A stretch of 64,000 bases of DNA. Origin: Paenibacillus phyllosphaerae. Its GTDB lineage: Bacteria; Bacillota; Bacilli; Paenibacillales; Paenibacillaceae. The stretch is from the NCBI RefSeq assembly GCF_014192105.1, contig NZ_JACHXK010000008.1, positions 124,001 to 188,000 of the forward strand, given 5' to 3'. The position numbers and the translations under genes are program-made. Below the pieces are notes generated by a model. The model was not told where the DNA came from and made no database searches. It saw only the letters and a program-made list of their open reading frames with translations. Below are positions 1 to 64,000 of the stretch, piece by piece (position 1 is the first letter of the stretch; each line of letters opens with the position of its first letter).

Positions 1-360
1 CTTCACTTTATCCATGAGCAGCGTCAGTTCTTCCATGTCGATCGGCTTCAGCAGGTAGCCGGAAGCTTCGACCGCGAGCGCCGTCTTAATATATTGGAAT
101 TCATCGTGTCCGCTCAGGAACACGATCTTCAGATGTTTGTTGAACTGCTTGGCCCGCTTGGCGAATTCCAGGCCGTCCATAATTGGCATGCGGACATCCG
201 TAAGCACGATATCGGGGTTCAGGCGCTGCGTCAGCTCGAGCGCTTCGCGTCCGTTTTTCGCCGTGCCGATCACGCGAATGCCCATGGAAGCCCAGGGCAC
301 GCTTTCTGTGAACGCTTCCAATTCAAGTTTCTCGTCATCCACGATTAAGATCGTATACAT
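1..360 (-). CDS. Response regulator, YesN/AraC type (partial)
   Basis: Only the N-terminal 120 residues lie in the window; the gene runs off the left edge. They form a complete receiver domain: acidic pocket in IVDDE (residues 6-10), phospho-acceptor Asp55 in LTDVRMP, and the conserved Lys105 in YLLKP. In this family the receiver is normally followed by a C-terminal AraC helix-turn-helix, here outside the window. The ATG at 360 is preceded by GGAGG in the usual position. It is divergent from the sugar transporter starting at 557, the usual arrangement for a YesM/YesN pair controlling a neighbouring importer, so it probably activates that operon. The regulatory link is inference; the receiver call is secure. 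Confidence 0.9.
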   Translation of the reverse strand, partial: MYTILIVDDEKLELEAFTESVPWASMGIRVIGTAKNGREALELTQRLNPDIVLTDVRMPIMDGLEFAKRAKQFNKHLKIVFLSGHDEFQYIKTALAVEASGYLLKPIDMEELTLLMDKVK

Positions 361-506
361 CCGGGGCAGCCTCCTAACGTTCAGGTTTCTTCAATGTCTT
401 CATTGTAGTAGGTCTACCGCATTTCAACAATCCTTAGCGTCAATCTCCGGCGGTTAGAGCTACGATTCGGCGGATGTTTGCATAGAAGGCGCCGCGAGAG
501 CTCCCC

Positions 507-512
507 TATAAT
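507..512 (+). promoter_or_regulatory. Candidate -10 box of first sugar operon
   Basis: A perfect TATAAT lies 45 bases before the permease start at 557. No good -35 is seen 16-18 bases upstream; TTGCAT is 23 bases away. This fits a promoter that needs an activator, such as the divergent response regulator. Confidence 0.35.
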
Positions 513-556
513 TAGAGTCAATCAAGCACATTACACACTCACAAGGAGGGGCACCA

Positions 557-1528
557 ATGAACACAGCAGCGGCACAAGCGAAGGCCACGCTGCCGGGAAA
601 CGGCAAGTCCGCCGGGATCGGCAAGCGGTTACGCCAGCAAAAAATGCTCTGGCTGATGATCCTGCCGGCATTCGTCTGCACGCTATTCTTCTCGTACGGC
701 CCGCTGTTCGGCCTGTATATGGCATTCATTAATTATCAGCCGGGCGGTTCGTTCTTCACGTCGTTCTTCCACAGCGAATTCGTCGGGCTGCAGTGGTTTC
801 GTTACTTCTTCACGAACGGGGACTTCTGGATCATCATGCGCAACACGCTGGCGCAGAGCTTGCTCAGCCTGTTATTCGGCTTCCCGGCGCCGATCATTCT
901 GGCGCTAGCGATCAATGAGGTGCGGAGCGGGGCGTTCAAGAAGCTTTTTCAGACCGTATCGTATCTGCCGCACTTTATCTCGTGGGTAATCGCGGCGAAC
1001 ATCATCATCACGCTGCTGTCCTCGGAAGGTCTGGTCAATAAGATCCTGATGGTGCTGCATCTGACCGATGAGCCGATCGCGTTCTTCCAGAACGGGCATT
1101 ACTTCTGGTGGATCATCGCTTCGTCCAACACGTGGAAGGATATGGGGTTCAACGCCATCATGTATCTGGCCGCCATCGCCGCGATCAATCCCGAACTGTA
1201 TGAAGCGGCCAAAGTCGACGGAGCCTCGCGAATGAAGCAAATGCTGTACGTGACGCTGCCCGCGCTGAAGCCGACGATCGTGATCCTGCTCATCCTGGCG
1301 GTCGGCGGGGTGCTGAATGCCGGATTCGACCAGCAATATTTGTTACAGAATGACCTGGTGCTTCAATACTCCGACGTTATCGACACCTATACGTACCGGT
1401 ACGGCTTGCAGAACAGCATGTTCTCGTACGCTTCGGCCGTCGGATTGTTCAAGTCGATCGTGGCATTCGTCCTGGTGCTGACCGTGAATCATATCGCGAA
1501 GAAGGTCAATGACCAATCGCTGTTCTAG
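557..1528 (+). CDS. Sugar ABC transporter permease, LplB type
   Basis: A 323-residue inner permease subunit of a carbohydrate importer (MalF/LplB type). A positively charged N-terminus (KRLRQQK) precedes about six hydrophobic segments. The cytoplasmic EAA loop that docks the ATPase is visible as YEAAKVDGASRMKQ near residues 215-228. The end, VNHIAKKVNDQSLF, is typical of LplB-like proteins. ATG follows AAGGAGGGG with good spacing. It is first in a run with the LplC-type permease (1562), the binding lipoprotein (2597) and an alpha-galactosidase-like enzyme (4362). No ATPase is encoded nearby, so a shared MsmX-type ATPase is likely. The substrate is probably a galactoside or related oligosaccharide, judged only from the neighbouring hydrolase. 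Confidence 0.93.
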   Translation: MNTAAAQAKATLPGNGKSAGIGKRLRQQKMLWLMILPAFVCTLFFSYGPLFGLYMAFINYQPGGSFFTSFFHSEFVGLQWFRYFFTNGDFWIIMRNTLAQSLLSLLFGFPAPIILALAINEVRSGAFKKLFQTVSYLPHFISWVIAANIIITLLSSEGLVNKILMVLHLTDEPIAFFQNGHYFWWIIASSNTWKDMGFNAIMYLAAIAAINPELYEAAKVDGASRMKQMLYVTLPALKPTIVILLILAVGGVLNAGFDQQYLLQNDLVLQYSDVIDTYTYRYGLQNSMFSYASAVGLFKSIVAFVLVLTVNHIAKKVNDQSLF

Positions 1529-1561
1529 CAGGCGGCTCGCTTAGAGAAAGGAAGAGGTTTC

Positions 1562-2452
1562 ATGAGAAGCAGAAGCATGGGGGATATCATCTACACCGGC
1601 GTCGTTTACGCGTTCTTGATCGCCGTGCTGTTCGCCACCTTCTATCCGTTCTGGAACGTGCTGGTCCTGTCGGTCAACAGCGCTTCCGATACGATTAAAG
1701 GCGGGATTTATTTCTGGCCGAGGGAGCTGAGCTTTACGAGCTACCGCGAAATTCTGACAGACGGCGAGATTCTTCATTCGGTCGGCGTCACCGTCGCCAG
1801 AACGGCAATAGGCACGCCGCTGACGGTCCTTGTCATCAGCTTGCTGGCTTATCCGCTCAGCAATCGGGAGCTGATGCTCCGCAAGCCGATCACGCTGTAT
1901 TTTATCTTCACGATGTACTTTAGCGGAGGCTTGATTCCCTACTACATGGTGCTGAAGAACCTGCAATTGATCGATTCGTTCTGGGTCTTCATTCTGCCCG
2001 GACTGATGAATGTGTTCTATATGATTCTGATCCGGACGTATATCGAAGGATTGCCGGGAGAGCTGGTCGAATCGGCCAAAATCGACGGCGCGAATGACCT
2101 GCATATTTATTTCCGCATCATCCTGCCGTTAACGCTGCCGGTGCTGGCAACCATTGCGCTATTCACGGCGATCGGTCACTGGAATGCCTGGTTCGATTCC
2201 TACGTGTTCACTTACAATCCCGATCTGAAGACCTTGCAGGCCGTGCTGGTCAAAATCCTCAATCAATACCAGACCGGCAGCATGGTATCCGACGCCCAGA
2301 AGATGGCCGACTCCGCCAAGCGGCTCGCGGTCTCCTCGGATACGATCCGGATGGCCGCCACGATGGTCGCGACGCTGCCGATCGTGCTGGTGTACCCGTT
2401 CCTGCAGCGGTATTTTGTCAAAGGGATGACGCTCGGCGCGGTGAAAAGCTAG
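1562..2452 (+). CDS. Sugar ABC transporter permease, LplC type
   Basis: A 296-residue second permease of the same importer (MalG/LplC type). It has about six membrane segments and an EAA loop seen as VESAKIDGANDLHIY. The C-terminal VYPFLQRYFVKGMTLGAVKS is the standard ending of this subfamily. It starts 33 bases after the upstream permease with GGAAGAGG as ribosome binding site, so the two are translated from one message and would form the heterodimeric channel. A 144-base gap separates it from the binding-protein gene. Confidence 0.93.
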   Translation: MRSRSMGDIIYTGVVYAFLIAVLFATFYPFWNVLVLSVNSASDTIKGGIYFWPRELSFTSYREILTDGEILHSVGVTVARTAIGTPLTVLVISLLAYPLSNRELMLRKPITLYFIFTMYFSGGLIPYYMVLKNLQLIDSFWVFILPGLMNVFYMILIRTYIEGLPGELVESAKIDGANDLHIYFRIILPLTLPVLATIALFTAIGHWNAWFDSYVFTYNPDLKTLQAVLVKILNQYQTGSMVSDAQKMADSAKRLAVSSDTIRMAATMVATLPIVLVYPFLQRYFVKGMTLGAVKS

Positions 2453-2596
2453 ATCGGTATAGGGCAAGGAACGATCATAACGCAGCAGATCTTGAGAGGG
2501 GGAATGCCGCCCAAGCAGGCTAATCGGGCATACGGATCGAACTTAAGGTAAGTAGAGGTTGTGACGCAACGATTACGAACATAGGGGGATACACGC

Positions 2597-4237
2597 ATGA
2601 CCAAAATACGCGTACTTTCCGTGGCGATGTCGCTCGTGCTCGCCGGCTCGATGCTGGCCGCATGCGGCAATAATACAGGCAATGGCGGGAATAGCGGTAA
2701 CGCAGACAATACGACGAACAATGCAGCAGATTCGGGCAATGCAGGCGATACGACGAAACCGTCCGAACCGATCACGCTGACGTTCTTCGACCAGAATACA
2801 GGCGAGTCGTTCACCAATCCGGTTGCCCAAGAGATCATGAAACGGACCGGCGTGAAAGTCGAGATCCAGCAGCCGACCGGCAATCCGGCGGAGAAGCTGA
2901 ACCTGATGCTCGCAAGCGGCGATCTGCCGGACATCATCCTCATGAGCCGCGGCGGCGATCTCGTGAACAAATATATTGCAGCCGGCGCAATCATTCCGCT
3001 CAACGATCTGCTCGATCAATACGGTCCAGACGTGAAAAGCATGTATGGCGACATCCTGAAGCAAACGCGCCATACGGACGGCAAGAACTATTATCTATCC
3101 AACTGGTATGGGCTCGATAACGATCCGGTATTCGGCGTGCAGATGCGCAAAGACGTGCTCAAGGAGCTCGCGCCGGATAAAGCGGAAGGCGGCCAGCCGT
3201 TCACGACCGAGGAGTTCGAGGCGCTGCTGAAGAGCTACAAGGAGAAGTATCCGAGCGTAGACGGCAAGGCGTCGATTCCGCTGACGCTCAACGGCGAGAA
3301 TATGGGCGCGGTGCTCGGCACGTTCAAAGGCATGTGGGGCTTGAAAACGTATTTCGAAGATAACGGCACGCTGAAGTTCGACGTGAAAGATCCGAAGTAC
3401 CGCGAAATGATTCTCTATATGAATAAGCTCTACCGCGATGGCTTGATCGACAAAGATTGGGCGGTGAGCAAGACGCAGACATGGGAGCAGAAGATCGCCA
3501 ACGGCATCGTCTTCTCGACGCCTGCAGCCTATTGGGATCTCGGCAATGCCAATGGCGCGCTGAAAAAATCCGGCGGCGACGATAGCCAATTGTATGCCTA
3601 CAAGGTGGTAGCGCCAGGCGTCGATCCGGCCAAGACGACATACGGCCCGCGCAGCCCGCTCGGCTGGGATGCGATCGCGATCACGAAGAACAACAAGCAT
3701 CCGGAAGAAACGATGAAATTCATTAACTTCCTGGCAAGCGAAGAAGGCCAATACCTGCTCATGTATGGTATCGAGGGTACGCACTGGGATATGAAAGACG
3801 GCAAACACGTCCCTCGCGAAGAGCTGCTGCAGGGGCTGAAGGACGACTGGGCCGCAACGACCAAAACGAACGGCGTCCGCTACTGGACCTGGTTCGTGAA
3901 GAACGGCGTCGGCTCCGACGGCACGCCATACGATATCGGCCGTTACAACCGCGGCGAGATCGATCAGATGGCGATCAAGAACCTGCTTGATTCCGTCTGG
4001 GATACGTCGCCATACGACAACCTCGGACCGGAAGGCGGCACGCCGGAATCGCTGAACTACCAGAAAATTCAAGATATCATGAAGCAATCGCTGACGAAAA
4101 TCATCATCTCCGGCAGCGAAGCTGAAGCCAACGCAAGCTTCGACGCGATGCTGGCGTCCATGAAAGCAGCGGGCGACGAGAAAGTGGAAGCCGTGATAAC
4201 GGATAACTTTAAGAAGCGGCAGGAGTTGTGGAAGTAA
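2597..4237 (+). CDS. Sugar-binding lipoprotein of ABC importer, LplA type
   Basis: A 546-residue extracellular solute-binding protein. The signal peptide ends in the lipobox LAAC with Cys23 as lipid anchor, followed by an Asn/Gly/Thr-rich flexible tether to about residue 50. The rest is a two-lobed binding fold of the long LplA class, with the usual motif for the distal end (MKFINFLASEEGQYLLMYG). The start has AGGGGG upstream. The extra 144 bases before the gene and the terminator after it (4293-4326) fit the common pattern in which the binding protein is made in larger amounts than the permeases. The ligand cannot be told from sequence. Confidence 0.92.
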   Translation: MTKIRVLSVAMSLVLAGSMLAACGNNTGNGGNSGNADNTTNNAADSGNAGDTTKPSEPITLTFFDQNTGESFTNPVAQEIMKRTGVKVEIQQPTGNPAEKLNLMLASGDLPDIILMSRGGDLVNKYIAAGAIIPLNDLLDQYGPDVKSMYGDILKQTRHTDGKNYYLSNWYGLDNDPVFGVQMRKDVLKELAPDKAEGGQPFTTEEFEALLKSYKEKYPSVDGKASIPLTLNGENMGAVLGTFKGMWGLKTYFEDNGTLKFDVKDPKYREMILYMNKLYRDGLIDKDWAVSKTQTWEQKIANGIVFSTPAAYWDLGNANGALKKSGGDDSQLYAYKVVAPGVDPAKTTYGPRSPLGWDAIAITKNNKHPEETMKFINFLASEEGQYLLMYGIEGTHWDMKDGKHVPREELLQGLKDDWAATTKTNGVRYWTWFVKNGVGSDGTPYDIGRYNRGEIDQMAIKNLLDSVWDTSPYDNLGPEGGTPESLNYQKIQDIMKQSLTKIIISGSEAEANASFDAMLASMKAAGDEKVEAVITDNFKKRQELWK

Positions 4238-4292
4238 GCGTAATGGCTTGCGTGTGTGGTAAAGCACACGCAGCATTGCGCTCAGTAGATAT

Positions 4293-4326
4293 AAAGGGGC
4301 ACAAGATTTCACGCTTGGCCCCTTTT
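4293..4326 (+). terminator. Intrinsic terminator between lipoprotein and GH36 gene
   Basis: AAAGGGGC pairs with GCCCCTTT, with an inner CAAG/CTTG helix, followed by TTTT. It would let most transcripts stop after the binding-protein gene, with read-through supplying the hydrolase at 4362. Confidence 0.75.
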
Positions 4327-4361
4327 GTCATTTTGCCAAACAAGATGAGGAGGATCATGGG

Positions 4362-6416
4362 ATGAGCAAAGACGTAGCAACGACAAGCGTGCAGACGACG
4401 ATCGGCTTGGATGCCGTCACAGCGGATAATGGGATCGTTCGGCTAGCGATCAGCCTTACCGATGGCACCTATGAGCTGGCGTGGCAGAACGGAGACCGGA
4501 TCACAGGCGCGTCGGGAGCGGTGAAACTGGACAGCGGGCTTCGACATACGACGGACTATGCACAGCATCTGGCAACAGTGGCGCCGACCGACGAAGCTTT
4601 AGGACGAGGAGCAACGGTCACGGTCACGCACGAGGCAGCCGGATATCCGACGATGGAGCAGCAATTCACGGTCTACGAGCAGACGCCTTTCGTGACGGTA
4701 CGGCTTACCGTGCGCGAGCTCAATACAACCGTTCAGACCAACTATATCGCACCGGTATTCGTGACCGCGGACGCAGGCGGATCGTTACAGGCAGCTGCAG
4801 ACGGCGAAGCTCTGCGCGCGCTCCTTATTCCGTTCGATAATGACAAATGGGTGCGCTACGAGTCCATCGAACTGCCAGGTTCCGTCGAAAGTTACGAAGC
4901 GTCGGCGATCTATGACGCTGTAACGAGACGGGGGCTTGTCGTCGGATCGTTAACGCACGATACGTGGAAAACCGGTCTTCGCATTGCAGGCGATACCGCG
5001 AGCGCGGCGAATTGGCTGGAGGTGTTCGGCGGTGCGGCCGGCGAATTGACCCGGGACTCGATTACGCATAGCGAGGTAATCGGCGATACGGTGACATCTC
5101 CGCTAATCTTCATCGGCTCCTATGACGACTATCGCGAAGGGCTCGAAGCGTTCGGTAAGGCGAATGCGAAGGTCACGCCGGCGCTTGCCTGGGAAGGGGG
5201 CGTTCCGTTCGGCTGGAACAGCTGGTCGGCAGCGGCCGATAAGCTCGATTATGACCTGTACGTGAAGACGTCGGACTTCTTGCACGGCATCCGGAACGAT
5301 TTTCACAATGAGGGCGTTGTGTATATCAACTTCGATTCGTTCTGGACGAGTCTGAGCGAGGAGCAATTGACCGACGCAGTCGCGCATGTGAATGCCAACG
5401 GGCAGAAGGCGGGCATCTACTGGACGCCGTTCACGTTCTGGGGGAACAACTTCGATCAAGCCGTCGAAGGGACGGACGGCGCTTACGCGTATCGGGATTT
5501 GCTGCTCCGCGACCGGGCAGGCAACGTGCTGCCCAGCTTGGACGGCGGTCTGTCCATCGATCCGACGCATCCGGGCAATCTGCTGCGGACGGAATATCAT
5601 TTGAGCCGATTCGTCGAATGGGGATTCGAATATGTGAAGCTCGATTTTCTCGGCCATGGCGCCGTGGAAGGGAAGCATTACAATACTTCGATTCAGACGG
5701 GGATTCAGGCTTATAATTTCGGAATGGCGGTTATCCGCGATCGGCTTGCTCCGGAGCTCATCGGGCGGCCGTTCCATATCAACCTCTCGATCGCACCGCT
5801 GTTCCCTTATCAATACGGACACAGCCGGCGTATCTCCTGCGACGCTTTCGGCTTGATCGCTGACACCGAATATATGCTGAACGCCTTGACTAACGGCTGG
5901 TGGATGAATGATGCGCTCTACCGGTTCAATGACCCGGATCATACGGTCCTCTATAAGAGCTTTAATCAAGAATCGACGGCTTATCATGAAGGACGCAGCA
6001 GGTTAACGGCCTCGGTCGTTGCCGGAACGGTCATGTTGATGGGCGATGATTTCCGCAATGAAGAAGCTCGGAAGCGGGCGGAAGAATGGCTGTCGAATCA
6101 GGACGTCTTGCGCCTTGCGCGTAAGGGGCAGACGTTCGTGCCGGTAGAGGGGAATTCGTCTGCAGGCGCATCCGATCTATTCCTGCTTCGAACGTTAGAA
6201 GACGATGCTGTAATCGTCTATCTCGCTGTATTCAACTACGACCGCGAGCGGAAAGCGGAACGGGCGATCGCCCTGGATCGAATCGGATTGTCTCCCAAGA
6301 CGGAACGCTTTGCCATTCAAGAACTGTGGAGCGGTGAGGCATATAGCGTATCGAGCGGATTCCGCGTTGAACTTGAGCCCATGGAATCCAAGCTGATTCG
6401 CATCGCAGAGGAATAG
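4362..6416 (+). CDS. Alpha-galactosidase-like glycoside hydrolase (GH36 type)
   Basis: A 684-residue protein without a signal peptide, so it acts in the cytoplasm on imported oligosaccharide. The N-terminal half is a beta-sandwich. A TIM barrel follows, beginning near residue 280 at FGWNSW, a clan GH-D hallmark. The likely nucleophile is Asp428 in YVKLDF, and Asp494 in RISCDAFG is a candidate acid/base. A C-terminal beta domain ends the protein. It lies 124 bases after the transporter behind a terminator, with a GAGGA ribosome binding site. It is divergent enough from classical AgaA/MelA that the exact sugar specificity is uncertain; alpha-N-acetylgalactosaminidase or another GH27/GH36 activity is possible. 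Confidence 0.82.
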   Translation: MSKDVATTSVQTTIGLDAVTADNGIVRLAISLTDGTYELAWQNGDRITGASGAVKLDSGLRHTTDYAQHLATVAPTDEALGRGATVTVTHEAAGYPTMEQQFTVYEQTPFVTVRLTVRELNTTVQTNYIAPVFVTADAGGSLQAAADGEALRALLIPFDNDKWVRYESIELPGSVESYEASAIYDAVTRRGLVVGSLTHDTWKTGLRIAGDTASAANWLEVFGGAAGELTRDSITHSEVIGDTVTSPLIFIGSYDDYREGLEAFGKANAKVTPALAWEGGVPFGWNSWSAAADKLDYDLYVKTSDFLHGIRNDFHNEGVVYINFDSFWTSLSEEQLTDAVAHVNANGQKAGIYWTPFTFWGNNFDQAVEGTDGAYAYRDLLLRDRAGNVLPSLDGGLSIDPTHPGNLLRTEYHLSRFVEWGFEYVKLDFLGHGAVEGKHYNTSIQTGIQAYNFGMAVIRDRLAPELIGRPFHINLSIAPLFPYQYGHSRRISCDAFGLIADTEYMLNALTNGWWMNDALYRFNDPDHTVLYKSFNQESTAYHEGRSRLTASVVAGTVMLMGDDFRNEEARKRAEEWLSNQDVLRLARKGQTFVPVEGNSSAGASDLFLLRTLEDDAVIVYLAVFNYDRERKAERAIALDRIGLSPKTERFAIQELWSGEAYSVSSGFRVELEPMESKLIRIAEE

Positions 6417-6451
6417 GCCCACGACGGTGTAATGGGCACATAAGAAAATGG

Positions 6452-6497
6452 GGGAAGATTCTGAAGCCGAACAGGCAACAGGGTCTTCCTTTATTTT
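6452..6497. terminator. Possible terminator between convergent genes
   Basis: GGAAGA and TCTTCC can pair across about 25 bases, followed by TTTATTTTT, in the 74-base gap between the convergent GH36 and AraC genes. The long loop makes this a weak call. Confidence 0.4.
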
Positions 6498-7375
6498 TGG
6501 CTAGACTCCTGTGCCTGTCTCCGATATAAAGCGGGCGGAGTACCGTTGTGCTCGCTGAACACGCGAGTAAAATAATGGACCGAGCCGAAGCCGGTCACGT
6601 CCGCGATCTGTTTCACGGAGAGTTCAGAGTACCGCAGCAGCCTTTCCGCTTCGCGGAGCCGATACGTCTGGACATAATCGGTGAACGACAAGCCAAGCTC
6701 CTGCTTGAACAATCGGGCGAGATGGCGCGAGGATAGATAACAATGTTGAGCGAGCTCCTCTAATTGCAGCGATTGTCCGATGTTGTCCTGGATGAATTTC
6801 TCGGCGATCGCGATGACCTTCGATCCGGATCGCGGTTTCCTGGACATGGAAGGCGCTTCGTTCCCGAGGAAAGTCCCGGGGAACATGGCGAGCAAAGCAT
6901 GCGTCAGCCGATCGAAGAGAAACCGCTCCGACTCTGCGGCTTGCATGGCATAGCCGCAGAGCGACAGCCATAGCAGCACCAGCGGGTCGTCTTGCGCATG
7001 ATGGCGAACGAGCGGCCCTGCTGAGGCCAACCGGGCGAAGCGGTCCTGCCATGCCGGATTGGTGCCGAAGGCATTGATCTCGAAGCCGATCCAGATGAGC
7101 GACATCTGCTCGTTGCGGATCTGATGCATAACATGGGGGCGGGAGAGGAAGAGAGTCCCAGGCGCCAAAGGGAAGACATGCGAATCTTCGATATATTCGC
7201 CGCTCCCGTCCAGCACATAACAGGCCTCGAAGAACGAGTGCAGGTGCGCGTTATTCGTCCGGTGACGCTTGGCGGCTCCCCAATAATGGACGAGGAAGGC
7301 CAGCTGATCGTCAGCCGGTTTGTGCACGGCATCTTGCAGAATCGTAATGGATTGCTCGATCGTTTCATTTTCCAC
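6491..7375 (-). CDS. AraC-family transcriptional regulator
   Basis: A 294-residue regulator with an N-terminal cupin-like sensor domain (the HLHSFFEACYVLDGSGEY region) and a C-terminal pair of helix-turn-helix motifs (SLQLEELAQHCYLSSRHLAR and SVKQIADVTGFGSVHYFTR). I chose the GTG at 7375 because GAGGTG sits six bases before it. The frame stays open to a TTG at 7444 with no ribosome binding site. It is divergent from the PhyH-type gene at 7506, so that gene is the most likely target. In many Paenibacillaceae such pairs respond to a sugar or sugar acid; the ligand here is unknown. Confidence 0.88.
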   Translation of the reverse strand: MENETIEQSITILQDAVHKPADDQLAFLVHYWGAAKRHRTNNAHLHSFFEACYVLDGSGEYIEDSHVFPLAPGTLFLSRPHVMHQIRNEQMSLIWIGFEINAFGTNPAWQDRFARLASAGPLVRHHAQDDPLVLLWLSLCGYAMQAAESERFLFDRLTHALLAMFPGTFLGNEAPSMSRKPRSGSKVIAIAEKFIQDNIGQSLQLEELAQHCYLSSRHLARLFKQELGLSFTDYVQTYRLREAERLLRYSELSVKQIADVTGFGSVHYFTRVFSEHNGTPPALYRRQAQESSQK

Positions 7376-7505
7376 GGTAGGCACCTCGCAGGAAATAATG
7401 TCCGAATGTGACAAAAGGTTGGTCGTACGGTGAAAAGACGCCAAGCGCCATGAATCGTATGATAAGACTTAAGGAAGAACTTATTGCCAAGAAGGAGAGA
7501 TATAG

Positions 7506-8279
7506 ATGATTTCATCACAAGAAGCCGAATTTTACAAGGAAAACGGTTATTTGCTCGTCCGAGGCGTCTTCAGTCCCGATGAAGTGGAGCAAATGCGCCA
7601 TGCCGTTGAACGCACGATCCAGAAAGCGGCTGCCGCCAAATTCGATGACAATCATGCGTGGCAAGGCGACTTCATACCGGCCGATGAGCTGAAGAAGTTG
7701 GTGTTGAAAGGCTTCCATGACCTTCAGTTTCATGATGCGAGTTTTACGCGGGCCGTCGCCCATCCGAACATGGTGGCCGTGCTTAAACAGCTGATCGGAC
7801 CGAACGTGCAGCTCCATCATACCAAGATGCTCGTGAAACCGCCGGAGAAGGGCGCCGCATTCCCGATGCACCAGGATTATCCGTATTTCCCCCATGCGAA
7901 TCATTCCATGCTCGCAGCCAGCGTTCACCTGGACAATGCCGATGAAGAGAACGGCTGCTTGCGCGTCATACCCGGCTCGCATAAGGAAGGACCGCTGCCG
8001 CATGTCGGACGTCATTACTTGAATCACAAGGAGTATCCGATCGATCTCGGAACTGCGCAGCCTGCCCAAGCCGGCGACGTACTCTTCTTCAATTATTTGA
8101 CGATTCACGGTTCCGACGTGAACCGCAGCACCCGTCCGCGCCGCAATGTGCTGTTCCAATACCGGGATCCCGCGGATCCGCCGACTGCGGAGACGCATTA
8201 CGACTGGGGCATGGGCATGATGGTGTCCGGCGAAGATCCGGCCTATCGCCGATATGAAGTGAGTGTCGCGATCAAATAA
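7506..8279 (+). CDS. Phytanoyl-CoA dioxygenase (PhyH) family protein
   Basis: A 257-residue Fe(II)/2-oxoglutarate-dependent oxygenase of the PhyH type, cytoplasmic. The iron ligands are visible: His122-x-Asp124 in MHQDYPYF and distal His201 in TIHGSD. An Arg in STRPRRNV is suitable for holding 2-oxoglutarate. The length fits the single-domain bacterial family, which hydroxylates varied small molecules. AAGGAG precedes the ATG. It stands alone between the divergent AraC regulator and a terminator, so it is probably a single-gene unit. The substrate cannot be inferred. Confidence 0.88.
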   Translation: MISSQEAEFYKENGYLLVRGVFSPDEVEQMRHAVERTIQKAAAAKFDDNHAWQGDFIPADELKKLVLKGFHDLQFHDASFTRAVAHPNMVAVLKQLIGPNVQLHHTKMLVKPPEKGAAFPMHQDYPYFPHANHSMLAASVHLDNADEENGCLRVIPGSHKEGPLPHVGRHYLNHKEYPIDLGTAQPAQAGDVLFFNYLTIHGSDVNRSTRPRRNVLFQYRDPADPPTAETHYDWGMGMMVSGEDPAYRRYEVSVAIK

Positions 8280-8319
8280 CGACGGATGGAACTGCAACCG
8301 CTTACTGATCTATCCGCTA

Positions 8320-8362
8320 TCCTAAAAAAATGGATTACCCCCAACGCCGATCTGGCGATGGG
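8320..8362. terminator. Bidirectional terminator
   Basis: TACCCCC and GGGGGTA pair, extended by CGCC/GGCG around a GATCT loop. An A-run lies on one side and T-rich sequence on the other, so it can serve both the PhyH gene and the convergent gene ending at 8387. Confidence 0.75.
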
Positions 8363-8386
8363 GGTATTTGTATTGTAATCGCGAAA

Positions 8387-10414
8387 TTAGCGGGAGCTGG
8401 CGACAATTGCGCTTACGGGCTGCAACAGGGCGATGAACAGTCCGCCGACAACCGACCGGTTCTGGAAGCCGATCTGCTTGCCCGTGACCGTATCGTACCA
8501 ATCGGTAAACGGCACGCGGCTCTCCGTCTCGTGCTGCGCCAGCCAGAGCGGCGCGATGAGCGTCTCGAATTCCGCCTGCGACTTGGCCAGCGTGGCGCTC
8601 CATACGAGCCAGTCGGACTTCGTATAGGAGTTGCGGCTGTCTAGCGGCGTGCCGTACACATTTTGCCGGGCGATGTAGTGCGCGACTTCCGCTTCCGCGA
8701 TCTCGCATGGGAACAGCTTAAGGTCGAGAAGGCGATCCCATACCAAATTATATTTCAAGCTCCATGATTCTGGCGAGCTGTCGAAAGTGAGCTTGTAATG
8801 ATCGCCGGCCTTAGCCATCACGACCCACTGCTCAGCCATCTGCTTCGCCGCTTGACGGTAGGTATCGGCTTCTTGTTCGCCAATCATGTCGCACAGCAGA
8901 GCGTAAGCGCCGATGCCTGCAATGGCCTTGATCGACAGATTCGCATTATGCGCCAGATGCCCGGCAAAATCATCCGTGCACAGCTGATTATCCGGATCGA
9001 GGCCATGTGCGCTCAGATACCCGGCCCACTTGGTCAGCAGATCCCAATGCTCACGGGCAAAATCCCCGTTCCGTTCATACGCGCAGACGGCCGCGGCCAT
9101 GAGCAGCATATTGCCGCATTCTTCGATCGGCATCTGGAATTCGAGCTTGTTCTCGCCGTATACTTGCCCGTTCGCCTTCGGATAACAGCCGACATCGTGA
9201 GGCGCGAAGTCGAAGGTCCAATCCTCAGAGGCGGCATACCGGAAGATCGGCCTCATCATACCTTTGACCAGCTCCGGATTGTAGAGCAGGAACAGCGGAA
9301 TCGACGGATAGCTGACGTCGACCGTAGCGATACAGCCGTTGCTGAAGTTTTCTTTGGAGAAAAAGAGGACGCTGCCGTCCCGGTCGCTCACGAGCTTGTG
9401 AGCAGCGATGGCCTGCCGATAAGCGAGCGATAGGAGATCGGCGTATTTGGCGCCCCCGGCTTGCTGGCTATCTTGCTTGAGCCTGCGGTTGAACGCTTCG
9501 CATCTAGCTTGAATCGCGTCATAGTCGCGCATGGCCGATACAAGCATATCCTCGAACGACTGACCGCTCCTGCGCCAGTAAGCCTGAAGCGGCGCGCCGA
9601 AATATTCGATCGACAGAATGTCGTCATAAGCGGCAGCCACGTAGGCGGAGCTAGGCTGCGACTCCACGACGCCAAGATCAATTGCCGTCGCCATGACCGG
9701 CCAATTGTCGGAGATGGAACGGGATATGCCGGTTTCTTCGTGCTCCGGCAAGCTGCCTTGCTGCGCAAAATGCTGCCTCATCGCGCTTGCGCCAATCGCG
9801 GTCTCGACTTGCTCCGATTGCCGAACAGCCAGATAGGCGTAACCCCAATCGATTCGGGTATCATCGCCGACGCGTGCCAGAATCGGCTGATCCTCCGTGC
9901 CCATGCTCAGCGCGGCGATCGTATCGCCGATCAGCTTGCGCGACCAGCTTACCGCCTGATCGGCGGCGTGAACGCAAGCTTCGCCGGATAGATCCAGATA
10001 CAGCTTCACCCGATGCGGGGCGCCGTCAGTCGAGCGCCCGCGGAATGAAATGTATGTAACGGGGCGTGAGAGCAGCTCCAGATCGTCGAGCAGCAGCGGC
10101 GTCGTGAATTGAACGTCAAGCGCAATGCCACCGGCCGTGAACGTATAGGTGGTGGTAAGCGGATCGACGTTCAAGCTAGTCTGCTCCATAGCCGGCGTTG
10201 CTTCTAGTTCCGGCAGATCCGTATCGGCTAGGCCGATTCCTCCCATGAATCGATAGGCTTGGTCGTCAATGCGGATCAACCCGCACATGCTGTTGCGTTT
10301 GCCCGTCCAATGAACGGTGTGGGCATCGGTTAATCGGTCGGCCGGCGACCAAATGCTGAAGTACGGATCGACGGTAATAAGCGGCACGGAGGCCGGACGG
10401 AATGCGGTAGACAA
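8387..10414 (-). CDS. Glutaminase-A-like protein (DUF5127/DUF4965/DUF1793)
   Basis: About 675 residues with the module order of the fungal GtaA-like family: a short N-terminal segment (VDPYFSIWSPADRLTD), a DUF5127-type beta domain (YISFRGRSTDGAPHRVKLYL), then an alpha/alpha-barrel half (FLLYNPELVKGMMRP, DFAPHDVGCYP, MPIEECGNMLLM, LCTDDFAGHLAHNANLSIKA). There is no signal peptide, so it is cytoplasmic, unlike secreted fungal GtaA. Two TTG starts are possible; the one at 10414 has AGGAG nine bases upstream, the one at 10420 only three. Many bacterial members sit in glycan-use loci, as here, and their real activity may be a glycosidase rather than a glutaminase. Confidence 0.82.
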   Translation of the reverse strand: MSTAFRPASVPLITVDPYFSIWSPADRLTDAHTVHWTGKRNSMCGLIRIDDQAYRFMGGIGLADTDLPELEATPAMEQTSLNVDPLTTTYTFTAGGIALDVQFTTPLLLDDLELLSRPVTYISFRGRSTDGAPHRVKLYLDLSGEACVHAADQAVSWSRKLIGDTIAALSMGTEDQPILARVGDDTRIDWGYAYLAVRQSEQVETAIGASAMRQHFAQQGSLPEHEETGISRSISDNWPVMATAIDLGVVESQPSSAYVAAAYDDILSIEYFGAPLQAYWRRSGQSFEDMLVSAMRDYDAIQARCEAFNRRLKQDSQQAGGAKYADLLSLAYRQAIAAHKLVSDRDGSVLFFSKENFSNGCIATVDVSYPSIPLFLLYNPELVKGMMRPIFRYAASEDWTFDFAPHDVGCYPKANGQVYGENKLEFQMPIEECGNMLLMAAAVCAYERNGDFAREHWDLLTKWAGYLSAHGLDPDNQLCTDDFAGHLAHNANLSIKAIAGIGAYALLCDMIGEQEADTYRQAAKQMAEQWVVMAKAGDHYKLTFDSSPESWSLKYNLVWDRLLDLKLFPCEIAEAEVAHYIARQNVYGTPLDSRNSYTKSDWLVWSATLAKSQAEFETLIAPLWLAQHETESRVPFTDWYDTVTGKQIGFQNRSVVGGLFIALLQPVSAIVASSR

Positions 10415-10506
10415 CGACAATCTCTCCTTTGAGCTGCAAAATAACCCCTGAAAAGCAGAAAGTAGCGCAGGTATCTTGCTTAACTGAGGACGATGCGAAT
10501 CAGGCC

Positions 10507-10550
10507 AAACAATCGGAGAGGGTCTAAGCCCCGTCCGATTGTCGCCATTA
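10507..10550 (-). terminator. Terminator after the GxGYxYP gene
   Basis: CAATCGGA pairs with TCCGATTG, with an inner GGG/CCC helix. On the minus strand it is followed by TTTGG. It separates the GxGYxYP gene from the glutaminase-A-like gene, which therefore probably relies on read-through or its own promoter. Confidence 0.6.
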
Positions 10551-10576
10551 TGAATTTTGATCGATTTTGACTTCGA

Positions 10577-12640
10577 TTACTTCGCCTGAAGTCCGTTCGC
10601 TTCACGGACGAGCGCAAAGTATTGATCAGCCAGCACGGCCTCGAATTCCGGTCCGAGCGATTCCTGCAGCCCGGCCACATCGGAAGGCGTCATGCTCCAA
10701 GCGAGCAAACCGAGCGAGACGAAGAGCGGCGACTTGCCGTCCCAGTTTTCTTTGGCACGATCGAGAATGGCCTTGCCGTCCTGCGCGGTGCTGATGCCCT
10801 GAATGGTAGATACAGGGAGGTTGCCGTTCAGCACTTCGATGCCGTAACGGTCTTCCCAGCTGAGGAATACGCCAGGCGCCCGGTATTCTTCCGCATACGC
10901 CTTGGCCTTGGCTTCGCTAAGCGGTACGTTCTGGCCGTCGATCCGGTTCAGCACATACGGGATCGTCATCCCGGTTTTCTTCAGATAGCTGTACGTCTGC
11001 TTCAGGTAAGGCGCGAACGTGCTGTCCGGCCAAGCATTGGCATAGAAGTAACCGGCGCCGGAAGGACCGGAGATCAGCAAATCGTTCTCTGTCGCGGTAT
11101 TGAGGTAGTGGTTCAGGATTGCCGGCGCGCCATCGTACAGGAGCGGGCTCGACGTCCAGTTCAGCGGCACTTGTCCGCGGCTCGGATCATCCCACAGAAC
11201 ACGCATCCGGTGCTGATTGTATTGGAAGTTGTCGCCTTCGCTGAACGTATAAGTGACATAGATTTTGTTCTCGAGCTTCGGCGTCTTGGCTGGCTTCGGC
11301 GGGTTCGCGGCAGGCGTCTTCGCGGAGAAGACGGTCAAGTTGCTGAACCAGTCCGCCGCCAGTACATAGACGCTGTGGCGGGAGGTGATTTCAACGGAAT
11401 TGAATTCGCCCTCCACGTCGTTGCTGAACCAGCCTAAGTAAGGCGTGCCAGGCTCGACGTCGGAGAGGATCTTCTCGAACAGTTCGCGCTGTTCAGGTAC
11501 GTTCGAATCCAGCCAGAACACCATCGCTTTATTCGCGACGGCGTAATCGCGGAGATAGCCGTACGGTTCCTTGTGTTCCGAAGACAGAGGCTGAACGTTC
11601 CCGGCCGATACCTTGTATTGGTTCCACATATCGACGGAGGCGGTCAGCTGCTTCGTGCCGGCAGGCGGAGTGAAGCGGTATACGAAGTAACGGCCATTAT
11701 CGGCAAAACGATGTCCGCCGTTGCCGGAAGAAACTTGGGAGTTCTGGCGGTCATACAGGAATTGCTCTTCCTCCGGCGTGCCCGGGATGAACTGAGCGAT
11801 CGTCTCCCCGTCGGCTTGGACCGTCACTTCATGGACGGCAGTGCCCCAGCCGTCTTGCGTGAACGCATCGTCGAACCGGAGATAGACGTCCGACTGGCCC
11901 AGGAACGAAGTCAGGTCCAGATCGTACACGTCGCGGTTCTTGCCGTCGCGCTCTTGCGTCGTGTCCTCGGCGATTGTCTTGAACGAAGCCGGCATACCGC
12001 CCGGAATGCGAATGGACGTGTCCGGACTTAATCCGACGAGCATCCGGTGCGAGGTCTGATCCCACAGGTTCTCGAACTGCCATGTGTACGCATCCATACG
12101 GTCTTTGAACTTGCCCTGCAAATCTTCCAGCACATTCAGATTGTAAGGCGATCCGGTCAGCTTGGCTGCGAGCGCTGGACTGGCCACGACGGCATCCTTC
12201 AACCCGGCAAGCGTCGTCGCGACATTGATCGAGTCGGGGACGTTCGGATCGTAGACGATGATGCCTTTAATCTCCTTGCTGAACATGTTGAAGATGTCCC
12301 AGTAGTTATCGCGTACCTTATAAGTAACGTCGAGGTCGTTAAGCCACGTGAACTTGCCTTCTTCCTTGCTCTCGAGCAAGTACACGCGAGGCTCTTGGCG
12401 ATTCACGATCCCTTGCAGCGTGGCCATCAAGATTTTCTCGTCGCCCGGCGCATCGTAGATGTCCGCGACTTCTAGCCGCTTGGCTTTGGCGAAGGTAGGG
12501 AGTGCCTGATCCTTCGGCCAAGAGATGGAACTTGTTGGCTTACCGGATCCTTGAACGGCGGTTGATTCTGCTGTTGCGCCGGACGTGAAGGATAGCGTAC
12601 ATACGATTGCCAGACTGACGGCCGTGAGCTTTCGAATCAC
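10577..12640 (-). CDS. Secreted GxGYxYP family protein
   Basis: A 687-residue protein with a Sec signal peptide (IRKLTAVSLAIVCTLSF, cleavage near ATAES) and no lipobox. The family signature appears as GAGYFYANAWP around residues 500-520, preceded by an N-terminal region of the type found with GxGYxYP proteins. The family is listed as putative glycoside hydrolases but has no defined reaction. GTG at 12640 was chosen because GAGGTG lies seven bases upstream; an ATG at 12655 in the same frame has no ribosome binding site. It is divergent from the GntR regulator and next to an alpha-mannosidase, so a role in breaking down a mannose-containing glycan is plausible but unproven. Confidence 0.83.
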   Translation of the reverse strand: MIRKLTAVSLAIVCTLSFTSGATAESTAVQGSGKPTSSISWPKDQALPTFAKAKRLEVADIYDAPGDEKILMATLQGIVNRQEPRVYLLESKEEGKFTWLNDLDVTYKVRDNYWDIFNMFSKEIKGIIVYDPNVPDSINVATTLAGLKDAVVASPALAAKLTGSPYNLNVLEDLQGKFKDRMDAYTWQFENLWDQTSHRMLVGLSPDTSIRIPGGMPASFKTIAEDTTQERDGKNRDVYDLDLTSFLGQSDVYLRFDDAFTQDGWGTAVHEVTVQADGETIAQFIPGTPEEEQFLYDRQNSQVSSGNGGHRFADNGRYFVYRFTPPAGTKQLTASVDMWNQYKVSAGNVQPLSSEHKEPYGYLRDYAVANKAMVFWLDSNVPEQRELFEKILSDVEPGTPYLGWFSNDVEGEFNSVEITSRHSVYVLAADWFSNLTVFSAKTPAANPPKPAKTPKLENKIYVTYTFSEGDNFQYNQHRMRVLWDDPSRGQVPLNWTSSPLLYDGAPAILNHYLNTATENDLLISGPSGAGYFYANAWPDSTFAPYLKQTYSYLKKTGMTIPYVLNRIDGQNVPLSEAKAKAYAEEYRAPGVFLSWEDRYGIEVLNGNLPVSTIQGISTAQDGKAILDRAKENWDGKSPLFVSLGLLAWSMTPSDVAGLQESLGPEFEAVLADQYFALVREANGLQAK

Positions 12641-12832
12641 GATTGAACACCTCATCTTATCGTGGTATGGTGGAACTTGGTCTAGCAGAACAGCTGACTA
12701 ACCCTCGCAATCCCACCTCCTTCATGTCTGTTACCGTTAGGAATCGAAGATGATCTCCTCACAAGTCATATTAAATATATATTACATAGATAATTCAAGT
12801 GTTTCGACAAAACTTTTCACAAAATATGCTGT

Positions 12833-12860
12833 TTGACCTTCTTTTTAGACCGAGTAAACT
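12833..12860 (+). promoter_or_regulatory. Candidate promoter P1 of GntR gene
   Basis: TTGACC at 12833-12838 and TAAACT at 12855-12860 with a 16-base spacer, matching sigma-A spacing. Confidence 0.45.
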
Positions 12861-12940
12861 GGGAGTTATGGGTGTGTGTGATACGCATCGCAGCTCGAAA
12901 TTGCGGCTTATTACCTGTTTCCGAGTCTGTGGAACAACTG

Positions 12941-12969
12941 TTGCATAACTGGAGCGGGGAATATATTAT
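12941..12969 (+). promoter_or_regulatory. Candidate promoter P2 of GntR gene
   Basis: TTGCAT at 12941-12946 and TATTAT at 12964-12969, spacer 17. The -10 lies inside an alternating A/T tract that could be a repressor site, which would give autoregulation. The leader would be only about 20 bases. Confidence 0.5.
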
Positions 12970-12998
12970 ATATATAAATATCTGACAGAAGATTGGTG

Positions 12999-14201
12999 AT
13001 GGGAATGAATACGAACGATCGAGTTCCGCTCTATCAGAAGATCCAGGATTATATCCGCGAGTTGATCGATTCCGCCGGTCTGAAGGAAGGCGAGCGCATC
13101 CCGACGGAGAAAGAATTGATGGAACGTTTCAATGTAAGCAAAATCACCGTCGTTAACGCGCTGACCGGACTTGCGAACGAGAAGATTATTACCCGCGTGC
13201 CGGGCAGAGGCAGCTTCGTCAGTGACAGAAAGACGGCAGAAGCCGCGGAATACGCGGGTTCGACGGCTTCCGCCGCAGCTCCTGCGCAAGTATCGGCTTT
13301 GGGGGGCTCGGCTTTGCCATTTGCCGGTGATCGGACTGTGCGCACAGGCATTATCGGTCTTGTCATGCCTTCCATCTACGATTTCTTCGCGATCCGCTTA
13401 TTGGACGGCATTCGCAATGCGGCGGAGGATAAGGGCTACCGCATTATGATTCTGTTCTCGGACGGCGATCTGGCGAAGGAGAAGGATGCGATTAAGACGT
13501 TGAAAGCCGTTGGGGTGGAAGGGCTGCTCATCTTCCCGGTCGATGAGGAGCAGTACAACGAAGAGATATTGACGATGAAGTTCACGGGCTTCCCGTTCGT
13601 GCTGATCGACCGTTATTTGCCCGGCGTGGAGACGCATTATATTGCGGCTGACGGGCGGATCGGCACGAGCCTTGCCGTGGATCATCTATGGGAACTCGGT
13701 CATCGGGAAATCGCGATCTGTTCGGATTCGCCGCTTCAGACCGTTACCGTGCAAGAGCGGATCGAAGGGTATATGAATGCGCTGAAGAACAAAGGCGCGC
13801 TAATCAATCCTGCCCACATGATTACGGATTTCACGGTCGAGAGCGTCAATCTTCAGGACGTGAAGTCGCATCCGCTGTACCGGTATATCGCCAATAAGAT
13901 GGCGACGGCTTATATCACGCTGAACGGACGCCTCGCCGTGCAGATCTACCAGATGGCGAAGCATGCCGGACTTACGGTACCGGGCGATCTGTCCATCGTC
14001 AGCTTCGATGACCCGACTTCGATCGTCGACGAGTTCAGCTCGTTCACCCACATCAAGCAATTCGAGTATGAGATGGGTTTCCAGGCCGCGGAGAAGCTGA
14101 TCGAAGTCATTCAGGGCGGCGGCACAACAACCGGCAAGTATACCAAGACGCTGATCGAGCCTGAGCTCGCGGTACGTCAAACTTCGGGACCGCCTAATTG
14201 A
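12999..14201 (+). CDS. GntR-family repressor with LacI-type sensor domain
   Basis: A 400-residue cytoplasmic regulator of the AraR-like architecture. An N-terminal winged helix (residues about 7-80, with GERIPTEKELMERFNVSKIT and the wing VPGRGSFVSD) is joined to a periplasmic-binding-type sugar sensor (GLVMPSIYDFFAIRLLDGIR onward, ending in the dimer segment before LAVRQ). Four in-frame starts lie within 13 bases (TTG, GTG, ATG, ATG); ATG 12999 gives the best spacing from AGAAG. It sits between the divergent GxGYxYP gene and the GH38 gene and probably represses both until a sugar derived from their substrate binds. Confidence 0.88.
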   Translation: MGMNTNDRVPLYQKIQDYIRELIDSAGLKEGERIPTEKELMERFNVSKITVVNALTGLANEKIITRVPGRGSFVSDRKTAEAAEYAGSTASAAAPAQVSALGGSALPFAGDRTVRTGIIGLVMPSIYDFFAIRLLDGIRNAAEDKGYRIMILFSDGDLAKEKDAIKTLKAVGVEGLLIFPVDEEQYNEEILTMKFTGFPFVLIDRYLPGVETHYIAADGRIGTSLAVDHLWELGHREIAICSDSPLQTVTVQERIEGYMNALKNKGALINPAHMITDFTVESVNLQDVKSHPLYRYIANKMATAYITLNGRLAVQIYQMAKHAGLTVPGDLSIVSFDDPTSIVDEFSSFTHIKQFEYEMGFQAAEKLIEVIQGGGTTTGKYTKTLIEPELAVRQTSGPPN

Positions 14202-14210
14202 AGCTAACGA

Positions 14211-14288
14211 TTGGAACGCAAACCAATGAGCTTTTAGCTCAATGCTGCATGCCAAGTCTCACGACTTGGTACGCAAACCAATGAGCTT
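14211..14288. repeat. Paired 23-base direct repeats flanking a hairpin
   Basis: Copies at 14211-14233 and 14266-14288 are identical in 22 of 23 positions (TTGG, then A or T, then ACGCAAACCAATGAGCTT) and lie 55 bases apart. Each contains TTGG...CCAA. Between them are GAGCT/AGCTC and a perfect hairpin CCAAGTC-TCAC-GACTTGG (14252-14269). No other copy was noticed in the window. It could be a mobile-repeat remnant or a double binding site. Confidence 0.75.
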
Positions 14289-14291
14289 AAC

Positions 14292-14338
14292 ACCTCCAGT
14301 TTCCCCACTTGGGAGCTGGAGGTTTTTTTTTTTTTTTT
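14292..14338 (+). terminator. Strong terminator after GntR gene
   Basis: ACCTCCAG pairs with CTGGAGGT, with an inner TCCC/GGGA helix, followed by 16 consecutive T. It isolates the GntR gene from the GH38 operon. Confidence 0.9.
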
Positions 14339-14365
14339 GTGTGCGCAAAAAAAGCTATTGGGAAA

Positions 14366-14394
14366 TTTTTAAAATCATATTGAATATATATAAT
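14366..14394 (+). promoter_or_regulatory. AT-rich promoter of GH38 operon
   Basis: TATAAT at 14389-14394 lies 17 bases after TTTTTA. The tract 14375-14391 matches 12766-12782 in front of the GxGYxYP gene in 16 of 17 positions, suggesting a shared regulator site. The -35 is weak. Confidence 0.45.
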
Positions 14395-14445
14395 ATTTAT
14401 ATTATATTCGTGTTGAGCCACCAGCGAAAAGGAGACGGGGAACCA

Positions 14446-17400
14446 ATGCCATATGAAATCATTAAGCCCGAGCAATTGCGCGCCATGCTGGACCAGCTCC
14501 AGTCGCATATCTATCAGCCGGTCGCTCCGTTAAACGTTACGGCTTGGGTGACGGCGGAGCCGGTATCCTATGAAGCGCGTGCGACAGGGCGCAGATTAGA
14601 GCTTGTCCCCGGAGAGCGGTGGGGCGAATTATGGGATTGCGCATGGTTTCACTTCAGCGGCGCCGTGCCGCCTTCCGCCGTGGGCGAGAAGGTCGTGCTG
14701 CTCATAGACGTGAACGGCGAGGTATGCCTCGTCGATGAAGAAGGTACGCCGGTGCAAGGCCTGACGAATATTAACTCCGAATTCGACTATTCGCTCGGCA
14801 AGCCGGGTAAGCGGGTCGTTCCCCTCAGCGATTCGGCAGACGGAACCGAGAAGATCGATCTGTGGGGCGATGCCGGCTGTAACGATCTGTTCGGCCGCTA
14901 TCGGAGCGGGACGTTGAAGGAAGCGGTCGTCGCGATTTGCCGGGAAGAGGTGCGGCAGCTGTATTACGATGCCGAAGTGCTGCTCGAGACGGCGGAACAT
15001 CTACCGGCCGGTTCGGCACGCCGGTCGCGTATATTCAAATCGTTGTATGACGTATCGCTACTGCTGACCGACTTGGCTGAAGAGCGCGTCGCAACGGCTC
15101 GCGGAATCCTGCAGGAACAGCTCGCCAAGCGAGGCGGCGACCCGGTGGTGACGATCAGCGCAATCGGGCACGCGCATATCGATCTGGCCTGGCTGTGGCC
15201 GATCCGCGAGACGATCCGCAAAGGGGCGCGAACCTTCTCGACCGCGCTGCACATGTTGGAGCGTTATCCGGACTATGTCTTCGGCGCGAGCCAGCCCCAA
15301 CTTTACGAGTGGATGAAGCAGCATTATCCGAGACTGTACGAACGCGTCAAGGCCAAAGTTCAGGAAGGCCGCTGGGAGCCGCAGGGCGCCATGTGGGTCG
15401 AGTCGGATACGAACGTGCCCGGAGGCGAATCGCTCGTGCGTCAAATTCTGTACGGCAAGCGCTACTTCATGCAGGAGTTCGGCATGGAGATGAAGTCGCT
15501 GTGGATGCCGGACGTGTTCGGCTATACGGCGAGCCTGCCGCAAATTCTGAAGAAAGCCGGAGTCGATTACATGATGACGCAAAAGCTCTCATGGAGCGTC
15601 TACAACCGGCACCCGCATCACACCTTTATGTGGGAAGGCATCGACGGCTCCCAGGTGTTGACCCATATGCCGCCTGAAGATACGTATAACAGTCCGGCCG
15701 CTCCGCGATCGATCGCGAAGGCGGAGAACGGCTATCTCGATAGTTCCGTATCGGATCGCGCGCTCATGTTGTTCGGGATCGGCGATGGCGGGGGAGGCCC
15801 GGGCGAGGAGCATCTGGAACGGCTTGCGCGGGAAAAGAATTTGCTCGGCTTAAGCCCCGTCGAGCAGGAGCCGTCGGCTCGATTCTTCGAGCGGCTTGCG
15901 GAAGGGCATGGACGTTACCAAGTCTGGCGCGGAGAGCTCTATCTCGAGAAGCATCAAGGGACGTTGACGAGCCAAGCCCGGAACAAGCGCTATAACCGGA
16001 AGCTGGAGAAAGCGCTGCGCGAGCTAGAATTCGCTGCCGCCCTGGCGCAACTGACCTCAGGTCTGCCCTATCCGGCCGAAGCGCTCGAGCAGATATGGAA
16101 GGAAGTGCTGTTGTACCAATTCCATGACATCCTGCCCGGTTCGTCGATTAAGCGAGTGTACGACGAATCGTTGGAACGCTATGCGCTGCTGGAAGAGAAG
16201 GTCGAGAAGCTTGTCGCTTCCTCGTACGAGGCGGCATCCGTCGGCATGGAAAGCGCTGTCGTATTCAACTCTTTGCCATGGGAACGGGTGGAGTGGCTGA
16301 ACCGGGAAGGAAGTTGGCATCTTGCGCGTGTACCGGCAATGGGCTATGCGAAGCTGCCTGGACCGGCGGAATCCATCCCGGAAGTGGAAGTATCTGAAGA
16401 AGGACGAAGGATCGAGAACGAGCTGCTTGTCCTCGTTTTCAACGATGACGGCGAGATCGTCTCGATGGTCGACAAAGAGCAGGGGCGAGAACTTGTGAAG
16501 CCGGGATATACGCTGAATCGGCTGCGCGTGTACGCGGACAGCGGGGATGCATGGGATTTCCGCCAGGACTACCGCCTGACCGGTGCCAAACGGCTGGCGC
16601 TGCGCCATATCGAGGCTTTCGCGGACGGTCCGACCGCAGGTTTCGTCATGACTTATGCCTTTGGTCAATCCGAGCTGGTTCAGCGTGTTACGATAATGTC
16701 GGGCAGCCGGCGGGTCGATTTTGCCACAGAAGTCGATTGGAAGGAAACCGGCCAGATGCTGCGGACTTCTTTTCCCTTGCAGATCCGCGCCGACAGCGTG
16801 AGCTGCGATATTCAGTTCGGTTATCTGAAGCGGCCGACGCATCGCAATACGATGTGGGATTACGCGAAGGACGAAATCTGCGCCCATCATTATGCCGACT
16901 TGTCAGAACCGGATTATGGCGTCGCCCTGCTCAATGATTGCAAATACGGCCACCGTGCCGAGGATGGCGAGCTCGATCTGAACTTGCTGCGCAGTCCGTC
17001 CTATCCCGATCCGGAAGCAGACCGGGCAATGCATACCTTCACGTATTCGCTGTTTCCGCATCCAGGGGATCATGTCGAGGCGCAAGTGAACCGACGCGGC
17101 TATGAGCTGAATATTCCGCTTCGAATTGCAGTGGCGCAGGCGTTACCTGTTCAAGTTGGAGAAGGCGCGAATTCGACGGCACAGCCTAGACAGGCGGCGG
17201 AGTTGGCGGCATCGGCAGCGCCGGAAGGACTTACCGTCGCGTGTGATTCATTCCTGCTACCAAGCCATCCGCATGTCATGATCGAAGCGGTGAAGCGTGC
17301 CGAGGACGGCGATGCGCTTATCGTCCGGCTCTATGAGACGGCAGGCACGAGACTGACGACGAAGCTGCAGGCCGGGTTTACCTATGCAAGCGCGTGGCTG

Positions 17401-17523
17401 ACCGATTTGATGGAAGAGAAGCTGGAGATTCTGCAGGTCGAAGAGGATGGGACGGTTGCGTTCGCGATGGACCCGTTCGAGATCGTTACCGTGAGATTGG
17501 AGAAGCCTGCGCTTCACCGTTAA
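14446..17523 (+). CDS. Alpha-mannosidase, GH38 family
   Basis: A 1025-residue cytoplasmic enzyme releasing alpha-linked mannose. The zinc-binding HAHIDLAWLWPIRET is at about residues 240-254. The nucleophile is Asp356 in LWMPDVFG, and MWVESDTNVPGGESLVRQ is typical of bacterial members. The helical middle domain and long C-terminal beta region are present, so it is full length. The true ATG at 14446 has GGAGACGGGG upstream. The frame is open further upstream but crosses a terminator and encodes low-complexity sequence. It is first in an operon with the permeases at 17623 and 18564 and the lipoprotein at 19527, so it probably cleaves what that importer brings in. Confidence 0.93.
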   Translation: MPYEIIKPEQLRAMLDQLQSHIYQPVAPLNVTAWVTAEPVSYEARATGRRLELVPGERWGELWDCAWFHFSGAVPPSAVGEKVVLLIDVNGEVCLVDEEGTPVQGLTNINSEFDYSLGKPGKRVVPLSDSADGTEKIDLWGDAGCNDLFGRYRSGTLKEAVVAICREEVRQLYYDAEVLLETAEHLPAGSARRSRIFKSLYDVSLLLTDLAEERVATARGILQEQLAKRGGDPVVTISAIGHAHIDLAWLWPIRETIRKGARTFSTALHMLERYPDYVFGASQPQLYEWMKQHYPRLYERVKAKVQEGRWEPQGAMWVESDTNVPGGESLVRQILYGKRYFMQEFGMEMKSLWMPDVFGYTASLPQILKKAGVDYMMTQKLSWSVYNRHPHHTFMWEGIDGSQVLTHMPPEDTYNSPAAPRSIAKAENGYLDSSVSDRALMLFGIGDGGGGPGEEHLERLAREKNLLGLSPVEQEPSARFFERLAEGHGRYQVWRGELYLEKHQGTLTSQARNKRYNRKLEKALRELEFAAALAQLTSGLPYPAEALEQIWKEVLLYQFHDILPGSSIKRVYDESLERYALLEEKVEKLVASSYEAASVGMESAVVFNSLPWERVEWLNREGSWHLARVPAMGYAKLPGPAESIPEVEVSEEGRRIENELLVLVFNDDGEIVSMVDKEQGRELVKPGYTLNRLRVYADSGDAWDFRQDYRLTGAKRLALRHIEAFADGPTAGFVMTYAFGQSELVQRVTIMSGSRRVDFATEVDWKETGQMLRTSFPLQIRADSVSCDIQFGYLKRPTHRNTMWDYAKDEICAHHYADLSEPDYGVALLNDCKYGHRAEDGELDLNLLRSPSYPDPEADRAMHTFTYSLFPHPGDHVEAQVNRRGYELNIPLRIAVAQALPVQVGEGANSTAQPRQAAELAASAAPEGLTVACDSFLLPSHPHVMIEAVKRAEDGDALIVRLYETAGTRLTTKLQAGFTYASAWLTDLMEEKLEILQVEEDGTVAFAMDPFEIVTVRLEKPALHR

Positions 17524-17622
17524 TGGAGGATTGGCGGATCTCGAGGCGTCTGCTCTCCCTGAAACAGGCGCTTCCTACTGCCGCATGCAACCGATTCAAG
17601 TCGCAAGAGAGGAGAAGTCGCC

Positions 17623-18540
17623 ATGAATGAAACGCTGCTGTGGAAAAGAATTTGGCGGCACAAGCTGCTTTACTTGTTCATGCTGCCGGGCATCGTCTGG
17701 TTTTTCTTATTCTCTTACGTCCCGCTATACGGCATTCAGGTGGCGTTCCGGGATTTCACGTTCTCGGGAGGGTTCACCGGGAGTCCGTGGGCAGGCATGA
17801 AATACTTCCAGCAATTCTTCGACTATTATCAATCCAGCGCATTGATCCGCAATACGATTATCATTAGCGCGCTCAAGCTTCTTATAGGCTTCGCGATGCC
17901 GATCTTGCTCGCTATATTGCTGAACGAAGTACGTCAGCTCAAGTTCAAGAAAACGGTGCAGACGCTGTCCTATCTGCCGTATTTCGTCTCCTGGGTAGTC
18001 GTCGTAACGCTCATGCAGCGCCTGCTCACGCCATACGGGGGACCTGTCAATGATCTGCTTACTTCAATCGGTCTATTGAAAGAGCCGATTCAGTTCTTGA
18101 ACAATACGACCTGGTTCTATCAGATTATTGTCGGCTCGGACATCTGGAAGAACATCGGCTGGAATTCGATCATCTACATGGCGGCAATGGCCGGAATCGA
18201 CCAGCAGTTGTATGAGGCGGCGAAGATCGATGGAGCGGGACGGTTCCGCCAAATTTGGCATGTGACGCTCCCCGGCATCCGCAATATTGCCGTCATTCTG
18301 TTCATTCTGGCAACCGGCAGCCTGATGAGCGCAGGCTATGAACAGCTGCTTCTTCTTAACGGGCCGGCCACCGCAGCGATCGGCAGCGTGCTCGACGTGC
18401 ATGTCATCGGCGCCGGGATCAGCCAAGGCCGACTCAGCTATGCCGCAGCGGTAGGTTTGTTCCAGAGCGTCATCGCGCTGGTGCTTATCCTGACGGTGAA
18501 CCGGATCGCCCGTAAAGTGAGCGATGTCTCGCTCTTCTAA
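17623..18540 (+). CDS. Sugar ABC transporter permease, LplB type
   Basis: A 305-residue permease close in layout to the one at 557: basic N-terminus (WKRIWRHK), six membrane segments, EAA loop YEAAKIDGAGRFRQIW and ending ARKVSDVSLF. AGAGGAGAAG precedes the ATG. It follows the GH38 gene by 99 bases with no terminator between, so it is most likely co-transcribed. With the next permease it would form the channel for an alpha-mannoside; that assignment rests on context alone. Confidence 0.93.
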   Translation: MNETLLWKRIWRHKLLYLFMLPGIVWFFLFSYVPLYGIQVAFRDFTFSGGFTGSPWAGMKYFQQFFDYYQSSALIRNTIIISALKLLIGFAMPILLAILLNEVRQLKFKKTVQTLSYLPYFVSWVVVVTLMQRLLTPYGGPVNDLLTSIGLLKEPIQFLNNTTWFYQIIVGSDIWKNIGWNSIIYMAAMAGIDQQLYEAAKIDGAGRFRQIWHVTLPGIRNIAVILFILATGSLMSAGYEQLLLLNGPATAAIGSVLDVHVIGAGISQGRLSYAAAVGLFQSVIALVLILTVNRIARKVSDVSLF

Positions 18541-18563
18541 TCGGCTAGAAAGGAGTGTTCGGC

Positions 18564-19460
18564 ATGAAGAAGTGGCGGTTCTCGCTGTTCAACGCGCTCA
18601 ACTATGCATTCTTGACGCTGTTCGGGCTTTCGATGATCTACCCGTTCATCTATATTCTCGTCTACTCGCTCAATGACGGCAAAGACTCGATGATGGGAGC
18701 GCTCTATTTTCTGCCCCGCAAATTTACGCTGGAGAATTACGCGCAAGTATTCGAGAATCACCTCATCTGGCAGGCGTACAAAATCACGATCCTGCGCACG
18801 CTGATCGGCGTCGTGCTGCACGTAACGCTCTGCACGATGATGGCTTACGCGCTGTCGAAGAAAACGCTGCCGGGCAGGACGTTTTTCACCTTCTACATCT
18901 TCCTGCCGACGATCTTCGGCGCTGGCTTCATCCCGTACTTCATCACGCTGCAGAAGCTTCATCTGATCAACAGCTTCTGGGTCTACGTGATCCCGCTGCT
19001 CTTCAACTTCATGCATATCGTCATCATCCGAACGTTCCTGCAGGGGATTCCGGAGGAACTCGAAGAGTCGGCGCGCATTGACGGATACGGCGATTTTCAG
19101 ATTTTTCTCCGTATCGTACTGCCGTTGTCCGGTCCGGTACTCGCGACCATCTCGCTCTTCATCGGCGTAACGCACTGGAATGATTGGTTCAGCGGCGCTT
19201 ACTATGTGTCGAACAAAGAGCTGCTCCCGGTTCAAACCTTGCTGCAGCAAATGCTAACCGAAATGGAAGCGTTGTCATCGTCGATGCAGCGAGCGGCTCA
19301 GCAGGGCGGCCAGACCGTCAACGTGAGCATGGCCGGCGCGACGCCGGAATCGCTGCGCATGGCGCTGCTCGTGATCACCGTGTTCCCGATCCTTTGTGTC
19401 TATCCGTTCCTTCAGCGGTATTTTGTGAAAGGCGTCATGCTTGGCTCGGTCAAAGGCTAG
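18564..19460 (+). CDS. Sugar ABC transporter permease, LplC type
   Basis: A 298-residue partner permease. The EAA loop reads EESARIDGYGDFQIF and the end YPFLQRYFVKGVMLGSVKG is standard for the group. ATG 18564 lies nine bases after AAAGGAG; a GTG at 18555 overlaps that ribosome binding site and is unlikely. It starts 23 bases after the preceding gene. Confidence 0.93.
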   Translation: MKKWRFSLFNALNYAFLTLFGLSMIYPFIYILVYSLNDGKDSMMGALYFLPRKFTLENYAQVFENHLIWQAYKITILRTLIGVVLHVTLCTMMAYALSKKTLPGRTFFTFYIFLPTIFGAGFIPYFITLQKLHLINSFWVYVIPLLFNFMHIVIIRTFLQGIPEELEESARIDGYGDFQIFLRIVLPLSGPVLATISLFIGVTHWNDWFSGAYYVSNKELLPVQTLLQQMLTEMEALSSSMQRAAQQGGQTVNVSMAGATPESLRMALLVITVFPILCVYPFLQRYFVKGVMLGSVKG

Positions 19461-19526
19461 AGGATAATCGCTCCGCTTATCCAGGAGCTTTATCATATCC
19501 ATTATCGCGTTCATGGAGGGGTTCGA

Positions 19527-21209
19527 ATGAAGAAGAAGCGCAGCACAATCGCTAATACGCTGCTGGTTGCGGCAATGATGGGCACGGCGTTGATGGGATG
19601 CAGCGACAATGGCGGCGGCAACGCTAACGGCGGGAATGTTCAGACCGGCAATAAGGAAGGCAATAGCGGTACGGGGACTGAGAAGGCCGTTACACTCAAA
19701 ATTCTTCACAACTGGAACGGATCAGGTACCGGCGACGTAGACGTGACGCCGATCGCCGAGGCCATTAAGGAGAAGACCGGCGTAACCGTACAGCTCGAAT
19801 ATACGAAGGGCAGCGAGACGGAGAAAGTGAACACGATCTTCGCCACGCAGGATTTGCCTGATATCTATACCGGACCGGCTTGGGGCGGAGAACTCGACGG
19901 CATCGTGAAGGCAGCCAAGGAAGATCAGCTCGTCGATCTGTCGGATAAACTCGCGAGCTATCCGAATCTGTCCAAGGCGATTGCCAAGGAGAACGTGCCG
20001 CCTGCGTTGTACGAGAAAGCGATCGGCGCTTTTGGCGATAAACAATATTTGCTGTATCAGAACCAGCCGGCGAGCGACAAGGATGCGATGGATTGGCTGT
20101 ATGGCTTCTACGTTCGCAAGGATATTGCGGAGAAGATCGGCGTTGATCCGCAATCGGTGAAGACGAAGGATGATTTGTATCAGTTCCTGAAGAAGATTAA
20201 GGACGCGAATCTCGAGGAGAACGGCATGCCGGTTATGCCGCTCGGCGGGTTCAGCAACGGCTGGGCGGTCGGGATCGGGAATACGATGTTCTATGGCAGC
20301 GATTATCAGGACAAAGGCGACGGTACGCTCGAGCATACGTTCTTCACGAAACCGTATGAAGAATATACGTTGTTCTACCGCAAGCTGATCGCCGAAGGCT
20401 TGCTTGATCCGGAGACGTTCACCCAGACGGACCCGATCGCCAAGGAGAAAATCAATCAGGGCCGCATCGCGGTGTTGGCCGCTCACTTCCCGGCGATCTA
20501 CGATGCGACCAAAGAATACGTGAAATCGCATCCGGGCAGCGATTTCGTCGCGGTGGGTCCGCTCGAGCGGGCAGGCGCCGAGCCGAATCGCCCGGTCGAT
20601 CTGGGCATTCAAGGCAACAACGTGACGGTTATTACGAAAGCGTGTAAGGACGTCGATGCCGCGCTCAAGCTGCTTGATTACTTGGCTTCCGATGAAGGCT
20701 TCAAGCTCGTGCATTACGGCGTGGAAGGCGTTCATTATGATATGGTAGACGGCAAGCCAGTCGCCAAGAAGGAGTTCTTCGACAAGTTTGCCGCCGACAC
20801 GACGGGCAAAGAGAAGAAGAACGTCGGCATCGGCATTGGCTTCGAATCGCTGACCGGCCAAGACCGCACGAATACGCTCGGCGGCGATATCTGGGCGGAT
20901 CAGGAACGTGTAGCTGCGATGGATCAAGCTCGGGCGATTCTTCGTCCGAACGGCATCTCGGTCATCTCTGCCTACAATGCCGGCGATGTTATCGCGAAGT
21001 CGCCGCAGTGGGAGACGCTCAAGCCTTCGATGGATCAGATCGGCGACGTCTGGAAGGAAGCCGTGTTCGCCAAGTCGGACGAGGCGGCGCTCAAGGTTAT
21101 TAACGCGCTGCGCGACCAGATGAACAGCACCGGTTATGCGGAAGCCATTGCGTACGTCAACGAGAACCTGAAGGGCAAAGAAGTCGTGAAACTGCAGATG
21201 GCGAACTAG
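19527..21209 (+). CDS. Sugar-binding lipoprotein of ABC importer
   Basis: A 560-residue LplA-type binding protein. The lipobox is LMGC with Cys25, after a KKKR n-region; a Gly/Asn-rich tether runs to about residue 50. The distal-end motif LLDYLASDEGFKLVHYGVEG matches the first binding protein at 2597. GGAGGGG precedes the ATG. It completes the second importer and is followed by a strong terminator at 21250-21277. No ATPase gene is present. Confidence 0.92.
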   Translation: MKKKRSTIANTLLVAAMMGTALMGCSDNGGGNANGGNVQTGNKEGNSGTGTEKAVTLKILHNWNGSGTGDVDVTPIAEAIKEKTGVTVQLEYTKGSETEKVNTIFATQDLPDIYTGPAWGGELDGIVKAAKEDQLVDLSDKLASYPNLSKAIAKENVPPALYEKAIGAFGDKQYLLYQNQPASDKDAMDWLYGFYVRKDIAEKIGVDPQSVKTKDDLYQFLKKIKDANLEENGMPVMPLGGFSNGWAVGIGNTMFYGSDYQDKGDGTLEHTFFTKPYEEYTLFYRKLIAEGLLDPETFTQTDPIAKEKINQGRIAVLAAHFPAIYDATKEYVKSHPGSDFVAVGPLERAGAEPNRPVDLGIQGNNVTVITKACKDVDAALKLLDYLASDEGFKLVHYGVEGVHYDMVDGKPVAKKEFFDKFAADTTGKEKKNVGIGIGFESLTGQDRTNTLGGDIWADQERVAAMDQARAILRPNGISVISAYNAGDVIAKSPQWETLKPSMDQIGDVWKEAVFAKSDEAALKVINALRDQMNSTGYAEAIAYVNENLKGKEVVKLQMAN

Positions 21210-21249
21210 CCGCGGTGAAGCGTTTGTAATCGAATAAACGAATTGTGCG

Positions 21250-21277
21250 AGCGGCTGCCCGAGGGGCGGCCGCTTTT
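21250..21277 (+). terminator. Terminator of second sugar importer operon
   Basis: AGCGGCTGCCC pairs with GGGCGGCCGCT (one G-T pair) with a three-base loop, followed by TTTT. Confidence 0.85.
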
Positions 21278-21383
21278 GGTTATGCGTGGACAAGGAGGGG
21301 GTCTTAATAAAAATGTGGTGAGATGGAGGCATGCAACTTATGGATAACAGAACCCGTCAGTAACACCAGGAGGCGAGCACCGA

Positions 21384-22235
21384 ATGATCAAAAAGTTAGT
21401 ATTGTTCAGGAGCCGAATATCCCTCATTTCGTACACGATGTTGCTCTTCATTCTCGTGTTACAAGGCTGCGGCGTTAAACCTGATCTCGTAACAGATCCT
21501 CTTACGGACTTCGAAGGGAATTCCCAACTTTCCAGCCAAGCTGCTGCCTCCGAGGATTCGCATGTTAGAGCATCCATCGTGTCTGGAGCGGACGTTCGGT
21601 GGGTACATATGTCTTGGCCGATTCCTATGGACAAGGTAAGCCAACCCTTGATTGGTTCGAGGGATGGCAACAAAATCAATGAACTGCTCGGTTGGGTTGA
21701 TCAAGCGAGGCGGATTGAACCAAGAGGGCTTACTTCCCCCTTGGATGGCCGCAGCATGGCGATCAACATCGACTACGCCAACGGCGAACGACTGCAGATC
21801 CGGCCGGCGTGGACGTGCACGAGCAGCCAAGATGAACAAGGCAATACGGAGACCTCTTGCAATTCGGTCGAAGATCGTATCTGGGTATCGAACTCGAAGG
21901 AAGGCGAGTATTTCGCCGAATCGGCAAGCTTGTATGATTTTATCCAACAAGATTATCTGGACTGGATGCCCAGCGTGGCACCTTATGAAGCTCCGGATCA
22001 ACTTAAAGCAGGGGACGAGTATCTAATCCGAGGACATGGGGCTCTTGCGGATTGGGCGACTGTCGAATTGATCGAGGATAACGATACCGTCTTGCTGCAA
22101 AAGATTCCCGTGAAAGATGGAGAATGGCAAGCAAAAGGTACCCTTCCCGATAACCTGCCGGAAGGAGATTATGAGTGGCAAATCGATACGGGGGAGACTA
22201 CCTACGGTGTTGCCGTTCATATCTCTCATAAGTAA
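21384..22235 (+). CDS. Lipoprotein of unknown function
   Basis: A 283-residue protein I do not recognise. Its signal peptide carries the lipobox LQGC with Cys29, so it is anchored outside the membrane. The mature part is soluble. A pair of cysteines in the TCTSSQD and TSCNS segments about 15 residues apart could form a disulfide. The last 80 residues look like a beta-rich domain (DEYLIRGHGALADWATVELI, GEWQAKGTLP). AGGAGGCGA lies upstream of the ATG. Base composition and codon use are slightly more AT-rich than in the sugar operons. It precedes a broken signal-peptidase-like gene, with no clear functional link. Confidence 0.75.
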   Translation: MIKKLVLFRSRISLISYTMLLFILVLQGCGVKPDLVTDPLTDFEGNSQLSSQAAASEDSHVRASIVSGADVRWVHMSWPIPMDKVSQPLIGSRDGNKINELLGWVDQARRIEPRGLTSPLDGRSMAINIDYANGERLQIRPAWTCTSSQDEQGNTETSCNSVEDRIWVSNSKEGEYFAESASLYDFIQQDYLDWMPSVAPYEAPDQLKAGDEYLIRGHGALADWATVELIEDNDTVLLQKIPVKDGEWQAKGTLPDNLPEGDYEWQIDTGETTYGVAVHISHK

Positions 22236-22299
22236 ATTCCCTTCCAGTATGTGGTATTATTAGTGCGAGTGAATGCTATGTATAGCTAGGAGTGAGGAG

Positions 22300-22762
22300 A
22301 TGCGGAATTATATCAAGCTTGTTGCTGTGAATCTCTTCGTAGTCTTCGCTTTAACTGGCTGTAACGAAACGATAGCCGATCATCTGACGGAAGAAAAGAT
22401 AAAACCCATCGTGAATCCAGAATCGACTTTAACACGTGTCAAAGTAAACACAGACGGGGTATGTTAGCCTACGGATACAGCCACCCCCATCCTTTTGCTG
22501 TGAACAACGAAGTGTTAGTGGACATGACCTATTATGCTAGCTATGAGATAGCTAGAGGAGATATCGTTGTTTTCAGAACAAAAGACCAGAAGGAGCAAGA
22601 AACGGATATCGCTCGAGTCGTGGGATCCTGTTACAATGCATGAAGAGGGAATACTATATTTTGGCCGATGTTCGATGGCGAGGATTTTACGATAGTCAAA
22701 CCGCTGGACCTTTCCGGAAACAAGCTATTATCGGGAAGATTGTTGGGTATGACAAGCAGTAA
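22300..22762 (+). pseudogene. Broken S26 signal-peptidase-like lipoprotein gene
   Basis: Three consecutive frames carry pieces of one protein. Piece 1 (22300-22467) is a lipoprotein start with lipobox LTGC. Piece 2 (to 22643) has YEIARGDIVVF and DIARVVG, the usual S26-type core. Piece 3 (22640-22762) has YYILADVRWRGFYDSQTAG and IIGKIVGY, the usual C-terminal end. The pieces are joined by two -1 shifts: one at a G-run near 22456-22459, one near 22638-22640. The stretch normally found between VVxLPGE and the C-terminal part is missing, so an internal deletion is likely too. Lipoprotein-anchored S26-like proteins exist in Bacillus. Sequencing error could explain a shift but not the deletion. Confidence 0.75.
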
Positions 22763-22799
22763 GCAATCGTTGACTCAAATCATATCAGGGAGGACCAGC

Positions 22800-23225
22800 A
22801 TGGCGCCAAAACATATCGTTTCTGCAGCGGCAATTGTAGTCAATGACCATAACGAAATCTTACTGATTAGAGGACCCAAACGAGGGTGGGAGATGCCTGG
22901 CGGGCAGGTCGAAGAGGGAGAATCGCTGAAAGATGCGGCGATCAGGGAGACGAAGGAAGAGAGCGGCATCGATATCGAAGTGACGAAGTTTTGCGGCGTT
23001 TTTCAAAATGTAGGCGCTGGTATCTGTAATACGTTATTTCTCGGCAGACCCGTGGGTGGAGAGTTAACGACGACCAACGAGTCTTTAGAAGTAGGATATT
23101 TTCCAATCGAGACCGCATTAGAGATGGTCAGTTGGGGGAATTTCAGAGAACGAATCGAGCTCTGCCTGAATGAAGAGGCGCATCCTATTTATGTGGAGTT
23201 TTCCATTCCGCTGAAGGAGTGCTGA
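22800..23225 (+). CDS. NUDIX hydrolase
   Basis: A 141-residue cytoplasmic pyrophosphohydrolase. The complete NUDIX box is present at about residues 38-60: GGQVEEGESLKDAAIRET followed by KEESGI, with the Glu residues that bind magnesium. ATG 22800 has GGGAGG upstream; the open frame continues upstream only because it overlaps the pseudogene. The substrate within the nucleoside-diphosphate class is unknown. It ends at a bidirectional terminator. Confidence 0.9.
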   Translation: MAPKHIVSAAAIVVNDHNEILLIRGPKRGWEMPGGQVEEGESLKDAAIRETKEESGIDIEVTKFCGVFQNVGAGICNTLFLGRPVGGELTTTNESLEVGYFPIETALEMVSWGNFRERIELCLNEEAHPIYVEFSIPLKEC

Positions 23226-23250
23226 ATAAAATTCCATACGCTTTTATGCA

Positions 23251-23289
23251 AAAAACAACCTTGGCCGCAAGTAAGCCAAGGTTATTTTT
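23251..23289. terminator. Bidirectional terminator
   Basis: AACCTTGGC and GCCAAGGTT form a nine-base stem, with six A before and ATTTTTGG after, between the convergent NUDIX and saccharopine-dehydrogenase-like genes. Confidence 0.85.
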
Positions 23290-23354
23290 GGTTTTCGAGG
23301 CCGTATATACATAGCTTGTGCTTGTCCAAGACGTTTATCCTCCATCTGCATTCG

Positions 23355-24635
23355 TCAGCTGCCGGCATCCGTTTGCCGTGACGTCAGCCTGTCCAGCAGC
23401 AAGCCGTCCGATGCGGCATTCTCGCCTGTAATGAAGGTTGTCATGTAGGTCGACAGATATTCGCCATATCGGCTGTCCGTTTGCAACAGCAGCTCGTCTA
23501 CCCAATATACGCCATCGGGTATATCGTCTAGCAGCAGCGTCGCAAGCGCGCCATAGAGACCGCAGGCCACTTGCAGATAGGTCGCATTCACGGCAAAGAC
23601 CGGGTAGATGTCGGAGCTGCGCATGACGTTGTACATATAGCGTTCATGGTCCGGGTATACGAGCAGCACGCCGACCAGATCTTCTCCGTCCAATTCGGCT
23701 TCCTTAGGGTTCAGCACATGCAGATCCCAATCCCAAAGCTCGTCCGTCCGGTCCAGATTCGCCCGAATGAGCGCCGTCATTTCCTCGCTTACCCGATAGA
23801 TGAATCCCATCTCCATGTCGAACGTTTGCGCGAGCGACAGAATCTCCTCATGCGGCATCAAGCAGCCGTAGAATTGCTTGTCTCCCAACGTAACCTTGAA
23901 TTCCTGCTCATAGACGTCGCGGTACATCATATGCGGGATATGCTTGGTGACGTACATCGGATAGTTGTCGATCGCTTCATCCAAGAAACATTCCGGTGAC
24001 CAGGTCGAATAGATCGTATTCGGCTGAGCAAGTGTTCTATCTTTGAAAAAAGTCGTGTCCTGTTCGACGATGTAGCATCCGATCGGCTTCTCGCCGGGAT
24101 GTTGATGCATAAGCGTAAGCGCCATCCACTGGACGACGCCGGGATTCATGCCCGACCCGATGATCGCTTTCATGCGGGGAAAACGGCTGCGATGCTCTTG
24201 GAAAATACGGAAACGCTCGAGCAGCGTATAGCCTTCAAGCTTCTCATTATTGTCGACCATTACATTCTCAAGCGCGGTATTGACATACGCTACGCCCATT
24301 TCATGGCAGCAATCCAGCATATCGACCGTGTCTGCCCAGGAGACGTCGATGACATGAGTCGTTCCCGTCTCGGCCAAATGTTGACGGAAGCGGTCGAGGT
24401 CATCCAGATCGAATTGATGCAACACGAAGGCGTTCGGCCGAAACGAGTCAAGGATTTGATCGTAATACGCCCGGTTTTTCTGCTCGCGGTCGATCAAATG
24501 CAACGTACAGCTGTTGATAGGCATATGAATCGGATCGCCGGCATATTGATGCGAGTGGTTTAGTATCGCGAGAATAGCTTTGGCAACGCCGCCGCCGCTT
24601 CCGAGCAGCGTGATAATGATGTCGTTCTTCTTCAT
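23355..24635 (-). CDS. Saccharopine dehydrogenase / homospermidine synthase-like protein
   Basis: A 426-residue protein with an N-terminal Rossmann fold (IITLLGSGGGVAKAIL, residues about 6-21) and a C-terminal catalytic region. The features YSTWSPECFLDEAI and SGMNPGVVQWMAL resemble homospermidine synthases, which join putrescine units using NAD. ATG 24635 follows GAGGGGGTGAG; the longer frame to 24731 has no ribosome binding site and overlaps a palindrome. It appears to be a single-gene unit. The family assignment is good; the exact reaction, a polyamine or a lysine-type intermediate, is not settled. Confidence 0.78.
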   Translation of the reverse strand: MKKNDIIITLLGSGGGVAKAILAILNHSHQYAGDPIHMPINSCTLHLIDREQKNRAYYDQILDSFRPNAFVLHQFDLDDLDRFRQHLAETGTTHVIDVSWADTVDMLDCCHEMGVAYVNTALENVMVDNNEKLEGYTLLERFRIFQEHRSRFPRMKAIIGSGMNPGVVQWMALTLMHQHPGEKPIGCYIVEQDTTFFKDRTLAQPNTIYSTWSPECFLDEAIDNYPMYVTKHIPHMMYRDVYEQEFKVTLGDKQFYGCLMPHEEILSLAQTFDMEMGFIYRVSEEMTALIRANLDRTDELWDWDLHVLNPKEAELDGEDLVGVLLVYPDHERYMYNVMRSSDIYPVFAVNATYLQVACGLYGALATLLLDDIPDGVYWVDELLLQTDSRYGEYLSTYMTTFITGENAASDGLLLDRLTSRQTDAGS

Positions 24636-24649
24636 TCTTCTCACCCCCT

Positions 24650-24670
24650 CTATGAATAATGTATTCATAG
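24650..24670. promoter_or_regulatory. Perfect 9-base inverted repeat before the dehydrogenase-like gene
   Basis: CTATGAATA and TATTCATAG are separated by three bases, directly upstream of the ribosome binding site of the gene starting at 24635. It could be a repressor operator or a hairpin in the message leader. Confidence 0.55.
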
Positions 24671-24852
24671 AATCGGAAGCGGACCGCGCACCTGCACGAG
24701 GGGGAAAGCCTATTTCACGACGCATTCGCATTGTCGCTTAATTACATGCCGATTCCGGTTCATATGGCGCTTAGTTGAATTGTTTGAAACCGCTTACGTA
24801 CCTACAATGAAGATGAGTAGTCCCGCAATACATAATGGGAGGGGCACATACG

Positions 24853-25848
24853 ATGAGCAAAATTCGCGTGGGCATGATCGGCACCGGCGGCATGGCCGGA
24901 TGGCATGCCAAACAGCTGTTGGAATTGCCGGAGGTACAGATCACGGCGCTGACGGATACCAACGAACGCAACCGGCAAGCTTTCGCCGAGAAGTTCGATT
25001 TGCAGGAAGCAAGCCTGTTCGCTGACTATGAGGCGATGCTGGATCAAGCCGAGCTCGATGCAGTCGTAATCTGTTCGCCGCATACGCTCCACTTTCAGCA
25101 AGCATACGATGTGCTGACTAAAGGGCTGCATGTGCTCATCGAGAAGCCGATGACCTGCTCTTCAGCGGAAGCCGAGCTGCTGATCCATACCGCGAAGCAG
25201 GCGGGCAAGGTGATGCAGGTTTCGTATCAGCGGCATTTTCAACCCGAGTTCCTCTACATTAAGGAGGCTATCGCAAGCGGTTCGATCGGCAAACTGACTT
25301 CGATTACGGCCTCGCTCTATCAAGAATGGCAGCAAGGCACGACGGGTTCGTGGCGGCAGGAACCGGCTTTATCGGGTGGCGGATTCCTGATGGACTCCGG
25401 CAGCCATATCATCGACGTCTTGCTGTGGACCACGGGACTTACGCCGGTCGATGTGAAGCCCCAGCTTCATAGACACGGCACGCCCGTGGAGATCGATACG
25501 TTCACGTCCATCAGGTTCGCGGAAGGTGCGTTGGCGGGACTGAATCTGGTCGGGTATGCCCCTTGCTGGCATGAAACCTTCGTGTTCTGCGGCGAAGAGG
25601 GCGGTATATTCTACGAGAACGGCAAAGTCACGCTGCGACGCTACCGTGAGGAAGCGGTCATTCCCGAACTGCCGGAGCCGGTTACGAATCAAGACAAGAG
25701 TTTCATCGACGCGATCCTTGGCCGGCATGACGTGCTCGTACCGGGCGAATTCGCCTTAAAGGTCGTTAAATGTTCCGAAATGATCTATCAAGCCGCCGGA
25801 TATGTGCCGGATGCGCCAATTCAATCGGAAGGGGAAACAACTTCATGA
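24853..25848 (+). CDS. Gfo/Idh/MocA family oxidoreductase
   Basis: A 331-residue NAD(P)-dependent sugar or inositol dehydrogenase type. The N-terminal dinucleotide fold starts RVGMIGTGGMAGWHAK, and the conserved EKP motif (VLIEKPMTCSS) is near residue 95. The C-terminal sheet domain includes GGFLMDSGSHIIDVLLW. ATG 24853 lies behind GGGAGGGG. Its stop overlaps the next start by four bases (ATGA), so it is translationally coupled to the TIM-barrel isomerase-like gene. Such pairs often oxidise and epimerise sugars; the substrate is not evident. Confidence 0.92.
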   Translation: MSKIRVGMIGTGGMAGWHAKQLLELPEVQITALTDTNERNRQAFAEKFDLQEASLFADYEAMLDQAELDAVVICSPHTLHFQQAYDVLTKGLHVLIEKPMTCSSAEAELLIHTAKQAGKVMQVSYQRHFQPEFLYIKEAIASGSIGKLTSITASLYQEWQQGTTGSWRQEPALSGGGFLMDSGSHIIDVLLWTTGLTPVDVKPQLHRHGTPVEIDTFTSIRFAEGALAGLNLVGYAPCWHETFVFCGEEGGIFYENGKVTLRRYREEAVIPELPEPVTNQDKSFIDAILGRHDVLVPGEFALKVVKCSEMIYQAAGYVPDAPIQSEGETTS

Positions 25849-26714
25849 GATATCCGATCGGAATGAGAATACCGCCGCGAATCGGGGAGCAGGGCATCCA
25901 TTACACCGTTCAATGGGCGGCGGAAGCCGGACTTGATCTACTGGACGTTCCGCAGTTGACTCCCGAGATCAAGCAAGCCTGCGACGCGCGCGGGATCGGA
26001 ATTGGTTCGGTCGACGCGCAGCATACCTCCCGTCTATTGAGCCGTAATCCGGAAGTGAGGAGCGAAGCCGTCGAATCGTTCAAGCTGCAGATCGACCAGA
26101 TCGCCGAACTGGGCGGACGCGTGATGTTCCTGTGCCTAGTCCCGGAAGATCATACGCTCCCAAGGCGCGAAGGCTTCGCGATCTGGAAGGAAACCTTCCC
26201 GGAGATCGTTCGCCATGCGGAGCAGCAAGGCGTATATATGGCAATCGAAGGCTGGCCTGGACCGGCGCCTCATTATTCGACGTTAGGCTGTACGCCGGAG
26301 ATGTGGAGAGCGATGTTCGAGGCGATTCCGTCGAAGCATTTTGGCCTGAACTATGATCCTTCCCATCTCGTTCGGCTTGGAATCGATTATCTGCGCGCGC
26401 TGACCGAGTTCGGGGACCGAATCGTACACTGCCACGGCAAGGATACGGAGATTCTGCATGACGAGCTCTACGAATGCGGCATTCTTCCGTCGACATTCGA
26501 GTCCAAGTATGCCTTCTCGGAAGGTTCGTGGCGATATACGATTCCTGGACATGGCGACGTGGAATGGAACAAAGTTGCCGTACGGCTCGAGCAGATCGGC
26601 TATCAAGGCGCAATCTCCATCGAGCTCGAGGACCATCGGTATTGGGGATCGATCGAAGCGGAGCAGCAAGGAATCGTGAAAGCAGCAAGTCATCTTGCGC
26701 AATATTTCAGATAG
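25845..26714 (+). CDS. Sugar phosphate isomerase/epimerase (TIM barrel)
   Basis: A 289-residue AP-endonuclease-2/xylose-isomerase-like TIM barrel. Likely metal ligands are Glu in MAIEGWPG, Asp/His in GLNYDPSHL, His in IVHCHGKD and Glu in ISIELED. It starts inside the stop of the upstream dehydrogenase gene with GGAAGGGG as ribosome binding site, and ends before a terminator at 26743-26769. The two form a compact operon, probably converting a carbohydrate or cyclitol. Confidence 0.9.
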   Translation: MRYPIGMRIPPRIGEQGIHYTVQWAAEAGLDLLDVPQLTPEIKQACDARGIGIGSVDAQHTSRLLSRNPEVRSEAVESFKLQIDQIAELGGRVMFLCLVPEDHTLPRREGFAIWKETFPEIVRHAEQQGVYMAIEGWPGPAPHYSTLGCTPEMWRAMFEAIPSKHFGLNYDPSHLVRLGIDYLRALTEFGDRIVHCHGKDTEILHDELYECGILPSTFESKYAFSEGSWRYTIPGHGDVEWNKVAVRLEQIGYQGAISIELEDHRYWGSIEAEQQGIVKAASHLAQYFR

Positions 26715-26742
26715 TATTGTCCGACGATAAGGATGATCGACG

Positions 26743-26769
26743 AAGCCGCGTCATTTACGCGGCTTTTTC
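26743..26769 (+). terminator. Terminator of the oxidoreductase-isomerase operon
   Basis: AGCCGCGT pairs perfectly with ACGCGGCT around a five-base loop, followed by TTTTTCT. Confidence 0.85.
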
Positions 26770-26805
26770 TATTGGCAGCAATCCCGTTATAATAGGAGGT
26801 AGTGT

Positions 26806-27954
26806 TTGCAGGAAGGAATGAATCGTATCGTGAACGTGATTGTTATCGGAGCGGGCATCGCCGGCGCTTCAACGGCCTATCAGCTAGCCAAGCTGGGCGC
26901 GAATGTCCGCATCGTCGACCGTAAAGATCCTGGACAGGCTACCGATGCGGCGGCCGGCATTATTTGTCCATGGCTGTCGCAGCGGCGCAATAAAGCTTGG
27001 TATCGATTGGCCCAAGCCGGCGCGCGTTATTACCCTGAGCTCATTGCGGAGCTTGAACGGGAAGGAGAGACCGCGACCGGTTATGCTCAAGTCGGTGCGT
27101 TAAGCTTGCATAGGGAGCCGGAGAAGTTGGACCGGATGGAAGAGCGAGCGCAGATGCGCAGAGAAGATGCCCCCGAGCTGGGCGAAATTACCCGGATGGA
27201 TGAACATCGCACCCGCTCGTCGTTCCCGTTGCTTGATGAAGGATATGGTGCCGTCCATATTAGCGGGGCTGCCCGCGTCGACGGCCGCGCGCTTCGGGAT
27301 GCGCTGCTGCGCTCCGCTCAGCGGAATGGCGCAAAGATTATCTATGGAGACGCTGCTATCGATTTTCAAGAGAATCGTGCGACAGGCATTACCGTCAATG
27401 GCAGCCAATACTCGGCAGATCGGGTAGTCGTATGTGCGGGAGCTTGGGCGGGGCCATTGCTGCAGCCGCTCGGTATCGATTTCAAGGTAAACTACCAGAA
27501 GGCGCAGATCATGCATCTGCAGGCTTCGGACGCTGTGCCGAGCACGGACGGCTGGCCGGTCGTCATTCCGCCAACCGATCAATATTTGCTCGCGTTCGAA
27601 CAGCGGAAGCTGGTCATTGGCGCGACGCACGAGAACGATATCGAAGGTTATGACACGAGAATTACGCCGGCGGGCATGCACGAGGTATTGAGCAAAGGGC
27701 TTGCTTTGGCCCCTGGTCTGGCCGATTGCGAGTTCCGGGAAGTCCGGGTCGGGTTCCGTCCTTTTACGGCCGACTTCTTGCCGGTGATCGGCGCTATTCC
27801 GGGTTGGGAGGGGCTTCTCGCCGCGAACGGACTTGGCGCATCCGGATTGACGGTCGGCCCCTATGTCGGCAGCCAGCTTGCGAAGCTTGCGCTAGGCATG
27901 GAGCTTGCGATCGATCTGGCCGATTACGACATCCGCAAGGCGCTTGGCCAATAA
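26806..27954 (+). CDS. FAD-dependent amine oxidoreductase (DAO family)
   Basis: A 382-residue glycine/D-amino-acid-oxidase-like flavoprotein. The FAD-binding motif is VIVIGAGIAGASTAYQLAKL near residues 10-30. The C-terminal glycine-rich segment (GVRFGFRPFT-like region followed by LLAANGLGASGLTVGPYVG) closes the cofactor site. I prefer the TTG at 26806 because AGGAGGT ends five bases before it; the ATG at 26818 lies directly behind GGAAGG with almost no spacing. Cytoplasmic; the substrate is probably an N-substituted amino acid. Confidence 0.88.
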   Translation: MQEGMNRIVNVIVIGAGIAGASTAYQLAKLGANVRIVDRKDPGQATDAAAGIICPWLSQRRNKAWYRLAQAGARYYPELIAELEREGETATGYAQVGALSLHREPEKLDRMEERAQMRREDAPELGEITRMDEHRTRSSFPLLDEGYGAVHISGAARVDGRALRDALLRSAQRNGAKIIYGDAAIDFQENRATGITVNGSQYSADRVVVCAGAWAGPLLQPLGIDFKVNYQKAQIMHLQASDAVPSTDGWPVVIPPTDQYLLAFEQRKLVIGATHENDIEGYDTRITPAGMHEVLSKGLALAPGLADCEFREVRVGFRPFTADFLPVIGAIPGWEGLLAANGLGASGLTVGPYVGSQLAKLALGMELAIDLADYDIRKALGQ

Positions 27955-27988
27955 TGCCCAGGCATTCTATATGATGAAGGGAAACGCC

Positions 27989-28270
27989 ATGACGAACATC
28001 AACGATTTTAACGCGCTGAAGTATTTTAAATATTTGGCTATCCCGATCTTGGTCGTCCTTGCAGGAGGTACATTCTACTTCCAAGCAAAGACGAATCAGA
28101 CGATCGAGGCGGTCCAAGAACATTTTGCGCCATGCACGGATGTAGAGATTCAAGGCGCGCCGGCTAACCCGTCGATCGTACAAGCCTGCGGCAAGTCCTA
28201 CTCGGTTTCGGTCGATGACCGATGGAATCCCCTCCGGCGCGTCACGGTGAGCGAAGCGGTCGAGCAATAG
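27989..28270 (+). CDS. Small single-span membrane protein, unknown
   Basis: A 93-residue protein with one hydrophobic segment at about residues 12-32 (YLAIPILVVLAGGTFYF) and an outside-facing tail containing two cysteines (FAPCTDVE, QACGKSY) about 22 residues apart, which may form a disulfide. ATG 27989 has GAAGGG upstream. It starts 34 bases after the amine oxidase gene, with no terminator between, so it is probably co-transcribed. I do not recognise the family. Confidence 0.7.
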   Translation: MTNINDFNALKYFKYLAIPILVVLAGGTFYFQAKTNQTIEAVQEHFAPCTDVEIQGAPANPSIVQACGKSYSVSVDDRWNPLRRVTVSEAVEQ

Positions 28271-28308
28271 AGCGGCATACAGATACAGACGAAGTATTAT
28301 TTGCCATG

Positions 28309-28335
28309 AATCCACTTTCCGAAGTGGATTTTTTG
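28309..28335 (+). terminator. Terminator
   Basis: AATCCACTT pairs perfectly with AAGTGGATT around TCCG, followed by TTTTT. Confidence 0.88.
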
Positions 28336-28559
28336 CGTTGCTCCCCTTCCTCCTAATTCGAACAAATTTCGCGTTATCCGTACTTTGTACCTATAGTTTC
28401 ACGATTAGGTATTACTGGTAACCAATGACAACAGACACTGGTGATATGACACAATAAAAGGTAAATTCTGTGTGTAGAGAGGATAACGAAACGCAAAGAT
28501 TGGGATTGGTCAGCAGGCGTTACCTGCTCGCAAAATTTCATTGTAAAGGGGAACTATTC

Positions 28560-31238
28560 ATGTCCAGCAATCAAGAACCGATGATCAAGCTTCAGCCCGG
28601 CGGTACGGCGCCGATCCTAAGTTATAATGTGCCAGAACCGACTGCCTACAGCGGCCGGAACTTCATTGACATACAGTTCCCGGACAGCTACTTCACGCCG
28701 AGCACGGTTGCAAGCGCTAACGCATTCAGCTCGCAGGCAAGCGGCGGAGAAGCGTCGCTAACTGCGCCGGCCGATGAGAATGCGAGCAAGTCGCTCAGCG
28801 CGCTCGCTTCGATTCCTGCCGATGAGCGGGTAAGCCCAAGCCTGGCGAAACTGACCGAAGAAGAAGTGCTCCGGATGGAAGCATCGGGCAAAAAGCTCAA
28901 CTTGTACAAATCCATGACGGGCGCGCTTACGTATAACTTCGTTGACAACATTGTCGGCGACGAGCAGCCGTTCGCTGCGGGCACGCCGTCTCTGGCAGCC
29001 GGGCGATTGGCTGGCCTTGCCGCGCAACAGCCGATTGACGAGCCGATTCCGACGCTGCGCCCGATCGATGACGGCACCGGCGGCGGAGATCTCCCGGATC
29101 CTGTCGTCGTATCGGTCTATATCTCGTCACCGGCAGCGAACGGTACGATTAATGGCGCGCATACCGGCGCGGTGTTCAATGTATACGGCAACGCGAGCGT
29201 CGACTCCGGCGATGCAGCGATCACGAAAGTCTTGGTGCAGATCGGCAGCGGATCTTTCCAGACCGCACAACTCGGAGGCGACGGTTCCTGGTCGCTTGAC
29301 AATGTAACCATCACAACTGCCGGCCAAGTTGCCATTACGGCCAAAGCTTACGCCGGAACTAAAATCTCGACCCATAAAATTACCGTCAACGTTACGATCG
29401 CGGCGGCGCCTGACGTCACGCTGCCGTCGCTTGCGATCACGGCTCCGGCTCCGGGTCAATTCTTCTCCGCGAACGGAGCAGCGACGGCGAATGTTACGAT
29501 CGAAGGGACCGCTTCCGATGACCGCGCGCTTGGCAAAGTGGAAATCTCGCTTGATAACGGCGCGTTCATCGCAGCCGAGTCCAGCAATAACTACGTGAAT
29601 TGGCGCAAGACGATCAGCGTTGCTCCAGGCAATCATACCCTTACCGTCAAATGTACCGACGCGGCAGGCAACGTCACGACCAAAAGCCAGACGCTCGCGG
29701 TCGATGCCTCTCCTCCTAGCCTTGCCATCACCGCTCCGCTCAACAATGCGCAAATCGCGGGTACCAACTCCAAAGGCGCCGTCATCGAAGTGACGGGTAC
29801 CGCTTCGGACGAAGGCGGAATCAAGCTTGTCGAAGTCTCGCTCAACCTTAATCCGGTCTTTATTCGCGCATCGGAGAAGGCGCCGGGCGACTGGTCGTCA
29901 TGGAAAGCAACGCTCAGCGTTACGGAGCCGGGCATCCATATCGTAACTGCTCGCTGCACGGACGCTGCGGGGAATTCCATCGAGAAGACAGTCTCGGTGA
30001 ACGTTACGATTCTGCCCGAAGTCAGCTCCAGGCTGAAACGAATTATTCTCGTCGAGTCCTACCGGATGTCATCCTTCCTCGGCAATTACGGCGCCGGCCG
30101 CACGATCAAGACGTTCTCCCTGCTGCCGGGCGAGAAGACCAAGATCAGCATTCGTTCGTATACGCAGAATGAGCAAACGGCCAAAAACGCTTCCACCATT
30201 CTCGATTCCGTTACCGACGAAATCGCCGACGAGTTCGAAAAATCGATGGGGAACGAGCAGACCGATCAGAAGAATTACAAGGAAAGCTTCGAGTACAAGG
30301 TAAGCGCCGAAGCCGGGGCAAGCTGGGGATGGGGCAGCGCATCGGTGAGCGCGAGCGCCAGCGGCGGAACGAACGCGGCCCGTGAACAGTTCGCGCGCAA
30401 TATCTCGAACAGCACGCAGAAGCATGTCGCCAGGGCATCCGCTCGCCGTGACGTGCAGATCAACACGAACTACGAAGAGAAGACGACGTCGGGCGAAGAG
30501 TCCGCGCTGATCCGCGAGATCGAGAACATCAACGTCGGCCGCTCGCTCAACTTCGTGTTCCGTCAGATGAACCAGGAATTTATTACGCTCTTGCATTTGG
30601 TCGACATGCGCATCGGTTTCTTCAAGGTCGACATGGTAAACGGCGTAGAGAAGCACACGTACAAGGAAGTGACGCTCCCGCAGCTGGATGCGCTGCTGGC
30701 GGAGATTATTCTCCCGGAGAAACGGACAGAGGTACGCAATTCGATCATTAACCAGCTGACGAATATTTTCGACTATCAGGATAAGCATCACCGGTTCGTC
30801 GAGGATACGCCATTCAAGGACGAGAACGGCAACGTCATTCCGCTGTCCAACTACTTGCGCGTCAAAAAAGATTACGTCTCGACGTACAATGACGAAGCCA
30901 GCGGCACGAAAATTTCGGTACCGGGCATCATCCTGGCGGCCAATCGCCACGTACTGCGTACGGAGGGCGTCATCGTGGAAGCGCTCCTCGGTCAAGGAGA
31001 GGCGCTCGACAACTACTCGCGCAACCTGCAGACGGAGACGGTACGCGAGAAGTCGCTGAAGAACAATATGCTCGAGACGGAGATCCGCATGAAGCAGATG
31101 GCGCTCGAAATTCTCGAATCGCGCGATGAGCTGGCCGCCAAGCTATATAGCATTATTAATCCGTCAACTACGGAAGCAACGACGGAAGAAGCAGCCGAAA
31201 CGACGACAACGCTAACCAACAACGGCGTATTGATTTAA
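28560..31238 (+). CDS. Large Ig-like protein with unrecognised C-terminal region
   Basis: An 892-residue protein with no signal peptide or membrane segment. Residues 1-180 are Ala/Ser-rich and partly disordered. Three bacterial Ig-like domains follow at about 182-282, 284-381 and 382-485 (TASDDRALGKVEISLDNGAF, CTDAAGNVTTK, CTDAAGNSIEK). Residues 486-892 form a region I cannot assign. It includes SYRMSSFLGNYGAGRTIKTF and SLLPGEKTKISIRSYTQNEQ, an alternating small-residue strand (GASWGWGSASVSASASGG), a helical segment near the end and a Thr/Glu-rich tail. ATG 28560 has AAAGGGGA upstream; the frame is open 30 codons earlier without support. How or whether it is exported is unclear. Confidence 0.8.
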   Translation: MSSNQEPMIKLQPGGTAPILSYNVPEPTAYSGRNFIDIQFPDSYFTPSTVASANAFSSQASGGEASLTAPADENASKSLSALASIPADERVSPSLAKLTEEEVLRMEASGKKLNLYKSMTGALTYNFVDNIVGDEQPFAAGTPSLAAGRLAGLAAQQPIDEPIPTLRPIDDGTGGGDLPDPVVVSVYISSPAANGTINGAHTGAVFNVYGNASVDSGDAAITKVLVQIGSGSFQTAQLGGDGSWSLDNVTITTAGQVAITAKAYAGTKISTHKITVNVTIAAAPDVTLPSLAITAPAPGQFFSANGAATANVTIEGTASDDRALGKVEISLDNGAFIAAESSNNYVNWRKTISVAPGNHTLTVKCTDAAGNVTTKSQTLAVDASPPSLAITAPLNNAQIAGTNSKGAVIEVTGTASDEGGIKLVEVSLNLNPVFIRASEKAPGDWSSWKATLSVTEPGIHIVTARCTDAAGNSIEKTVSVNVTILPEVSSRLKRIILVESYRMSSFLGNYGAGRTIKTFSLLPGEKTKISIRSYTQNEQTAKNASTILDSVTDEIADEFEKSMGNEQTDQKNYKESFEYKVSAEAGASWGWGSASVSASASGGTNAAREQFARNISNSTQKHVARASARRDVQINTNYEEKTTSGEESALIREIENINVGRSLNFVFRQMNQEFITLLHLVDMRIGFFKVDMVNGVEKHTYKEVTLPQLDALLAEIILPEKRTEVRNSIINQLTNIFDYQDKHHRFVEDTPFKDENGNVIPLSNYLRVKKDYVSTYNDEASGTKISVPGIILAANRHVLRTEGVIVEALLGQGEALDNYSRNLQTETVREKSLKNNMLETEIRMKQMALEILESRDELAAKLYSIINPSTTEATTEEAAETTTTLTNNGVLI

Positions 31239-31313
31239 CGGAACCGACAGCCGCAATAGGGAGAGGCACAGCGTACTAGAAGCGGCACGCTATATGAATA
31301 TAATGCAACCCGC

Positions 31314-31347
31314 AACAATGGCGTATCCACTGGGATACGCCATTGTT
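31314..31347 (+). terminator. Terminator with perfect 15-base stem
   Basis: AACAATGGCGTATCC and its exact complement are separated by ACTG. It has only a short T-rich tail (TTATT). The core GGCGTATCC recurs in the terminator at 32150. Confidence 0.8.
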
Positions 31348-31378
31348 ATTCGCGGTAATTCCGGTTAGCAAACACGGG

Positions 31379-31407
31379 TTGACAGGGAGTGGGTCCTAAT
31401 TTATACT
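31379..31407 (+). promoter_or_regulatory. Consensus promoter of nitroreductase gene
   Basis: TTGACA at 31379-31384 and TATACT at 31402-31407 with a 17-base spacer, close to the sigma-A ideal, so the gene is expected to be strongly expressed unless repressed. Confidence 0.85.
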
Positions 31408-31428
31408 GTAACTATATTTAATACAGTA
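31404..31428. promoter_or_regulatory. Inverted-repeat operator over the nitroreductase promoter
   Basis: TACTGTA (31404-31410) and TACAGTA (31422-31428) form a perfect inverted repeat with an 11-base spacer, overlapping the -10 box and the likely start of transcription. A third related half-site (ATTACAGTT) follows near 31438-31446. This is the layout expected for a winged-helix repressor of MarR or DUF24 type, which commonly control such reductases. Confidence 0.7.
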
Positions 31429-31466
31429 ACAATTGATATTACAGTTAAAGAGTGGAGGAATAAGTA

Positions 31467-32105
31467 ATGACCCAGACAGTACAGACGGATTTGTTCACGG
31501 TAATTCGGGAGCGTCAGTCGATTCGCACGTATGATCCGAATGTGAGTATCTCGCAAGAGGAGCTTACGGCGATGCTGGAAGAAGCAACGCTCGCGCCTTC
31601 ATCTTCGAATCTTCAGCCATGGCGGTTCATCGTCGTGAACGATCCTGAAGTGAAAGCGAGATTGCATCCGATCGCGAACAATCAGCAGCAGGTGCTCGAC
31701 TCGGCGGCGACTGTCATTATTCTTGGAGATAAGGAAGCCTACAAGCGTGCGGACGAGATCTACGATCTTGCCGTTCAAGCCGGAATGCCTCAAGCATCCC
31801 GCGATGCGTATGTGCCTCGCATGAAGGAATACTACGCAAAGATGTCCGAGGACACAGCGCGCAGCGTGGCGCTGATCGATGGCGGATTGGTTTCGATGCA
31901 GCTGATGCTGGTCGCGAAGGCGAGAGGGTACGACTCGGTTCCGATGGGCGGATTCTCGCATGAGAAGCTCATCGAAGAGTTCCAGATCCCGTCCCATCTA
32001 GTACCCGTGATGCTGATCTCCATCGGCAAAGCGTCCGGCGCCGGTTTGCCGAAAGCCCGTCTGCCGATCGGTCAAGTCACGTACTGGAATAAGCTGGAGC
32101 AATAA
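31467..32105 (+). CDS. Nitroreductase family protein
   Basis: A 212-residue FMN-dependent NAD(P)H reductase. The FMN-binding N-terminal signature RQSIRTYDP (residues about 12-20) and APSSSNLQPWRFIVV are clear, as is the C-terminal VPMGGFSHEKLIEEF. Members of this type reduce quinones or nitro compounds, and often serve in detoxification. GGAGGAATAAGTA precedes the ATG. It forms a single-gene unit with a consensus promoter, an overlapping operator and its own terminator. Confidence 0.93.
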   Translation: MTQTVQTDLFTVIRERQSIRTYDPNVSISQEELTAMLEEATLAPSSSNLQPWRFIVVNDPEVKARLHPIANNQQQVLDSAATVIILGDKEAYKRADEIYDLAVQAGMPQASRDAYVPRMKEYYAKMSEDTARSVALIDGGLVSMQLMLVAKARGYDSVPMGGFSHEKLIEEFQIPSHLVPVMLISIGKASGAGLPKARLPIGQVTYWNKLEQ

Positions 32106-32149
32106 GAATAGCTGACGGTTATTAGTCGGTTCATATAGCGCGCAAACAG

Positions 32150-32190
32150 GCGTATCCCTGGAGTCATCCAGGTGATACGCCTTTTGTTAT
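32150..32190. terminator. Terminator between convergent genes
   Basis: GGCGTATC-CCTGGA pairs with TCCAGG-GATACGCC (one bulged base), followed by TTTTGTTAT. It separates the nitroreductase gene from the convergent unknown gene. Confidence 0.85.
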
Positions 32191-32196
32191 AACTTC

Positions 32197-33387
32197 TTAT
32201 TCCTTGGGCTGGTTCGTCACGATAAACGCTGCTTCGATCGGGCCGGTATCCTTGGTCTTCTCGTCGAGCAATTTCATGACTTCCACGAAGTAATTCTTCA
32301 GCGCGGTCGCTTTGGCCGGAACGCTGAGCTTATCCCAGTCATCGCCCTTCATGCGGGCATAGGAGCTCATTATATCCCGAAAGCGGTCGAACCAATAATA
32401 CGTCAGGTCGGAGCGGATACCCCTGAATCCTTCGTCCCCGTTACTCACGACGTAAGGGGAATCCCCGGCATCTTTCTTGAAGCCGTACATGCGAGCCCAA
32501 ATGATGATCTCGAACGTCCATTGATATTGGTCGCGGATGAAGGAAGTATCCGGCAGTTCCTCGGCCTTGAAGATAGACGTCAAGTCCTTCAGTTCCTTGA
32601 CGGTCATGGCAGGCTGGGAGCGAACGAGCGCGACGATGCGAGCTTGCTGGAGCCGCAGCGCAAAACGGTGACGGCTCACGTAAGACTGCGCCGCCTTGAG
32701 CATCGACACGCCTGGCGTATCCGTCGTCTCGAGCGTCGTTTCGCTCACTTTTTCCTTCATATCTTTCCATTTGCCGACGACGCCGGTTGCCTTCTCCCAG
32801 ACTAAGTCCGGCGCCGAAGCGACCAGGTCACGCGCTTCTTTGCTGAACAGGGCGAATTGTTCGCTGTTGAACTGCTGCGTGTTCCGGACGTGATCGCTGA
32901 TGATTTCCTTCAGCAGCGTCTTGCTGTCCTTCTCCTGTCTGGCATAACCGATGAACTGGGCTCCGTAATCGGACTTCTGCAGATGGTTGTACACGGCGCT
33001 GTACTTGAGCGATTTGGAACATATGATACGCGTAACTTCTTTCACTAGCGGCTGCAGCACATGTCCGACCAGGCCAACCTCCCACAGGTATACGGACAAG
33101 AGATCGAAGATGACGTCGTTGATCGTGACGGTCTTGCCTTTCTCCAACAGTTCGAGCCGTTTGTCCTGAATCTGTTCGACTGCCAACAGCGCCGCGTCGA
33201 CGATAATTTGAATCCGTTCCTGTTGAATGGCGAAAGACTGTTCGATCAGCGCGACGGCTTTCTCGATGTCGTAAGGGGAAACGCGTGCCTTGTCGTTGCC
33301 GATCGCGTCGCCGATCAGCGATTGCCCCCTGGATAATGAGGAGGCATTCGATACGCGGGCATTATTCTGCAGTGCTTTTTCCATCAT
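32197..33387 (-). CDS. Unknown 396-residue soluble protein
   Basis: I do not recognise this protein. It is mostly helical, with no signal peptide. The segment LLSVYLWEVGLVGHVLQPLV near residues 93-112 is amphipathic to hydrophobic. Charged helices follow (LVWEKATGVVGKWKDMKEKV), and the C-terminal third is aromatic-rich (TFEIIIWARMYGFKK, YYWFDRFRDIM). AAAGGAG supports either of two adjacent ATG codons (33387 or 33384), the second having better spacing. It stands alone near the other large unknown at 28560. A link between the two is possible but rests only on proximity. Confidence 0.75.
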   Translation of the reverse strand: MMEKALQNNARVSNASSLSRGQSLIGDAIGNDKARVSPYDIEKAVALIEQSFAIQQERIQIIVDAALLAVEQIQDKRLELLEKGKTVTINDVIFDLLSVYLWEVGLVGHVLQPLVKEVTRIICSKSLKYSAVYNHLQKSDYGAQFIGYARQEKDSKTLLKEIISDHVRNTQQFNSEQFALFSKEARDLVASAPDLVWEKATGVVGKWKDMKEKVSETTLETTDTPGVSMLKAAQSYVSRHRFALRLQQARIVALVRSQPAMTVKELKDLTSIFKAEELPDTSFIRDQYQWTFEIIIWARMYGFKKDAGDSPYVVSNGDEGFRGIRSDLTYYWFDRFRDIMSSYARMKGDDWDKLSVPAKATALKNYFVEVMKLLDEKTKDTGPIEAAFIVTNQPKE

Positions 33388-33493
33388 CTCTCTCCTTTGC
33401 GTTCGACCAAATATTGGATGTCTTTCCTCAAGTATGATGGAATCGTCTGCCGCACACCAGTATCCTTAGGCATATTTAAACTTCATGATTTGC

Positions 33494-33530
33494 TATGACA
33501 AGTCATATGACTGGCAGGTGACGGTCATGA
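33494..33530. promoter_or_regulatory. Cluster of GTCA/TGAC half-sites
   Basis: ATGAC-aa-GTCAT, the perfect 12-base palindrome AGTCATATGACT (33501-33512), TGAC and GTCATGAC occur within 37 bases, 107-143 bases upstream of the unknown gene starting at 33387. This looks like a multi-site operator. Confidence 0.45.
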
Positions 33531-33549
33531 CATCTCGGTCCGAGAAACA

Positions 33550-33582
33550 ACAATAACCGACCTCGATCAGGTCGGTTGTTGC
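33550..33582 (-). terminator. Terminator of the GH43 gene
   Basis: AACCGACCT and AGGTCGGTT pair around CGATC. On the minus strand the stem is followed by ATTGTTGTTTC. Confidence 0.75.
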
Positions 33583-33593
33583 CCGTAGCGCAT

Positions 33594-36386
33594 TCAGTTC
33601 AGTATTGTCTTCGCGACGATGACGAGGTCCGCAAGTTCGATCTTGCCGTCATCGTTCAGATCGTATTGCTTGACCTGCTGCCAATCCGCGCTTGCCGAAG
33701 TCTTGCCATAGTTGGCCGCCACGATGGCGAGATCGCCGATCGAGACTTTGCCGTCGGCGTTCGTGTCGCCTGGAATCGTAACCGTTCCGTCCGTAATCTC
33801 AACGGAATGCGATACCTCAGACAAAGTCGTCTCGTTGCCTGTCGCGTTCGCAAGCAGGGCAGAGGACAACGACACTTCGGTGCCAAGTGCCTCGCCGAGC
33901 GCCTTCCAGGTCAGCTTCAACAGATCGCCGTCCTCATCAATCGCATGTTCCGCGCCTTCACTGATGACGAGGACCCGCGCAAGTCCCGCCGAATCGACCT
34001 TGTAGTCCAGGACGGTCAATCCTTCGACCAGCGACTCGACCGATACGAGTTCGACCTTCGATGGATCGTAACGGAAGATCAGATCCTGGGCGAAGAACGC
34101 CTCATCCTGAGGGATATGGGATAGTCCATACCGGATGGTGAATGTGCTGCCGGCCGCAACTTCATCGTCGCCCGTCAATGTTGCAGACAGCGGGGATTCT
34201 CCTGTAGGATTCGGCACATCCGCTCGGTACATCGTGATGAAATCTACGTTGACGTTGCCGATGCTGCCGTCGTCAATGCGGTAGCTGATCACGTTCTTGC
34301 CGGCTTGAAGCGTCAATCGCTCGGAGCCCGTGAACCACTCCTCCCAGCTGATCGCCGTTTTATCCGGGGCAATCGTCTTGGCGAACACGCCGTTCACGAA
34401 AATATTGAGCTCAGCGCGAGCAGGCAGCTGCGTATTCGGCTGATTGGTGGATTCGCCGTTCACTTGTTTGCCGTACGCATAGCGCAGACCTACGATGTAA
34501 TCGCCTTCCTCCTCGGCATTCACGACGAAGCTGGCTTCGGCGCCGGCCGTCTCCGGCAAATGGACGTAGCCGCTTCCTTGGTAATTGGCGTACGCATCGT
34601 CCGCCGTGGCGCCGCCATATAGAATCGCGTCTTCCGCTTGGTACATATCGCCTTGGCCCGGATCGCCAGAAGGCAGTTCCTGCCATTCATAAGGGGACAC
34701 AGGCTGCCCGAAGTCCGGCGTACCGTCTTCATTCCACCCGAACTCCTTGATGTTGACTTGCCGCCACCAGTTTCGACTCGTGTCTTTGTAGACGCGGGAG
34801 TGGTAGATCATCCAATCTTCCTTGCCGTCCGCCGACTTGACGAAGCCCGCCCGCGCCGGACCGGACACATCGCCGGTGGCCACGAACACATCGTTCTTCC
34901 GCGACCACGAGTTCGGATTCAGCACGTCGCCATCCGTGTTCATGAAATAGGAGAGACGGTAGCCGTTCGATTGATAGTCGCCTTCCGATACGGTAATGAA
35001 GATGCGGCCGTCCTTCTGCAGCACACGCGGGCCTTCGCCTCCGCCGCCGGGCAGGAAGGAGCGGTCTGCCGTAATCGTGTACGGATTGTCCATCGGCGCA
35101 ATGGCCGGACCGACCGGTTCGCCTGCGCCAAGCGTTCCCCACACCGCGTACAGCTGGCCACCGTGTTCGAATACGGTGAAGTCGTTCGCCTGTTTGGTGA
35201 CGCCGTTCTCGCCTGTATAGATCGCGCCTTTGTCGATATAGGCACCTTGCGGATCGTCCGTTACCGATTCCAATACCGTAGCCATATGCTGATAGCCGAA
35301 GCTCTGCAAATCCGCGCAATAATAGATATACCATTTGCCATCGAAGAAGAAGAGTTCCGGCGCGAAGATGCGCGTCTGCGTGCCTTGCGAATCAAACACC
35401 ATGACTTTCTCGCCTTGGTCGGTCAGCGTACGGGATTTGGAGACGTATACCTTGTTGTTGGAATCCAGATTGCTGGAGGAGACGAAATAGTAGAAGCCGT
35501 CCTTGTACGCTACGAAAGGATCCTGCCCCTGATAGAGCGGGTTGTTGAATTTATCGTGCACGGTGGAGCTGGTGACGCCCATCTCTTGCATGAAAGTGGT
35601 CCGGGCCGCGGACAGTTTGCCGGTTTGCGCAAGCAGCAGCGCGATTTTGTCGCGGACTTCGATTTCCATGCCGTCCATGGCGCCTAACAATTCGGTCGCC
35701 TCTCGTTGGGAGGCGCGGATCGCGTCCACGACATTCGGCGTCACCTTATCTGCGAACGTATCCGTCAGATAATCGGCCTTCTGCAATTCAATCGTCAAAG
35801 CGGCTTTCTGGGCGGCAAGCGTATGGCTCGCGGGTAGATAGAGCGCCGACTCCGGCACGGTCTCCCGCTGCTGGCTCGCGCTTTTCCATTCCATTCGAAG
35901 CCAAGCGCCGCCCCAGCCTTGCAAGTATTCGATCTTGATGTCGTAATGCTTGCCTGCTTCGAGCGTTATTGGCTTGCTGGCCTGTTCGATTTCCCATTTT
36001 TGCTGCCAAAAATCAATGATTAGCTCGCCGTTCACCCATAATCGGAACCCGTCGTCGCCTTTCATGTAGAAGGTGTAATCTTCCGTATATTCCGGTACGA
36101 TCGTGCCCGTGAACCGCGCCGTATTGTAGTCCGGCGAACCGGTTATCGAGTTGAATAGCCCGGTGAACGAATCGCCGTTCAGATTGGCGACAGTCCGTTC
36201 TCCCTTCCGATCATTGAAAGTGAACACGTCAATATCCTCCCGGTTAGCCGGGTTCGGCACGCATTTGTAAAACTCGCCAAGCAGCCCATGGCCGTCTTGC
36301 GACGGAGCCGCCGCACGCGCGTCCGCGGGAATGATGGTACAGGCAAAGAGCAGAATAGCCATAACGATGCCGATCGTTCTGTTCAA
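33594..36386 (-). CDS. Secreted GH43 enzyme with PA14, CBM, cohesin-like and dockerin modules
   Basis: A 930-residue secreted multidomain hydrolase, probably an arabinanase or arabinofuranosidase. Order: signal peptide 1-26; PA14 sugar-binding domain about 32-185 (DYTFYMKGDDGFRLWVNGEL); GH43 propeller about 280-575 with base Asp in GQDPFVAYKDGFYYF and acid Glu in GGEGPRVL; CBM6/35-type domain about 578-728 (YQAEDAILYGG); cohesin-like domain about 732-862 (FRYDPSKVELVSVE); dockerin 868-930 with two calcium loops (DTNADGKVSIGDL, DLNDDGKIELADL). TTG at 36386 has AGGAGGG six bases upstream. Having cohesin-like and dockerin parts in one chain is notable. It is transcribed alone. Confidence 0.9.
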   Translation of the reverse strand: MNRTIGIVMAILLFACTIIPADARAAAPSQDGHGLLGEFYKCVPNPANREDIDVFTFNDRKGERTVANLNGDSFTGLFNSITGSPDYNTARFTGTIVPEYTEDYTFYMKGDDGFRLWVNGELIIDFWQQKWEIEQASKPITLEAGKHYDIKIEYLQGWGGAWLRMEWKSASQQRETVPESALYLPASHTLAAQKAALTIELQKADYLTDTFADKVTPNVVDAIRASQREATELLGAMDGMEIEVRDKIALLLAQTGKLSAARTTFMQEMGVTSSTVHDKFNNPLYQGQDPFVAYKDGFYYFVSSSNLDSNNKVYVSKSRTLTDQGEKVMVFDSQGTQTRIFAPELFFFDGKWYIYYCADLQSFGYQHMATVLESVTDDPQGAYIDKGAIYTGENGVTKQANDFTVFEHGGQLYAVWGTLGAGEPVGPAIAPMDNPYTITADRSFLPGGGGEGPRVLQKDGRIFITVSEGDYQSNGYRLSYFMNTDGDVLNPNSWSRKNDVFVATGDVSGPARAGFVKSADGKEDWMIYHSRVYKDTSRNWWRQVNIKEFGWNEDGTPDFGQPVSPYEWQELPSGDPGQGDMYQAEDAILYGGATADDAYANYQGSGYVHLPETAGAEASFVVNAEEEGDYIVGLRYAYGKQVNGESTNQPNTQLPARAELNIFVNGVFAKTIAPDKTAISWEEWFTGSERLTLQAGKNVISYRIDDGSIGNVNVDFITMYRADVPNPTGESPLSATLTGDDEVAAGSTFTIRYGLSHIPQDEAFFAQDLIFRYDPSKVELVSVESLVEGLTVLDYKVDSAGLARVLVISEGAEHAIDEDGDLLKLTWKALGEALGTEVSLSSALLANATGNETTLSEVSHSVEITDGTVTIPGDTNADGKVSIGDLAIVAANYGKTSASADWQQVKQYDLNDDGKIELADLVIVAKTILN

Positions 36387-36724
36387 TTGAAACCCTCCTA
36401 AGTGATAGATAAAGATGCCTGTGCGCAGTGCTGTGAAGCCTCCTCCTTTCCGGTCATCGATTGGGCCGGGAGATGCTTACAAAGTAACATAAATACAGCC
36501 AAATTGATTTGTAATAAGCGGTCCTTTCATACGATTTTCCAATCTTTGTTGGCGTAAATATCAGGTGGAAGCGCCTGGATAGGAGGGGATTGATTGCTTT
36601 CCGAGTAGTTTGTCGAACATCGTCGTAATATGATGCTAAAGTCCTTGTTAAAGCAAAACTAAAGACCTATTATATGAAGAGGACTATGAATCTAATTCGA
36701 TGATTGGAAGAGAGGCATCATATC
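36387..36724. other. Divergent intergenic region, no gene
   Basis: 338 bases between the divergent GH43 and SLH genes. It holds promoter sequence and a short CAGG/CCTG hairpin; no open frame with a ribosome binding site was seen apart from the SLH gene start. Confidence 0.7.
36645..36673 (+). promoter_or_regulatory. Promoter of SLH protein gene
   Basis: TTGTTA at 36645-36650 and TATTAT at 36668-36673, spacer 17. Confidence 0.55.
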
Positions 36725-39700
36725 ATGGGTGCAAACAAGGGGAAACAGGCAACGGCAGCTGCTCTGGCGCTCGTAACCGCGGTTACGCCGCTAACGGCAT
36801 ATGCGCAAGAGACAGCTAGCATACAACAAGGTCATGAGCAAGATTCCGAGCAGGTACTAGAAGCGATTGCGCGTGGGCTGATGAGCAAAGACAAACAAGG
36901 CAATTTCCATGCCGAGCGTACATTGACGCGCGCGGAGTTCGCCGCGTTGCTGTCGCGGGTATTCGGACTATCCGTTTCGGCGGTTGCGACCAGCTCGTTC
37001 AAGGATGTACGTCCGCAATCATGGGCTGCTCCGTCGATCGAAGCCGTAACAGCTAAAGGCTGGATGAAAGGAAGCGGCAACTCGTTCCAGCCGAATGAGC
37101 CGGTGACGCGGGAGCAAGCGGCAACGGTACTGGTTCGGGCACTCGGTCTAGACCTAGCTGCAATGGCCGGCGCGCCTACTCCTGATGATCTTGCAGAAGC
37201 AGGGCAATGGGCACGCGAAAGCGTTCAGGCCGCCGCGGCGGCAGCGCTGTTCCCGATGACGGACGGCAAGTTTAATCCTAAGGCCTCGCTCGTAAGAGGA
37301 GAGGCAGCGGCAGTTTTCGTCACCGTATCGAACCAGCTTCCGCTCACGATCGAGCAAGTCGGTGAAGGAACGGTAACGGCATCCGGAATCACGTATACGG
37401 CGGCTGCAGAGGTTCAAGGTTTGTTCGTTGCGGACAATCAAGCCGCACTTGCAGGCGCGAAGCTTTCTGCGACCATGCGCAATGGTGTAATCGAATCTGT
37501 CGAAGCGCTTGAGCTGCTGTCCGGCGGACGGTCTGCGGCGGAAGGCGCTGCGGAATTCAGCGGCAACGCAGTGTTGGATGGGCACGGAGCAATTGTAGCG
37601 GGGACGCTCATCGCGAACGCGGACTACATCACGGTCAACAATTTGACGGTCAAAGGAAACTTCGAGGTCGGGGCAGGTTTGCAGCATGACTTTTATTCTT
37701 CCGGTCTGAAAGTTGAAGGTGAGACGCTGATCAAAGGCGGGGACGACAATACCGTCGTGTTCCAGAATGCGAACCTGGGAAGCATTAACGTGAACAAACC
37801 GGGCGTTCGTGTCGCCGCAGGCGGCAATACTACAGTCGGAACAATTGCGGTGAACAGCAATGCGACGATCGAAGCCGATACCGGAATCACGCTGCCGAAG
37901 ATGACGGTCGGTGAAGGGGCGAAGGACGTCAATCTGGATGCGAACGTCACCGATTTGAACGTTGCGTCGGGGAATAGCAACATGACGTTAGGCGACAAAA
38001 CGAAGATTGCGAATTTGACGTTGCCGGAAGGCGTAGACCCCTCATCGGTAATTAGCAATTATAGTCAATTCAAAGACAGAATCGGCAATGTGAACGGGAC
38101 GTCCAACAACACTGTCGTCACGAATACAACAAGCACGACAACGAGCGTGAACAAAAAGACGCTTGAAACTGCCATCTCAGCGGCGAAGGATTTGGCGGAC
38201 GGCATCGATGAACTATCGGCGATCGGGGACGATTACGGCCAATATCCAAGCGCGGCCTTCGATACCTTCAAGCAAGCGATTAACGCAGCCGAAGCGATTT
38301 ACGCGCAATCCTCAGTCAAGCAATCCGCCGTCAATAGTGCGGTAACGACGCTGAACGCAGCGATTGAAGCTTTCCGGAACGCGAAGATTACGACGGTCAG
38401 CACGAAGGCACTGGCGTCTTTGATTGTAGAAGCTCAAGCTGCGGCTGAAGAAGAAACCCTCTCGGCAGGAGCGAAATCCGCACTGCTGGCGGCAATCGAA
38501 GCCGCTCAAGCCGTCATCGACAGCAAGCCTGAAGGAGCAGAAGGGCATGCGGCAGTCAGTATTGGGTTGAGTCAGCTACAAGCTGCGCTAGATGCGCTAG
38601 ATGCTCCTGCAGCGAGCAAAGAGACGATCCAAGCGGTGATTGGGGAAGCAACGGCAATCGTAACCGCCTTGAATCCGGAGACGGATCTCGGCGAAGATTA
38701 CGGCCAGTATCCAAGCTCGGCGCTAGACAACTTGAATGCAGCGATTGCAGTAGCAGAGACGACGAATGGTTCGATGACGGCAACGCAATCGGCTGTGGAC
38801 AATGCGGCAGCTGCGCTATCGTCTGCATTTGAAGCTTTCCAGAGCGCCAAGATTACGACGGTCAGCACGAATGCGCTGGCGTCTTTAATTGTAGAAGCTC
38901 AAGCTGCGGCTGAAGAAGAAACCCTCTCAGCTGGAGCGAAATCCGCACTGCTGGCGGCAATCGAATCCGCTCAAGCCGTCATCGACAGCAAGCCTGAAGG
39001 AGCAGAAGGGTACGCGGCAGTCCAAAGCGCATTGGGTCAGCTACAAGCTGCGCTAGAATCGATCGACGCTCCTGCAGCGAGCAAAGAGACGATCCAAGCG
39101 GTGATCGGGGAAGCGAAGGCGATCGTAGCTGCATTGAATTCGGAGGCGGATCTCGGCGAAGATTACGGCCAATATCCAGTCTCGGCACTAGACAGCTTTA
39201 ATGCAGCGATTGCAGCTGCGGAGTCGACGAATGCTTCAACGACGGCGACGCAATCGGCCGTGGACAATGCGGCAGCTGCGCTAAAAGCAGCAATTGAAGC
39301 TTTCCAGAGCACCAAGATTACGACGGTCAGCACGAATGCGCTGGCGGCATTAATAACGGAAGCTCAAGCTGTGGCTGAAGAGGAGACCCTCTCGGCTGGA
39401 GCGAAATTCGAGCTGCAAGGGGCAATCGAATCCGCTCAAGCCGTCATCGACAGCAAGCCTGAAGGAGCAGAAGGGCACACGGCAGTCCAAAGTGAGTTAA
39501 GTCAGTTACAAGCTGCTCTAGATGCGCTAGACGCTCCTGCAGCGAGCAAAGAGACGATCCAAGCGGTGATTGGGGAAGCGACGGCAATCGTATCCGCATT
39601 GAATCTGGAGACGGATATCGGCGAAGAAGATTATGGCCAATTCCCAGTCTCGGCACTAGACAGCTTTAATGCAGCGATTGCAGCTGCGGAGTCGACGAAT

Positions 39701-40723
39701 GCTTCAGCGACGGCGACGCAATCGGCCGTGGACAATGCAGCAGCTGAGCTATCGTCTGCGATTGAAGCTTTCCAGAGCACCAAAATTACCGTAGTCAACA
39801 CGAATGCGTTGGCGGCATTAATCGCTAAAGCTGAAAGCATTGACCTGGAATACAGCGGAACGCAAGCAATCGAAGATCTGACTAACGCGATTGTTTCAGC
39901 CAAAGAGGCGCTCAATCAGGACACGCTGACAGGCTCTGAATGGCAAGTGGCAATCAACCAGGGCAAATCGGGACTGCAATCAGCGCTATCCAATATTGAG
40001 ACTTGGAAGCTAATGGTTGATTTGGTGAATGTAATTCAATCTTACAAGGCATATATCGCTAGCACTCCCGATGTATACCGAGAACTTGATGCAAACAATT
40101 TCCTTGCAGCTATCGAAGCAGCCGACGATTACTTGACTTCCGGCGATTTGAATTATGCCGCCATTTCTACTCATTTCGGCAACCTCGATAGTGCTTACAT
40201 GTATTATCAGTTTTCCAACACGATCTATCTCGCACAAGCTGAGTATGATCGCACTGAACTAGGGGAAGAAGTCGGCGACATACTGTACGAAGCAGACCAG
40301 GCCGTCTTCCAGAATGCAATTGTTACAGCGGTTAACGTGCTTTCAGATCCGAACTCAATTCCTTACGATATTCTTATGGCGCAAAACGCTCTAGGCACCG
40401 CTTCTAACCAGTTCAATCAAATGAAAGTCGGAGACAAGACCTCGTTGGCGGAGCAGATACAGATGGCAGAACTTACGCTGACTTCAAATCCGGATAACAC
40501 CAATGCAGCCAACTTAAAAGCCGCTATTGATGCTGTCAAAGCAGTCATGGATGGACCAGCTGCAACTGTATCGACCATCCAACAAGTCTCAGTAAACTTG
40601 TCGTTTGCTCTTTTTCAATTCAGTAAAGCTGAAGGCACGAATTCGGGTATTCCGCTGATTCCGTCTGAGCTGGTGACTTACAATGAAGAGACAGATTCTT
40701 TCGACCCGATCATGTCCGAGTAG
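36725..40723 (+). CDS. S-layer-homology wall protein with long tandem repeats
   Basis: A 1332-residue exported protein. A signal peptide ends near AYAQE. Two clear SLH motifs and a weaker third cover about residues 43-205 (LTRAEFAALLSRVFGLS, SFKDV, PVTREQAATVLVRALG) and should hold it on the secondary wall polymer. Residues about 275-445 form a parallel beta stack (NADYITVNNLTVKGN). From about 480 onward come helical FIVAR-like units, three of them near-identical copies of 155-156 residues (554-1019). GAGAGG precedes ATG 36725; a TTG at 36704 is less likely. It is probably an adhesin or wall spacer. The acetyltransferase gene follows 15 bases later. Confidence 0.85.
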   Translation: MGANKGKQATAAALALVTAVTPLTAYAQETASIQQGHEQDSEQVLEAIARGLMSKDKQGNFHAERTLTRAEFAALLSRVFGLSVSAVATSSFKDVRPQSWAAPSIEAVTAKGWMKGSGNSFQPNEPVTREQAATVLVRALGLDLAAMAGAPTPDDLAEAGQWARESVQAAAAAALFPMTDGKFNPKASLVRGEAAAVFVTVSNQLPLTIEQVGEGTVTASGITYTAAAEVQGLFVADNQAALAGAKLSATMRNGVIESVEALELLSGGRSAAEGAAEFSGNAVLDGHGAIVAGTLIANADYITVNNLTVKGNFEVGAGLQHDFYSSGLKVEGETLIKGGDDNTVVFQNANLGSINVNKPGVRVAAGGNTTVGTIAVNSNATIEADTGITLPKMTVGEGAKDVNLDANVTDLNVASGNSNMTLGDKTKIANLTLPEGVDPSSVISNYSQFKDRIGNVNGTSNNTVVTNTTSTTTSVNKKTLETAISAAKDLADGIDELSAIGDDYGQYPSAAFDTFKQAINAAEAIYAQSSVKQSAVNSAVTTLNAAIEAFRNAKITTVSTKALASLIVEAQAAAEEETLSAGAKSALLAAIEAAQAVIDSKPEGAEGHAAVSIGLSQLQAALDALDAPAASKETIQAVIGEATAIVTALNPETDLGEDYGQYPSSALDNLNAAIAVAETTNGSMTATQSAVDNAAAALSSAFEAFQSAKITTVSTNALASLIVEAQAAAEEETLSAGAKSALLAAIESAQAVIDSKPEGAEGYAAVQSALGQLQAALESIDAPAASKETIQAVIGEAKAIVAALNSEADLGEDYGQYPVSALDSFNAAIAAAESTNASTTATQSAVDNAAAALKAAIEAFQSTKITTVSTNALAALITEAQAVAEEETLSAGAKFELQGAIESAQAVIDSKPEGAEGHTAVQSELSQLQAALDALDAPAASKETIQAVIGEATAIVSALNLETDIGEEDYGQFPVSALDSFNAAIAAAESTNASATATQSAVDNAAAELSSAIEAFQSTKITVVNTNALAALIAKAESIDLEYSGTQAIEDLTNAIVSAKEALNQDTLTGSEWQVAINQGKSGLQSALSNIETWKLMVDLVNVIQSYKAYIASTPDVYRELDANNFLAAIEAADDYLTSGDLNYAAISTHFGNLDSAYMYYQFSNTIYLAQAEYDRTELGEEVGDILYEADQAVFQNAIVTAVNVLSDPNSIPYDILMAQNALGTASNQFNQMKVGDKTSLAEQIQMAELTLTSNPDNTNAANLKAAIDAVKAVMDGPAATVSTIQQVSVNLSFALFQFSKAEGTNSGIPLIPSELVTYNEETDSFDPIMSE
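38384..39781 (+). repeat. Three tandem coding repeats of 465, 465 and 468 bases
   Basis: Units start at 38384, 38849 and 39314. They encode highly similar 155-156-residue blocks beginning KITTVST and including AEEETLSAGAK, VIDSKPEGAEG and TIQAVIGEA. The third has one extra Glu codon (GEEDYGQF). A diverged fourth unit follows. High nucleotide identity points to recent duplication or homogenisation. Confidence 0.92.
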
Positions 40724-40738
40724 AAGGATGCGCTCCAT

Positions 40739-41563
40739 ATGACACGGATTCAGATCGTCTCTCCCGAGTCGCTACGCGGTTATGTTCCGAATCATCTGTT
40801 GAGTCTCAGTCACGACTCTAAGCGTGACCGTTCATTTGCACTGCAAGCGGAATCGGATGGAATTCGCTCAGGCGCAGTGCTGACTAGCATTACCCCTGAC
40901 GGCCAAAGCGGACTGATCAGGCATCTGCATGTGCTCGAGCCATTCCGCGAACTTGGTATCGGCAACCAGCTGCTGCATGAGGCGGAATCGCGACTGGAGC
41001 AAGCGGGATGCAAGGTCAGCTATGTGGAGATCACGGAGAACGAAGGCGGTCACGGCCGCCGGTTCTACTTCAACCGAGGATATTCCATTGATCAAACGTT
41101 GTTTCATCAGTTCACCTTCCGCATGCCCGAGTCATTGGATAAGGAAGAAGAATGGCTTCGCTTAACGGAACTGCCGGATGGCTATGAATTGATCGATTGG
41201 GCCGAAATAGAAAATCGAGTAGCGTTGGATCCGCTCGCTGATTCGGAACTGAGCAAAGGATTAACCTATCATGGACAGTTGGTTGGTTGGCAGTCGATCC
41301 AGCGAATCGCGACGAATATGCTGCTCTTCCGGACCCTTCATGCCGAAGCGAATCATCGCATGTTCGGACAAGGAATTGCGCTCGCGTGCGAAATGATAAG
41401 GAGACACGCTCTTCATACGCAGTATCGATATATCCGCATGGCGGTTGCTGCATCCAACAAGCCGATGCTCCGCTTCATCCACAAGCGGTTGCATCATCAT
41501 ATGATCCATCGCAAAACATCCTTGCGGTTGCGCAAACCGCTTTCATTACGTGAATACGGATAA
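40739..41563 (+). CDS. GNAT-family N-acetyltransferase
   Basis: A 274-residue cytoplasmic enzyme. The acetyl-CoA-binding segment is LHVLEPFRELGIGNQLLHEA near residues 61-80, followed by YVEITENEGGHGRRFYFNRG typical of the fold. The second half appears to be a further, weaker GNAT-like lobe. It begins 15 bases after the SLH gene with AAGGA as ribosome binding site and ends at a strong terminator, so it may share the SLH gene's message. The acceptor is unknown. Confidence 0.85.
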   Translation: MTRIQIVSPESLRGYVPNHLLSLSHDSKRDRSFALQAESDGIRSGAVLTSITPDGQSGLIRHLHVLEPFRELGIGNQLLHEAESRLEQAGCKVSYVEITENEGGHGRRFYFNRGYSIDQTLFHQFTFRMPESLDKEEEWLRLTELPDGYELIDWAEIENRVALDPLADSELSKGLTYHGQLVGWQSIQRIATNMLLFRTLHAEANHRMFGQGIALACEMIRRHALHTQYRYIRMAVAASNKPMLRFIHKRLHHHMIHRKTSLRLRKPLSLREYG

Positions 41564-41570
41564 AGCTATA

Positions 41571-41604
41571 ACAAAGGGACACCGCCCATGGTGTCCCTTT
41601 TGTG
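41571..41604 (+). terminator. Terminator
   Basis: ACAAAGGGACACC pairs with GGTGTCCCTTTTGT around a six-base loop. Confidence 0.88.
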
Positions 41605-41810
41605 TTCAATCATTTTGTTTTTCACTTGGAATGAAACCCGACTACGCCATTAAAGATGGTGCCAGCGGGTTCGCCTTGATTTGTCGCTAATTGGCATGCC
41701 TAAACGAGAGTAGGCCCAAAGTTGGAAAAGATAGCGTTTTCACAGGAAAAAGAAATAGAGGCGTCGAATGGGTCGTAGACTTTACTTGCCAAAAGGGGGA
41801 AACTGTTGTC

Positions 41811-43550
41811 TTGCATTTGCGCGCCTATTACAGCAATCAGTTGATCAAGAACAAAATCTTCCTCATTACGGCCGTGATCATGACGCTAGTGTCGGGCCTG
41901 AGCATGGTCGCGGTCCATTACGCAACCCAAATTTATGAGGACAAGGTCTATGCGGAGGCGGCGCAAGTATTGAATTTGTCCTCGGGCATGGTTGACGGCA
42001 AGCTGAGGGAAATCGAGGATTTGACCTTCGATATCCTTAGCGACCGTACGATCCAGACACAGTTATCGAGCGTTACGGGACTTATGAGGGATTACGATTA
42101 TTTCAAAATGAAAGATAAACTGACGGATCGGCTGATCGAGCTGGCTCAGCATCATCATGCCGTATCGGCAATCCAGATTAACGATGTGACGGGCGGGGAG
42201 AGTCAGGCAGCCATTACGTCGCGCTATCGTCTCGATACCGCCGAATATGAGCGAAGGGCGATGGAGGCGGGAGGATCGGTCGTCTGGCTGCCGGCCGAGG
42301 AGCCGAATGTGTTGATTGCCGTCCGCCAAATTCGCAGAATGAGCAGCCTTAGCCTGAAGAATCTCGGCGTCATGATCGTCTACATCGATATGAAGCGGTT
42401 GACCGGCCAGTCGCTCGAGCTGAGCGGGGACCGTTACTTCGTCATGGAGCATGCGGGGCGCGTCGTGTTATCCAACGGCGCCGGATCGGTCGAGCCGCTT
42501 ACGCAGTTGCCGCTTCGCGAACGGCAAGGGTACACAATCGCGAAAATGAACGGCGAAACTTTTTTCATCACTCATCTGATCTCCAAATATCAATCCTTCA
42601 CCTACTATAACGTATTGCCCTACGGAAGCGTCTTCCTGCAATCGAACATGATCAAGTACGGGCTGTTCGGCGTGTATGCGCTGCTCTTCGGATTGGCGCT
42701 CTACATCGCGAGGGTGGCCGGCCGTTCGATCTCCAGGCCTCTGGAACAGCTGACGGCAAAGATGAAGCTGGTGCAGAAGGGGAACTTCAATACCGAGGAG
42801 CTGTTTCAGGGCGACAATCCGAATATGGACGAGACCGGCCAGATCCATCGCCATTTTCGCTTGATGCTGGAGACGATCAACGCGCTGATCCGCGAGAATT
42901 ATGCCAAGCAGCTAGCCATCAACGAATCGGAATATAAAGCGCTGCAGGCGCAGATCAATCCGCACTTTTTATATAATACGCTCGAATCGATCAATTGGAT
43001 GGCCAAGACGAACCGTCAGCCGGATATCTCGGCGATGGTGACGGCACTCGGGCGTCTGCTGAGAGGGATCATCAGCCGGAAGGAACCGCTCATTACGATT
43101 GAGGAGGAGATGCGGATCGTCCGCAATTACCTGACCATCCAGCAGATTCGATTCGGTGAACGGCTCCAATTCCGCATCGAAGGGGAGGAGCAATTGTCTG
43201 GCTGTTACATTCCGAAGCTGACCGTACAGCCGGTGCTGGAGAACGCCATCCAGCACGGACTCGAGGCGATGTCGAGTCCATGCACCATCACGTTGTCGTT
43301 CGAATCAGGCGATTCGCACATCACGATCAGAGTGACGGATGACGGGCCGGGCATCGACGAAGCAACCTTGCTCGCGATCAAGGAGGGTTACGTCGTGCCG
43401 AAAGGAACGGGCATCGGGCTGAGCAACATCCGCGAACGGATCCGGCTGATGTTCGGCGACGAATATGGCGTCGATATCGACAGTGACACAGGGAAGGGGA
43501 CCACGGTTCGGATACGCGTCCCTTATCGATGGGAGGATGAAGATGTATAA
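41811..43550 (+). CDS. Sensor histidine kinase, YesM type
   Basis: A 579-residue membrane sensor. One membrane segment lies near residues 12-32, an extracellular sensor domain of about 245 residues follows, then a second segment near 284-303 (YGLFGVYALLFGLALYIARV), a HAMP linker, the phospho-acceptor His385 in INPHFLYNTLESINWMA, and an ATPase domain with DDGPGID and GTGIGLSNIRERI. TTG 41811 lies ten bases after AAGGGGGA; the longer frame to 41691 has no support. It overlaps the response regulator gene by eight bases. It probably senses a pectin-derived sugar and controls the importer or pectinases downstream. Confidence 0.92.
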   Translation: MHLRAYYSNQLIKNKIFLITAVIMTLVSGLSMVAVHYATQIYEDKVYAEAAQVLNLSSGMVDGKLREIEDLTFDILSDRTIQTQLSSVTGLMRDYDYFKMKDKLTDRLIELAQHHHAVSAIQINDVTGGESQAAITSRYRLDTAEYERRAMEAGGSVVWLPAEEPNVLIAVRQIRRMSSLSLKNLGVMIVYIDMKRLTGQSLELSGDRYFVMEHAGRVVLSNGAGSVEPLTQLPLRERQGYTIAKMNGETFFITHLISKYQSFTYYNVLPYGSVFLQSNMIKYGLFGVYALLFGLALYIARVAGRSISRPLEQLTAKMKLVQKGNFNTEELFQGDNPNMDETGQIHRHFRLMLETINALIRENYAKQLAINESEYKALQAQINPHFLYNTLESINWMAKTNRQPDISAMVTALGRLLRGIISRKEPLITIEEEMRIVRNYLTIQQIRFGERLQFRIEGEEQLSGCYIPKLTVQPVLENAIQHGLEAMSSPCTITLSFESGDSHITIRVTDDGPGIDEATLLAIKEGYVVPKGTGIGLSNIRERIRLMFGDEYGVDIDSDTGKGTTVRIRVPYRWEDEDV

Positions 43551-45225
43551 CGTACTGCTGGTGGACGATGAGCGGATTATTCTTGAAGGCATTGCGAGTG
43601 TCGTGGAATGGAACAAACACGGGACGCGGCTCGCAGGCAAAGCGGTGAACGGCATGGAAGCGCTCCGTCACATCGAAGCCATGCCGCCGGATATCGTCAT
43701 TACCGACATCCGAATGCCCGAACTTGGCGGGATCGAGCTCATTCAGTGGGCGAAGGAACGTTATCCCGGCATGATCTTCATCGTACTGTCCGGTCATGAA
43801 GAGTTCTCTTCCGCCCAGACGGCGATGAAGCTAGGCGTCCGGCATTATTTGCTCAAGCCCTGCACGGAAGATGAAATCGAACATGTGCTGGTCGAAGCTG
43901 TCGAGGAGCTGCAGGAAAGGCAGCGTCAAGAGTCGTTCCGGGCGGCAACGATGGAGCAGTTGGCGCGCGTTCTCCCCCAGATCAAGGAGCAATTCCTGAA
44001 GGAATGCCTGATGAACAAGACCTATAGCAAGCGCGATTGGGATTATTATGGCGGACTGCTGGGTTTAGACATCGAAGGGCGAGCGGTACGGCTGCTGCTG
44101 TTCGAGATCGAAGGCAGCTGCGAGTTCGAGCATCTGTTCGCCCTGCATAATATTGCGGAAGAACTCGTTCGCGACGCCGGCCAGCACGTACTGCTTAACA
44201 CGACGATCGGCGATCGTCTCGTGCTGCTCGTAGAGGACGGCGAGCTGGCGCGTTGGCTTACGCTGCTGGAACGGGTGAAGCAGGTGTACGGACAATACTT
44301 CCGCCTCGATCTGACGATCGCGGTCAGCCATCCCGGCTCCATCACCCAGCTTCGGTATCTGTACCGAGAGACGCTGGCATGCTTGTCGCACCGTTTCTAT
44401 CTGGGAGAAGGAAGCATTATAACCTCAGAAGATATCCTGCATCCCGTCGAAGGCTTGCCGATGGAGCTGGAGGTCGACGCAGAAGCGTTCGCCATCGCAG
44501 TGCGCAGCGGAAATTTGGAGCGCGTGCACACTTTCGTCCGCGATACCATTATCAAGCTAAAGGCGAGCAAGCTGGATGTAGGGTTGGTCAAATCGTGCGT
44601 GCTCGAGCTGTATCTCGTGTTGCTGCGGGAGAAAGGAAGCGCTAAGCCAGCGTGGACGGCAGGCTCCCATTCTGCCAATAACGCCGGCCCCGGATGTTCC
44701 CCCGATGCGGCCGATATGACGGCAGCGGGTACGTCTGCCCGGATCAAGCCGATGCTTGGACTCGAATCGTATCTGCTGCGGGAGGATGCGTTCGATACGT
44801 TGGACCAGACGGAGGACTACCTGCTGCAGGCAGCCGCCGAAGTGGCAATGCGCAATTACGAGGCCAACATGCAGACGCAGTCGAAGGTGATCGACCAGGT
44901 GATCCGTTACGTGGCGGAGCATCTGCCTGAAGAATCACTGACGTTATCGAAGCTGGCTCATGACATTTTTTACTTGAACGTGGACTACCTCGGCAAGCTG
45001 TTCCGCAAGGAGACCGGCGAGAAATTCTCGCAGTATATGATTCGCGTCCGCATGGAGGAAGCGATGCGGCTGATCGCGGCCGCGGAATACGTGAAGATTC
45101 TAGACATTGCCGCGAAGGTCGGATTTCGCAGCAATCCCCAATATTTCAGCCAAGTGTTCAAGAAGCATACCGGGCTCACACCCTCGGAATATATGAAACA
45201 ACTGTCCATTATGCCGGAAAAATGA
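43543..45225 (+). CDS. Response regulator with AraC DNA-binding domain, YesN type
   Basis: A 560-residue partner of the upstream kinase. The receiver occupies residues 1-120, with Asp8, Asp9, phospho-acceptor Asp55 (ITDIRMP) and Lys105 (YLLKP). A long middle region follows, then a C-terminal AraC double helix-turn-helix at about 455-555 (LTLSKLAHDIFYLNVDYLGK, ILDIAAKVGFRSNPQYFSQV). ATG 43543 lies six bases after GGGAGG and inside the kinase gene's end. Its likely targets are the importer at 45400 and the pectinase genes beyond. Confidence 0.93.
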   Translation: MYNVLLVDDERIILEGIASVVEWNKHGTRLAGKAVNGMEALRHIEAMPPDIVITDIRMPELGGIELIQWAKERYPGMIFIVLSGHEEFSSAQTAMKLGVRHYLLKPCTEDEIEHVLVEAVEELQERQRQESFRAATMEQLARVLPQIKEQFLKECLMNKTYSKRDWDYYGGLLGLDIEGRAVRLLLFEIEGSCEFEHLFALHNIAEELVRDAGQHVLLNTTIGDRLVLLVEDGELARWLTLLERVKQVYGQYFRLDLTIAVSHPGSITQLRYLYRETLACLSHRFYLGEGSIITSEDILHPVEGLPMELEVDAEAFAIAVRSGNLERVHTFVRDTIIKLKASKLDVGLVKSCVLELYLVLLREKGSAKPAWTAGSHSANNAGPGCSPDAADMTAAGTSARIKPMLGLESYLLREDAFDTLDQTEDYLLQAAAEVAMRNYEANMQTQSKVIDQVIRYVAEHLPEESLTLSKLAHDIFYLNVDYLGKLFRKETGEKFSQYMIRVRMEEAMRLIAAAEYVKILDIAAKVGFRSNPQYFSQVFKKHTGLTPSEYMKQLSIMPEK

Positions 45226-45255
45226 ACGTCTAACGGAAATTTGAACGTCAACCAG

Positions 45256-45299
45256 CCGATTCCTAAGGCGCGACGCCTGCACAGGATATCGGTTTTTTT
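45256..45299 (+). terminator. Terminator after the two-component system
   Basis: CCGAT, CCT and GGCG pair in order with CGCC, AGG and ATCGG across a CGA turn, followed by seven T. Direct copies of GAACGTC (near 45223 and 45243) lie just upstream. Confidence 0.75.
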
Positions 45300-45399
45300 A
45301 ACGGATGATGCCGATTCGTTATATTTTCGAGTCCTTATGAATGCGCTACCATTATGTAGCAGCTATACGAAAAGAGCCTTGAGGAGGTCTATCCATACC

Positions 45400-46779
45400 A
45401 TGAGAAGACGGTCGACGTTGATCACGCTCGCTGCAGCCTTGATGCTTACTTTCACGATGTCTGCCTGCAGCAATGGCGGCGGGAATGCGGGAACGAACAA
45501 CACGCCTACGAATGAAGGCGCCACGCCGGCTGTGACGAACAGCGGCAAGGAAGGAGCCGGGGAAGGTTCCGCCGGTGACAGCGAGGAGGATATCACGCTC
45601 CGCCTTATGTGGTGGGGATCCCAGACCCGTCACGACCTGACGAACGAAGTGGTGAAGCTGTACGAATCGAAGAATCCGCATGTCAACATCGAGACCGAGT
45701 TTACGAGCTTCGACGGTTATTGGGAAAAGCTGGCCGCCATGGTCGCCGGCAACAATATGCCGGATGTGCTGCAAATGAACTTCGGCGAATATATGACCCA
45801 GTATGCCAGCAAGGATGTCCTTCTCGATATGAAGCCGTTCACCGAGAACGGAACGATCGACGTCAGCAAGGCGAATGAAGGTATCATGGCTTCCGGGATC
45901 GCGAACGGCCAGCTTCTGGGCATTCCGCTCGGGATGAACGCGCTGACGGTCATCTACGACGAACAGATGTTGCAGGATGCCGGCGTAGCCGCACCTGACA
46001 TGAACTGGACGTGGGACGACTGGAAGAAGGCAGCCGAAACCGTGTATGCCAAGACGGGAAATTACGGTACTCAGGGTCTTGAGATTACCAATATCTTCGA
46101 GTATTACGCTCGCCAGCACGGCCAGAAGATGTACAGCGAAGACGGCAAGGGACTGGGCTTTGACGATAAGCTGTTGGCCGAATATCTCGCCATGACGCTG
46201 GAGCAGCAGGAGAAGAAGACGTATCCGTCGATGGACGTCATCATGCAGCATGAAGCGATCGAGGATCAGCTGATCGTGCACGGCAAAGCGCCGTTCGATT
46301 TCCGCTGGTCGAACCAGGTAGTCGCGCTGACCAAGGCGGCGAACCGGACGCTCAAGCTGGCCCCGCTGCCGGGCCCGGACAGCAGCAAAGGCATGTATCT
46401 GAAACCATCGTTGTTCTTCTCGATCAGCAAGAAGTCCAAACATCAAGAGGAAGCGGCGAAATTCATCGACTACTTCATCAACGACGTGGAAGCGAACAAA
46501 ATCATGATGGGCGAACGCGGCGTTCCGATCACGTCGACCATACGCGAGACGCTGGCTGCCGATCTGGACGAGACGAATAAGATGATTTTCGATTACATCG
46601 ATAGGATCGGCGAGAACAGCAGCCCGATCGACAGCGTCTATCCGGCCGGCGCCTCCGAAATTTCGAAGGCGATGGAGGAGATTCACGAGCAAGTGATGTA
46701 TAAGCAGCTTACGCCGGAAGAGGCGGCTGCCGAATTCCGTAAGCGGGCGGAAGAAATCATCGCGCGAGGGGCGGAATAA
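45400..46779 (+). CDS. Sugar-binding lipoprotein of ABC importer (MalE/UgpB size class)
   Basis: A 459-residue extracellular binding protein. Basic n-region (RRRS), lipobox MSAC with Cys23, then a Gly/Asn/Thr linker to about residue 65. The mature part begins LRLMWWGSQTRHDLTNEVV, typical of the oligosaccharide-binding family with short sequences, unlike the LplA-type proteins at 2597 and 19527. ATG 45400 lies behind GAGGAGGT. The frame is open upstream to 45241 but crosses a terminator. Its position between the two-component system and pectinase genes suggests an oligogalacturonide ligand. Confidence 0.92.
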   Translation: MRRRSTLITLAAALMLTFTMSACSNGGGNAGTNNTPTNEGATPAVTNSGKEGAGEGSAGDSEEDITLRLMWWGSQTRHDLTNEVVKLYESKNPHVNIETEFTSFDGYWEKLAAMVAGNNMPDVLQMNFGEYMTQYASKDVLLDMKPFTENGTIDVSKANEGIMASGIANGQLLGIPLGMNALTVIYDEQMLQDAGVAAPDMNWTWDDWKKAAETVYAKTGNYGTQGLEITNIFEYYARQHGQKMYSEDGKGLGFDDKLLAEYLAMTLEQQEKKTYPSMDVIMQHEAIEDQLIVHGKAPFDFRWSNQVVALTKAANRTLKLAPLPGPDSSKGMYLKPSLFFSISKKSKHQEEAAKFIDYFINDVEANKIMMGERGVPITSTIRETLAADLDETNKMIFDYIDRIGENSSPIDSVYPAGASEISKAMEEIHEQVMYKQLTPEEAAAEFRKRAEEIIARGAE

Positions 46780-46807
46780 TGAAGACAACTATCGGCGCAT
46801 AAGGAAT

Positions 46808-46862
46808 GGCCGGCTCCGAACGAATGACGCCCGCTCAGATCGAAGCGGAGCCGGTCTTCTTA
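46808..46862 (+). terminator. Hairpin between binding protein and permease genes
   Basis: CCGGCTCCG pairs with CGGAGCCGG across a 28-base loop, followed by TCTTCTT. The long loop and weak T-run suggest partial termination or message stabilisation, giving more binding protein than permease. Confidence 0.5.
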
Positions 46863-46897
46863 TACGGATTGCTTAAATCGCGGAAGGAGGGGTTGGC

Positions 46898-47836
46898 ATG
46901 AGTCTAGAGGCTTCGTCGTCAGCTGCGGCAGCGCAAGGTAAGAGGAAGAAGAAGGAGAACGATAACCTGACCGGCTATCTGTTCATCCTGCCGTTCTTGG
47001 TCGGCTTCTTCGCGCTGACGGTATTCCCGGTAGTCATGTCGCTCTACTTGTCGTTTACGAATTACGATATGCTCGGCACGCCGAGCTGGATCGGATTTGC
47101 CAATTATGAGCGCATGCTCATGGATGATCCGAAATTCGTGCAATCGGTCAAAGTGACGCTCTTCTACGTATTCACGGCAGTGCCGTTCCGGCTTGTCTTC
47201 GCGTTGGCGGTCGCGCTGCTCTTGGCCAGGCTCGTCGTCATGAAAGGGATGTACCGAACTTTGCTCTATCTGCCTTCCGTCATCGGCGGCAGCGTCGCGG
47301 TCTCCGTCATGTGGAGGCAGCTGTTCGGCAATGAAGGGGCGCTCAATTCGATTCTCGCCAAGCTCGGCCTGCCGACGGTCTCATGGCTCGGTGATCCGGC
47401 CTATGCGATTTGGACGTTGATTTTGCTCTATGGCTGGCAATTCGGATCCTCCATGCTCATCTTCCTTGCGGGATTGAAGAATATTCCGGCCAGTTATTAC
47501 GAAGCGGCCGAAGTGGACGGCGCAGGCGCTTGGAGGCGGTTCGTCCGCATCACGATCCCGCTGTTGACGCCGATCATCCTATTCAATGTCGTCATGCAGA
47601 CCATTCAAGGCTTCATGGCTTTCACCCCGAGCTATATCATCTTCGAAGACGGCCGACCGCTCAACTCGACGCTCGTGTACGTTCTCTATATGTTCCAGCG
47701 CGCATTTACGTTCTTCGATATGGGGTATGCGTCGGCCATGGCGTGGCTGCTGCTGCTCGTGATCGGGCTGTTCACGGCGCTGATCTTCAAGAGCTCTTCG
47801 TACTGGGTGCATTACGAATCGGAAGGAGAGCGGTAG
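46898..47836 (+). CDS. Sugar ABC transporter permease, MalF/UgpA type
   Basis: A 312-residue permease. Cytoplasmic basic N-terminus (GKRKKKENDN), six membrane segments, EAA loop YEAAEVDGAGAWRRFVRITI. AAGGAGG lies upstream of the ATG. It is followed one base after its stop by the second permease, so the pair is translated together. It belongs to the third importer in the window, probably for pectin fragments. Confidence 0.93.
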   Translation: MSLEASSSAAAAQGKRKKKENDNLTGYLFILPFLVGFFALTVFPVVMSLYLSFTNYDMLGTPSWIGFANYERMLMDDPKFVQSVKVTLFYVFTAVPFRLVFALAVALLLARLVVMKGMYRTLLYLPSVIGGSVAVSVMWRQLFGNEGALNSILAKLGLPTVSWLGDPAYAIWTLILLYGWQFGSSMLIFLAGLKNIPASYYEAAEVDGAGAWRRFVRITIPLLTPIILFNVVMQTIQGFMAFTPSYIIFEDGRPLNSTLVYVLYMFQRAFTFFDMGYASAMAWLLLLVIGLFTALIFKSSSYWVHYESEGER

Positions 47837-47837
47837 G

Positions 47838-48686
47838 ATGTACCTGCGTCGAAAGTCCGTCCTCAAGCTGGTTTGCGAACAAGCGCTGCTGCTTGCGCTG
47901 ACGTTCATGATGCTTTACCCGCTGCTGTGGATGATTGCGGGCTCATTCAAAGATAACGGCACCATCTTCACGACGGCCCATTCCCTCATTCCGAACCGTC
48001 TCGATTTCTCCAGCTACATCGAGGGGTGGCAAGGATTCGGGGGCGTGACCTTCGCAACCTTCTTCATCAACTCGACGATCATTACGCTCCTGTCCACATT
48101 CGGCAGCGTCGCTTCTTCGGCATTGATCGCGTACGGTTTCGCCCGGATCCGCTTCAGGTGGAAGAACGTCTGGTTCGTCTGCATGATGCTGACGATGATG
48201 CTGCCGTTTGAGATTATTATGGTGCCGCAATATGTCATGTTCAATTGGTTCGGCTGGGTCGATACGTATTGGCCGCTTATTCTGCCGACCTTCTTCGGCA
48301 CGCCGTTCTTCATCTTTCTCATCATGCAGTTCATCCGCACATTGCCGCACGAGATGGATGAAGCGGCCAAGATCGACGGATGCGGCAAGTTCGCGATATT
48401 CTCGCGAATCATCGTGCCTTTGATCGTTCCGGCGATGATGACGTGCGCCATCTTCTCTTTCTATTGGCGCTGGGACGACTTCATGGGGCCGCTGCTCTAT
48501 TTGAATAAACCTCAGCTTTATCCCGTGTCGCTAGGCCTCAAGATGTTCTCCGATCCGGATTCGATCACGAATTGGAGCGCGCTGTTCGCAATGTCGACGC
48601 TAAGCGTCATCCCGGTGTTCATCATCTTCTTCCTGTTCCAACGCTATATCGTGGAAGGGATTAGCACGAGCGGCCTCAAGGGCTAA
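47838..48686 (+). CDS. Sugar ABC transporter permease, MalG/UgpE type
   Basis: A 282-residue permease with six membrane segments, EAA loop DEAAKIDGCGKFAIFSRIIV and the standard ending QRYIVEGISTSGLKG. AAGGAGAG sits within the end of the upstream gene. No ATPase follows; the next gene, 37 bases on, is the pectinase fusion, so enzyme and transporter probably share a message. Confidence 0.93.
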   Translation: MYLRRKSVLKLVCEQALLLALTFMMLYPLLWMIAGSFKDNGTIFTTAHSLIPNRLDFSSYIEGWQGFGGVTFATFFINSTIITLLSTFGSVASSALIAYGFARIRFRWKNVWFVCMMLTMMLPFEIIMVPQYVMFNWFGWVDTYWPLILPTFFGTPFFIFLIMQFIRTLPHEMDEAAKIDGCGKFAIFSRIIVPLIVPAMMTCAIFSFYWRWDDFMGPLLYLNKPQLYPVSLGLKMFSDPDSITNWSALFAMSTLSVIPVFIIFFLFQRYIVEGISTSGLKG

Positions 48687-48723
48687 TGCAACCGGGTCGA
48701 TCTGATTACGAGAGGAGAACCAC

Positions 48724-51700
48724 ATGAAACGATTAAAGCTTATGAGCAAGTCGGCCGTCCTAAGCATCGCAGCCGTAATGAGCGCGGGCGCGGTATGGCC
48801 TGCTCTCCCCGTGAATGTCATGGCTACGGTTTCCGCGCAGACAACGAGCGAGAAAGCAACGGTAGAAATCCTGTTGGAGGCGGAACAAGCCGATCAGCAA
48901 CAGGGCGTGATCGTGGATACGAAGCACGCCGGCTATACGGGCGAGGGCTTTACCGATTTCAACCCCAATGTGCCTGGCGGATACCTGGAGTGGACATTCG
49001 ATATGCCGGAGGCGGGCGTCTATACGCTCGAATTCCGTTATGCCCATGGCGGCGCGGATAAACGGCCTGCGCAAATTACCGTCAATGGCGAAGTTGCTCA
49101 AGAAGAGCTAGCCTTCGATCCGACCGGGGGCTTCGATAAATGGCTGACGACTTCAGCGCAAGTCACGCTCCGTAAAGGGCAGAACACGGTTCGCGCGACG
49201 GCAGTCGGCGTTAGCGGAGGCGGCAATATAGACAGTCTTCGCATACATAACGAGCCGCCGACCGAGGCCGAGCAAGTCGAGCTTGAGGTCGTAAAGCTGT
49301 CGGATCTGCTCAGTGATTTGCAGCTGAAACAGCTGCGCCAGTTAGGCCTGATCGTCCATGTCAGTCCGCAGGAAAGCGAGCCGATGACGCGGATCGCCTT
49401 CATGTCGTTGATCAACGATACGTTCGGTTTCGTGAAGGAGGAGCGGTTCAAGGGGGTTGGCGCGGAGACCAGCATCGGAGAAGTTTCGCTGCAAGAATGG
49501 TACGCTTACGTGCTCGAAGCGGCTGAGCAGGCGGGCTACATCACGGGCATGCCGGACGGGGCGATGGCGCCGGAACAGCTGATTAGCCGGCAAGAAGCCG
49601 CCGTAATTCTCGCCAGACTGCTCGAGCTTGCGCCTAATCCTTCTGCGTCCGAAGCTTTCGGGAATCTGCCGGAATGGAGCAAGGGAGCGATTGGCGCGAT
49701 GGCGGGCAAAGGCTATCTATCCGCCGCTGCCGGCGGCTTCGGCGCGTCCAAGCCGCTTACCTTCGGAGAGGCGAGGGACATTCTGGCGAAAGTCTCCGCC
49801 GACTACGACACGGGGGCCGATTTTGTCAGCGTCGTTGCCGCGCAAGCGATCAGCGGTAATCTGCTTGCGGTAACGCTTAACGGCCAGTTGGACGCTTTCG
49901 ATTACAAGGATCTTGCCATCAGCGTCCCGACCGGGAGCTGGGCATCGTTGACGCCGAACTTCAAGCAGCTGCGCGTCAGCAAGGCCGCCCAAGGCGTGAA
50001 TCGGTTCGGCCAGACGGTGCTGGTGCTGCAAAGCTTGGATAAGTGGGAGCCCGACGCCTCATTCCAAGTGAAGCAGGCGGAGCAAACGTTCACCGGCGAT
50101 CTGGAAGCAGCCATCGTTCAAGCCGACAATATGGTGACCTGGCAGATGGACCACGGCGGATTCTCGAAGGCGATCGACTACAGCAAGCCGTGGGACGGCA
50201 AGTCGAAGCGCTCGGAGTGGACCAATGCGGACGGCACGGAGCTCGGAATGATCGACAATGATGCGACTGTGAAGGAGCTGCGCTTCCTCGCGGAGGTGTA
50301 CAAGGCGACCGGGGACGAGACCTACAAGCAAGCGATATTGAAAGGGCTCGACTTCCTGTTCCTGCTGCAGACGGACACCGGCGGCTTCACGCAGGTCTAT
50401 CCGAAGCGCGGCAATCCCGGCGATCCGGAACAATATTCGAACTACGTCACCTTCAACGATAATGCGATGATTAACGTGCTGGAGCTGATGGACGAAGCGG
50501 CGAACCGGAGCTATCCGTTCACGGACGATCTGATCGGCGATGAGCTGGCTTCGAAGCTGAAGCGGTCGATCCAAGCCGGCGTCGATTATATTCTGGATGC
50601 GCAGATCAAAGTCGACGGCAAGCTGCTCGCTTGGTGCGCCCAGCACGATCCGGTCACGTTCGAGCCGAAGGGCGCGCGTACTTATGAGCATCCTTCGCTG
50701 TCCGGTTCCGAATCGGTCAGCATCGTTCGCTTCCTGATGGGCAGACCCGCTCAGACACCTGCTATCAAGCGAGCGGTTCAAGGGGCGCTGGAATGGTTCG
50801 ACGACGTGAAGCTGGAGGGAATCCGCTATGTGAGCGGAGATCCGAACGGCGTCTATTTTATCCAGGACCCGAAAGCAACGACTTGGTATCGCTTCTATGA
50901 GATCGGGACGAACAAGCCGATCTTCTCCGGCCGCGACGGCGTCATCAAATCGACGATTCAGGAGATCGAGAAGGAACGCAGGGACGGGTATTCGTGGGGC
51001 GGAAGTTATGCCAAGCAGCTGTTGGCGACAGCTTCGACTACCGGCTACTTCCCGGGCAAAATCTACGCGGAGGTGGTCGGCGCAAGCTCTAAGGACCGGA
51101 ACGGCAGAACGCTGCTGCAAGGGCAGCTTACTCAGGTCGCGAGCGTTACGGAACAGCTGGGCCGGATGCAGAATGAGCTGACCGTCGCGGCCGATGGCAG
51201 CGGCGAATACAAGACGGTCCAGGCCGCGGTCGATGCAGTGCCTGCAGGCAACCAACGGCCGGTGACGATTAGAGTGAAGAACGGCGTGTATAAGGAAGTC
51301 GTCAGAATTCCGGGCGACAAACCGTATATTACGCTCGAAGGCGAAGATAGCGAGAAGACGGTCATTACATTCGACAATTATTCGGGCCGCAGCAACGGCG
51401 CCGGCGGAACCTTCGGAACGAGCGGCAGCGCAACGGCATTCATCGCGGCTAGCGATGTGAGCGTCCGCAACATCACATTCGAGAACAGCACGGACGAGAG
51501 CCAAGTGACCGAGTCGAATAAACAGGCGGTTGCCATGAACGTCAGCGGGGAGCGCATCTCGTTCTCGAATGTCCGTTTCCTCGGTAATCAAGACACGCTG
51601 CTGACGAATGGCGGAACGCAATATTTCGAGCAGTGCTATATCGAAGGCGACGTCGACTTTATTTTCGGCGGATCCCGGGCTGTCTTTAACGAATGCACCA

Positions 51701-52098
51701 TTCATTCCCTCGACCGCGGATCCGCCACGAACAACGGTTATATTACCGCTGCGAGCACAATGATCGACGAGCCGTATGGTTATTTGATCTTGAATAGCAA
51801 GCTGACGAGCGATGCGGCGGCAGGCACGGTTCATCTTGGCCGGCCTTGGCATCCGAGCGGCAATCCGAACGCCATCGCGAGCGTCGTCTATATGAACACC
51901 GAGATGGGCGCGCATATCAAGACCGAGCCTTGGACCGATATGTCCGGATTCTCTTGGAAGGAAGCCCGTTTCGCGGAATACATGAACACGGGGCCAGGCG
52001 CGGCCGTGAACGATTCGCGTCCGCAGCTGAAGGACGAAGAAGCGGCGGAATGGACAATCGAGAACGTGCTGAAGGGATGGAATCCGTCCGCAAGCTAG
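48724..52098 (+). CDS. Secreted pectate lyase (PL10)-pectin methylesterase (CE8) fusion
   Basis: A 1124-residue bifunctional enzyme. After a signal peptide (about 1-39): CBM35-like domain 42-178 (LEAEQADQQQGVIVDTKHAG); SLH-like segment about 190-355 (TRIAFMSLINDTFGF, ISRQEAAVILARLLEL); linker; PL10 lyase about 458-770 (DNDATVKELRFLAEV, GGFTQVYPKRG); CE8 esterase about 815-1120 with Gln956 and Asp957 in GNQDTLL, Asp978 in GDVDFIFGG and Arg in LGRPWHP. The esterase would strip methyl groups so the lyase can cut polygalacturonate. GAGAGGAG precedes the ATG. The SLH-like part is degenerate; it may tether the enzyme to the wall. Confidence 0.9.
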   Translation: MKRLKLMSKSAVLSIAAVMSAGAVWPALPVNVMATVSAQTTSEKATVEILLEAEQADQQQGVIVDTKHAGYTGEGFTDFNPNVPGGYLEWTFDMPEAGVYTLEFRYAHGGADKRPAQITVNGEVAQEELAFDPTGGFDKWLTTSAQVTLRKGQNTVRATAVGVSGGGNIDSLRIHNEPPTEAEQVELEVVKLSDLLSDLQLKQLRQLGLIVHVSPQESEPMTRIAFMSLINDTFGFVKEERFKGVGAETSIGEVSLQEWYAYVLEAAEQAGYITGMPDGAMAPEQLISRQEAAVILARLLELAPNPSASEAFGNLPEWSKGAIGAMAGKGYLSAAAGGFGASKPLTFGEARDILAKVSADYDTGADFVSVVAAQAISGNLLAVTLNGQLDAFDYKDLAISVPTGSWASLTPNFKQLRVSKAAQGVNRFGQTVLVLQSLDKWEPDASFQVKQAEQTFTGDLEAAIVQADNMVTWQMDHGGFSKAIDYSKPWDGKSKRSEWTNADGTELGMIDNDATVKELRFLAEVYKATGDETYKQAILKGLDFLFLLQTDTGGFTQVYPKRGNPGDPEQYSNYVTFNDNAMINVLELMDEAANRSYPFTDDLIGDELASKLKRSIQAGVDYILDAQIKVDGKLLAWCAQHDPVTFEPKGARTYEHPSLSGSESVSIVRFLMGRPAQTPAIKRAVQGALEWFDDVKLEGIRYVSGDPNGVYFIQDPKATTWYRFYEIGTNKPIFSGRDGVIKSTIQEIEKERRDGYSWGGSYAKQLLATASTTGYFPGKIYAEVVGASSKDRNGRTLLQGQLTQVASVTEQLGRMQNELTVAADGSGEYKTVQAAVDAVPAGNQRPVTIRVKNGVYKEVVRIPGDKPYITLEGEDSEKTVITFDNYSGRSNGAGGTFGTSGSATAFIAASDVSVRNITFENSTDESQVTESNKQAVAMNVSGERISFSNVRFLGNQDTLLTNGGTQYFEQCYIEGDVDFIFGGSRAVFNECTIHSLDRGSATNNGYITAASTMIDEPYGYLILNSKLTSDAAAGTVHLGRPWHPSGNPNAIASVVYMNTEMGAHIKTEPWTDMSGFSWKEARFAEYMNTGPGAAVNDSRPQLKDEEAAEWTIENVLKGWNPSAS

Positions 52099-52129
52099 AT
52101 GTTATATTTCATTTTTTTGCGCGTTCATC

Positions 52130-52174
52130 AAACGGCCTTTGGTCCAGCATTATATGGGCTGAAGGCCGTTTTAT
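52130..52174 (+). terminator. Terminator of the pectin importer-enzyme operon
   Basis: AAACGGCCTT pairs with AAGGCCGTTT, with an inner CAGC/GCTG helix, followed by TATTTG. Confidence 0.85.
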
Positions 52175-52309
52175 TTGACCGTAATCGATGACGCCGATCT
52201 CATCTTCCACAAGCTGCTATGTCGGACACCCCCCTAAAAATCCGCCCTCCTTACGTATTCTTAATTACTGCTGCAGCAAACACCAACAAGAATAGGATGA
52301 TGATGGAAT

Positions 52310-53512
52310 ATGCGTACAAGGATCGAATTCAAGGGGATTATTACGAAAAGCACGCTGGCCGGCATGATTGCCTTCTCCTGCGGGATTGGCTCGGCATGGG
52401 CGGATGAAGCGGATACGCAAGCGGCGAATACGGTAACGGCAACGGCAACGACGACAGCCACAACGGAAGCTGTTCAAGAAGAGCCTTCTCTGCTGCCTGG
52501 CGACTTCTTCTATTTCGTCAAATCGATCTATGAAGACATTCAGCTGGCCCTTACTCGCGATGACATGAAAGAAGCGATCCTGCTCGCGCAGTTCGCGCAG
52601 GAGCGTCTAGCCGAGTCGGCGGCGCTGCTCGAGCATGGCGAGGACGAGATCGCGGAGAAGACGCTGCAGCGTTCCTTGGATCAGCAGCAGCAAGCGATGG
52701 AGGCAGCTGCTTCTGTCGTAGACCCGGCTGACGAGGTTGAGAATGCCGACGCTGAAGCGGCCGAAGGACAGGCTGAAGTTTCTTCTTCGGAAGTACAGAC
52801 GTCCGCGAACACCGCGGCGAGCACGACTTCCGAGTCTACTCTTACCACTGCAACAACTGAAGCGAGTGTGACCACCGAGGCGAGCGAAACAACCGAAGTG
52901 AACGAAACAACCGATATAAGCGAGTCTACAACTTCGGCGGATGCACTAGCAGAAGCGGATGAGGACGTTGATCCCGAACAAGCCGACAAAGTGAAAGTTG
53001 CGCTTTCGCATAATATTCTGGCGCTCTCCGCCGCATTGGATAAAGTTGAGAATCCGCAAGCGCAGCGCTCTTTGCTGAAGAATATCACGAAGTCCTTTGC
53101 CCGTCTGGAGAAGAAGCTGACCAAACTGAGCGGGAAGGTCACGGAAGACACGACCGTAATTTCCGATACGACGGCAACAGATGTGACCGAGACGCCAGCG
53201 ACGTCGAACGAAGCAACGGCTACGGAAGTTCAAGCGGCAGCGACAGCCGTAACGACGACTAATCAAACTAGCGTGGAGGGCACCGCAACATCCGTCTCCC
53301 AAGAATCGCAAAAGTCCGGCAACAGCAAGGCGAAGGCAGCAGCCAAGGATCGTGAAGACGCCCAAGCGGACAAGCCTAAGACCAAAGGTCAATCCGGGGA
53401 AGAACACGGTTCGTCCAACAAACCGGAGAAAGCGCAAGCGCATGCTGCCCAGAAAACGAATGCAGGCAGTAAGTCCGCAGGACAAGACCATAAGAAGGAA
53501 GACAAATCGTAA
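52310..53512 (+). CDS. Exported DUF5667 domain protein
   Basis: A 400-residue secreted protein. Signal peptide with cleavage near AWADE. A DUF5667-type helical segment follows at about residues 58-110 (LLPGDFFYFVKSIYEDIQLA, ILLAQFAQERLAESAALLE), then a long Thr/Glu/Ser/Ala-rich low-complexity stretch, a second helical piece (LSHNILALSAALDKVENPQA) and a Lys-rich tail (KAKAAAKDREDAQADKPKTK). DUF5667 has no known function; Bacillota members are often exported and Thr-rich. The ribosome binding site is weak (AGGATGATGATGG). Two terminators follow. Confidence 0.82.
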   Translation: MRTRIEFKGIITKSTLAGMIAFSCGIGSAWADEADTQAANTVTATATTTATTEAVQEEPSLLPGDFFYFVKSIYEDIQLALTRDDMKEAILLAQFAQERLAESAALLEHGEDEIAEKTLQRSLDQQQQAMEAAASVVDPADEVENADAEAAEGQAEVSSSEVQTSANTAASTTSESTLTTATTEASVTTEASETTEVNETTDISESTTSADALAEADEDVDPEQADKVKVALSHNILALSAALDKVENPQAQRSLLKNITKSFARLEKKLTKLSGKVTEDTTVISDTTATDVTETPATSNEATATEVQAAATAVTTTNQTSVEGTATSVSQESQKSGNSKAKAAAKDREDAQADKPKTKGQSGEEHGSSNKPEKAQAHAAQKTNAGSKSAGQDHKKEDKS

Positions 53513-53545
53513 TACGACTGATTAATTGAAGACGATGGAAGTCAT

Positions 53546-53588
53546 AGAAAAGGCCTTAGTCCGGATTTTCGGAACTAGGGCCTTTTCT
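53546..53588 (+). terminator. Terminator 1 after DUF5667 gene
   Basis: AGAAAAGGCC...AGT...CCG pairs with CGG...ACT...GGCCTTTTCT, followed by TTTG. Confidence 0.88.
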
Positions 53589-53604
53589 TTGCCCTTCACG
53601 CATG

Positions 53605-53631
53605 AAAAATCCGGTCTTTCCCCGGATTTTT
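53605..53631. terminator. Terminator 2, symmetrical
   Basis: AAAAATCCGG and CCGGATTTTT are separated by seven bases, a perfect ten-base stem that could work in both directions. Confidence 0.75.
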
Positions 53632-53880
53632 ATTAGTTGCGCCGATCGAATCGGACGTTGCTCGCTGGCAGGCAGATCGGGAAGCGATTTCCGTGCGGAA
53701 AATTGAACGAATTCGCCCGGGTTCTTTCCTTTCGCCTAAGCTTGGGATTCGTTACCATAGGAATAGAACCGCTACTCTGACGGGCGCTTATGCGGGAGGA
53801 AGGAGCTGATGATCAGCCGGTCTTAACCGTCGGTCGTAACTGCCGGGATTGCTAGGAGAAAGGTAAATTCAAAGGAGGCC

Positions 53881-55755
53881 ATGATGATGATGAAAACACG
53901 TAACCTGTTCAAGAAGACCGCTTTCAAAACAACGGCGGCCACGCTCTGTATGGTGCTAGCCGTTCCGTTCGTTCTATACGGTACTAGTTCTGCGGAGACG
54001 CCTTTTAACGATAATTTCAACGATGGCAACGCTACGGGATGGACAGCGACGACAGGCAGCTGGTCGGTCGTCTCCGATAACGGGAATTATGCGTATGCGC
54101 AGACAGGTACTAGCGAAGGACGCACTTCGGCAGGCAACGCTTCTTGGACGGATTACAGCGTCGAAGCGAAGGTCAAAGTGGACGACTGGAACGGAACGAA
54201 CCGGACGTACGTAGCCGGCCGTTACACGGACGGGAACAACTACTATGCGGCTTCCTTGTATAACAGCAGCGGAGGCAAACTGGAGATTCGCAAGAAGGTG
54301 AGCGGCTCCTCGTCCACACTGGCTTCCAAGACATACGCCTTGTCTTCCGGACAATGGTACACGGTCAAATTGGAAATGAACGGATCGACCATCAACATGT
54401 ACGTTAACGGCGTTCTGGAGCTGACCGCCACCGATAACGCGCTTGCCTCCGGAAGCGTCGGACTTCTTGCCGTTAAGACAAAAGCGAAGTTCGATGACGT
54501 GACGGTAACGACCGGCTCGACCACAACCGATCCCGGCACCGATCCGGGCACGGATCCAGGCGATGGAGGAGGAGAAACCCCGCCTACACCGGCTGCGGGC
54601 GATCTGTTCGTCTCCCCGACCGGCACAGCGAGCAATACCGGTACGATCGACAGCCCTATGTCCTTGGAAGCTGCGCTTACGCGAATCGCAGCGGGCAAAA
54701 CGATCTACATGCGCGGCGGAATCTACAGCTACTCGTCCACCGTTACGGTTGAGCGCGGGAATGACGGAACATCCGGCAGCCGGAAGAATATCGTCGCTTA
54801 CGGCAGCGAGAAGCCGGTGCTCGATTTCTCGGGCCAATCCTTTGGATCGGCGAATCGGGGGTTGCAGCTATTCGGCCACTATTGGACCGTGCAAGGCATC
54901 GAAGTGAAAGGAGCTGGCGATAACGGCATCTTCATCGGCGGCAACTACAACATTCTTCGCAATGTGGAAACCCATCATAACCGGGATACGGGCATTCAAC
55001 TTGGGCGCTATGCGTCAACGGCAGCCAATAGCGAGTGGCCGCAGTATAACCAAGTGATCCATTCGTACTCGCATGACAATTTCGATCCGGACAACGGCGA
55101 GGATGCGGACGGATTCGCGGCGAAGCTGACGGTCGGTCCAGGGAACGTGTTCGACGGCTGCATCGCGGCCTATAATGTCGACGATGGTTGGGATCTGTAC
55201 GCGAAGACGGACACCGGGCCGATCGGAGCGGTGACGATCAAGAACAGCATAGCCCACCATAACGGACAGACATCCGACGGCACTTCGACGACCAACAGCG
55301 ACGGCAACGGATTCAAGCTGGGCGGCGAGCAGATTCCGGTGAACCATATCGTGACCGGAAGCATTGCCTTCCAGAACAAGAAGCATGGCTTTACGTATAA
55401 CAGCAACCCGGGATCGATCACGATGACGAATAATACGTCCTGGGACAACGGCCAGAGCAATTTTGCCTTTGATGTCGGGACGCATCTCTTCACGAATAAT
55501 CTTTCCCTGGACGGCGGTTCGAGCGATAAAACAAGCGGTACGGATGTAAGCGGGTCGAACGTCTGGTGGAAAAATAACGCGAGCGTGAACGCGAATGGGC
55601 GATTGGCGAGCGCTGCGGATTTCGTCAGCCTTGCGCCGTCGGTTACGCGGAACGCGGACGGATCGCCGAATCTCGGCAATTTCTTGAAACTGGCCGATAA
55701 TAGCGATCTGAAGGGAGCCGGAACGCCAAGCGGAACGAATATCGGCGCAAGGTAA
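53881..55755 (+). CDS. Secreted pectate lyase, PL9 family
   Basis: A 624-residue enzyme. Signal peptide to about residue 38; a concanavalin-like CBM66-type domain about 40-215 (FNDNFNDGNATGWTATTGSW); a Pro/Asp/Gly/Thr linker (DPGTDPGTDPGDGGGETPP); then the PL9 parallel beta-helix. In NFDPDNGEDADGFAAKL the Asp cluster should bind calcium and Lys415 (counted from 53881) matches the catalytic base known in Pel9A-type enzymes. Four ATG codons occur in a row; AGGAGG at 53873-53878 best fits the third (53887). It is a single-gene unit and works outside the cell on polygalacturonate, complementing the PL10-CE8 fusion. Confidence 0.9.
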   Translation: MMMMKTRNLFKKTAFKTTAATLCMVLAVPFVLYGTSSAETPFNDNFNDGNATGWTATTGSWSVVSDNGNYAYAQTGTSEGRTSAGNASWTDYSVEAKVKVDDWNGTNRTYVAGRYTDGNNYYAASLYNSSGGKLEIRKKVSGSSSTLASKTYALSSGQWYTVKLEMNGSTINMYVNGVLELTATDNALASGSVGLLAVKTKAKFDDVTVTTGSTTTDPGTDPGTDPGDGGGETPPTPAAGDLFVSPTGTASNTGTIDSPMSLEAALTRIAAGKTIYMRGGIYSYSSTVTVERGNDGTSGSRKNIVAYGSEKPVLDFSGQSFGSANRGLQLFGHYWTVQGIEVKGAGDNGIFIGGNYNILRNVETHHNRDTGIQLGRYASTAANSEWPQYNQVIHSYSHDNFDPDNGEDADGFAAKLTVGPGNVFDGCIAAYNVDDGWDLYAKTDTGPIGAVTIKNSIAHHNGQTSDGTSTTNSDGNGFKLGGEQIPVNHIVTGSIAFQNKKHGFTYNSNPGSITMTNNTSWDNGQSNFAFDVGTHLFTNNLSLDGGSSDKTSGTDVSGSNVWWKNNASVNANGRLASAADFVSLAPSVTRNADGSPNLGNFLKLADNSDLKGAGTPSGTNIGAR

Positions 55756-55844
55756 CGCGATATAGCTCGCAAGTTAAGGAGCGCCTGGAGCGGATGAGTC
55801 TAACGCAGACTTCGTCCGAACTAGGCGCTCTTCCCGCGTTCGTC

Positions 55845-57461
55845 TCATCTACGTTCGAAGTACTTCACCATCATCCGCAACATATGCTCGCGACCGATCG
55901 GCCCCCAAGGATCCCATTCCTTGCTGTCCGGTATGAAGACGCGATTCTGCCGGACCGCCTGCAAATTCTGCCAACCCTTCCTTGCCGAGAAAGCGTTAAG
56001 TTCGTCCTCTTCGCTCCAGACGACCAGGATATTCTCCGGATCGAGCTCGATGAGCCGATCATAAGCGTCTTCTTGATACATGCCGTGCGCGATCCGTTCA
56101 TCGGGCTGGAAGCCGAGGCGGCTGTAGAACAGCTCCGTCAGGGTATGATCTTGCGTTCCGTACAGCCGGCAGCGTTGATGGATCAACCGAATGATAACCC
56201 ATGAGCCCCGCTGCGTCACTCGCTCCAGCTTCCTGCGCGCTTCCTGTTCGAGCTTCGATAGATGGCGGATGATTCGCTCGGCCTCGGCTTCCTTCTTCAC
56301 CCGTTCCGCGATTCTGCGCAAATATTGCTCCCACGTCGTCGAATGGTCCAGCACGATCGTATTCGGTTCGCTGCTGCAATCGGTGTCAGCATCGCTATGC
56401 TGGTATACCGACTTTATGATCATATCCGGGGCGAAAGGGATAACGTCGCTGTACGTAATCGTTCGGTCTGCGTTGAGCGCAGCGGTTCCGGGCAGCCGAT
56501 CCTCCAAATAAGACGGGAATCCGGTCGCGGTGCGAAAATAGTTCGGATAACTCGGCGCGGCGACAGGGAGAATGCCGAGCGCCAGCAGATGATCCTGCAG
56601 CAGGAACGTGCTGATCACGGCGATTTTCTTCTCGCGGCGCTTCGTATAGACCGAAGGAGGGACGCCTTCGACTTTCTTGAAGACGCGGCTGAAGTAGAGC
56701 TCGTCCTGATAACCGACGCAGATGGCGATATCCTTCAGCGGCATCCCCTCATGACTCATCAATTCTTTGGCTTTAATCATCCGAATCTGCGTCAAATAAC
56801 GGATCGGCGTCATCCCGGTTCGTTTCTTGAACGCCCGGCAGAAAGAGCTTGCCGTCATCCCGGCCATCTCCGGCAGTTGATGGATCGCGATCGGTTTGGC
56901 ATAGTTCTCCTCCAAGTAAGTCAGCATCGCTTGAATAGATGGCATCGCGTTGCGCTGAGCAGTGGTAGAGCGAGAATAGACATCGAGCAGCAGCTCGTGA
57001 AAAAGGCTCTGCAGCCGGATGAAGCCAAGCTCGCTGCGGTTTGTCCAGGCCTTCTGCAGATGCTCCAGCAAGGTTGCGGCTGACGCCGATCGTACCGGTG
57101 TGGCGATAGCTGCGGAAGCAGAAGGATAAGAAGAATCCGCTTCCGTAGCTTTCAATGGCCGTGAAGCAGTCACGCTGGCAAGCTGAACCGACTGATACTG
57201 CAGCAATAACAATTCTAATGGCAATGCGGAGTGATTATGTACGATGAAGGTTGTTCCAGGCTTTAATGCAACGATGGAACCAGCATGTACCGTATAAGAA
57301 TGCTCGTCGATGAACAGTCTGCCGCTGCCGGTCTTGATATATACGATGGAAGCACGCGCAAGCTCTATTCGCCTAGAGCGAAAGGCGGGTTCATAGTGAT
57401 GTTCTTTTAAGGTCAACGGGATGTAAGAGATCCAATTATGAGGGGAAGGAGATGAAGGCAA
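55845..57461 (-). CDS. AraC regulator fused to siderophore-binding domain (Btr-like)
   Basis: A 538-residue regulator. N-terminal cupin-like part about 1-110; AraC double helix-turn-helix about 180-278 (MTASSFCRAFKKRTGMTPIR, PLKDIAICVGYQDELYFSRV); C-terminal FhuD-type binding domain about 285-538 (PNYFRTATGFPSYLEDRLPG, ARKGWQNLQAVRQNRVFIPD). This is the architecture of B. subtilis Btr, which binds a ferric siderophore and activates its uptake genes. The frame stays open to 57662, but that start would overlap a Fur box; TTG 57461 follows AAAGGA at ten bases and gives a sensible N-terminus. It is divergent from the uptake genes. Confidence 0.87.
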   Translation of the reverse strand: MPSSPSPHNWISYIPLTLKEHHYEPAFRSRRIELARASIVYIKTGSGRLFIDEHSYTVHAGSIVALKPGTTFIVHNHSALPLELLLLQYQSVQLASVTASRPLKATEADSSYPSASAAIATPVRSASAATLLEHLQKAWTNRSELGFIRLQSLFHELLLDVYSRSTTAQRNAMPSIQAMLTYLEENYAKPIAIHQLPEMAGMTASSFCRAFKKRTGMTPIRYLTQIRMIKAKELMSHEGMPLKDIAICVGYQDELYFSRVFKKVEGVPPSVYTKRREKKIAVISTFLLQDHLLALGILPVAAPSYPNYFRTATGFPSYLEDRLPGTAALNADRTITYSDVIPFAPDMIIKSVYQHSDADTDCSSEPNTIVLDHSTTWEQYLRRIAERVKKEAEAERIIRHLSKLEQEARRKLERVTQRGSWVIIRLIHQRCRLYGTQDHTLTELFYSRLGFQPDERIAHGMYQEDAYDRLIELDPENILVVWSEEDELNAFSARKGWQNLQAVRQNRVFIPDSKEWDPWGPIGREHMLRMMVKYFERR

Positions 57462-57647
57462 GGCAAGTTCATTCCTTTCGTTAATGTGGAGAACGCAGTC
57501 TTGAGAACTATTCTCACTACTTCTATCATACGGTCGGCCGCCTCGGCAGACAACCCATTTTATGTATCTCGCTCCAACTGTGACGATTTTGTCCATATCA
57601 ATCGGGCAATCCCGTGTATACAAAATGATAGTGTCGGTTTGTACAAT

Positions 57648-57666
57648 GATGATGAAAATCATTCTC
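57648..57666. promoter_or_regulatory. Fur box
   Basis: GATGATGAAAATCATTCTC matches the classical 19-base Fur consensus in 16 positions. It lies in the divergent region between the Btr-like regulator and the uptake operon, so both are probably repressed by Fur when iron is plentiful. Confidence 0.75.
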
Positions 57667-57742
57667 AGTCTAGAGCGGAGGTATCGGCATTATCGATTCG
57701 GAAAGACGTATTCATGCAGGCCTTAAGCGGGAGCAACGATGG

Positions 57743-58201
57743 ATGCTTCTGCTGCTGGCAAGCTTCACCTTATTCGCGGCGGCCGGCTGCAGCAACGGAG
57801 CTGGCAACGGCGATTCCGGCAGCGGCAATTCCGTTTCCGCGAACGTAAGTCAAACTTCGTCCGAAGTACAGCAAGATCCTTGGTCGGGCGTGACGCCTGC
57901 GACGATCTCGGATACCAAGAGCGGAATCGAATCGCTGCAATCTGCGGTCAAGGAATTCAAGCAGGCCGTGGAAGCGGAGCAAACGGAAGAGATCAAGAAG
58001 CTTGCGGCAGAAATGGCCGGCGTCTGGGTTGCGATGCAAGCAGACGTGAAGTCGGCTAACGGGAGTCTCCACGAGACGATCGACGGCGAACTGCAGCGTT
58101 TAATGGCGGAAGTTGCGTCGGACAAGCGCTCGAAGGATGTACTGATCGAGCTGGACTACAGCTTATATCAGCATCTTCGCGACTTGAAGCAACATTTTTG
58201 A
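57743..58201 (+). CDS. Small lipoprotein at head of siderophore operon
   Basis: A 152-residue lipoprotein of unknown function. Lipobox AAGC with Cys16, a Gly/Ser/Asn linker, then a helical domain (LQSAVKEFKQAVEAEQTEEI, RSKDVLIELDYSLYQHLRDL). ATG 57743 has GGGAG nine bases upstream but leaves no basic n-region. A better n-region (GLKREQRW) is encoded in frame just before, where the only initiator-like codons after GGAGGT are ATT at 57689 or ATC at 57692. It is first after the Fur box and probably helps iron or siderophore handling at the surface. Confidence 0.72.
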   Translation: MLLLLASFTLFAAAGCSNGAGNGDSGSGNSVSANVSQTSSEVQQDPWSGVTPATISDTKSGIESLQSAVKEFKQAVEAEQTEEIKKLAAEMAGVWVAMQADVKSANGSLHETIDGELQRLMAEVASDKRSKDVLIELDYSLYQHLRDLKQHF

Positions 58202-58245
58202 GCAACACACCAACGTAAACAAATAGGGGATGGGTGGTTTCAAGC

Positions 58246-59532
58246 ATGGTCACGGTACAGAAGCGTTTCGTCAGTTTATTCGTATGTTTTGCATTACTGT
58301 TATCCCTAGTGCCGAGCTTCACGGCAACAGCCGCTGCCAAGGCGGTGAACGTCACGGTCGATGGGAAAAAGCTCACTGCTAACGTCAGCCCGCAGACTGT
58401 CAACGGCCGGACATTCGTTCCATACAGAGCCATTGCGGAAGCGATCGGCGCTACCGTCAAGTTCGACAGCAAGACGAACCGCGCTACGATTACGAAAGGC
58501 AAACAGACGGTCGAGCTCACGGTCGGGAGCAAGACCGCCAAGATTAACGGCAGCTCCGCAAAGCTGGATGCCGCTCCGCTGAATGTGAAGGGCACGCTGT
58601 TGGTTCCGCTTCGTTTCGTGGGCGAGTCGCTTGGCGTATGGGTTACGTGGAAAGCCAGCACGTCGACGGCGGCCCTGGAGACGAAGAAAACGATCAAGCA
58701 TAGCTTGGGCTCGACGACGCTTAACAGCGTGCCTAAGCGGGCTGTAGTTCTGTTCAACGGAGCTGTTGATATCTCCGTCCTGCTCGAAGTGAAACCAGTT
58801 GGGGCAGTAGAGTCCTATATCCAGCAGCCTTTCTACGAATATATTCGTCCGAAATTGAAAGGTACGAAGACGCTTGGAGACGAAACGCAGCCGAATCTCG
58901 AAGCGATCGCAGCATTGAAGCCGGATGTGATTATCGCGACTAAAGTGCGCCACGAGAAGATCCATGCGCAGCTGAAATCCATTGCCCCGACGATCGTAAC
59001 CGAAGATCTGTCCGATTGGCAGGACAACCTGCAAATTCAAGCGCAGATTTTCAACAAAGAAGAAATTGCGGCTGAATTCCTTGCCGAATGGAAAGCGAAG
59101 GTCGCAGACTTCAAGCGCAAGCTGCCGGCCAAGGACAAAGGCGCGGCGATCTCGATTATCCGGTTCAATCCGGATGGCAGCGCACGTGCGTACAACGCCG
59201 GTTTCGCGTATAAAATTTTCAAAGAGCTCGGGTTCTCGACGCCGAAGCAGCAGCTGGCAACCGGCCAGGAATTCATTACGGTCAGCTCGCTGGAACAGGT
59301 CAGCCTGCTCGACGGCGATTACATCTTCGACTTCACGACCGATTGGGATGGCGATGGGGCCGTGCTGCAGCATCAGAAGAAATGGACGACTAGCGACCTG
59401 TGGAAGAACTTAAATGCGGTGAAGAAAGACAAGTATTACAAGGTCAACTCCGTTACCTGGAACTTGTCCGGCGGAGCAATGGCGGCGGATCTGCTGCTCG
59501 ACGATCTCTATTTCCACTTCGATTTGGAGTAG
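58246..59532 (+). CDS. Siderophore-binding protein with N-terminal copper-amine-oxidase-like domain
   Basis: A 428-residue exported protein. Its signal peptide ends near ATAAAKA with no lipobox cysteine, unusual for a Gram-positive binding protein. Residues about 34-145 are a copper-amine-oxidase N-terminal-like domain (VNVTVDGKKL, VNGRTFVPYRAIAEAIGATV, LLVPLRFVGESLGVWVTW), common in Paenibacillus wall-associated proteins. Residues about 150-428 are a FhuD/FecB-type ligand-binding fold (VPKRAVVLFNG, PNLEAIAALKPDVIIATKV). It starts 44 bases after the lipoprotein gene and precedes two FecCD permeases, so it is the receptor of this importer. ATG 58246 is preferred over GTG 58234 on spacing. Confidence 0.87.
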   Translation: MVTVQKRFVSLFVCFALLLSLVPSFTATAAAKAVNVTVDGKKLTANVSPQTVNGRTFVPYRAIAEAIGATVKFDSKTNRATITKGKQTVELTVGSKTAKINGSSAKLDAAPLNVKGTLLVPLRFVGESLGVWVTWKASTSTAALETKKTIKHSLGSTTLNSVPKRAVVLFNGAVDISVLLEVKPVGAVESYIQQPFYEYIRPKLKGTKTLGDETQPNLEAIAALKPDVIIATKVRHEKIHAQLKSIAPTIVTEDLSDWQDNLQIQAQIFNKEEIAAEFLAEWKAKVADFKRKLPAKDKGAAISIIRFNPDGSARAYNAGFAYKIFKELGFSTPKQQLATGQEFITVSSLEQVSLLDGDYIFDFTTDWDGDGAVLQHQKKWTTSDLWKNLNAVKKDKYYKVNSVTWNLSGGAMAADLLLDDLYFHFDLE

Positions 59533-59565
59533 TCAGCAGGGCGAAGCATCCCATTATGAGGTTGT

Positions 59566-59596
59566 CAAAAGAATGAGCGAATCGCTCATTCTTTTG
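59566..59596 (+). terminator. Hairpin between binding protein and permeases
   Basis: CAAAAGAATGAGCG and its exact complement are separated by AAT, a 14-base perfect stem. No long T-run follows, so it may stabilise the upstream message or reduce read-through into the permeases. Confidence 0.6.
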
Positions 59597-59629
59597 GCGT
59601 TCAGGCGAGAATAGGAGAGTCATCCGTAT

Positions 59630-60643
59630 ATGATAACGAAGCCTAATCAAGCGATTATACATACAGTCGGGCTTTTGACGGGCATGCTGTTCTGCGCCGG
59701 GTGCATGCTAGCCAGCATCCGCTTCGGCTTCCTGACCGTTAGCTGGAACGATGTGTGGGCATCCATCGCCAAGTACGACTCGGCGATCAATGAGCAGATC
59801 GTCGTCAGGACGACGCGGCTGCCGCGCGCCTTCATTGCTGCGGCTGTCGGAGCGAGCCTCGCCGTTGCGGGGGCGATCATGCAGGCGGTCACGCGCAATC
59901 CGTTGGCCAGCCCAAGCGTTATGGGGATTAACGCCGGTGCAACGCTGGCTGTCGTCTCAGCGATAACGGTTTTCTCGGTCACGCACATGGGCACGATCGT
60001 ATGGATCGCATTCGGTGGGGCCGCTGTTGCCGCCGCATTCGTATATCTGCTCGGATCTCTCGGACGAGACGGTCTGACGCCGCTCAAAATCATTCTGGCC
60101 GGTTCAGCCATGACGGCCTTGTTCGTGTCGTTCACCCAAGGCTTGCTGGTCCGCAACGAGAACGGCCTGCAGGACGTGCTCTTCTGGCTGACCGGCTCGA
60201 TCGCTGGCAGGGAACAGTCTATGCTGATGGCCGTCATCCCATATATGTCGATTGCCTGGCTAGGCGCGCTCCTCTTATCGAAGCAGCTGAACATATTAGC
60301 GATGGGGGAAGAGGCGGCCAAAGGACTCGGGCAGCGGACGACGGCCGTTACGCTGCTGTCCGGCTTTCTGGTCGTCATGCTTGCGGGCGGATCCGTCGCC
60401 GTCGCAGGTCCGATCGGATTTATCGGCATCGTCATTCCGCATATCGTTCGAGGAATCACGGGATTGGATTATCGGCTTCTCATTCCTTACAGCGCGCTGC
60501 TCGGAGCTATTCTGCTGCTGCTCGCCGACGTTGCAGCCCGTTTCATTATTATGCCGGAAGAGATGCCTGTCGGCATCATGATGGCGGTCATTGGCGCGCC
60601 TTTCTTTATCTACATCGCCCGCAAGGAGCTGAGAAGTCTATGA
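59630..60643 (+). CDS. Iron-siderophore ABC permease, FecCD type
   Basis: A 337-residue protein with about nine to ten membrane segments. Family motifs: RTTRLPRAFIAAAVGASLAVAG near the N-terminus, QAVTRNPLASPSVMGINAGA, and GFIGIVIPHIVRGITGLDYR with the loop that contacts the ATPase. AGGAGAG precedes the ATG. Its stop overlaps the next permease start by four bases. Confidence 0.94.
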   Translation: MITKPNQAIIHTVGLLTGMLFCAGCMLASIRFGFLTVSWNDVWASIAKYDSAINEQIVVRTTRLPRAFIAAAVGASLAVAGAIMQAVTRNPLASPSVMGINAGATLAVVSAITVFSVTHMGTIVWIAFGGAAVAAAFVYLLGSLGRDGLTPLKIILAGSAMTALFVSFTQGLLVRNENGLQDVLFWLTGSIAGREQSMLMAVIPYMSIAWLGALLLSKQLNILAMGEEAAKGLGQRTTAVTLLSGFLVVMLAGGSVAVAGPIGFIGIVIPHIVRGITGLDYRLLIPYSALLGAILLLLADVAARFIIMPEEMPVGIMMAVIGAPFFIYIARKELRSL

Positions 60644-61683
60644 GGCAGGAGCAGCTTCAACGGATGGGGATTCCGGTGACGGTTCCGCGCCATCGTCGAA
60701 CCCTATGGGCTACCGGTTTCTTCCTGATGCTCTTGATAGCCCTATCTGCAGCCAATCTGCTGTTAGGCGAGCAGCGAATCGCTCCGCTTGCGGTATGGCA
60801 AGCACTTATGGGCCAGGGAAACTCGGAGCATGTGCTCATCGTACGAACGTTCCGGGCGCCGAGACTCGTCATCGGCCTTCTCGTGGGCGCATCATTAGCC
60901 GTATCCGGCGCCATCTTGCAGAGCGTCATACGCAATCCGCTTGCCGCGCCGGACGTGATTGGCATAACGGGCGGCGCATCGGTCGCAGCCGTAGCCTTTA
61001 TTACTTTCATTCCAAGCGCGGTCAGTCTGGCGTTCCTGCCGCTTTTCGCCATCTTCGGGGCGTTCGGAGCGGCGCTGCTCATCTATGCGCTCGCATGGAA
61101 GAAAGGGGTCCATACGGCAAGGCTCGTTTTGATCGGCATCGGGATCGCTTCGCTCTTATCCGGCGTGACGACCTTTATGCTGGTATTCAGTCCCAGTTAT
61201 ACCGCGGCTTCGTCGTACACTTGGCTGACCGGCAGCATCTACGGCTCGACCTGGCAGCATGTCGGCGTGCTGCTGCCATGGACGGTCGTTATCGCGGCAG
61301 GGATCGCGACCATGATGCGGCGGATGAGCGTGCAGCTGTTGGGCGACGAGCTCGCGGCCGGCCTTGGCAGCTCGGTTGAGTGTGACCGGTTCCTGCTGCT
61401 CATGTTGAGCGTTGCCTTGGCAGGTTCGGCCGTGGCGATCGGCGGGGTGATCGGCTTCGTCGGCTTCATTGCGCCGCACGCGGCACGCAGACTGGTTGGT
61501 CCCGTCGTGAACAGGCTAATTCCGCTCTCCGCGTTGATCGGGGGCTGCATGGTCGCGCTTGCCGACTTGCTCGCCCGCACGCTGTTCATGCCGCTCGATA
61601 TACCGGTCGGCGTGTTCACATCGGCAATCGGTGCGCCATTCTTTATTTATCTGCTGTACCGCACGAGGAATAACCGGATGTAG
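60640..61683 (+). CDS. Iron-siderophore ABC permease, FecCD type (second subunit)
   Basis: A 347-residue partner permease with the same motifs: RTFRAPRLVIGLLVGASLAV, QSVIRNPLAAPDVIGITGGA and GFVGFIAPHAARRLVGPVVN. ATG 60640 overlaps the preceding stop (ATGA), with AAGGAG upstream. The open frame extends upstream inside the previous gene but that is not coding. No ATPase gene follows; a FhuC/YusV-type ATPase elsewhere is expected. Confidence 0.94.
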   Translation: MRQEQLQRMGIPVTVPRHRRTLWATGFFLMLLIALSAANLLLGEQRIAPLAVWQALMGQGNSEHVLIVRTFRAPRLVIGLLVGASLAVSGAILQSVIRNPLAAPDVIGITGGASVAAVAFITFIPSAVSLAFLPLFAIFGAFGAALLIYALAWKKGVHTARLVLIGIGIASLLSGVTTFMLVFSPSYTAASSYTWLTGSIYGSTWQHVGVLLPWTVVIAAGIATMMRRMSVQLLGDELAAGLGSSVECDRFLLLMLSVALAGSAVAIGGVIGFVGFIAPHAARRLVGPVVNRLIPLSALIGGCMVALADLLARTLFMPLDIPVGVFTSAIGAPFFIYLLYRTRNNRM

Positions 61684-61691
61684 CACTTGAT

Positions 61692-61732
61692 CGCGGCTGA
61701 GGGAAGCGTCGACTTCCTTCGGCCTTTTTTGT
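61692..61732 (+). terminator. Terminator of the siderophore operon
   Basis: GGCTGAGGGAAG pairs with CTTCCTTCGGCC (including G-T pairs), followed by TTTTTT. Confidence 0.82.
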
Positions 61733-61852
61733 ACTTATTCTAATGAAAAAGTTGGCAGATGGACGTGCCGTTCATGCATATAGTTATGGTAAACAGGGAT
61801 ATCAAGGGATTGCTTCCGCCGTTCATGACTATGAATGAAAGGAGGTGATATC

Positions 61853-61915
61853 ATGGGTTACCAAGAGCTTCTCATTCTGTTCCTCAAAGCGTTGGCTGAG
61901 TTGATCGCGAAGTAA
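61853..61915 (+). CDS. Twenty-residue amphipathic peptide
   Basis: A very short gene encoding MGYQELLILFLKALAELIAK. The ribosome binding site is unusually strong: AAAGGAGGTGATATC directly before the ATG, an extended match to the anti-Shine-Dalgarno sequence. The gene stands between the siderophore operon terminator and its own strong terminator at 61940-61970, so it looks like a dedicated unit. The peptide should form an amphipathic helix with Leu/Ile/Phe on one face and Glu/Lys/Gln on the other, similar in style to phenol-soluble modulins, delta-lysin or very small membrane-active peptides. It has no export signal. I know no named family that matches. Confidence 0.65.
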   Translation: MGYQELLILFLKALAELIAK

Positions 61916-61939
61916 GTGATAGTCGTGCATATAGATAGA

Positions 61940-61970
61940 GGGCAGCCGGTGCTACGACCGGCTGCCCTTT
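61940..61970 (+). terminator. Terminator of the small peptide gene
   Basis: GGGCAGCCGG pairs perfectly with CCGGCTGCCC around an eight-base loop, followed by TTT. It may also serve the convergent gene ending at 61993. Confidence 0.85.
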
Positions 61971-61992
61971 GCACGTTGTTAGGTCCAGACGA

Positions 61993-62316
61993 TTATACGT
62001 CTTCACCGAACGTATCTTCCGCCGCGTTCCCCGCGTCTTGATCGCCGGGATAGTCGCGGTCCAAGCCCGCATGCAGCGTACGGTTCTCATAATCGAAGCG
62101 GTTCGATGCGCGCTGATCTTCGCGCCAAGGCGTGCTTTTGCCCAGCCGAGGGGGGACGATTCGGGAACCGTAAGGTCCTTCGGGGAATTCCTGCGCATTC
62201 ATGTCGTTGCGCTGAGACTCCACGGAAGCCAGATCGGTATAGTATGGATATCGTTTGGTCTCATCGATGAATTCCTGATCGCCTTTGCCTTCCGGACTGT
62301 AATCGTCACGTGACAT
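61993..62316 (-). CDS. Small acidic hydrophilic protein, unknown
   Basis: A 107-residue soluble protein, strongly charged and without hydrophobic core segments (YSPEGKGDQEFIDETKRYPY, DRDYPGDQDAGNAAEDTFG), so it is probably largely disordered. ATG 62316 is chosen because AAGGAGG lies seven bases before it; an ATG six bases earlier is too close. Its composition resembles small spore-associated proteins of Bacillota, but I see no diagnostic motif. Confidence 0.7.
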   Translation of the reverse strand: MSRDDYSPEGKGDQEFIDETKRYPYYTDLASVESQRNDMNAQEFPEGPYGSRIVPPRLGKSTPWREDQRASNRFDYENRTLHAGLDRDYPGDQDAGNAAEDTFGEDV

Positions 62317-62536
62317 GGTCATTCCTCCTTCATGTCGCCTTACTGTAATGCCCACGAATTGCGCTTGAGTTATCCATGAGTAGTATGGCTTAATGAGTCC
62401 TAGTTATCCTGAAATTGGCGTTGCTTACATCTCCATCAGCCTGTTCGATCATCATGCGGAGAAGGACGGCTTACATATTTTGCGGCCGGCTTCCAAACAA
62501 TGAAGTGAGAAGATTATCCAACAGGTGGGAGTAGGT

Positions 62537-64000
62537 ATGGAATTCAATCGATTCAGCAAGCGAATCTTGGCAATATCGTTTATCTTGGCCTTGATTACGA
62601 TGTTCACGATAAGCTGTGCCCAACGCCCGGATCCGAAGGAGACGGATCTGCTTCATATCCAATCAACGGAGGATAAGGCGACCGCACATCGCTCCAAGCC
62701 GGTCATCGTATTCTTGGTGGATTCCTTGCTATCCTCCTCGATTGACGAAGGCGTCCGTCAGGGAATGCTGCCGACTTTCCGGCAACTGATTGACCGCGGG
62801 CAGTATTATCCCCAATTCGTCAGCTCCTTCCCGACGATGAGCGTCACGATTGACAGCACGCTGTTGACCGGCACGTATCCGGACAAGCATCGGATTCCCG
62901 GACTGGTCTGGTATTCGGCAGCCGAGCAGCGCATGATCAATTACGGGAGCGGTTACAAAGATTTGCTCAAGCGAGGGGTCAACCCGTTCCTCGAGCATGC
63001 TTTCGTCGAGCTGAACGGCCAACATCTGAACCGGCAAACTCCGACGATCTATGAAGATTTGGCCGAAAAGGGCTTTCAGTCGGGATCGGTCAACGGTCTG
63101 GTCTATCGAGGAAATACCGAGCATCAGCTTCATTTTCCGAAATGGCTGGAAGCGCCGACCAAACTGCCGCGATCGTTTGCGGTACAGGCGCCTGATTTAT
63201 TCACCTTCGGCGCATTCTCTAATCCGCTGGAGGGTTATATCGATCTGAAAGACGATCTCCTGCACCGTATGGGATTGGACAATCAATATGCGGTCGATGT
63301 CGCCACATACTTGATACAGCATCGCAAAGTGCCTGATCTGCTCCTCGTCTATCTGCCCGATCTGGATCAGAAGCTGCATCGCCATGGTCCGGCCGCTAAG
63401 GAAGGCATGGATGGCTTGCGCGCAGCGGACGAACAATTGCGCTCCATCCTGCAGCAGTACGGATCGATGGACGAAGCGCTTCGGCAGGCGGTCATTATTA
63501 TAATGGGGGACAGCGGGGTAAGCCAAGTGCTGCCAGGCGGCGAGCAGCCTACGATCAATCTGCCGATGCTGTTCCAGTCTTGGAACGTGAATCGGCCAGG
63601 CGATCCCGTTACGCCGGATACCGATCTGGTCATCGCGGCCAATGAAACGATGTCGTATCTCTACGCCGTGAATGACCGGTATGGGCCCGATGATTTTGCC
63701 GACATCCTCATGAAGGATGATCGCATCGATTTCATGGCTTGGCAGGAGAACGGCTGGATATACGTACGGAATGCCGGGACGGGTCGAGAGCTTCGTTATC
63801 ATCCGGGCGGGAAGCTGGTCGATCCGTACGGCCAGGCATGGACGGTGGAAAATGATGAAAGCGTATTGGACTTGGAGCGGGATGAGGCCGGGCTTCGCAT
63901 AACGTACGGGGATTACCCGGACGGCTTGCAACGGTTGTACGCAGCGCTTCATTCCCATGAAGGCGTAGATATGATCATTACGACGAAACTAGGCTATGAG
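62537..64000 (+). CDS. Phosphodiesterase/alkaline-phosphatase-family lipoprotein (partial)
   Basis: The first 488 residues are in the window; the gene runs off the right edge. Signal peptide with lipobox TISC, Cys27. The nucleotide pyrophosphatase/phosphodiesterase fold is clear: metal Asp62 in FLVDS, nucleophile Thr100 in SSFPTMSVT, TGTYPDKHRIPG, and YLPDLDQKLHRHGP with metal-binding Asp and His. The usual Asp-His pair near the end of the fold is changed: the sequence reads IIIMGDSGVSQ, with Ser where His is expected. This may lower activity or change metal use. GTGGGAGT is upstream. It probably acts on the outer membrane face on phosphodiesters of unknown kind. Confidence 0.85.
   Translation, partial: MEFNRFSKRILAISFILALITMFTISCAQRPDPKETDLLHIQSTEDKATAHRSKPVIVFLVDSLLSSSIDEGVRQGMLPTFRQLIDRGQYYPQFVSSFPTMSVTIDSTLLTGTYPDKHRIPGLVWYSAAEQRMINYGSGYKDLLKRGVNPFLEHAFVELNGQHLNRQTPTIYEDLAEKGFQSGSVNGLVYRGNTEHQLHFPKWLEAPTKLPRSFAVQAPDLFTFGAFSNPLEGYIDLKDDLLHRMGLDNQYAVDVATYLIQHRKVPDLLLVYLPDLDQKLHRHGPAAKEGMDGLRAADEQLRSILQQYGSMDEALRQAVIIIMGDSGVSQVLPGGEQPTINLPMLFQSWNVNRPGDPVTPDTDLVIAANETMSYLYAVNDRYGPDDFADILMKDDRIDFMAWQENGWIYVRNAGTGRELRYHPGGKLVDPYGQAWTVENDESVLDLERDEAGLRITYGDYPDGLQRLYAALHSHEGVDMIITTKLGYE

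Follow-up and report, generated by a model that had tools for sequence, protein, structure and literature searches.

A 20-codon gene of Paenibacillus phyllosphaerae that probably encodes a small membrane peptide, and its divergent homolog in Paenibacillus methanolicus

A 20-codon open reading frame (ORF) lies between a permease gene and a convergent gene in Paenibacillus phyllosphaerae. We analyzed a 64-kb stretch of DNA from this organism (the window) and found an ATG at 61853-61855, 20 sense codons, and a TAA at 61913-61915, exactly as placed in a preliminary description of the sequence (Table 1). The ORF is in a gap of 309 nt, free of larger genes as that description had it, that extends from the stop codon of an upstream gene for a FecCD permease (Pfam PF01032) to the stop codon of a convergent gene on the minus strand (61993-62316). 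The convergent gene encodes an acidic, polar protein of 107 residues that had no Pfam match and that was matched in 22 of 22 genus genomes; it is small and conserved and apparently falls in no Pfam family. Further upstream on the plus strand, a gene at 58234-59532 encodes a substrate-binding protein in which a copper amine oxidase N-terminal-type domain (PF07833) is fused to a periplasmic binding domain (PF01497), and this gene is upstream of two FecCD-type permease genes (the first of them read from its ORF translation). We rejected a leader peptide or attenuator because the gene that follows the ORF is on the other strand and the next likely plus-strand gene starts at ~62525-62531.

Table 1. 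Positions of the features at the peptide locus in the window
Feature	Position	Strand	Comment
Peptide gene, 20 codons and stop	61853..61915	+	Encodes MGYQELLILFLKALAELIAK; homolog in P. methanolicus
Extended Shine-Dalgarno sequence GAAAGGAGGTGAT	61837..61849	+	Match to the presumed anti-SD complement
Terminator of the upstream FecCD gene	61695..61730	+	12-pair stem 61695-61724, then a T-rich tail; peptide gene beyond
Predicted 5' hairpin	61787..61863	+	Inverted repeat 61787-61804 / 61846-61863, 18 nt, 78%; encloses ribosome site and start region
Perfect 12-bp hairpin, 6-nt loop	61939..61968	.	Stem 61939-61950/61957-61968; between two convergent genes

The ORF is preceded by an extended Shine-Dalgarno sequence. 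The 13 contiguous bases of GAAAGGAGGTGAT are identical to what we take to be the complement of the 16S 3' end (anti-SD), and the GGAGG is separated from the ATG by a 7-nt spacer, in agreement with the earlier claim of near-perfect translation signals directly before the start codon. The longest anti-SD match was 10 among the 64 open frames of at least 200 codons (first eight starts of each), versus 13 for the peptide gene, and no second exact copy of the sequence is present in the window. There are 30 ATG-to-stop ORFs of exactly 20 codons on the two strands of the window, and only the peptide gene (1/30) has any of five 6-nt SD-like words.

A homologous ORF of the same length is present at a different locus in Paenibacillus methanolicus. 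In strain BL24 (L038, 902-964), 20 codons from an ATG, followed by TAG, read MSYDELLLIFLKALAELLAN. This ORF is preceded by the ribosome site AAAAGGTGG with a 7-nt spacer, and a 15-pair terminator-like stem starts ~80 nt past the stop codon. A perfect inverted repeat, TCTGACG-6 nt-CGTCAGA (L038 ~689-708, plus strand), is upstream of this copy and is a possible operator or hairpin. The two peptides are identical at 14 of 20 residues and the ORFs at 40 of 60 bases; the first, second, and third codon positions differ 7, 0, and 13 times, respectively. Ten of the 14 identical residues have different codons, which is the conservation of amino acids with silent changes that the preliminary description had named as support. 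Silent changes are a weak test alone, as the match was found by protein and a chance match from such a search would look alike. The support for coding comes from the agreement of both ends: the match runs from ATG to stop in both copies, and each copy has a ribosome site. The flanking DNA of the two loci has no significant similarity (longest exact word, 10 nt) and the neighboring genes are different, indicating that the two loci have the peptide in common rather than the surrounding RNA. Based on a same-length homolog with its own ribosome site at a different locus, we believe that the 20-residue ORF is probably a real small coding gene.

The two copies are in different genetic contexts. The gene upstream of the P. 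methanolicus copy encodes a GGDEF-EAL protein. The gene after it has a 65% match in the genome of P. phyllosphaerae, where it is preceded by an arabinofuranosidase-type gene, and no second copy of the peptide gene was found in that genome by the peptide search. We found no peptide-like ORF in the 700 bases beside the convergent gene in the 21 other best genus loci; in seven of the 21, a different short ORF that has an SD-like word is present there. The FecCD gene and a phosphodiesterase-like gene are beside the convergent gene only in the window's own genome (~1500 flanking bases examined), and the phosphodiesterase-like protein had no match in P. methanolicus in a search run without a positive control. 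No exporter or receptor gene was recognized directly beside the peptide gene in the window, and no regulator gene directly beside either copy. No direct evidence of a mobile element was seen. Such scattered occurrence without synteny suggests that the gene has been transferred or repeatedly lost.

The peptide gene is rare. A translated search of relatives, which had been proposed along with the ORF, found clear copies in only two of 394 family genomes (the window's own and P. methanolicus BL24), corresponding to two of 22 genus genomes. With the window peptide as query, three of the 394 genomes matched at E up to 10: its own, P. methanolicus (E 0.0017), and L007 (E 2.86), which we judged to be chance since it lacks a usable start and lies partly over the end of a 217-residue ORF. 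A shuffled control peptide had matches in five of the 394 genomes at the same cutoff, the best of them at E 1.95. With the homolog as query, three of 22 genus genomes matched (itself, the window's own, and L006 at E 2.34). A sample of the order gave 10 matches in 392 genomes, and the nine besides the window's own genome were all at E of at least 1.02. A back-translated pattern found P. methanolicus and three unrelated matches in the genome collection and two unrelated matches in viral contigs, and there was no match to the peptide in phage and plasmid collections. These counts are for close relatives of the peptide: several positions of the pattern allow little variation and a 20-residue query is weak in tblastn, such that more divergent copies would escape, and the collections may leave out records near the window's genome. 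Neither peptide matched a family in Pfam or NCBIfam at E up to 10 (20-residue queries have little power) or in PHROGs or PADLOC, and the window peptide had no match in the PDB. The excerpts available from the literature on such peptides in Paenibacillus do not name this one.

A profile made from the two peptides gave no further member among the places inspected. It matched 127 of 394 family genomes at E up to 10; the two members, which trained the profile, scored 46.4 and 45.7 bits and the next place scored 20.4. We inspected the 28 highest-ranked places besides the two members. The place at 20.4 bits (L008), in another genus of the family, is an ORF (1441-1545, minus strand; 32 residues from its ATG) that matches positions 2-12 only (GYDELLIVFLK) and has no visible ribosome site; it may be chance, which we favor, or a decayed relative. 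A frame reading SYDEFLFLFVKC is conserved in seven genomes of one genus, and in the six that were inspected no start codon was seen before the match in L010, which was read with its flanks, or in L011, L012, L014, L016, and L029. Among the matches from the various searches, those in L006 and L035 (P. glycinis) are antisense to an ORF that is presumably tsf, and that in L072 is antisense to a 300-residue ORF. Those in L037, L039, and L040 are inside larger ORFs of another frame, and that in L036 is within a 135-codon frame.

The ORF in the window is flanked by strong predicted hairpins. The one on the 5' side is absent from the preliminary description. An 82-nt 5' region, with borders picked after the fold was seen, folded at -25.3 kcal/mol (z -3.24); by a stricter control, 38 of 909 GC-matched windows of equal length folded as well. 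The mean unpaired probability of the Shine-Dalgarno sequence was 0.37-0.38 in four folded stretches, and that of the start codon varied with the stretch folded (0.39-0.82). The Shine-Dalgarno sequence of P. methanolicus had a mean unpaired probability of 0.47-0.53 in three folded stretches. Partial cover of the Shine-Dalgarno sequence by the 5' hairpin is thus predicted in the window and is not clearly common to P. methanolicus. The 3' side also folded strongly (z -6.47 for 61913-61985). The preliminary description of a perfect ten-base-pair terminator was right about the perfect stem, which has 12 base pairs rather than ten. Its tail, TTTGCACG, is not T-rich, and the hairpin was absent from the list of a terminator scan; we regard it as a possible, unproven terminator with a weak T tail that may serve both convergent genes.

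Consensus scans did not identify a convincing promoter for the peptide gene in the window. The lone sigma-70-like match overlaps the start codon, and one such match is expected by chance. No promoter-like site was found on the minus strand between 61500 and 62600 of the window, or on either strand of L038 from 580 to 1200. Rfam gave no accepted family match at the locus; CC2171, found at a lax threshold, scored 19.1 bits versus a gathering score of 75 and was judged to be chance.

The surface of the predicted helix is mostly hydrophobic, with a narrow charged stripe. In each peptide 14 of the 20 residues are hydrophobic, and the net charge is 0 in the window and -2 in P. methanolicus, in which N20 replaces K20 and E5, K12, and E16 are kept. 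On a helix, E5, K12, E16, and K20 span no more than 80 degrees, as do 2.7% of 3876 random placements, and the conserved E5, K12, and E16 are within 40 degrees (2.6%). The stripe is less marked if Q4/D4 is counted as polar (12.5% and 15.8% of placements). For peptides of this composition the hydrophobic moment is ordinary: it was reached by 13% of 20,000 shuffles of the window peptide and 12% of those of the homolog. The clustering of the four charges is therefore the part of the earlier claim of separate hydrophobic and charged faces that stands, and the moment is not unusual. The peptide had also been proposed to be secreted or membrane-active, a toxin or a signal. Membrane activity fits the sequence; no leader (signal) sequence is apparent, secretion and signaling gained no positive support, and toxicity is something that we infer.

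The peptide has features in common with known membrane toxins. Type I toxins are small hydrophobic peptides of <60 residues with a putative transmembrane helix, and they generally carry cationic C-terminal residues; repression of some needs elements that hide the ribosome site, and IbsC keeps its toxicity when shortened to 15 residues if at least 10 of them are hydrophobic (PMC8309996). Both copies, with 20 residues and 14 hydrophobic, fall within this size and hydrophobicity. Like IbsC-type minimal toxins, the peptide has ~20 mainly hydrophobic residues (PMC8309996); unlike them, it has no Sib-like antisense RNA family match in Rfam and keeps conserved charges mid-helix. TisB, a type I membrane toxin of E. 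coli, is, like the window peptide, a short leaderless helix with its charges on one face. A single hydrophilic face of TisB is formed by the charged residues, including D5, and Q19; K12 and Q19 are essential, replacement of the C-terminal lysines impairs the toxin, and TisB is described as confined to Enterobacteriaceae (PMC11449926). A passage on Bacillus in PMC6562991 is cited beside the TisB comparison. An acidic residue at position 5 and a lysine at position 12 are common to TisB and the peptide, by position only and without a sequence alignment, and this coincidence may be chance. Of the other TisB-family residues, position 19 is A in the peptide and position 20 is K in one copy and N in the other. 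In addition, TisB has 29 residues rather than 20 and a net charge of +1 versus 0 or -2, the peptide has no counterparts of Q19, D22, K26, and K29 as described for TisB, and no antisense RNA was found for it by promoter scan or in Rfam.

We considered whether the ORF is not a gene but arose by chance within a structured intergenic RNA, with P. methanolicus carrying an accidental look-alike. The strong folds that flank the ORF and the lack of a clear promoter would fit, and the score alone would not exclude chance, as an E of 0.0017 times 394 genomes is ~0.7. However, the agreement of both starts and both stops, the ribosome site in each copy, the 13-nt Shine-Dalgarno match, and a shuffled control without a near match all argue for a gene. 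The probability of the ungapped match (BLOSUM62) per random ORF was 1.6e-15; it was 1.3e-13 when the composition was membrane-like and 1.3e-10 when it was that of the peptides themselves. By extrapolation from 30 per 64 kb, the 394 genomes would contain ~1 million ORFs of 20 codons, and we consider a chance origin quite improbable.

If the peptide is made, it could be a small membrane protein that stabilizes or regulates a larger membrane complex. A hydrophobic helix with conserved charged positions, encoded after a FecCD permease gene in the window, would suit such a partner; yet a terminator separates the two genes, most relatives do not have the peptide gene, and there is no shared next-door partner because the upstream gene in P. 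methanolicus encodes the GGDEF-EAL protein, all of which makes this role unlikely. We are also doubtful of a secreted surface-active peptide, a leaderless helix that would leave the cell through an ABC transporter and act on the outside. Staphylococcal phenol-soluble modulins are leaderless, short, helical, and often overlooked by annotation, and the peptide resembles them and the newly found LspU in being short, leaderless, helical, and apparently family-less (PMC12607899). Its sporadic occurrence would fit as well. Unlike the modulins, the peptide has an ordinary hydrophobic moment, comes from different organisms, and has no known exporter, none being recognized beside the gene, and neither peptide matched a curated family model (Pfam and NCBIfam, E up to 10, where short queries have little power). 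Least probable is a short hydrophobic signaling peptide read by a cytoplasmic regulator: the short hydrophobic peptides of streptococci have a similar range of length and hydrophobicity, but no regulator gene was recognized directly beside either copy and there is no signal sequence.

We believe that the most likely explanation, with a probability of roughly 0.4, is a stand-alone gene for a leaderless helical peptide that acts on the producer's own membrane by a TisB-like leak; we rank this ahead of a complex partner, a modulin-like peptide, a chance ORF, and a signal peptide, in that order. It is favored because TisB, too, is described as a hydrophobic helix with a polar stripe. The sequence shows the ORF with its ribosome site, predicted hairpins, homolog, and charge pattern; from these we infer a peptide that, once transcribed and translated, would insert as a 20-residue helix into the cytoplasmic membrane. 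The charged stripe (E5, K12, E16, K20) would let helices pack or oligomerize, and the packed helices would make the membrane leaky to protons or ions, the action proposed for membrane toxins of the TisB type, with an effect on growth. The 5' hairpin would hold down translation from the very strong ribosome site. Several points count against a TisB-like leak: only two members are known, the scans gave neither an antisense promoter nor any other convincing one, the 5' hairpin is not clearly common to both copies, the homolog ends in N20 and has a net charge of -2 where type I toxins generally have cationic C termini, A19 stands in place of the essential Q19, and the stripe is less marked once position 4 is counted. 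The gene probably belongs to a known kind, the small membrane peptides. We do not file it as the toxin of a toxin-antitoxin system because no antisense promoter was found, the homolog has no C-terminal lysine, and Q19 of TisB has no counterpart. We hold it possible, if rather doubtful, that the two copies represent a new, sporadic Paenibacillus family of ultra-short membrane peptides that move between genomes as single genes and are among the shortest natural leak formers with a charge stripe, silenced, at least in the window's genome, by a hairpin that covers an exceptionally strong ribosome site.

If translated, this is a 20-residue gene outside all of the family libraries searched (Pfam, NCBIfam, PHROGs, PADLOC). 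Two divergent copies of equal length with three common charged positions would be a small natural system for exploring the minimum length of a membrane-active helix and the control of such a gene. Reading ribosome sites from raw sequence, followed by comparison of relatives at the protein level, can recover genes this small.
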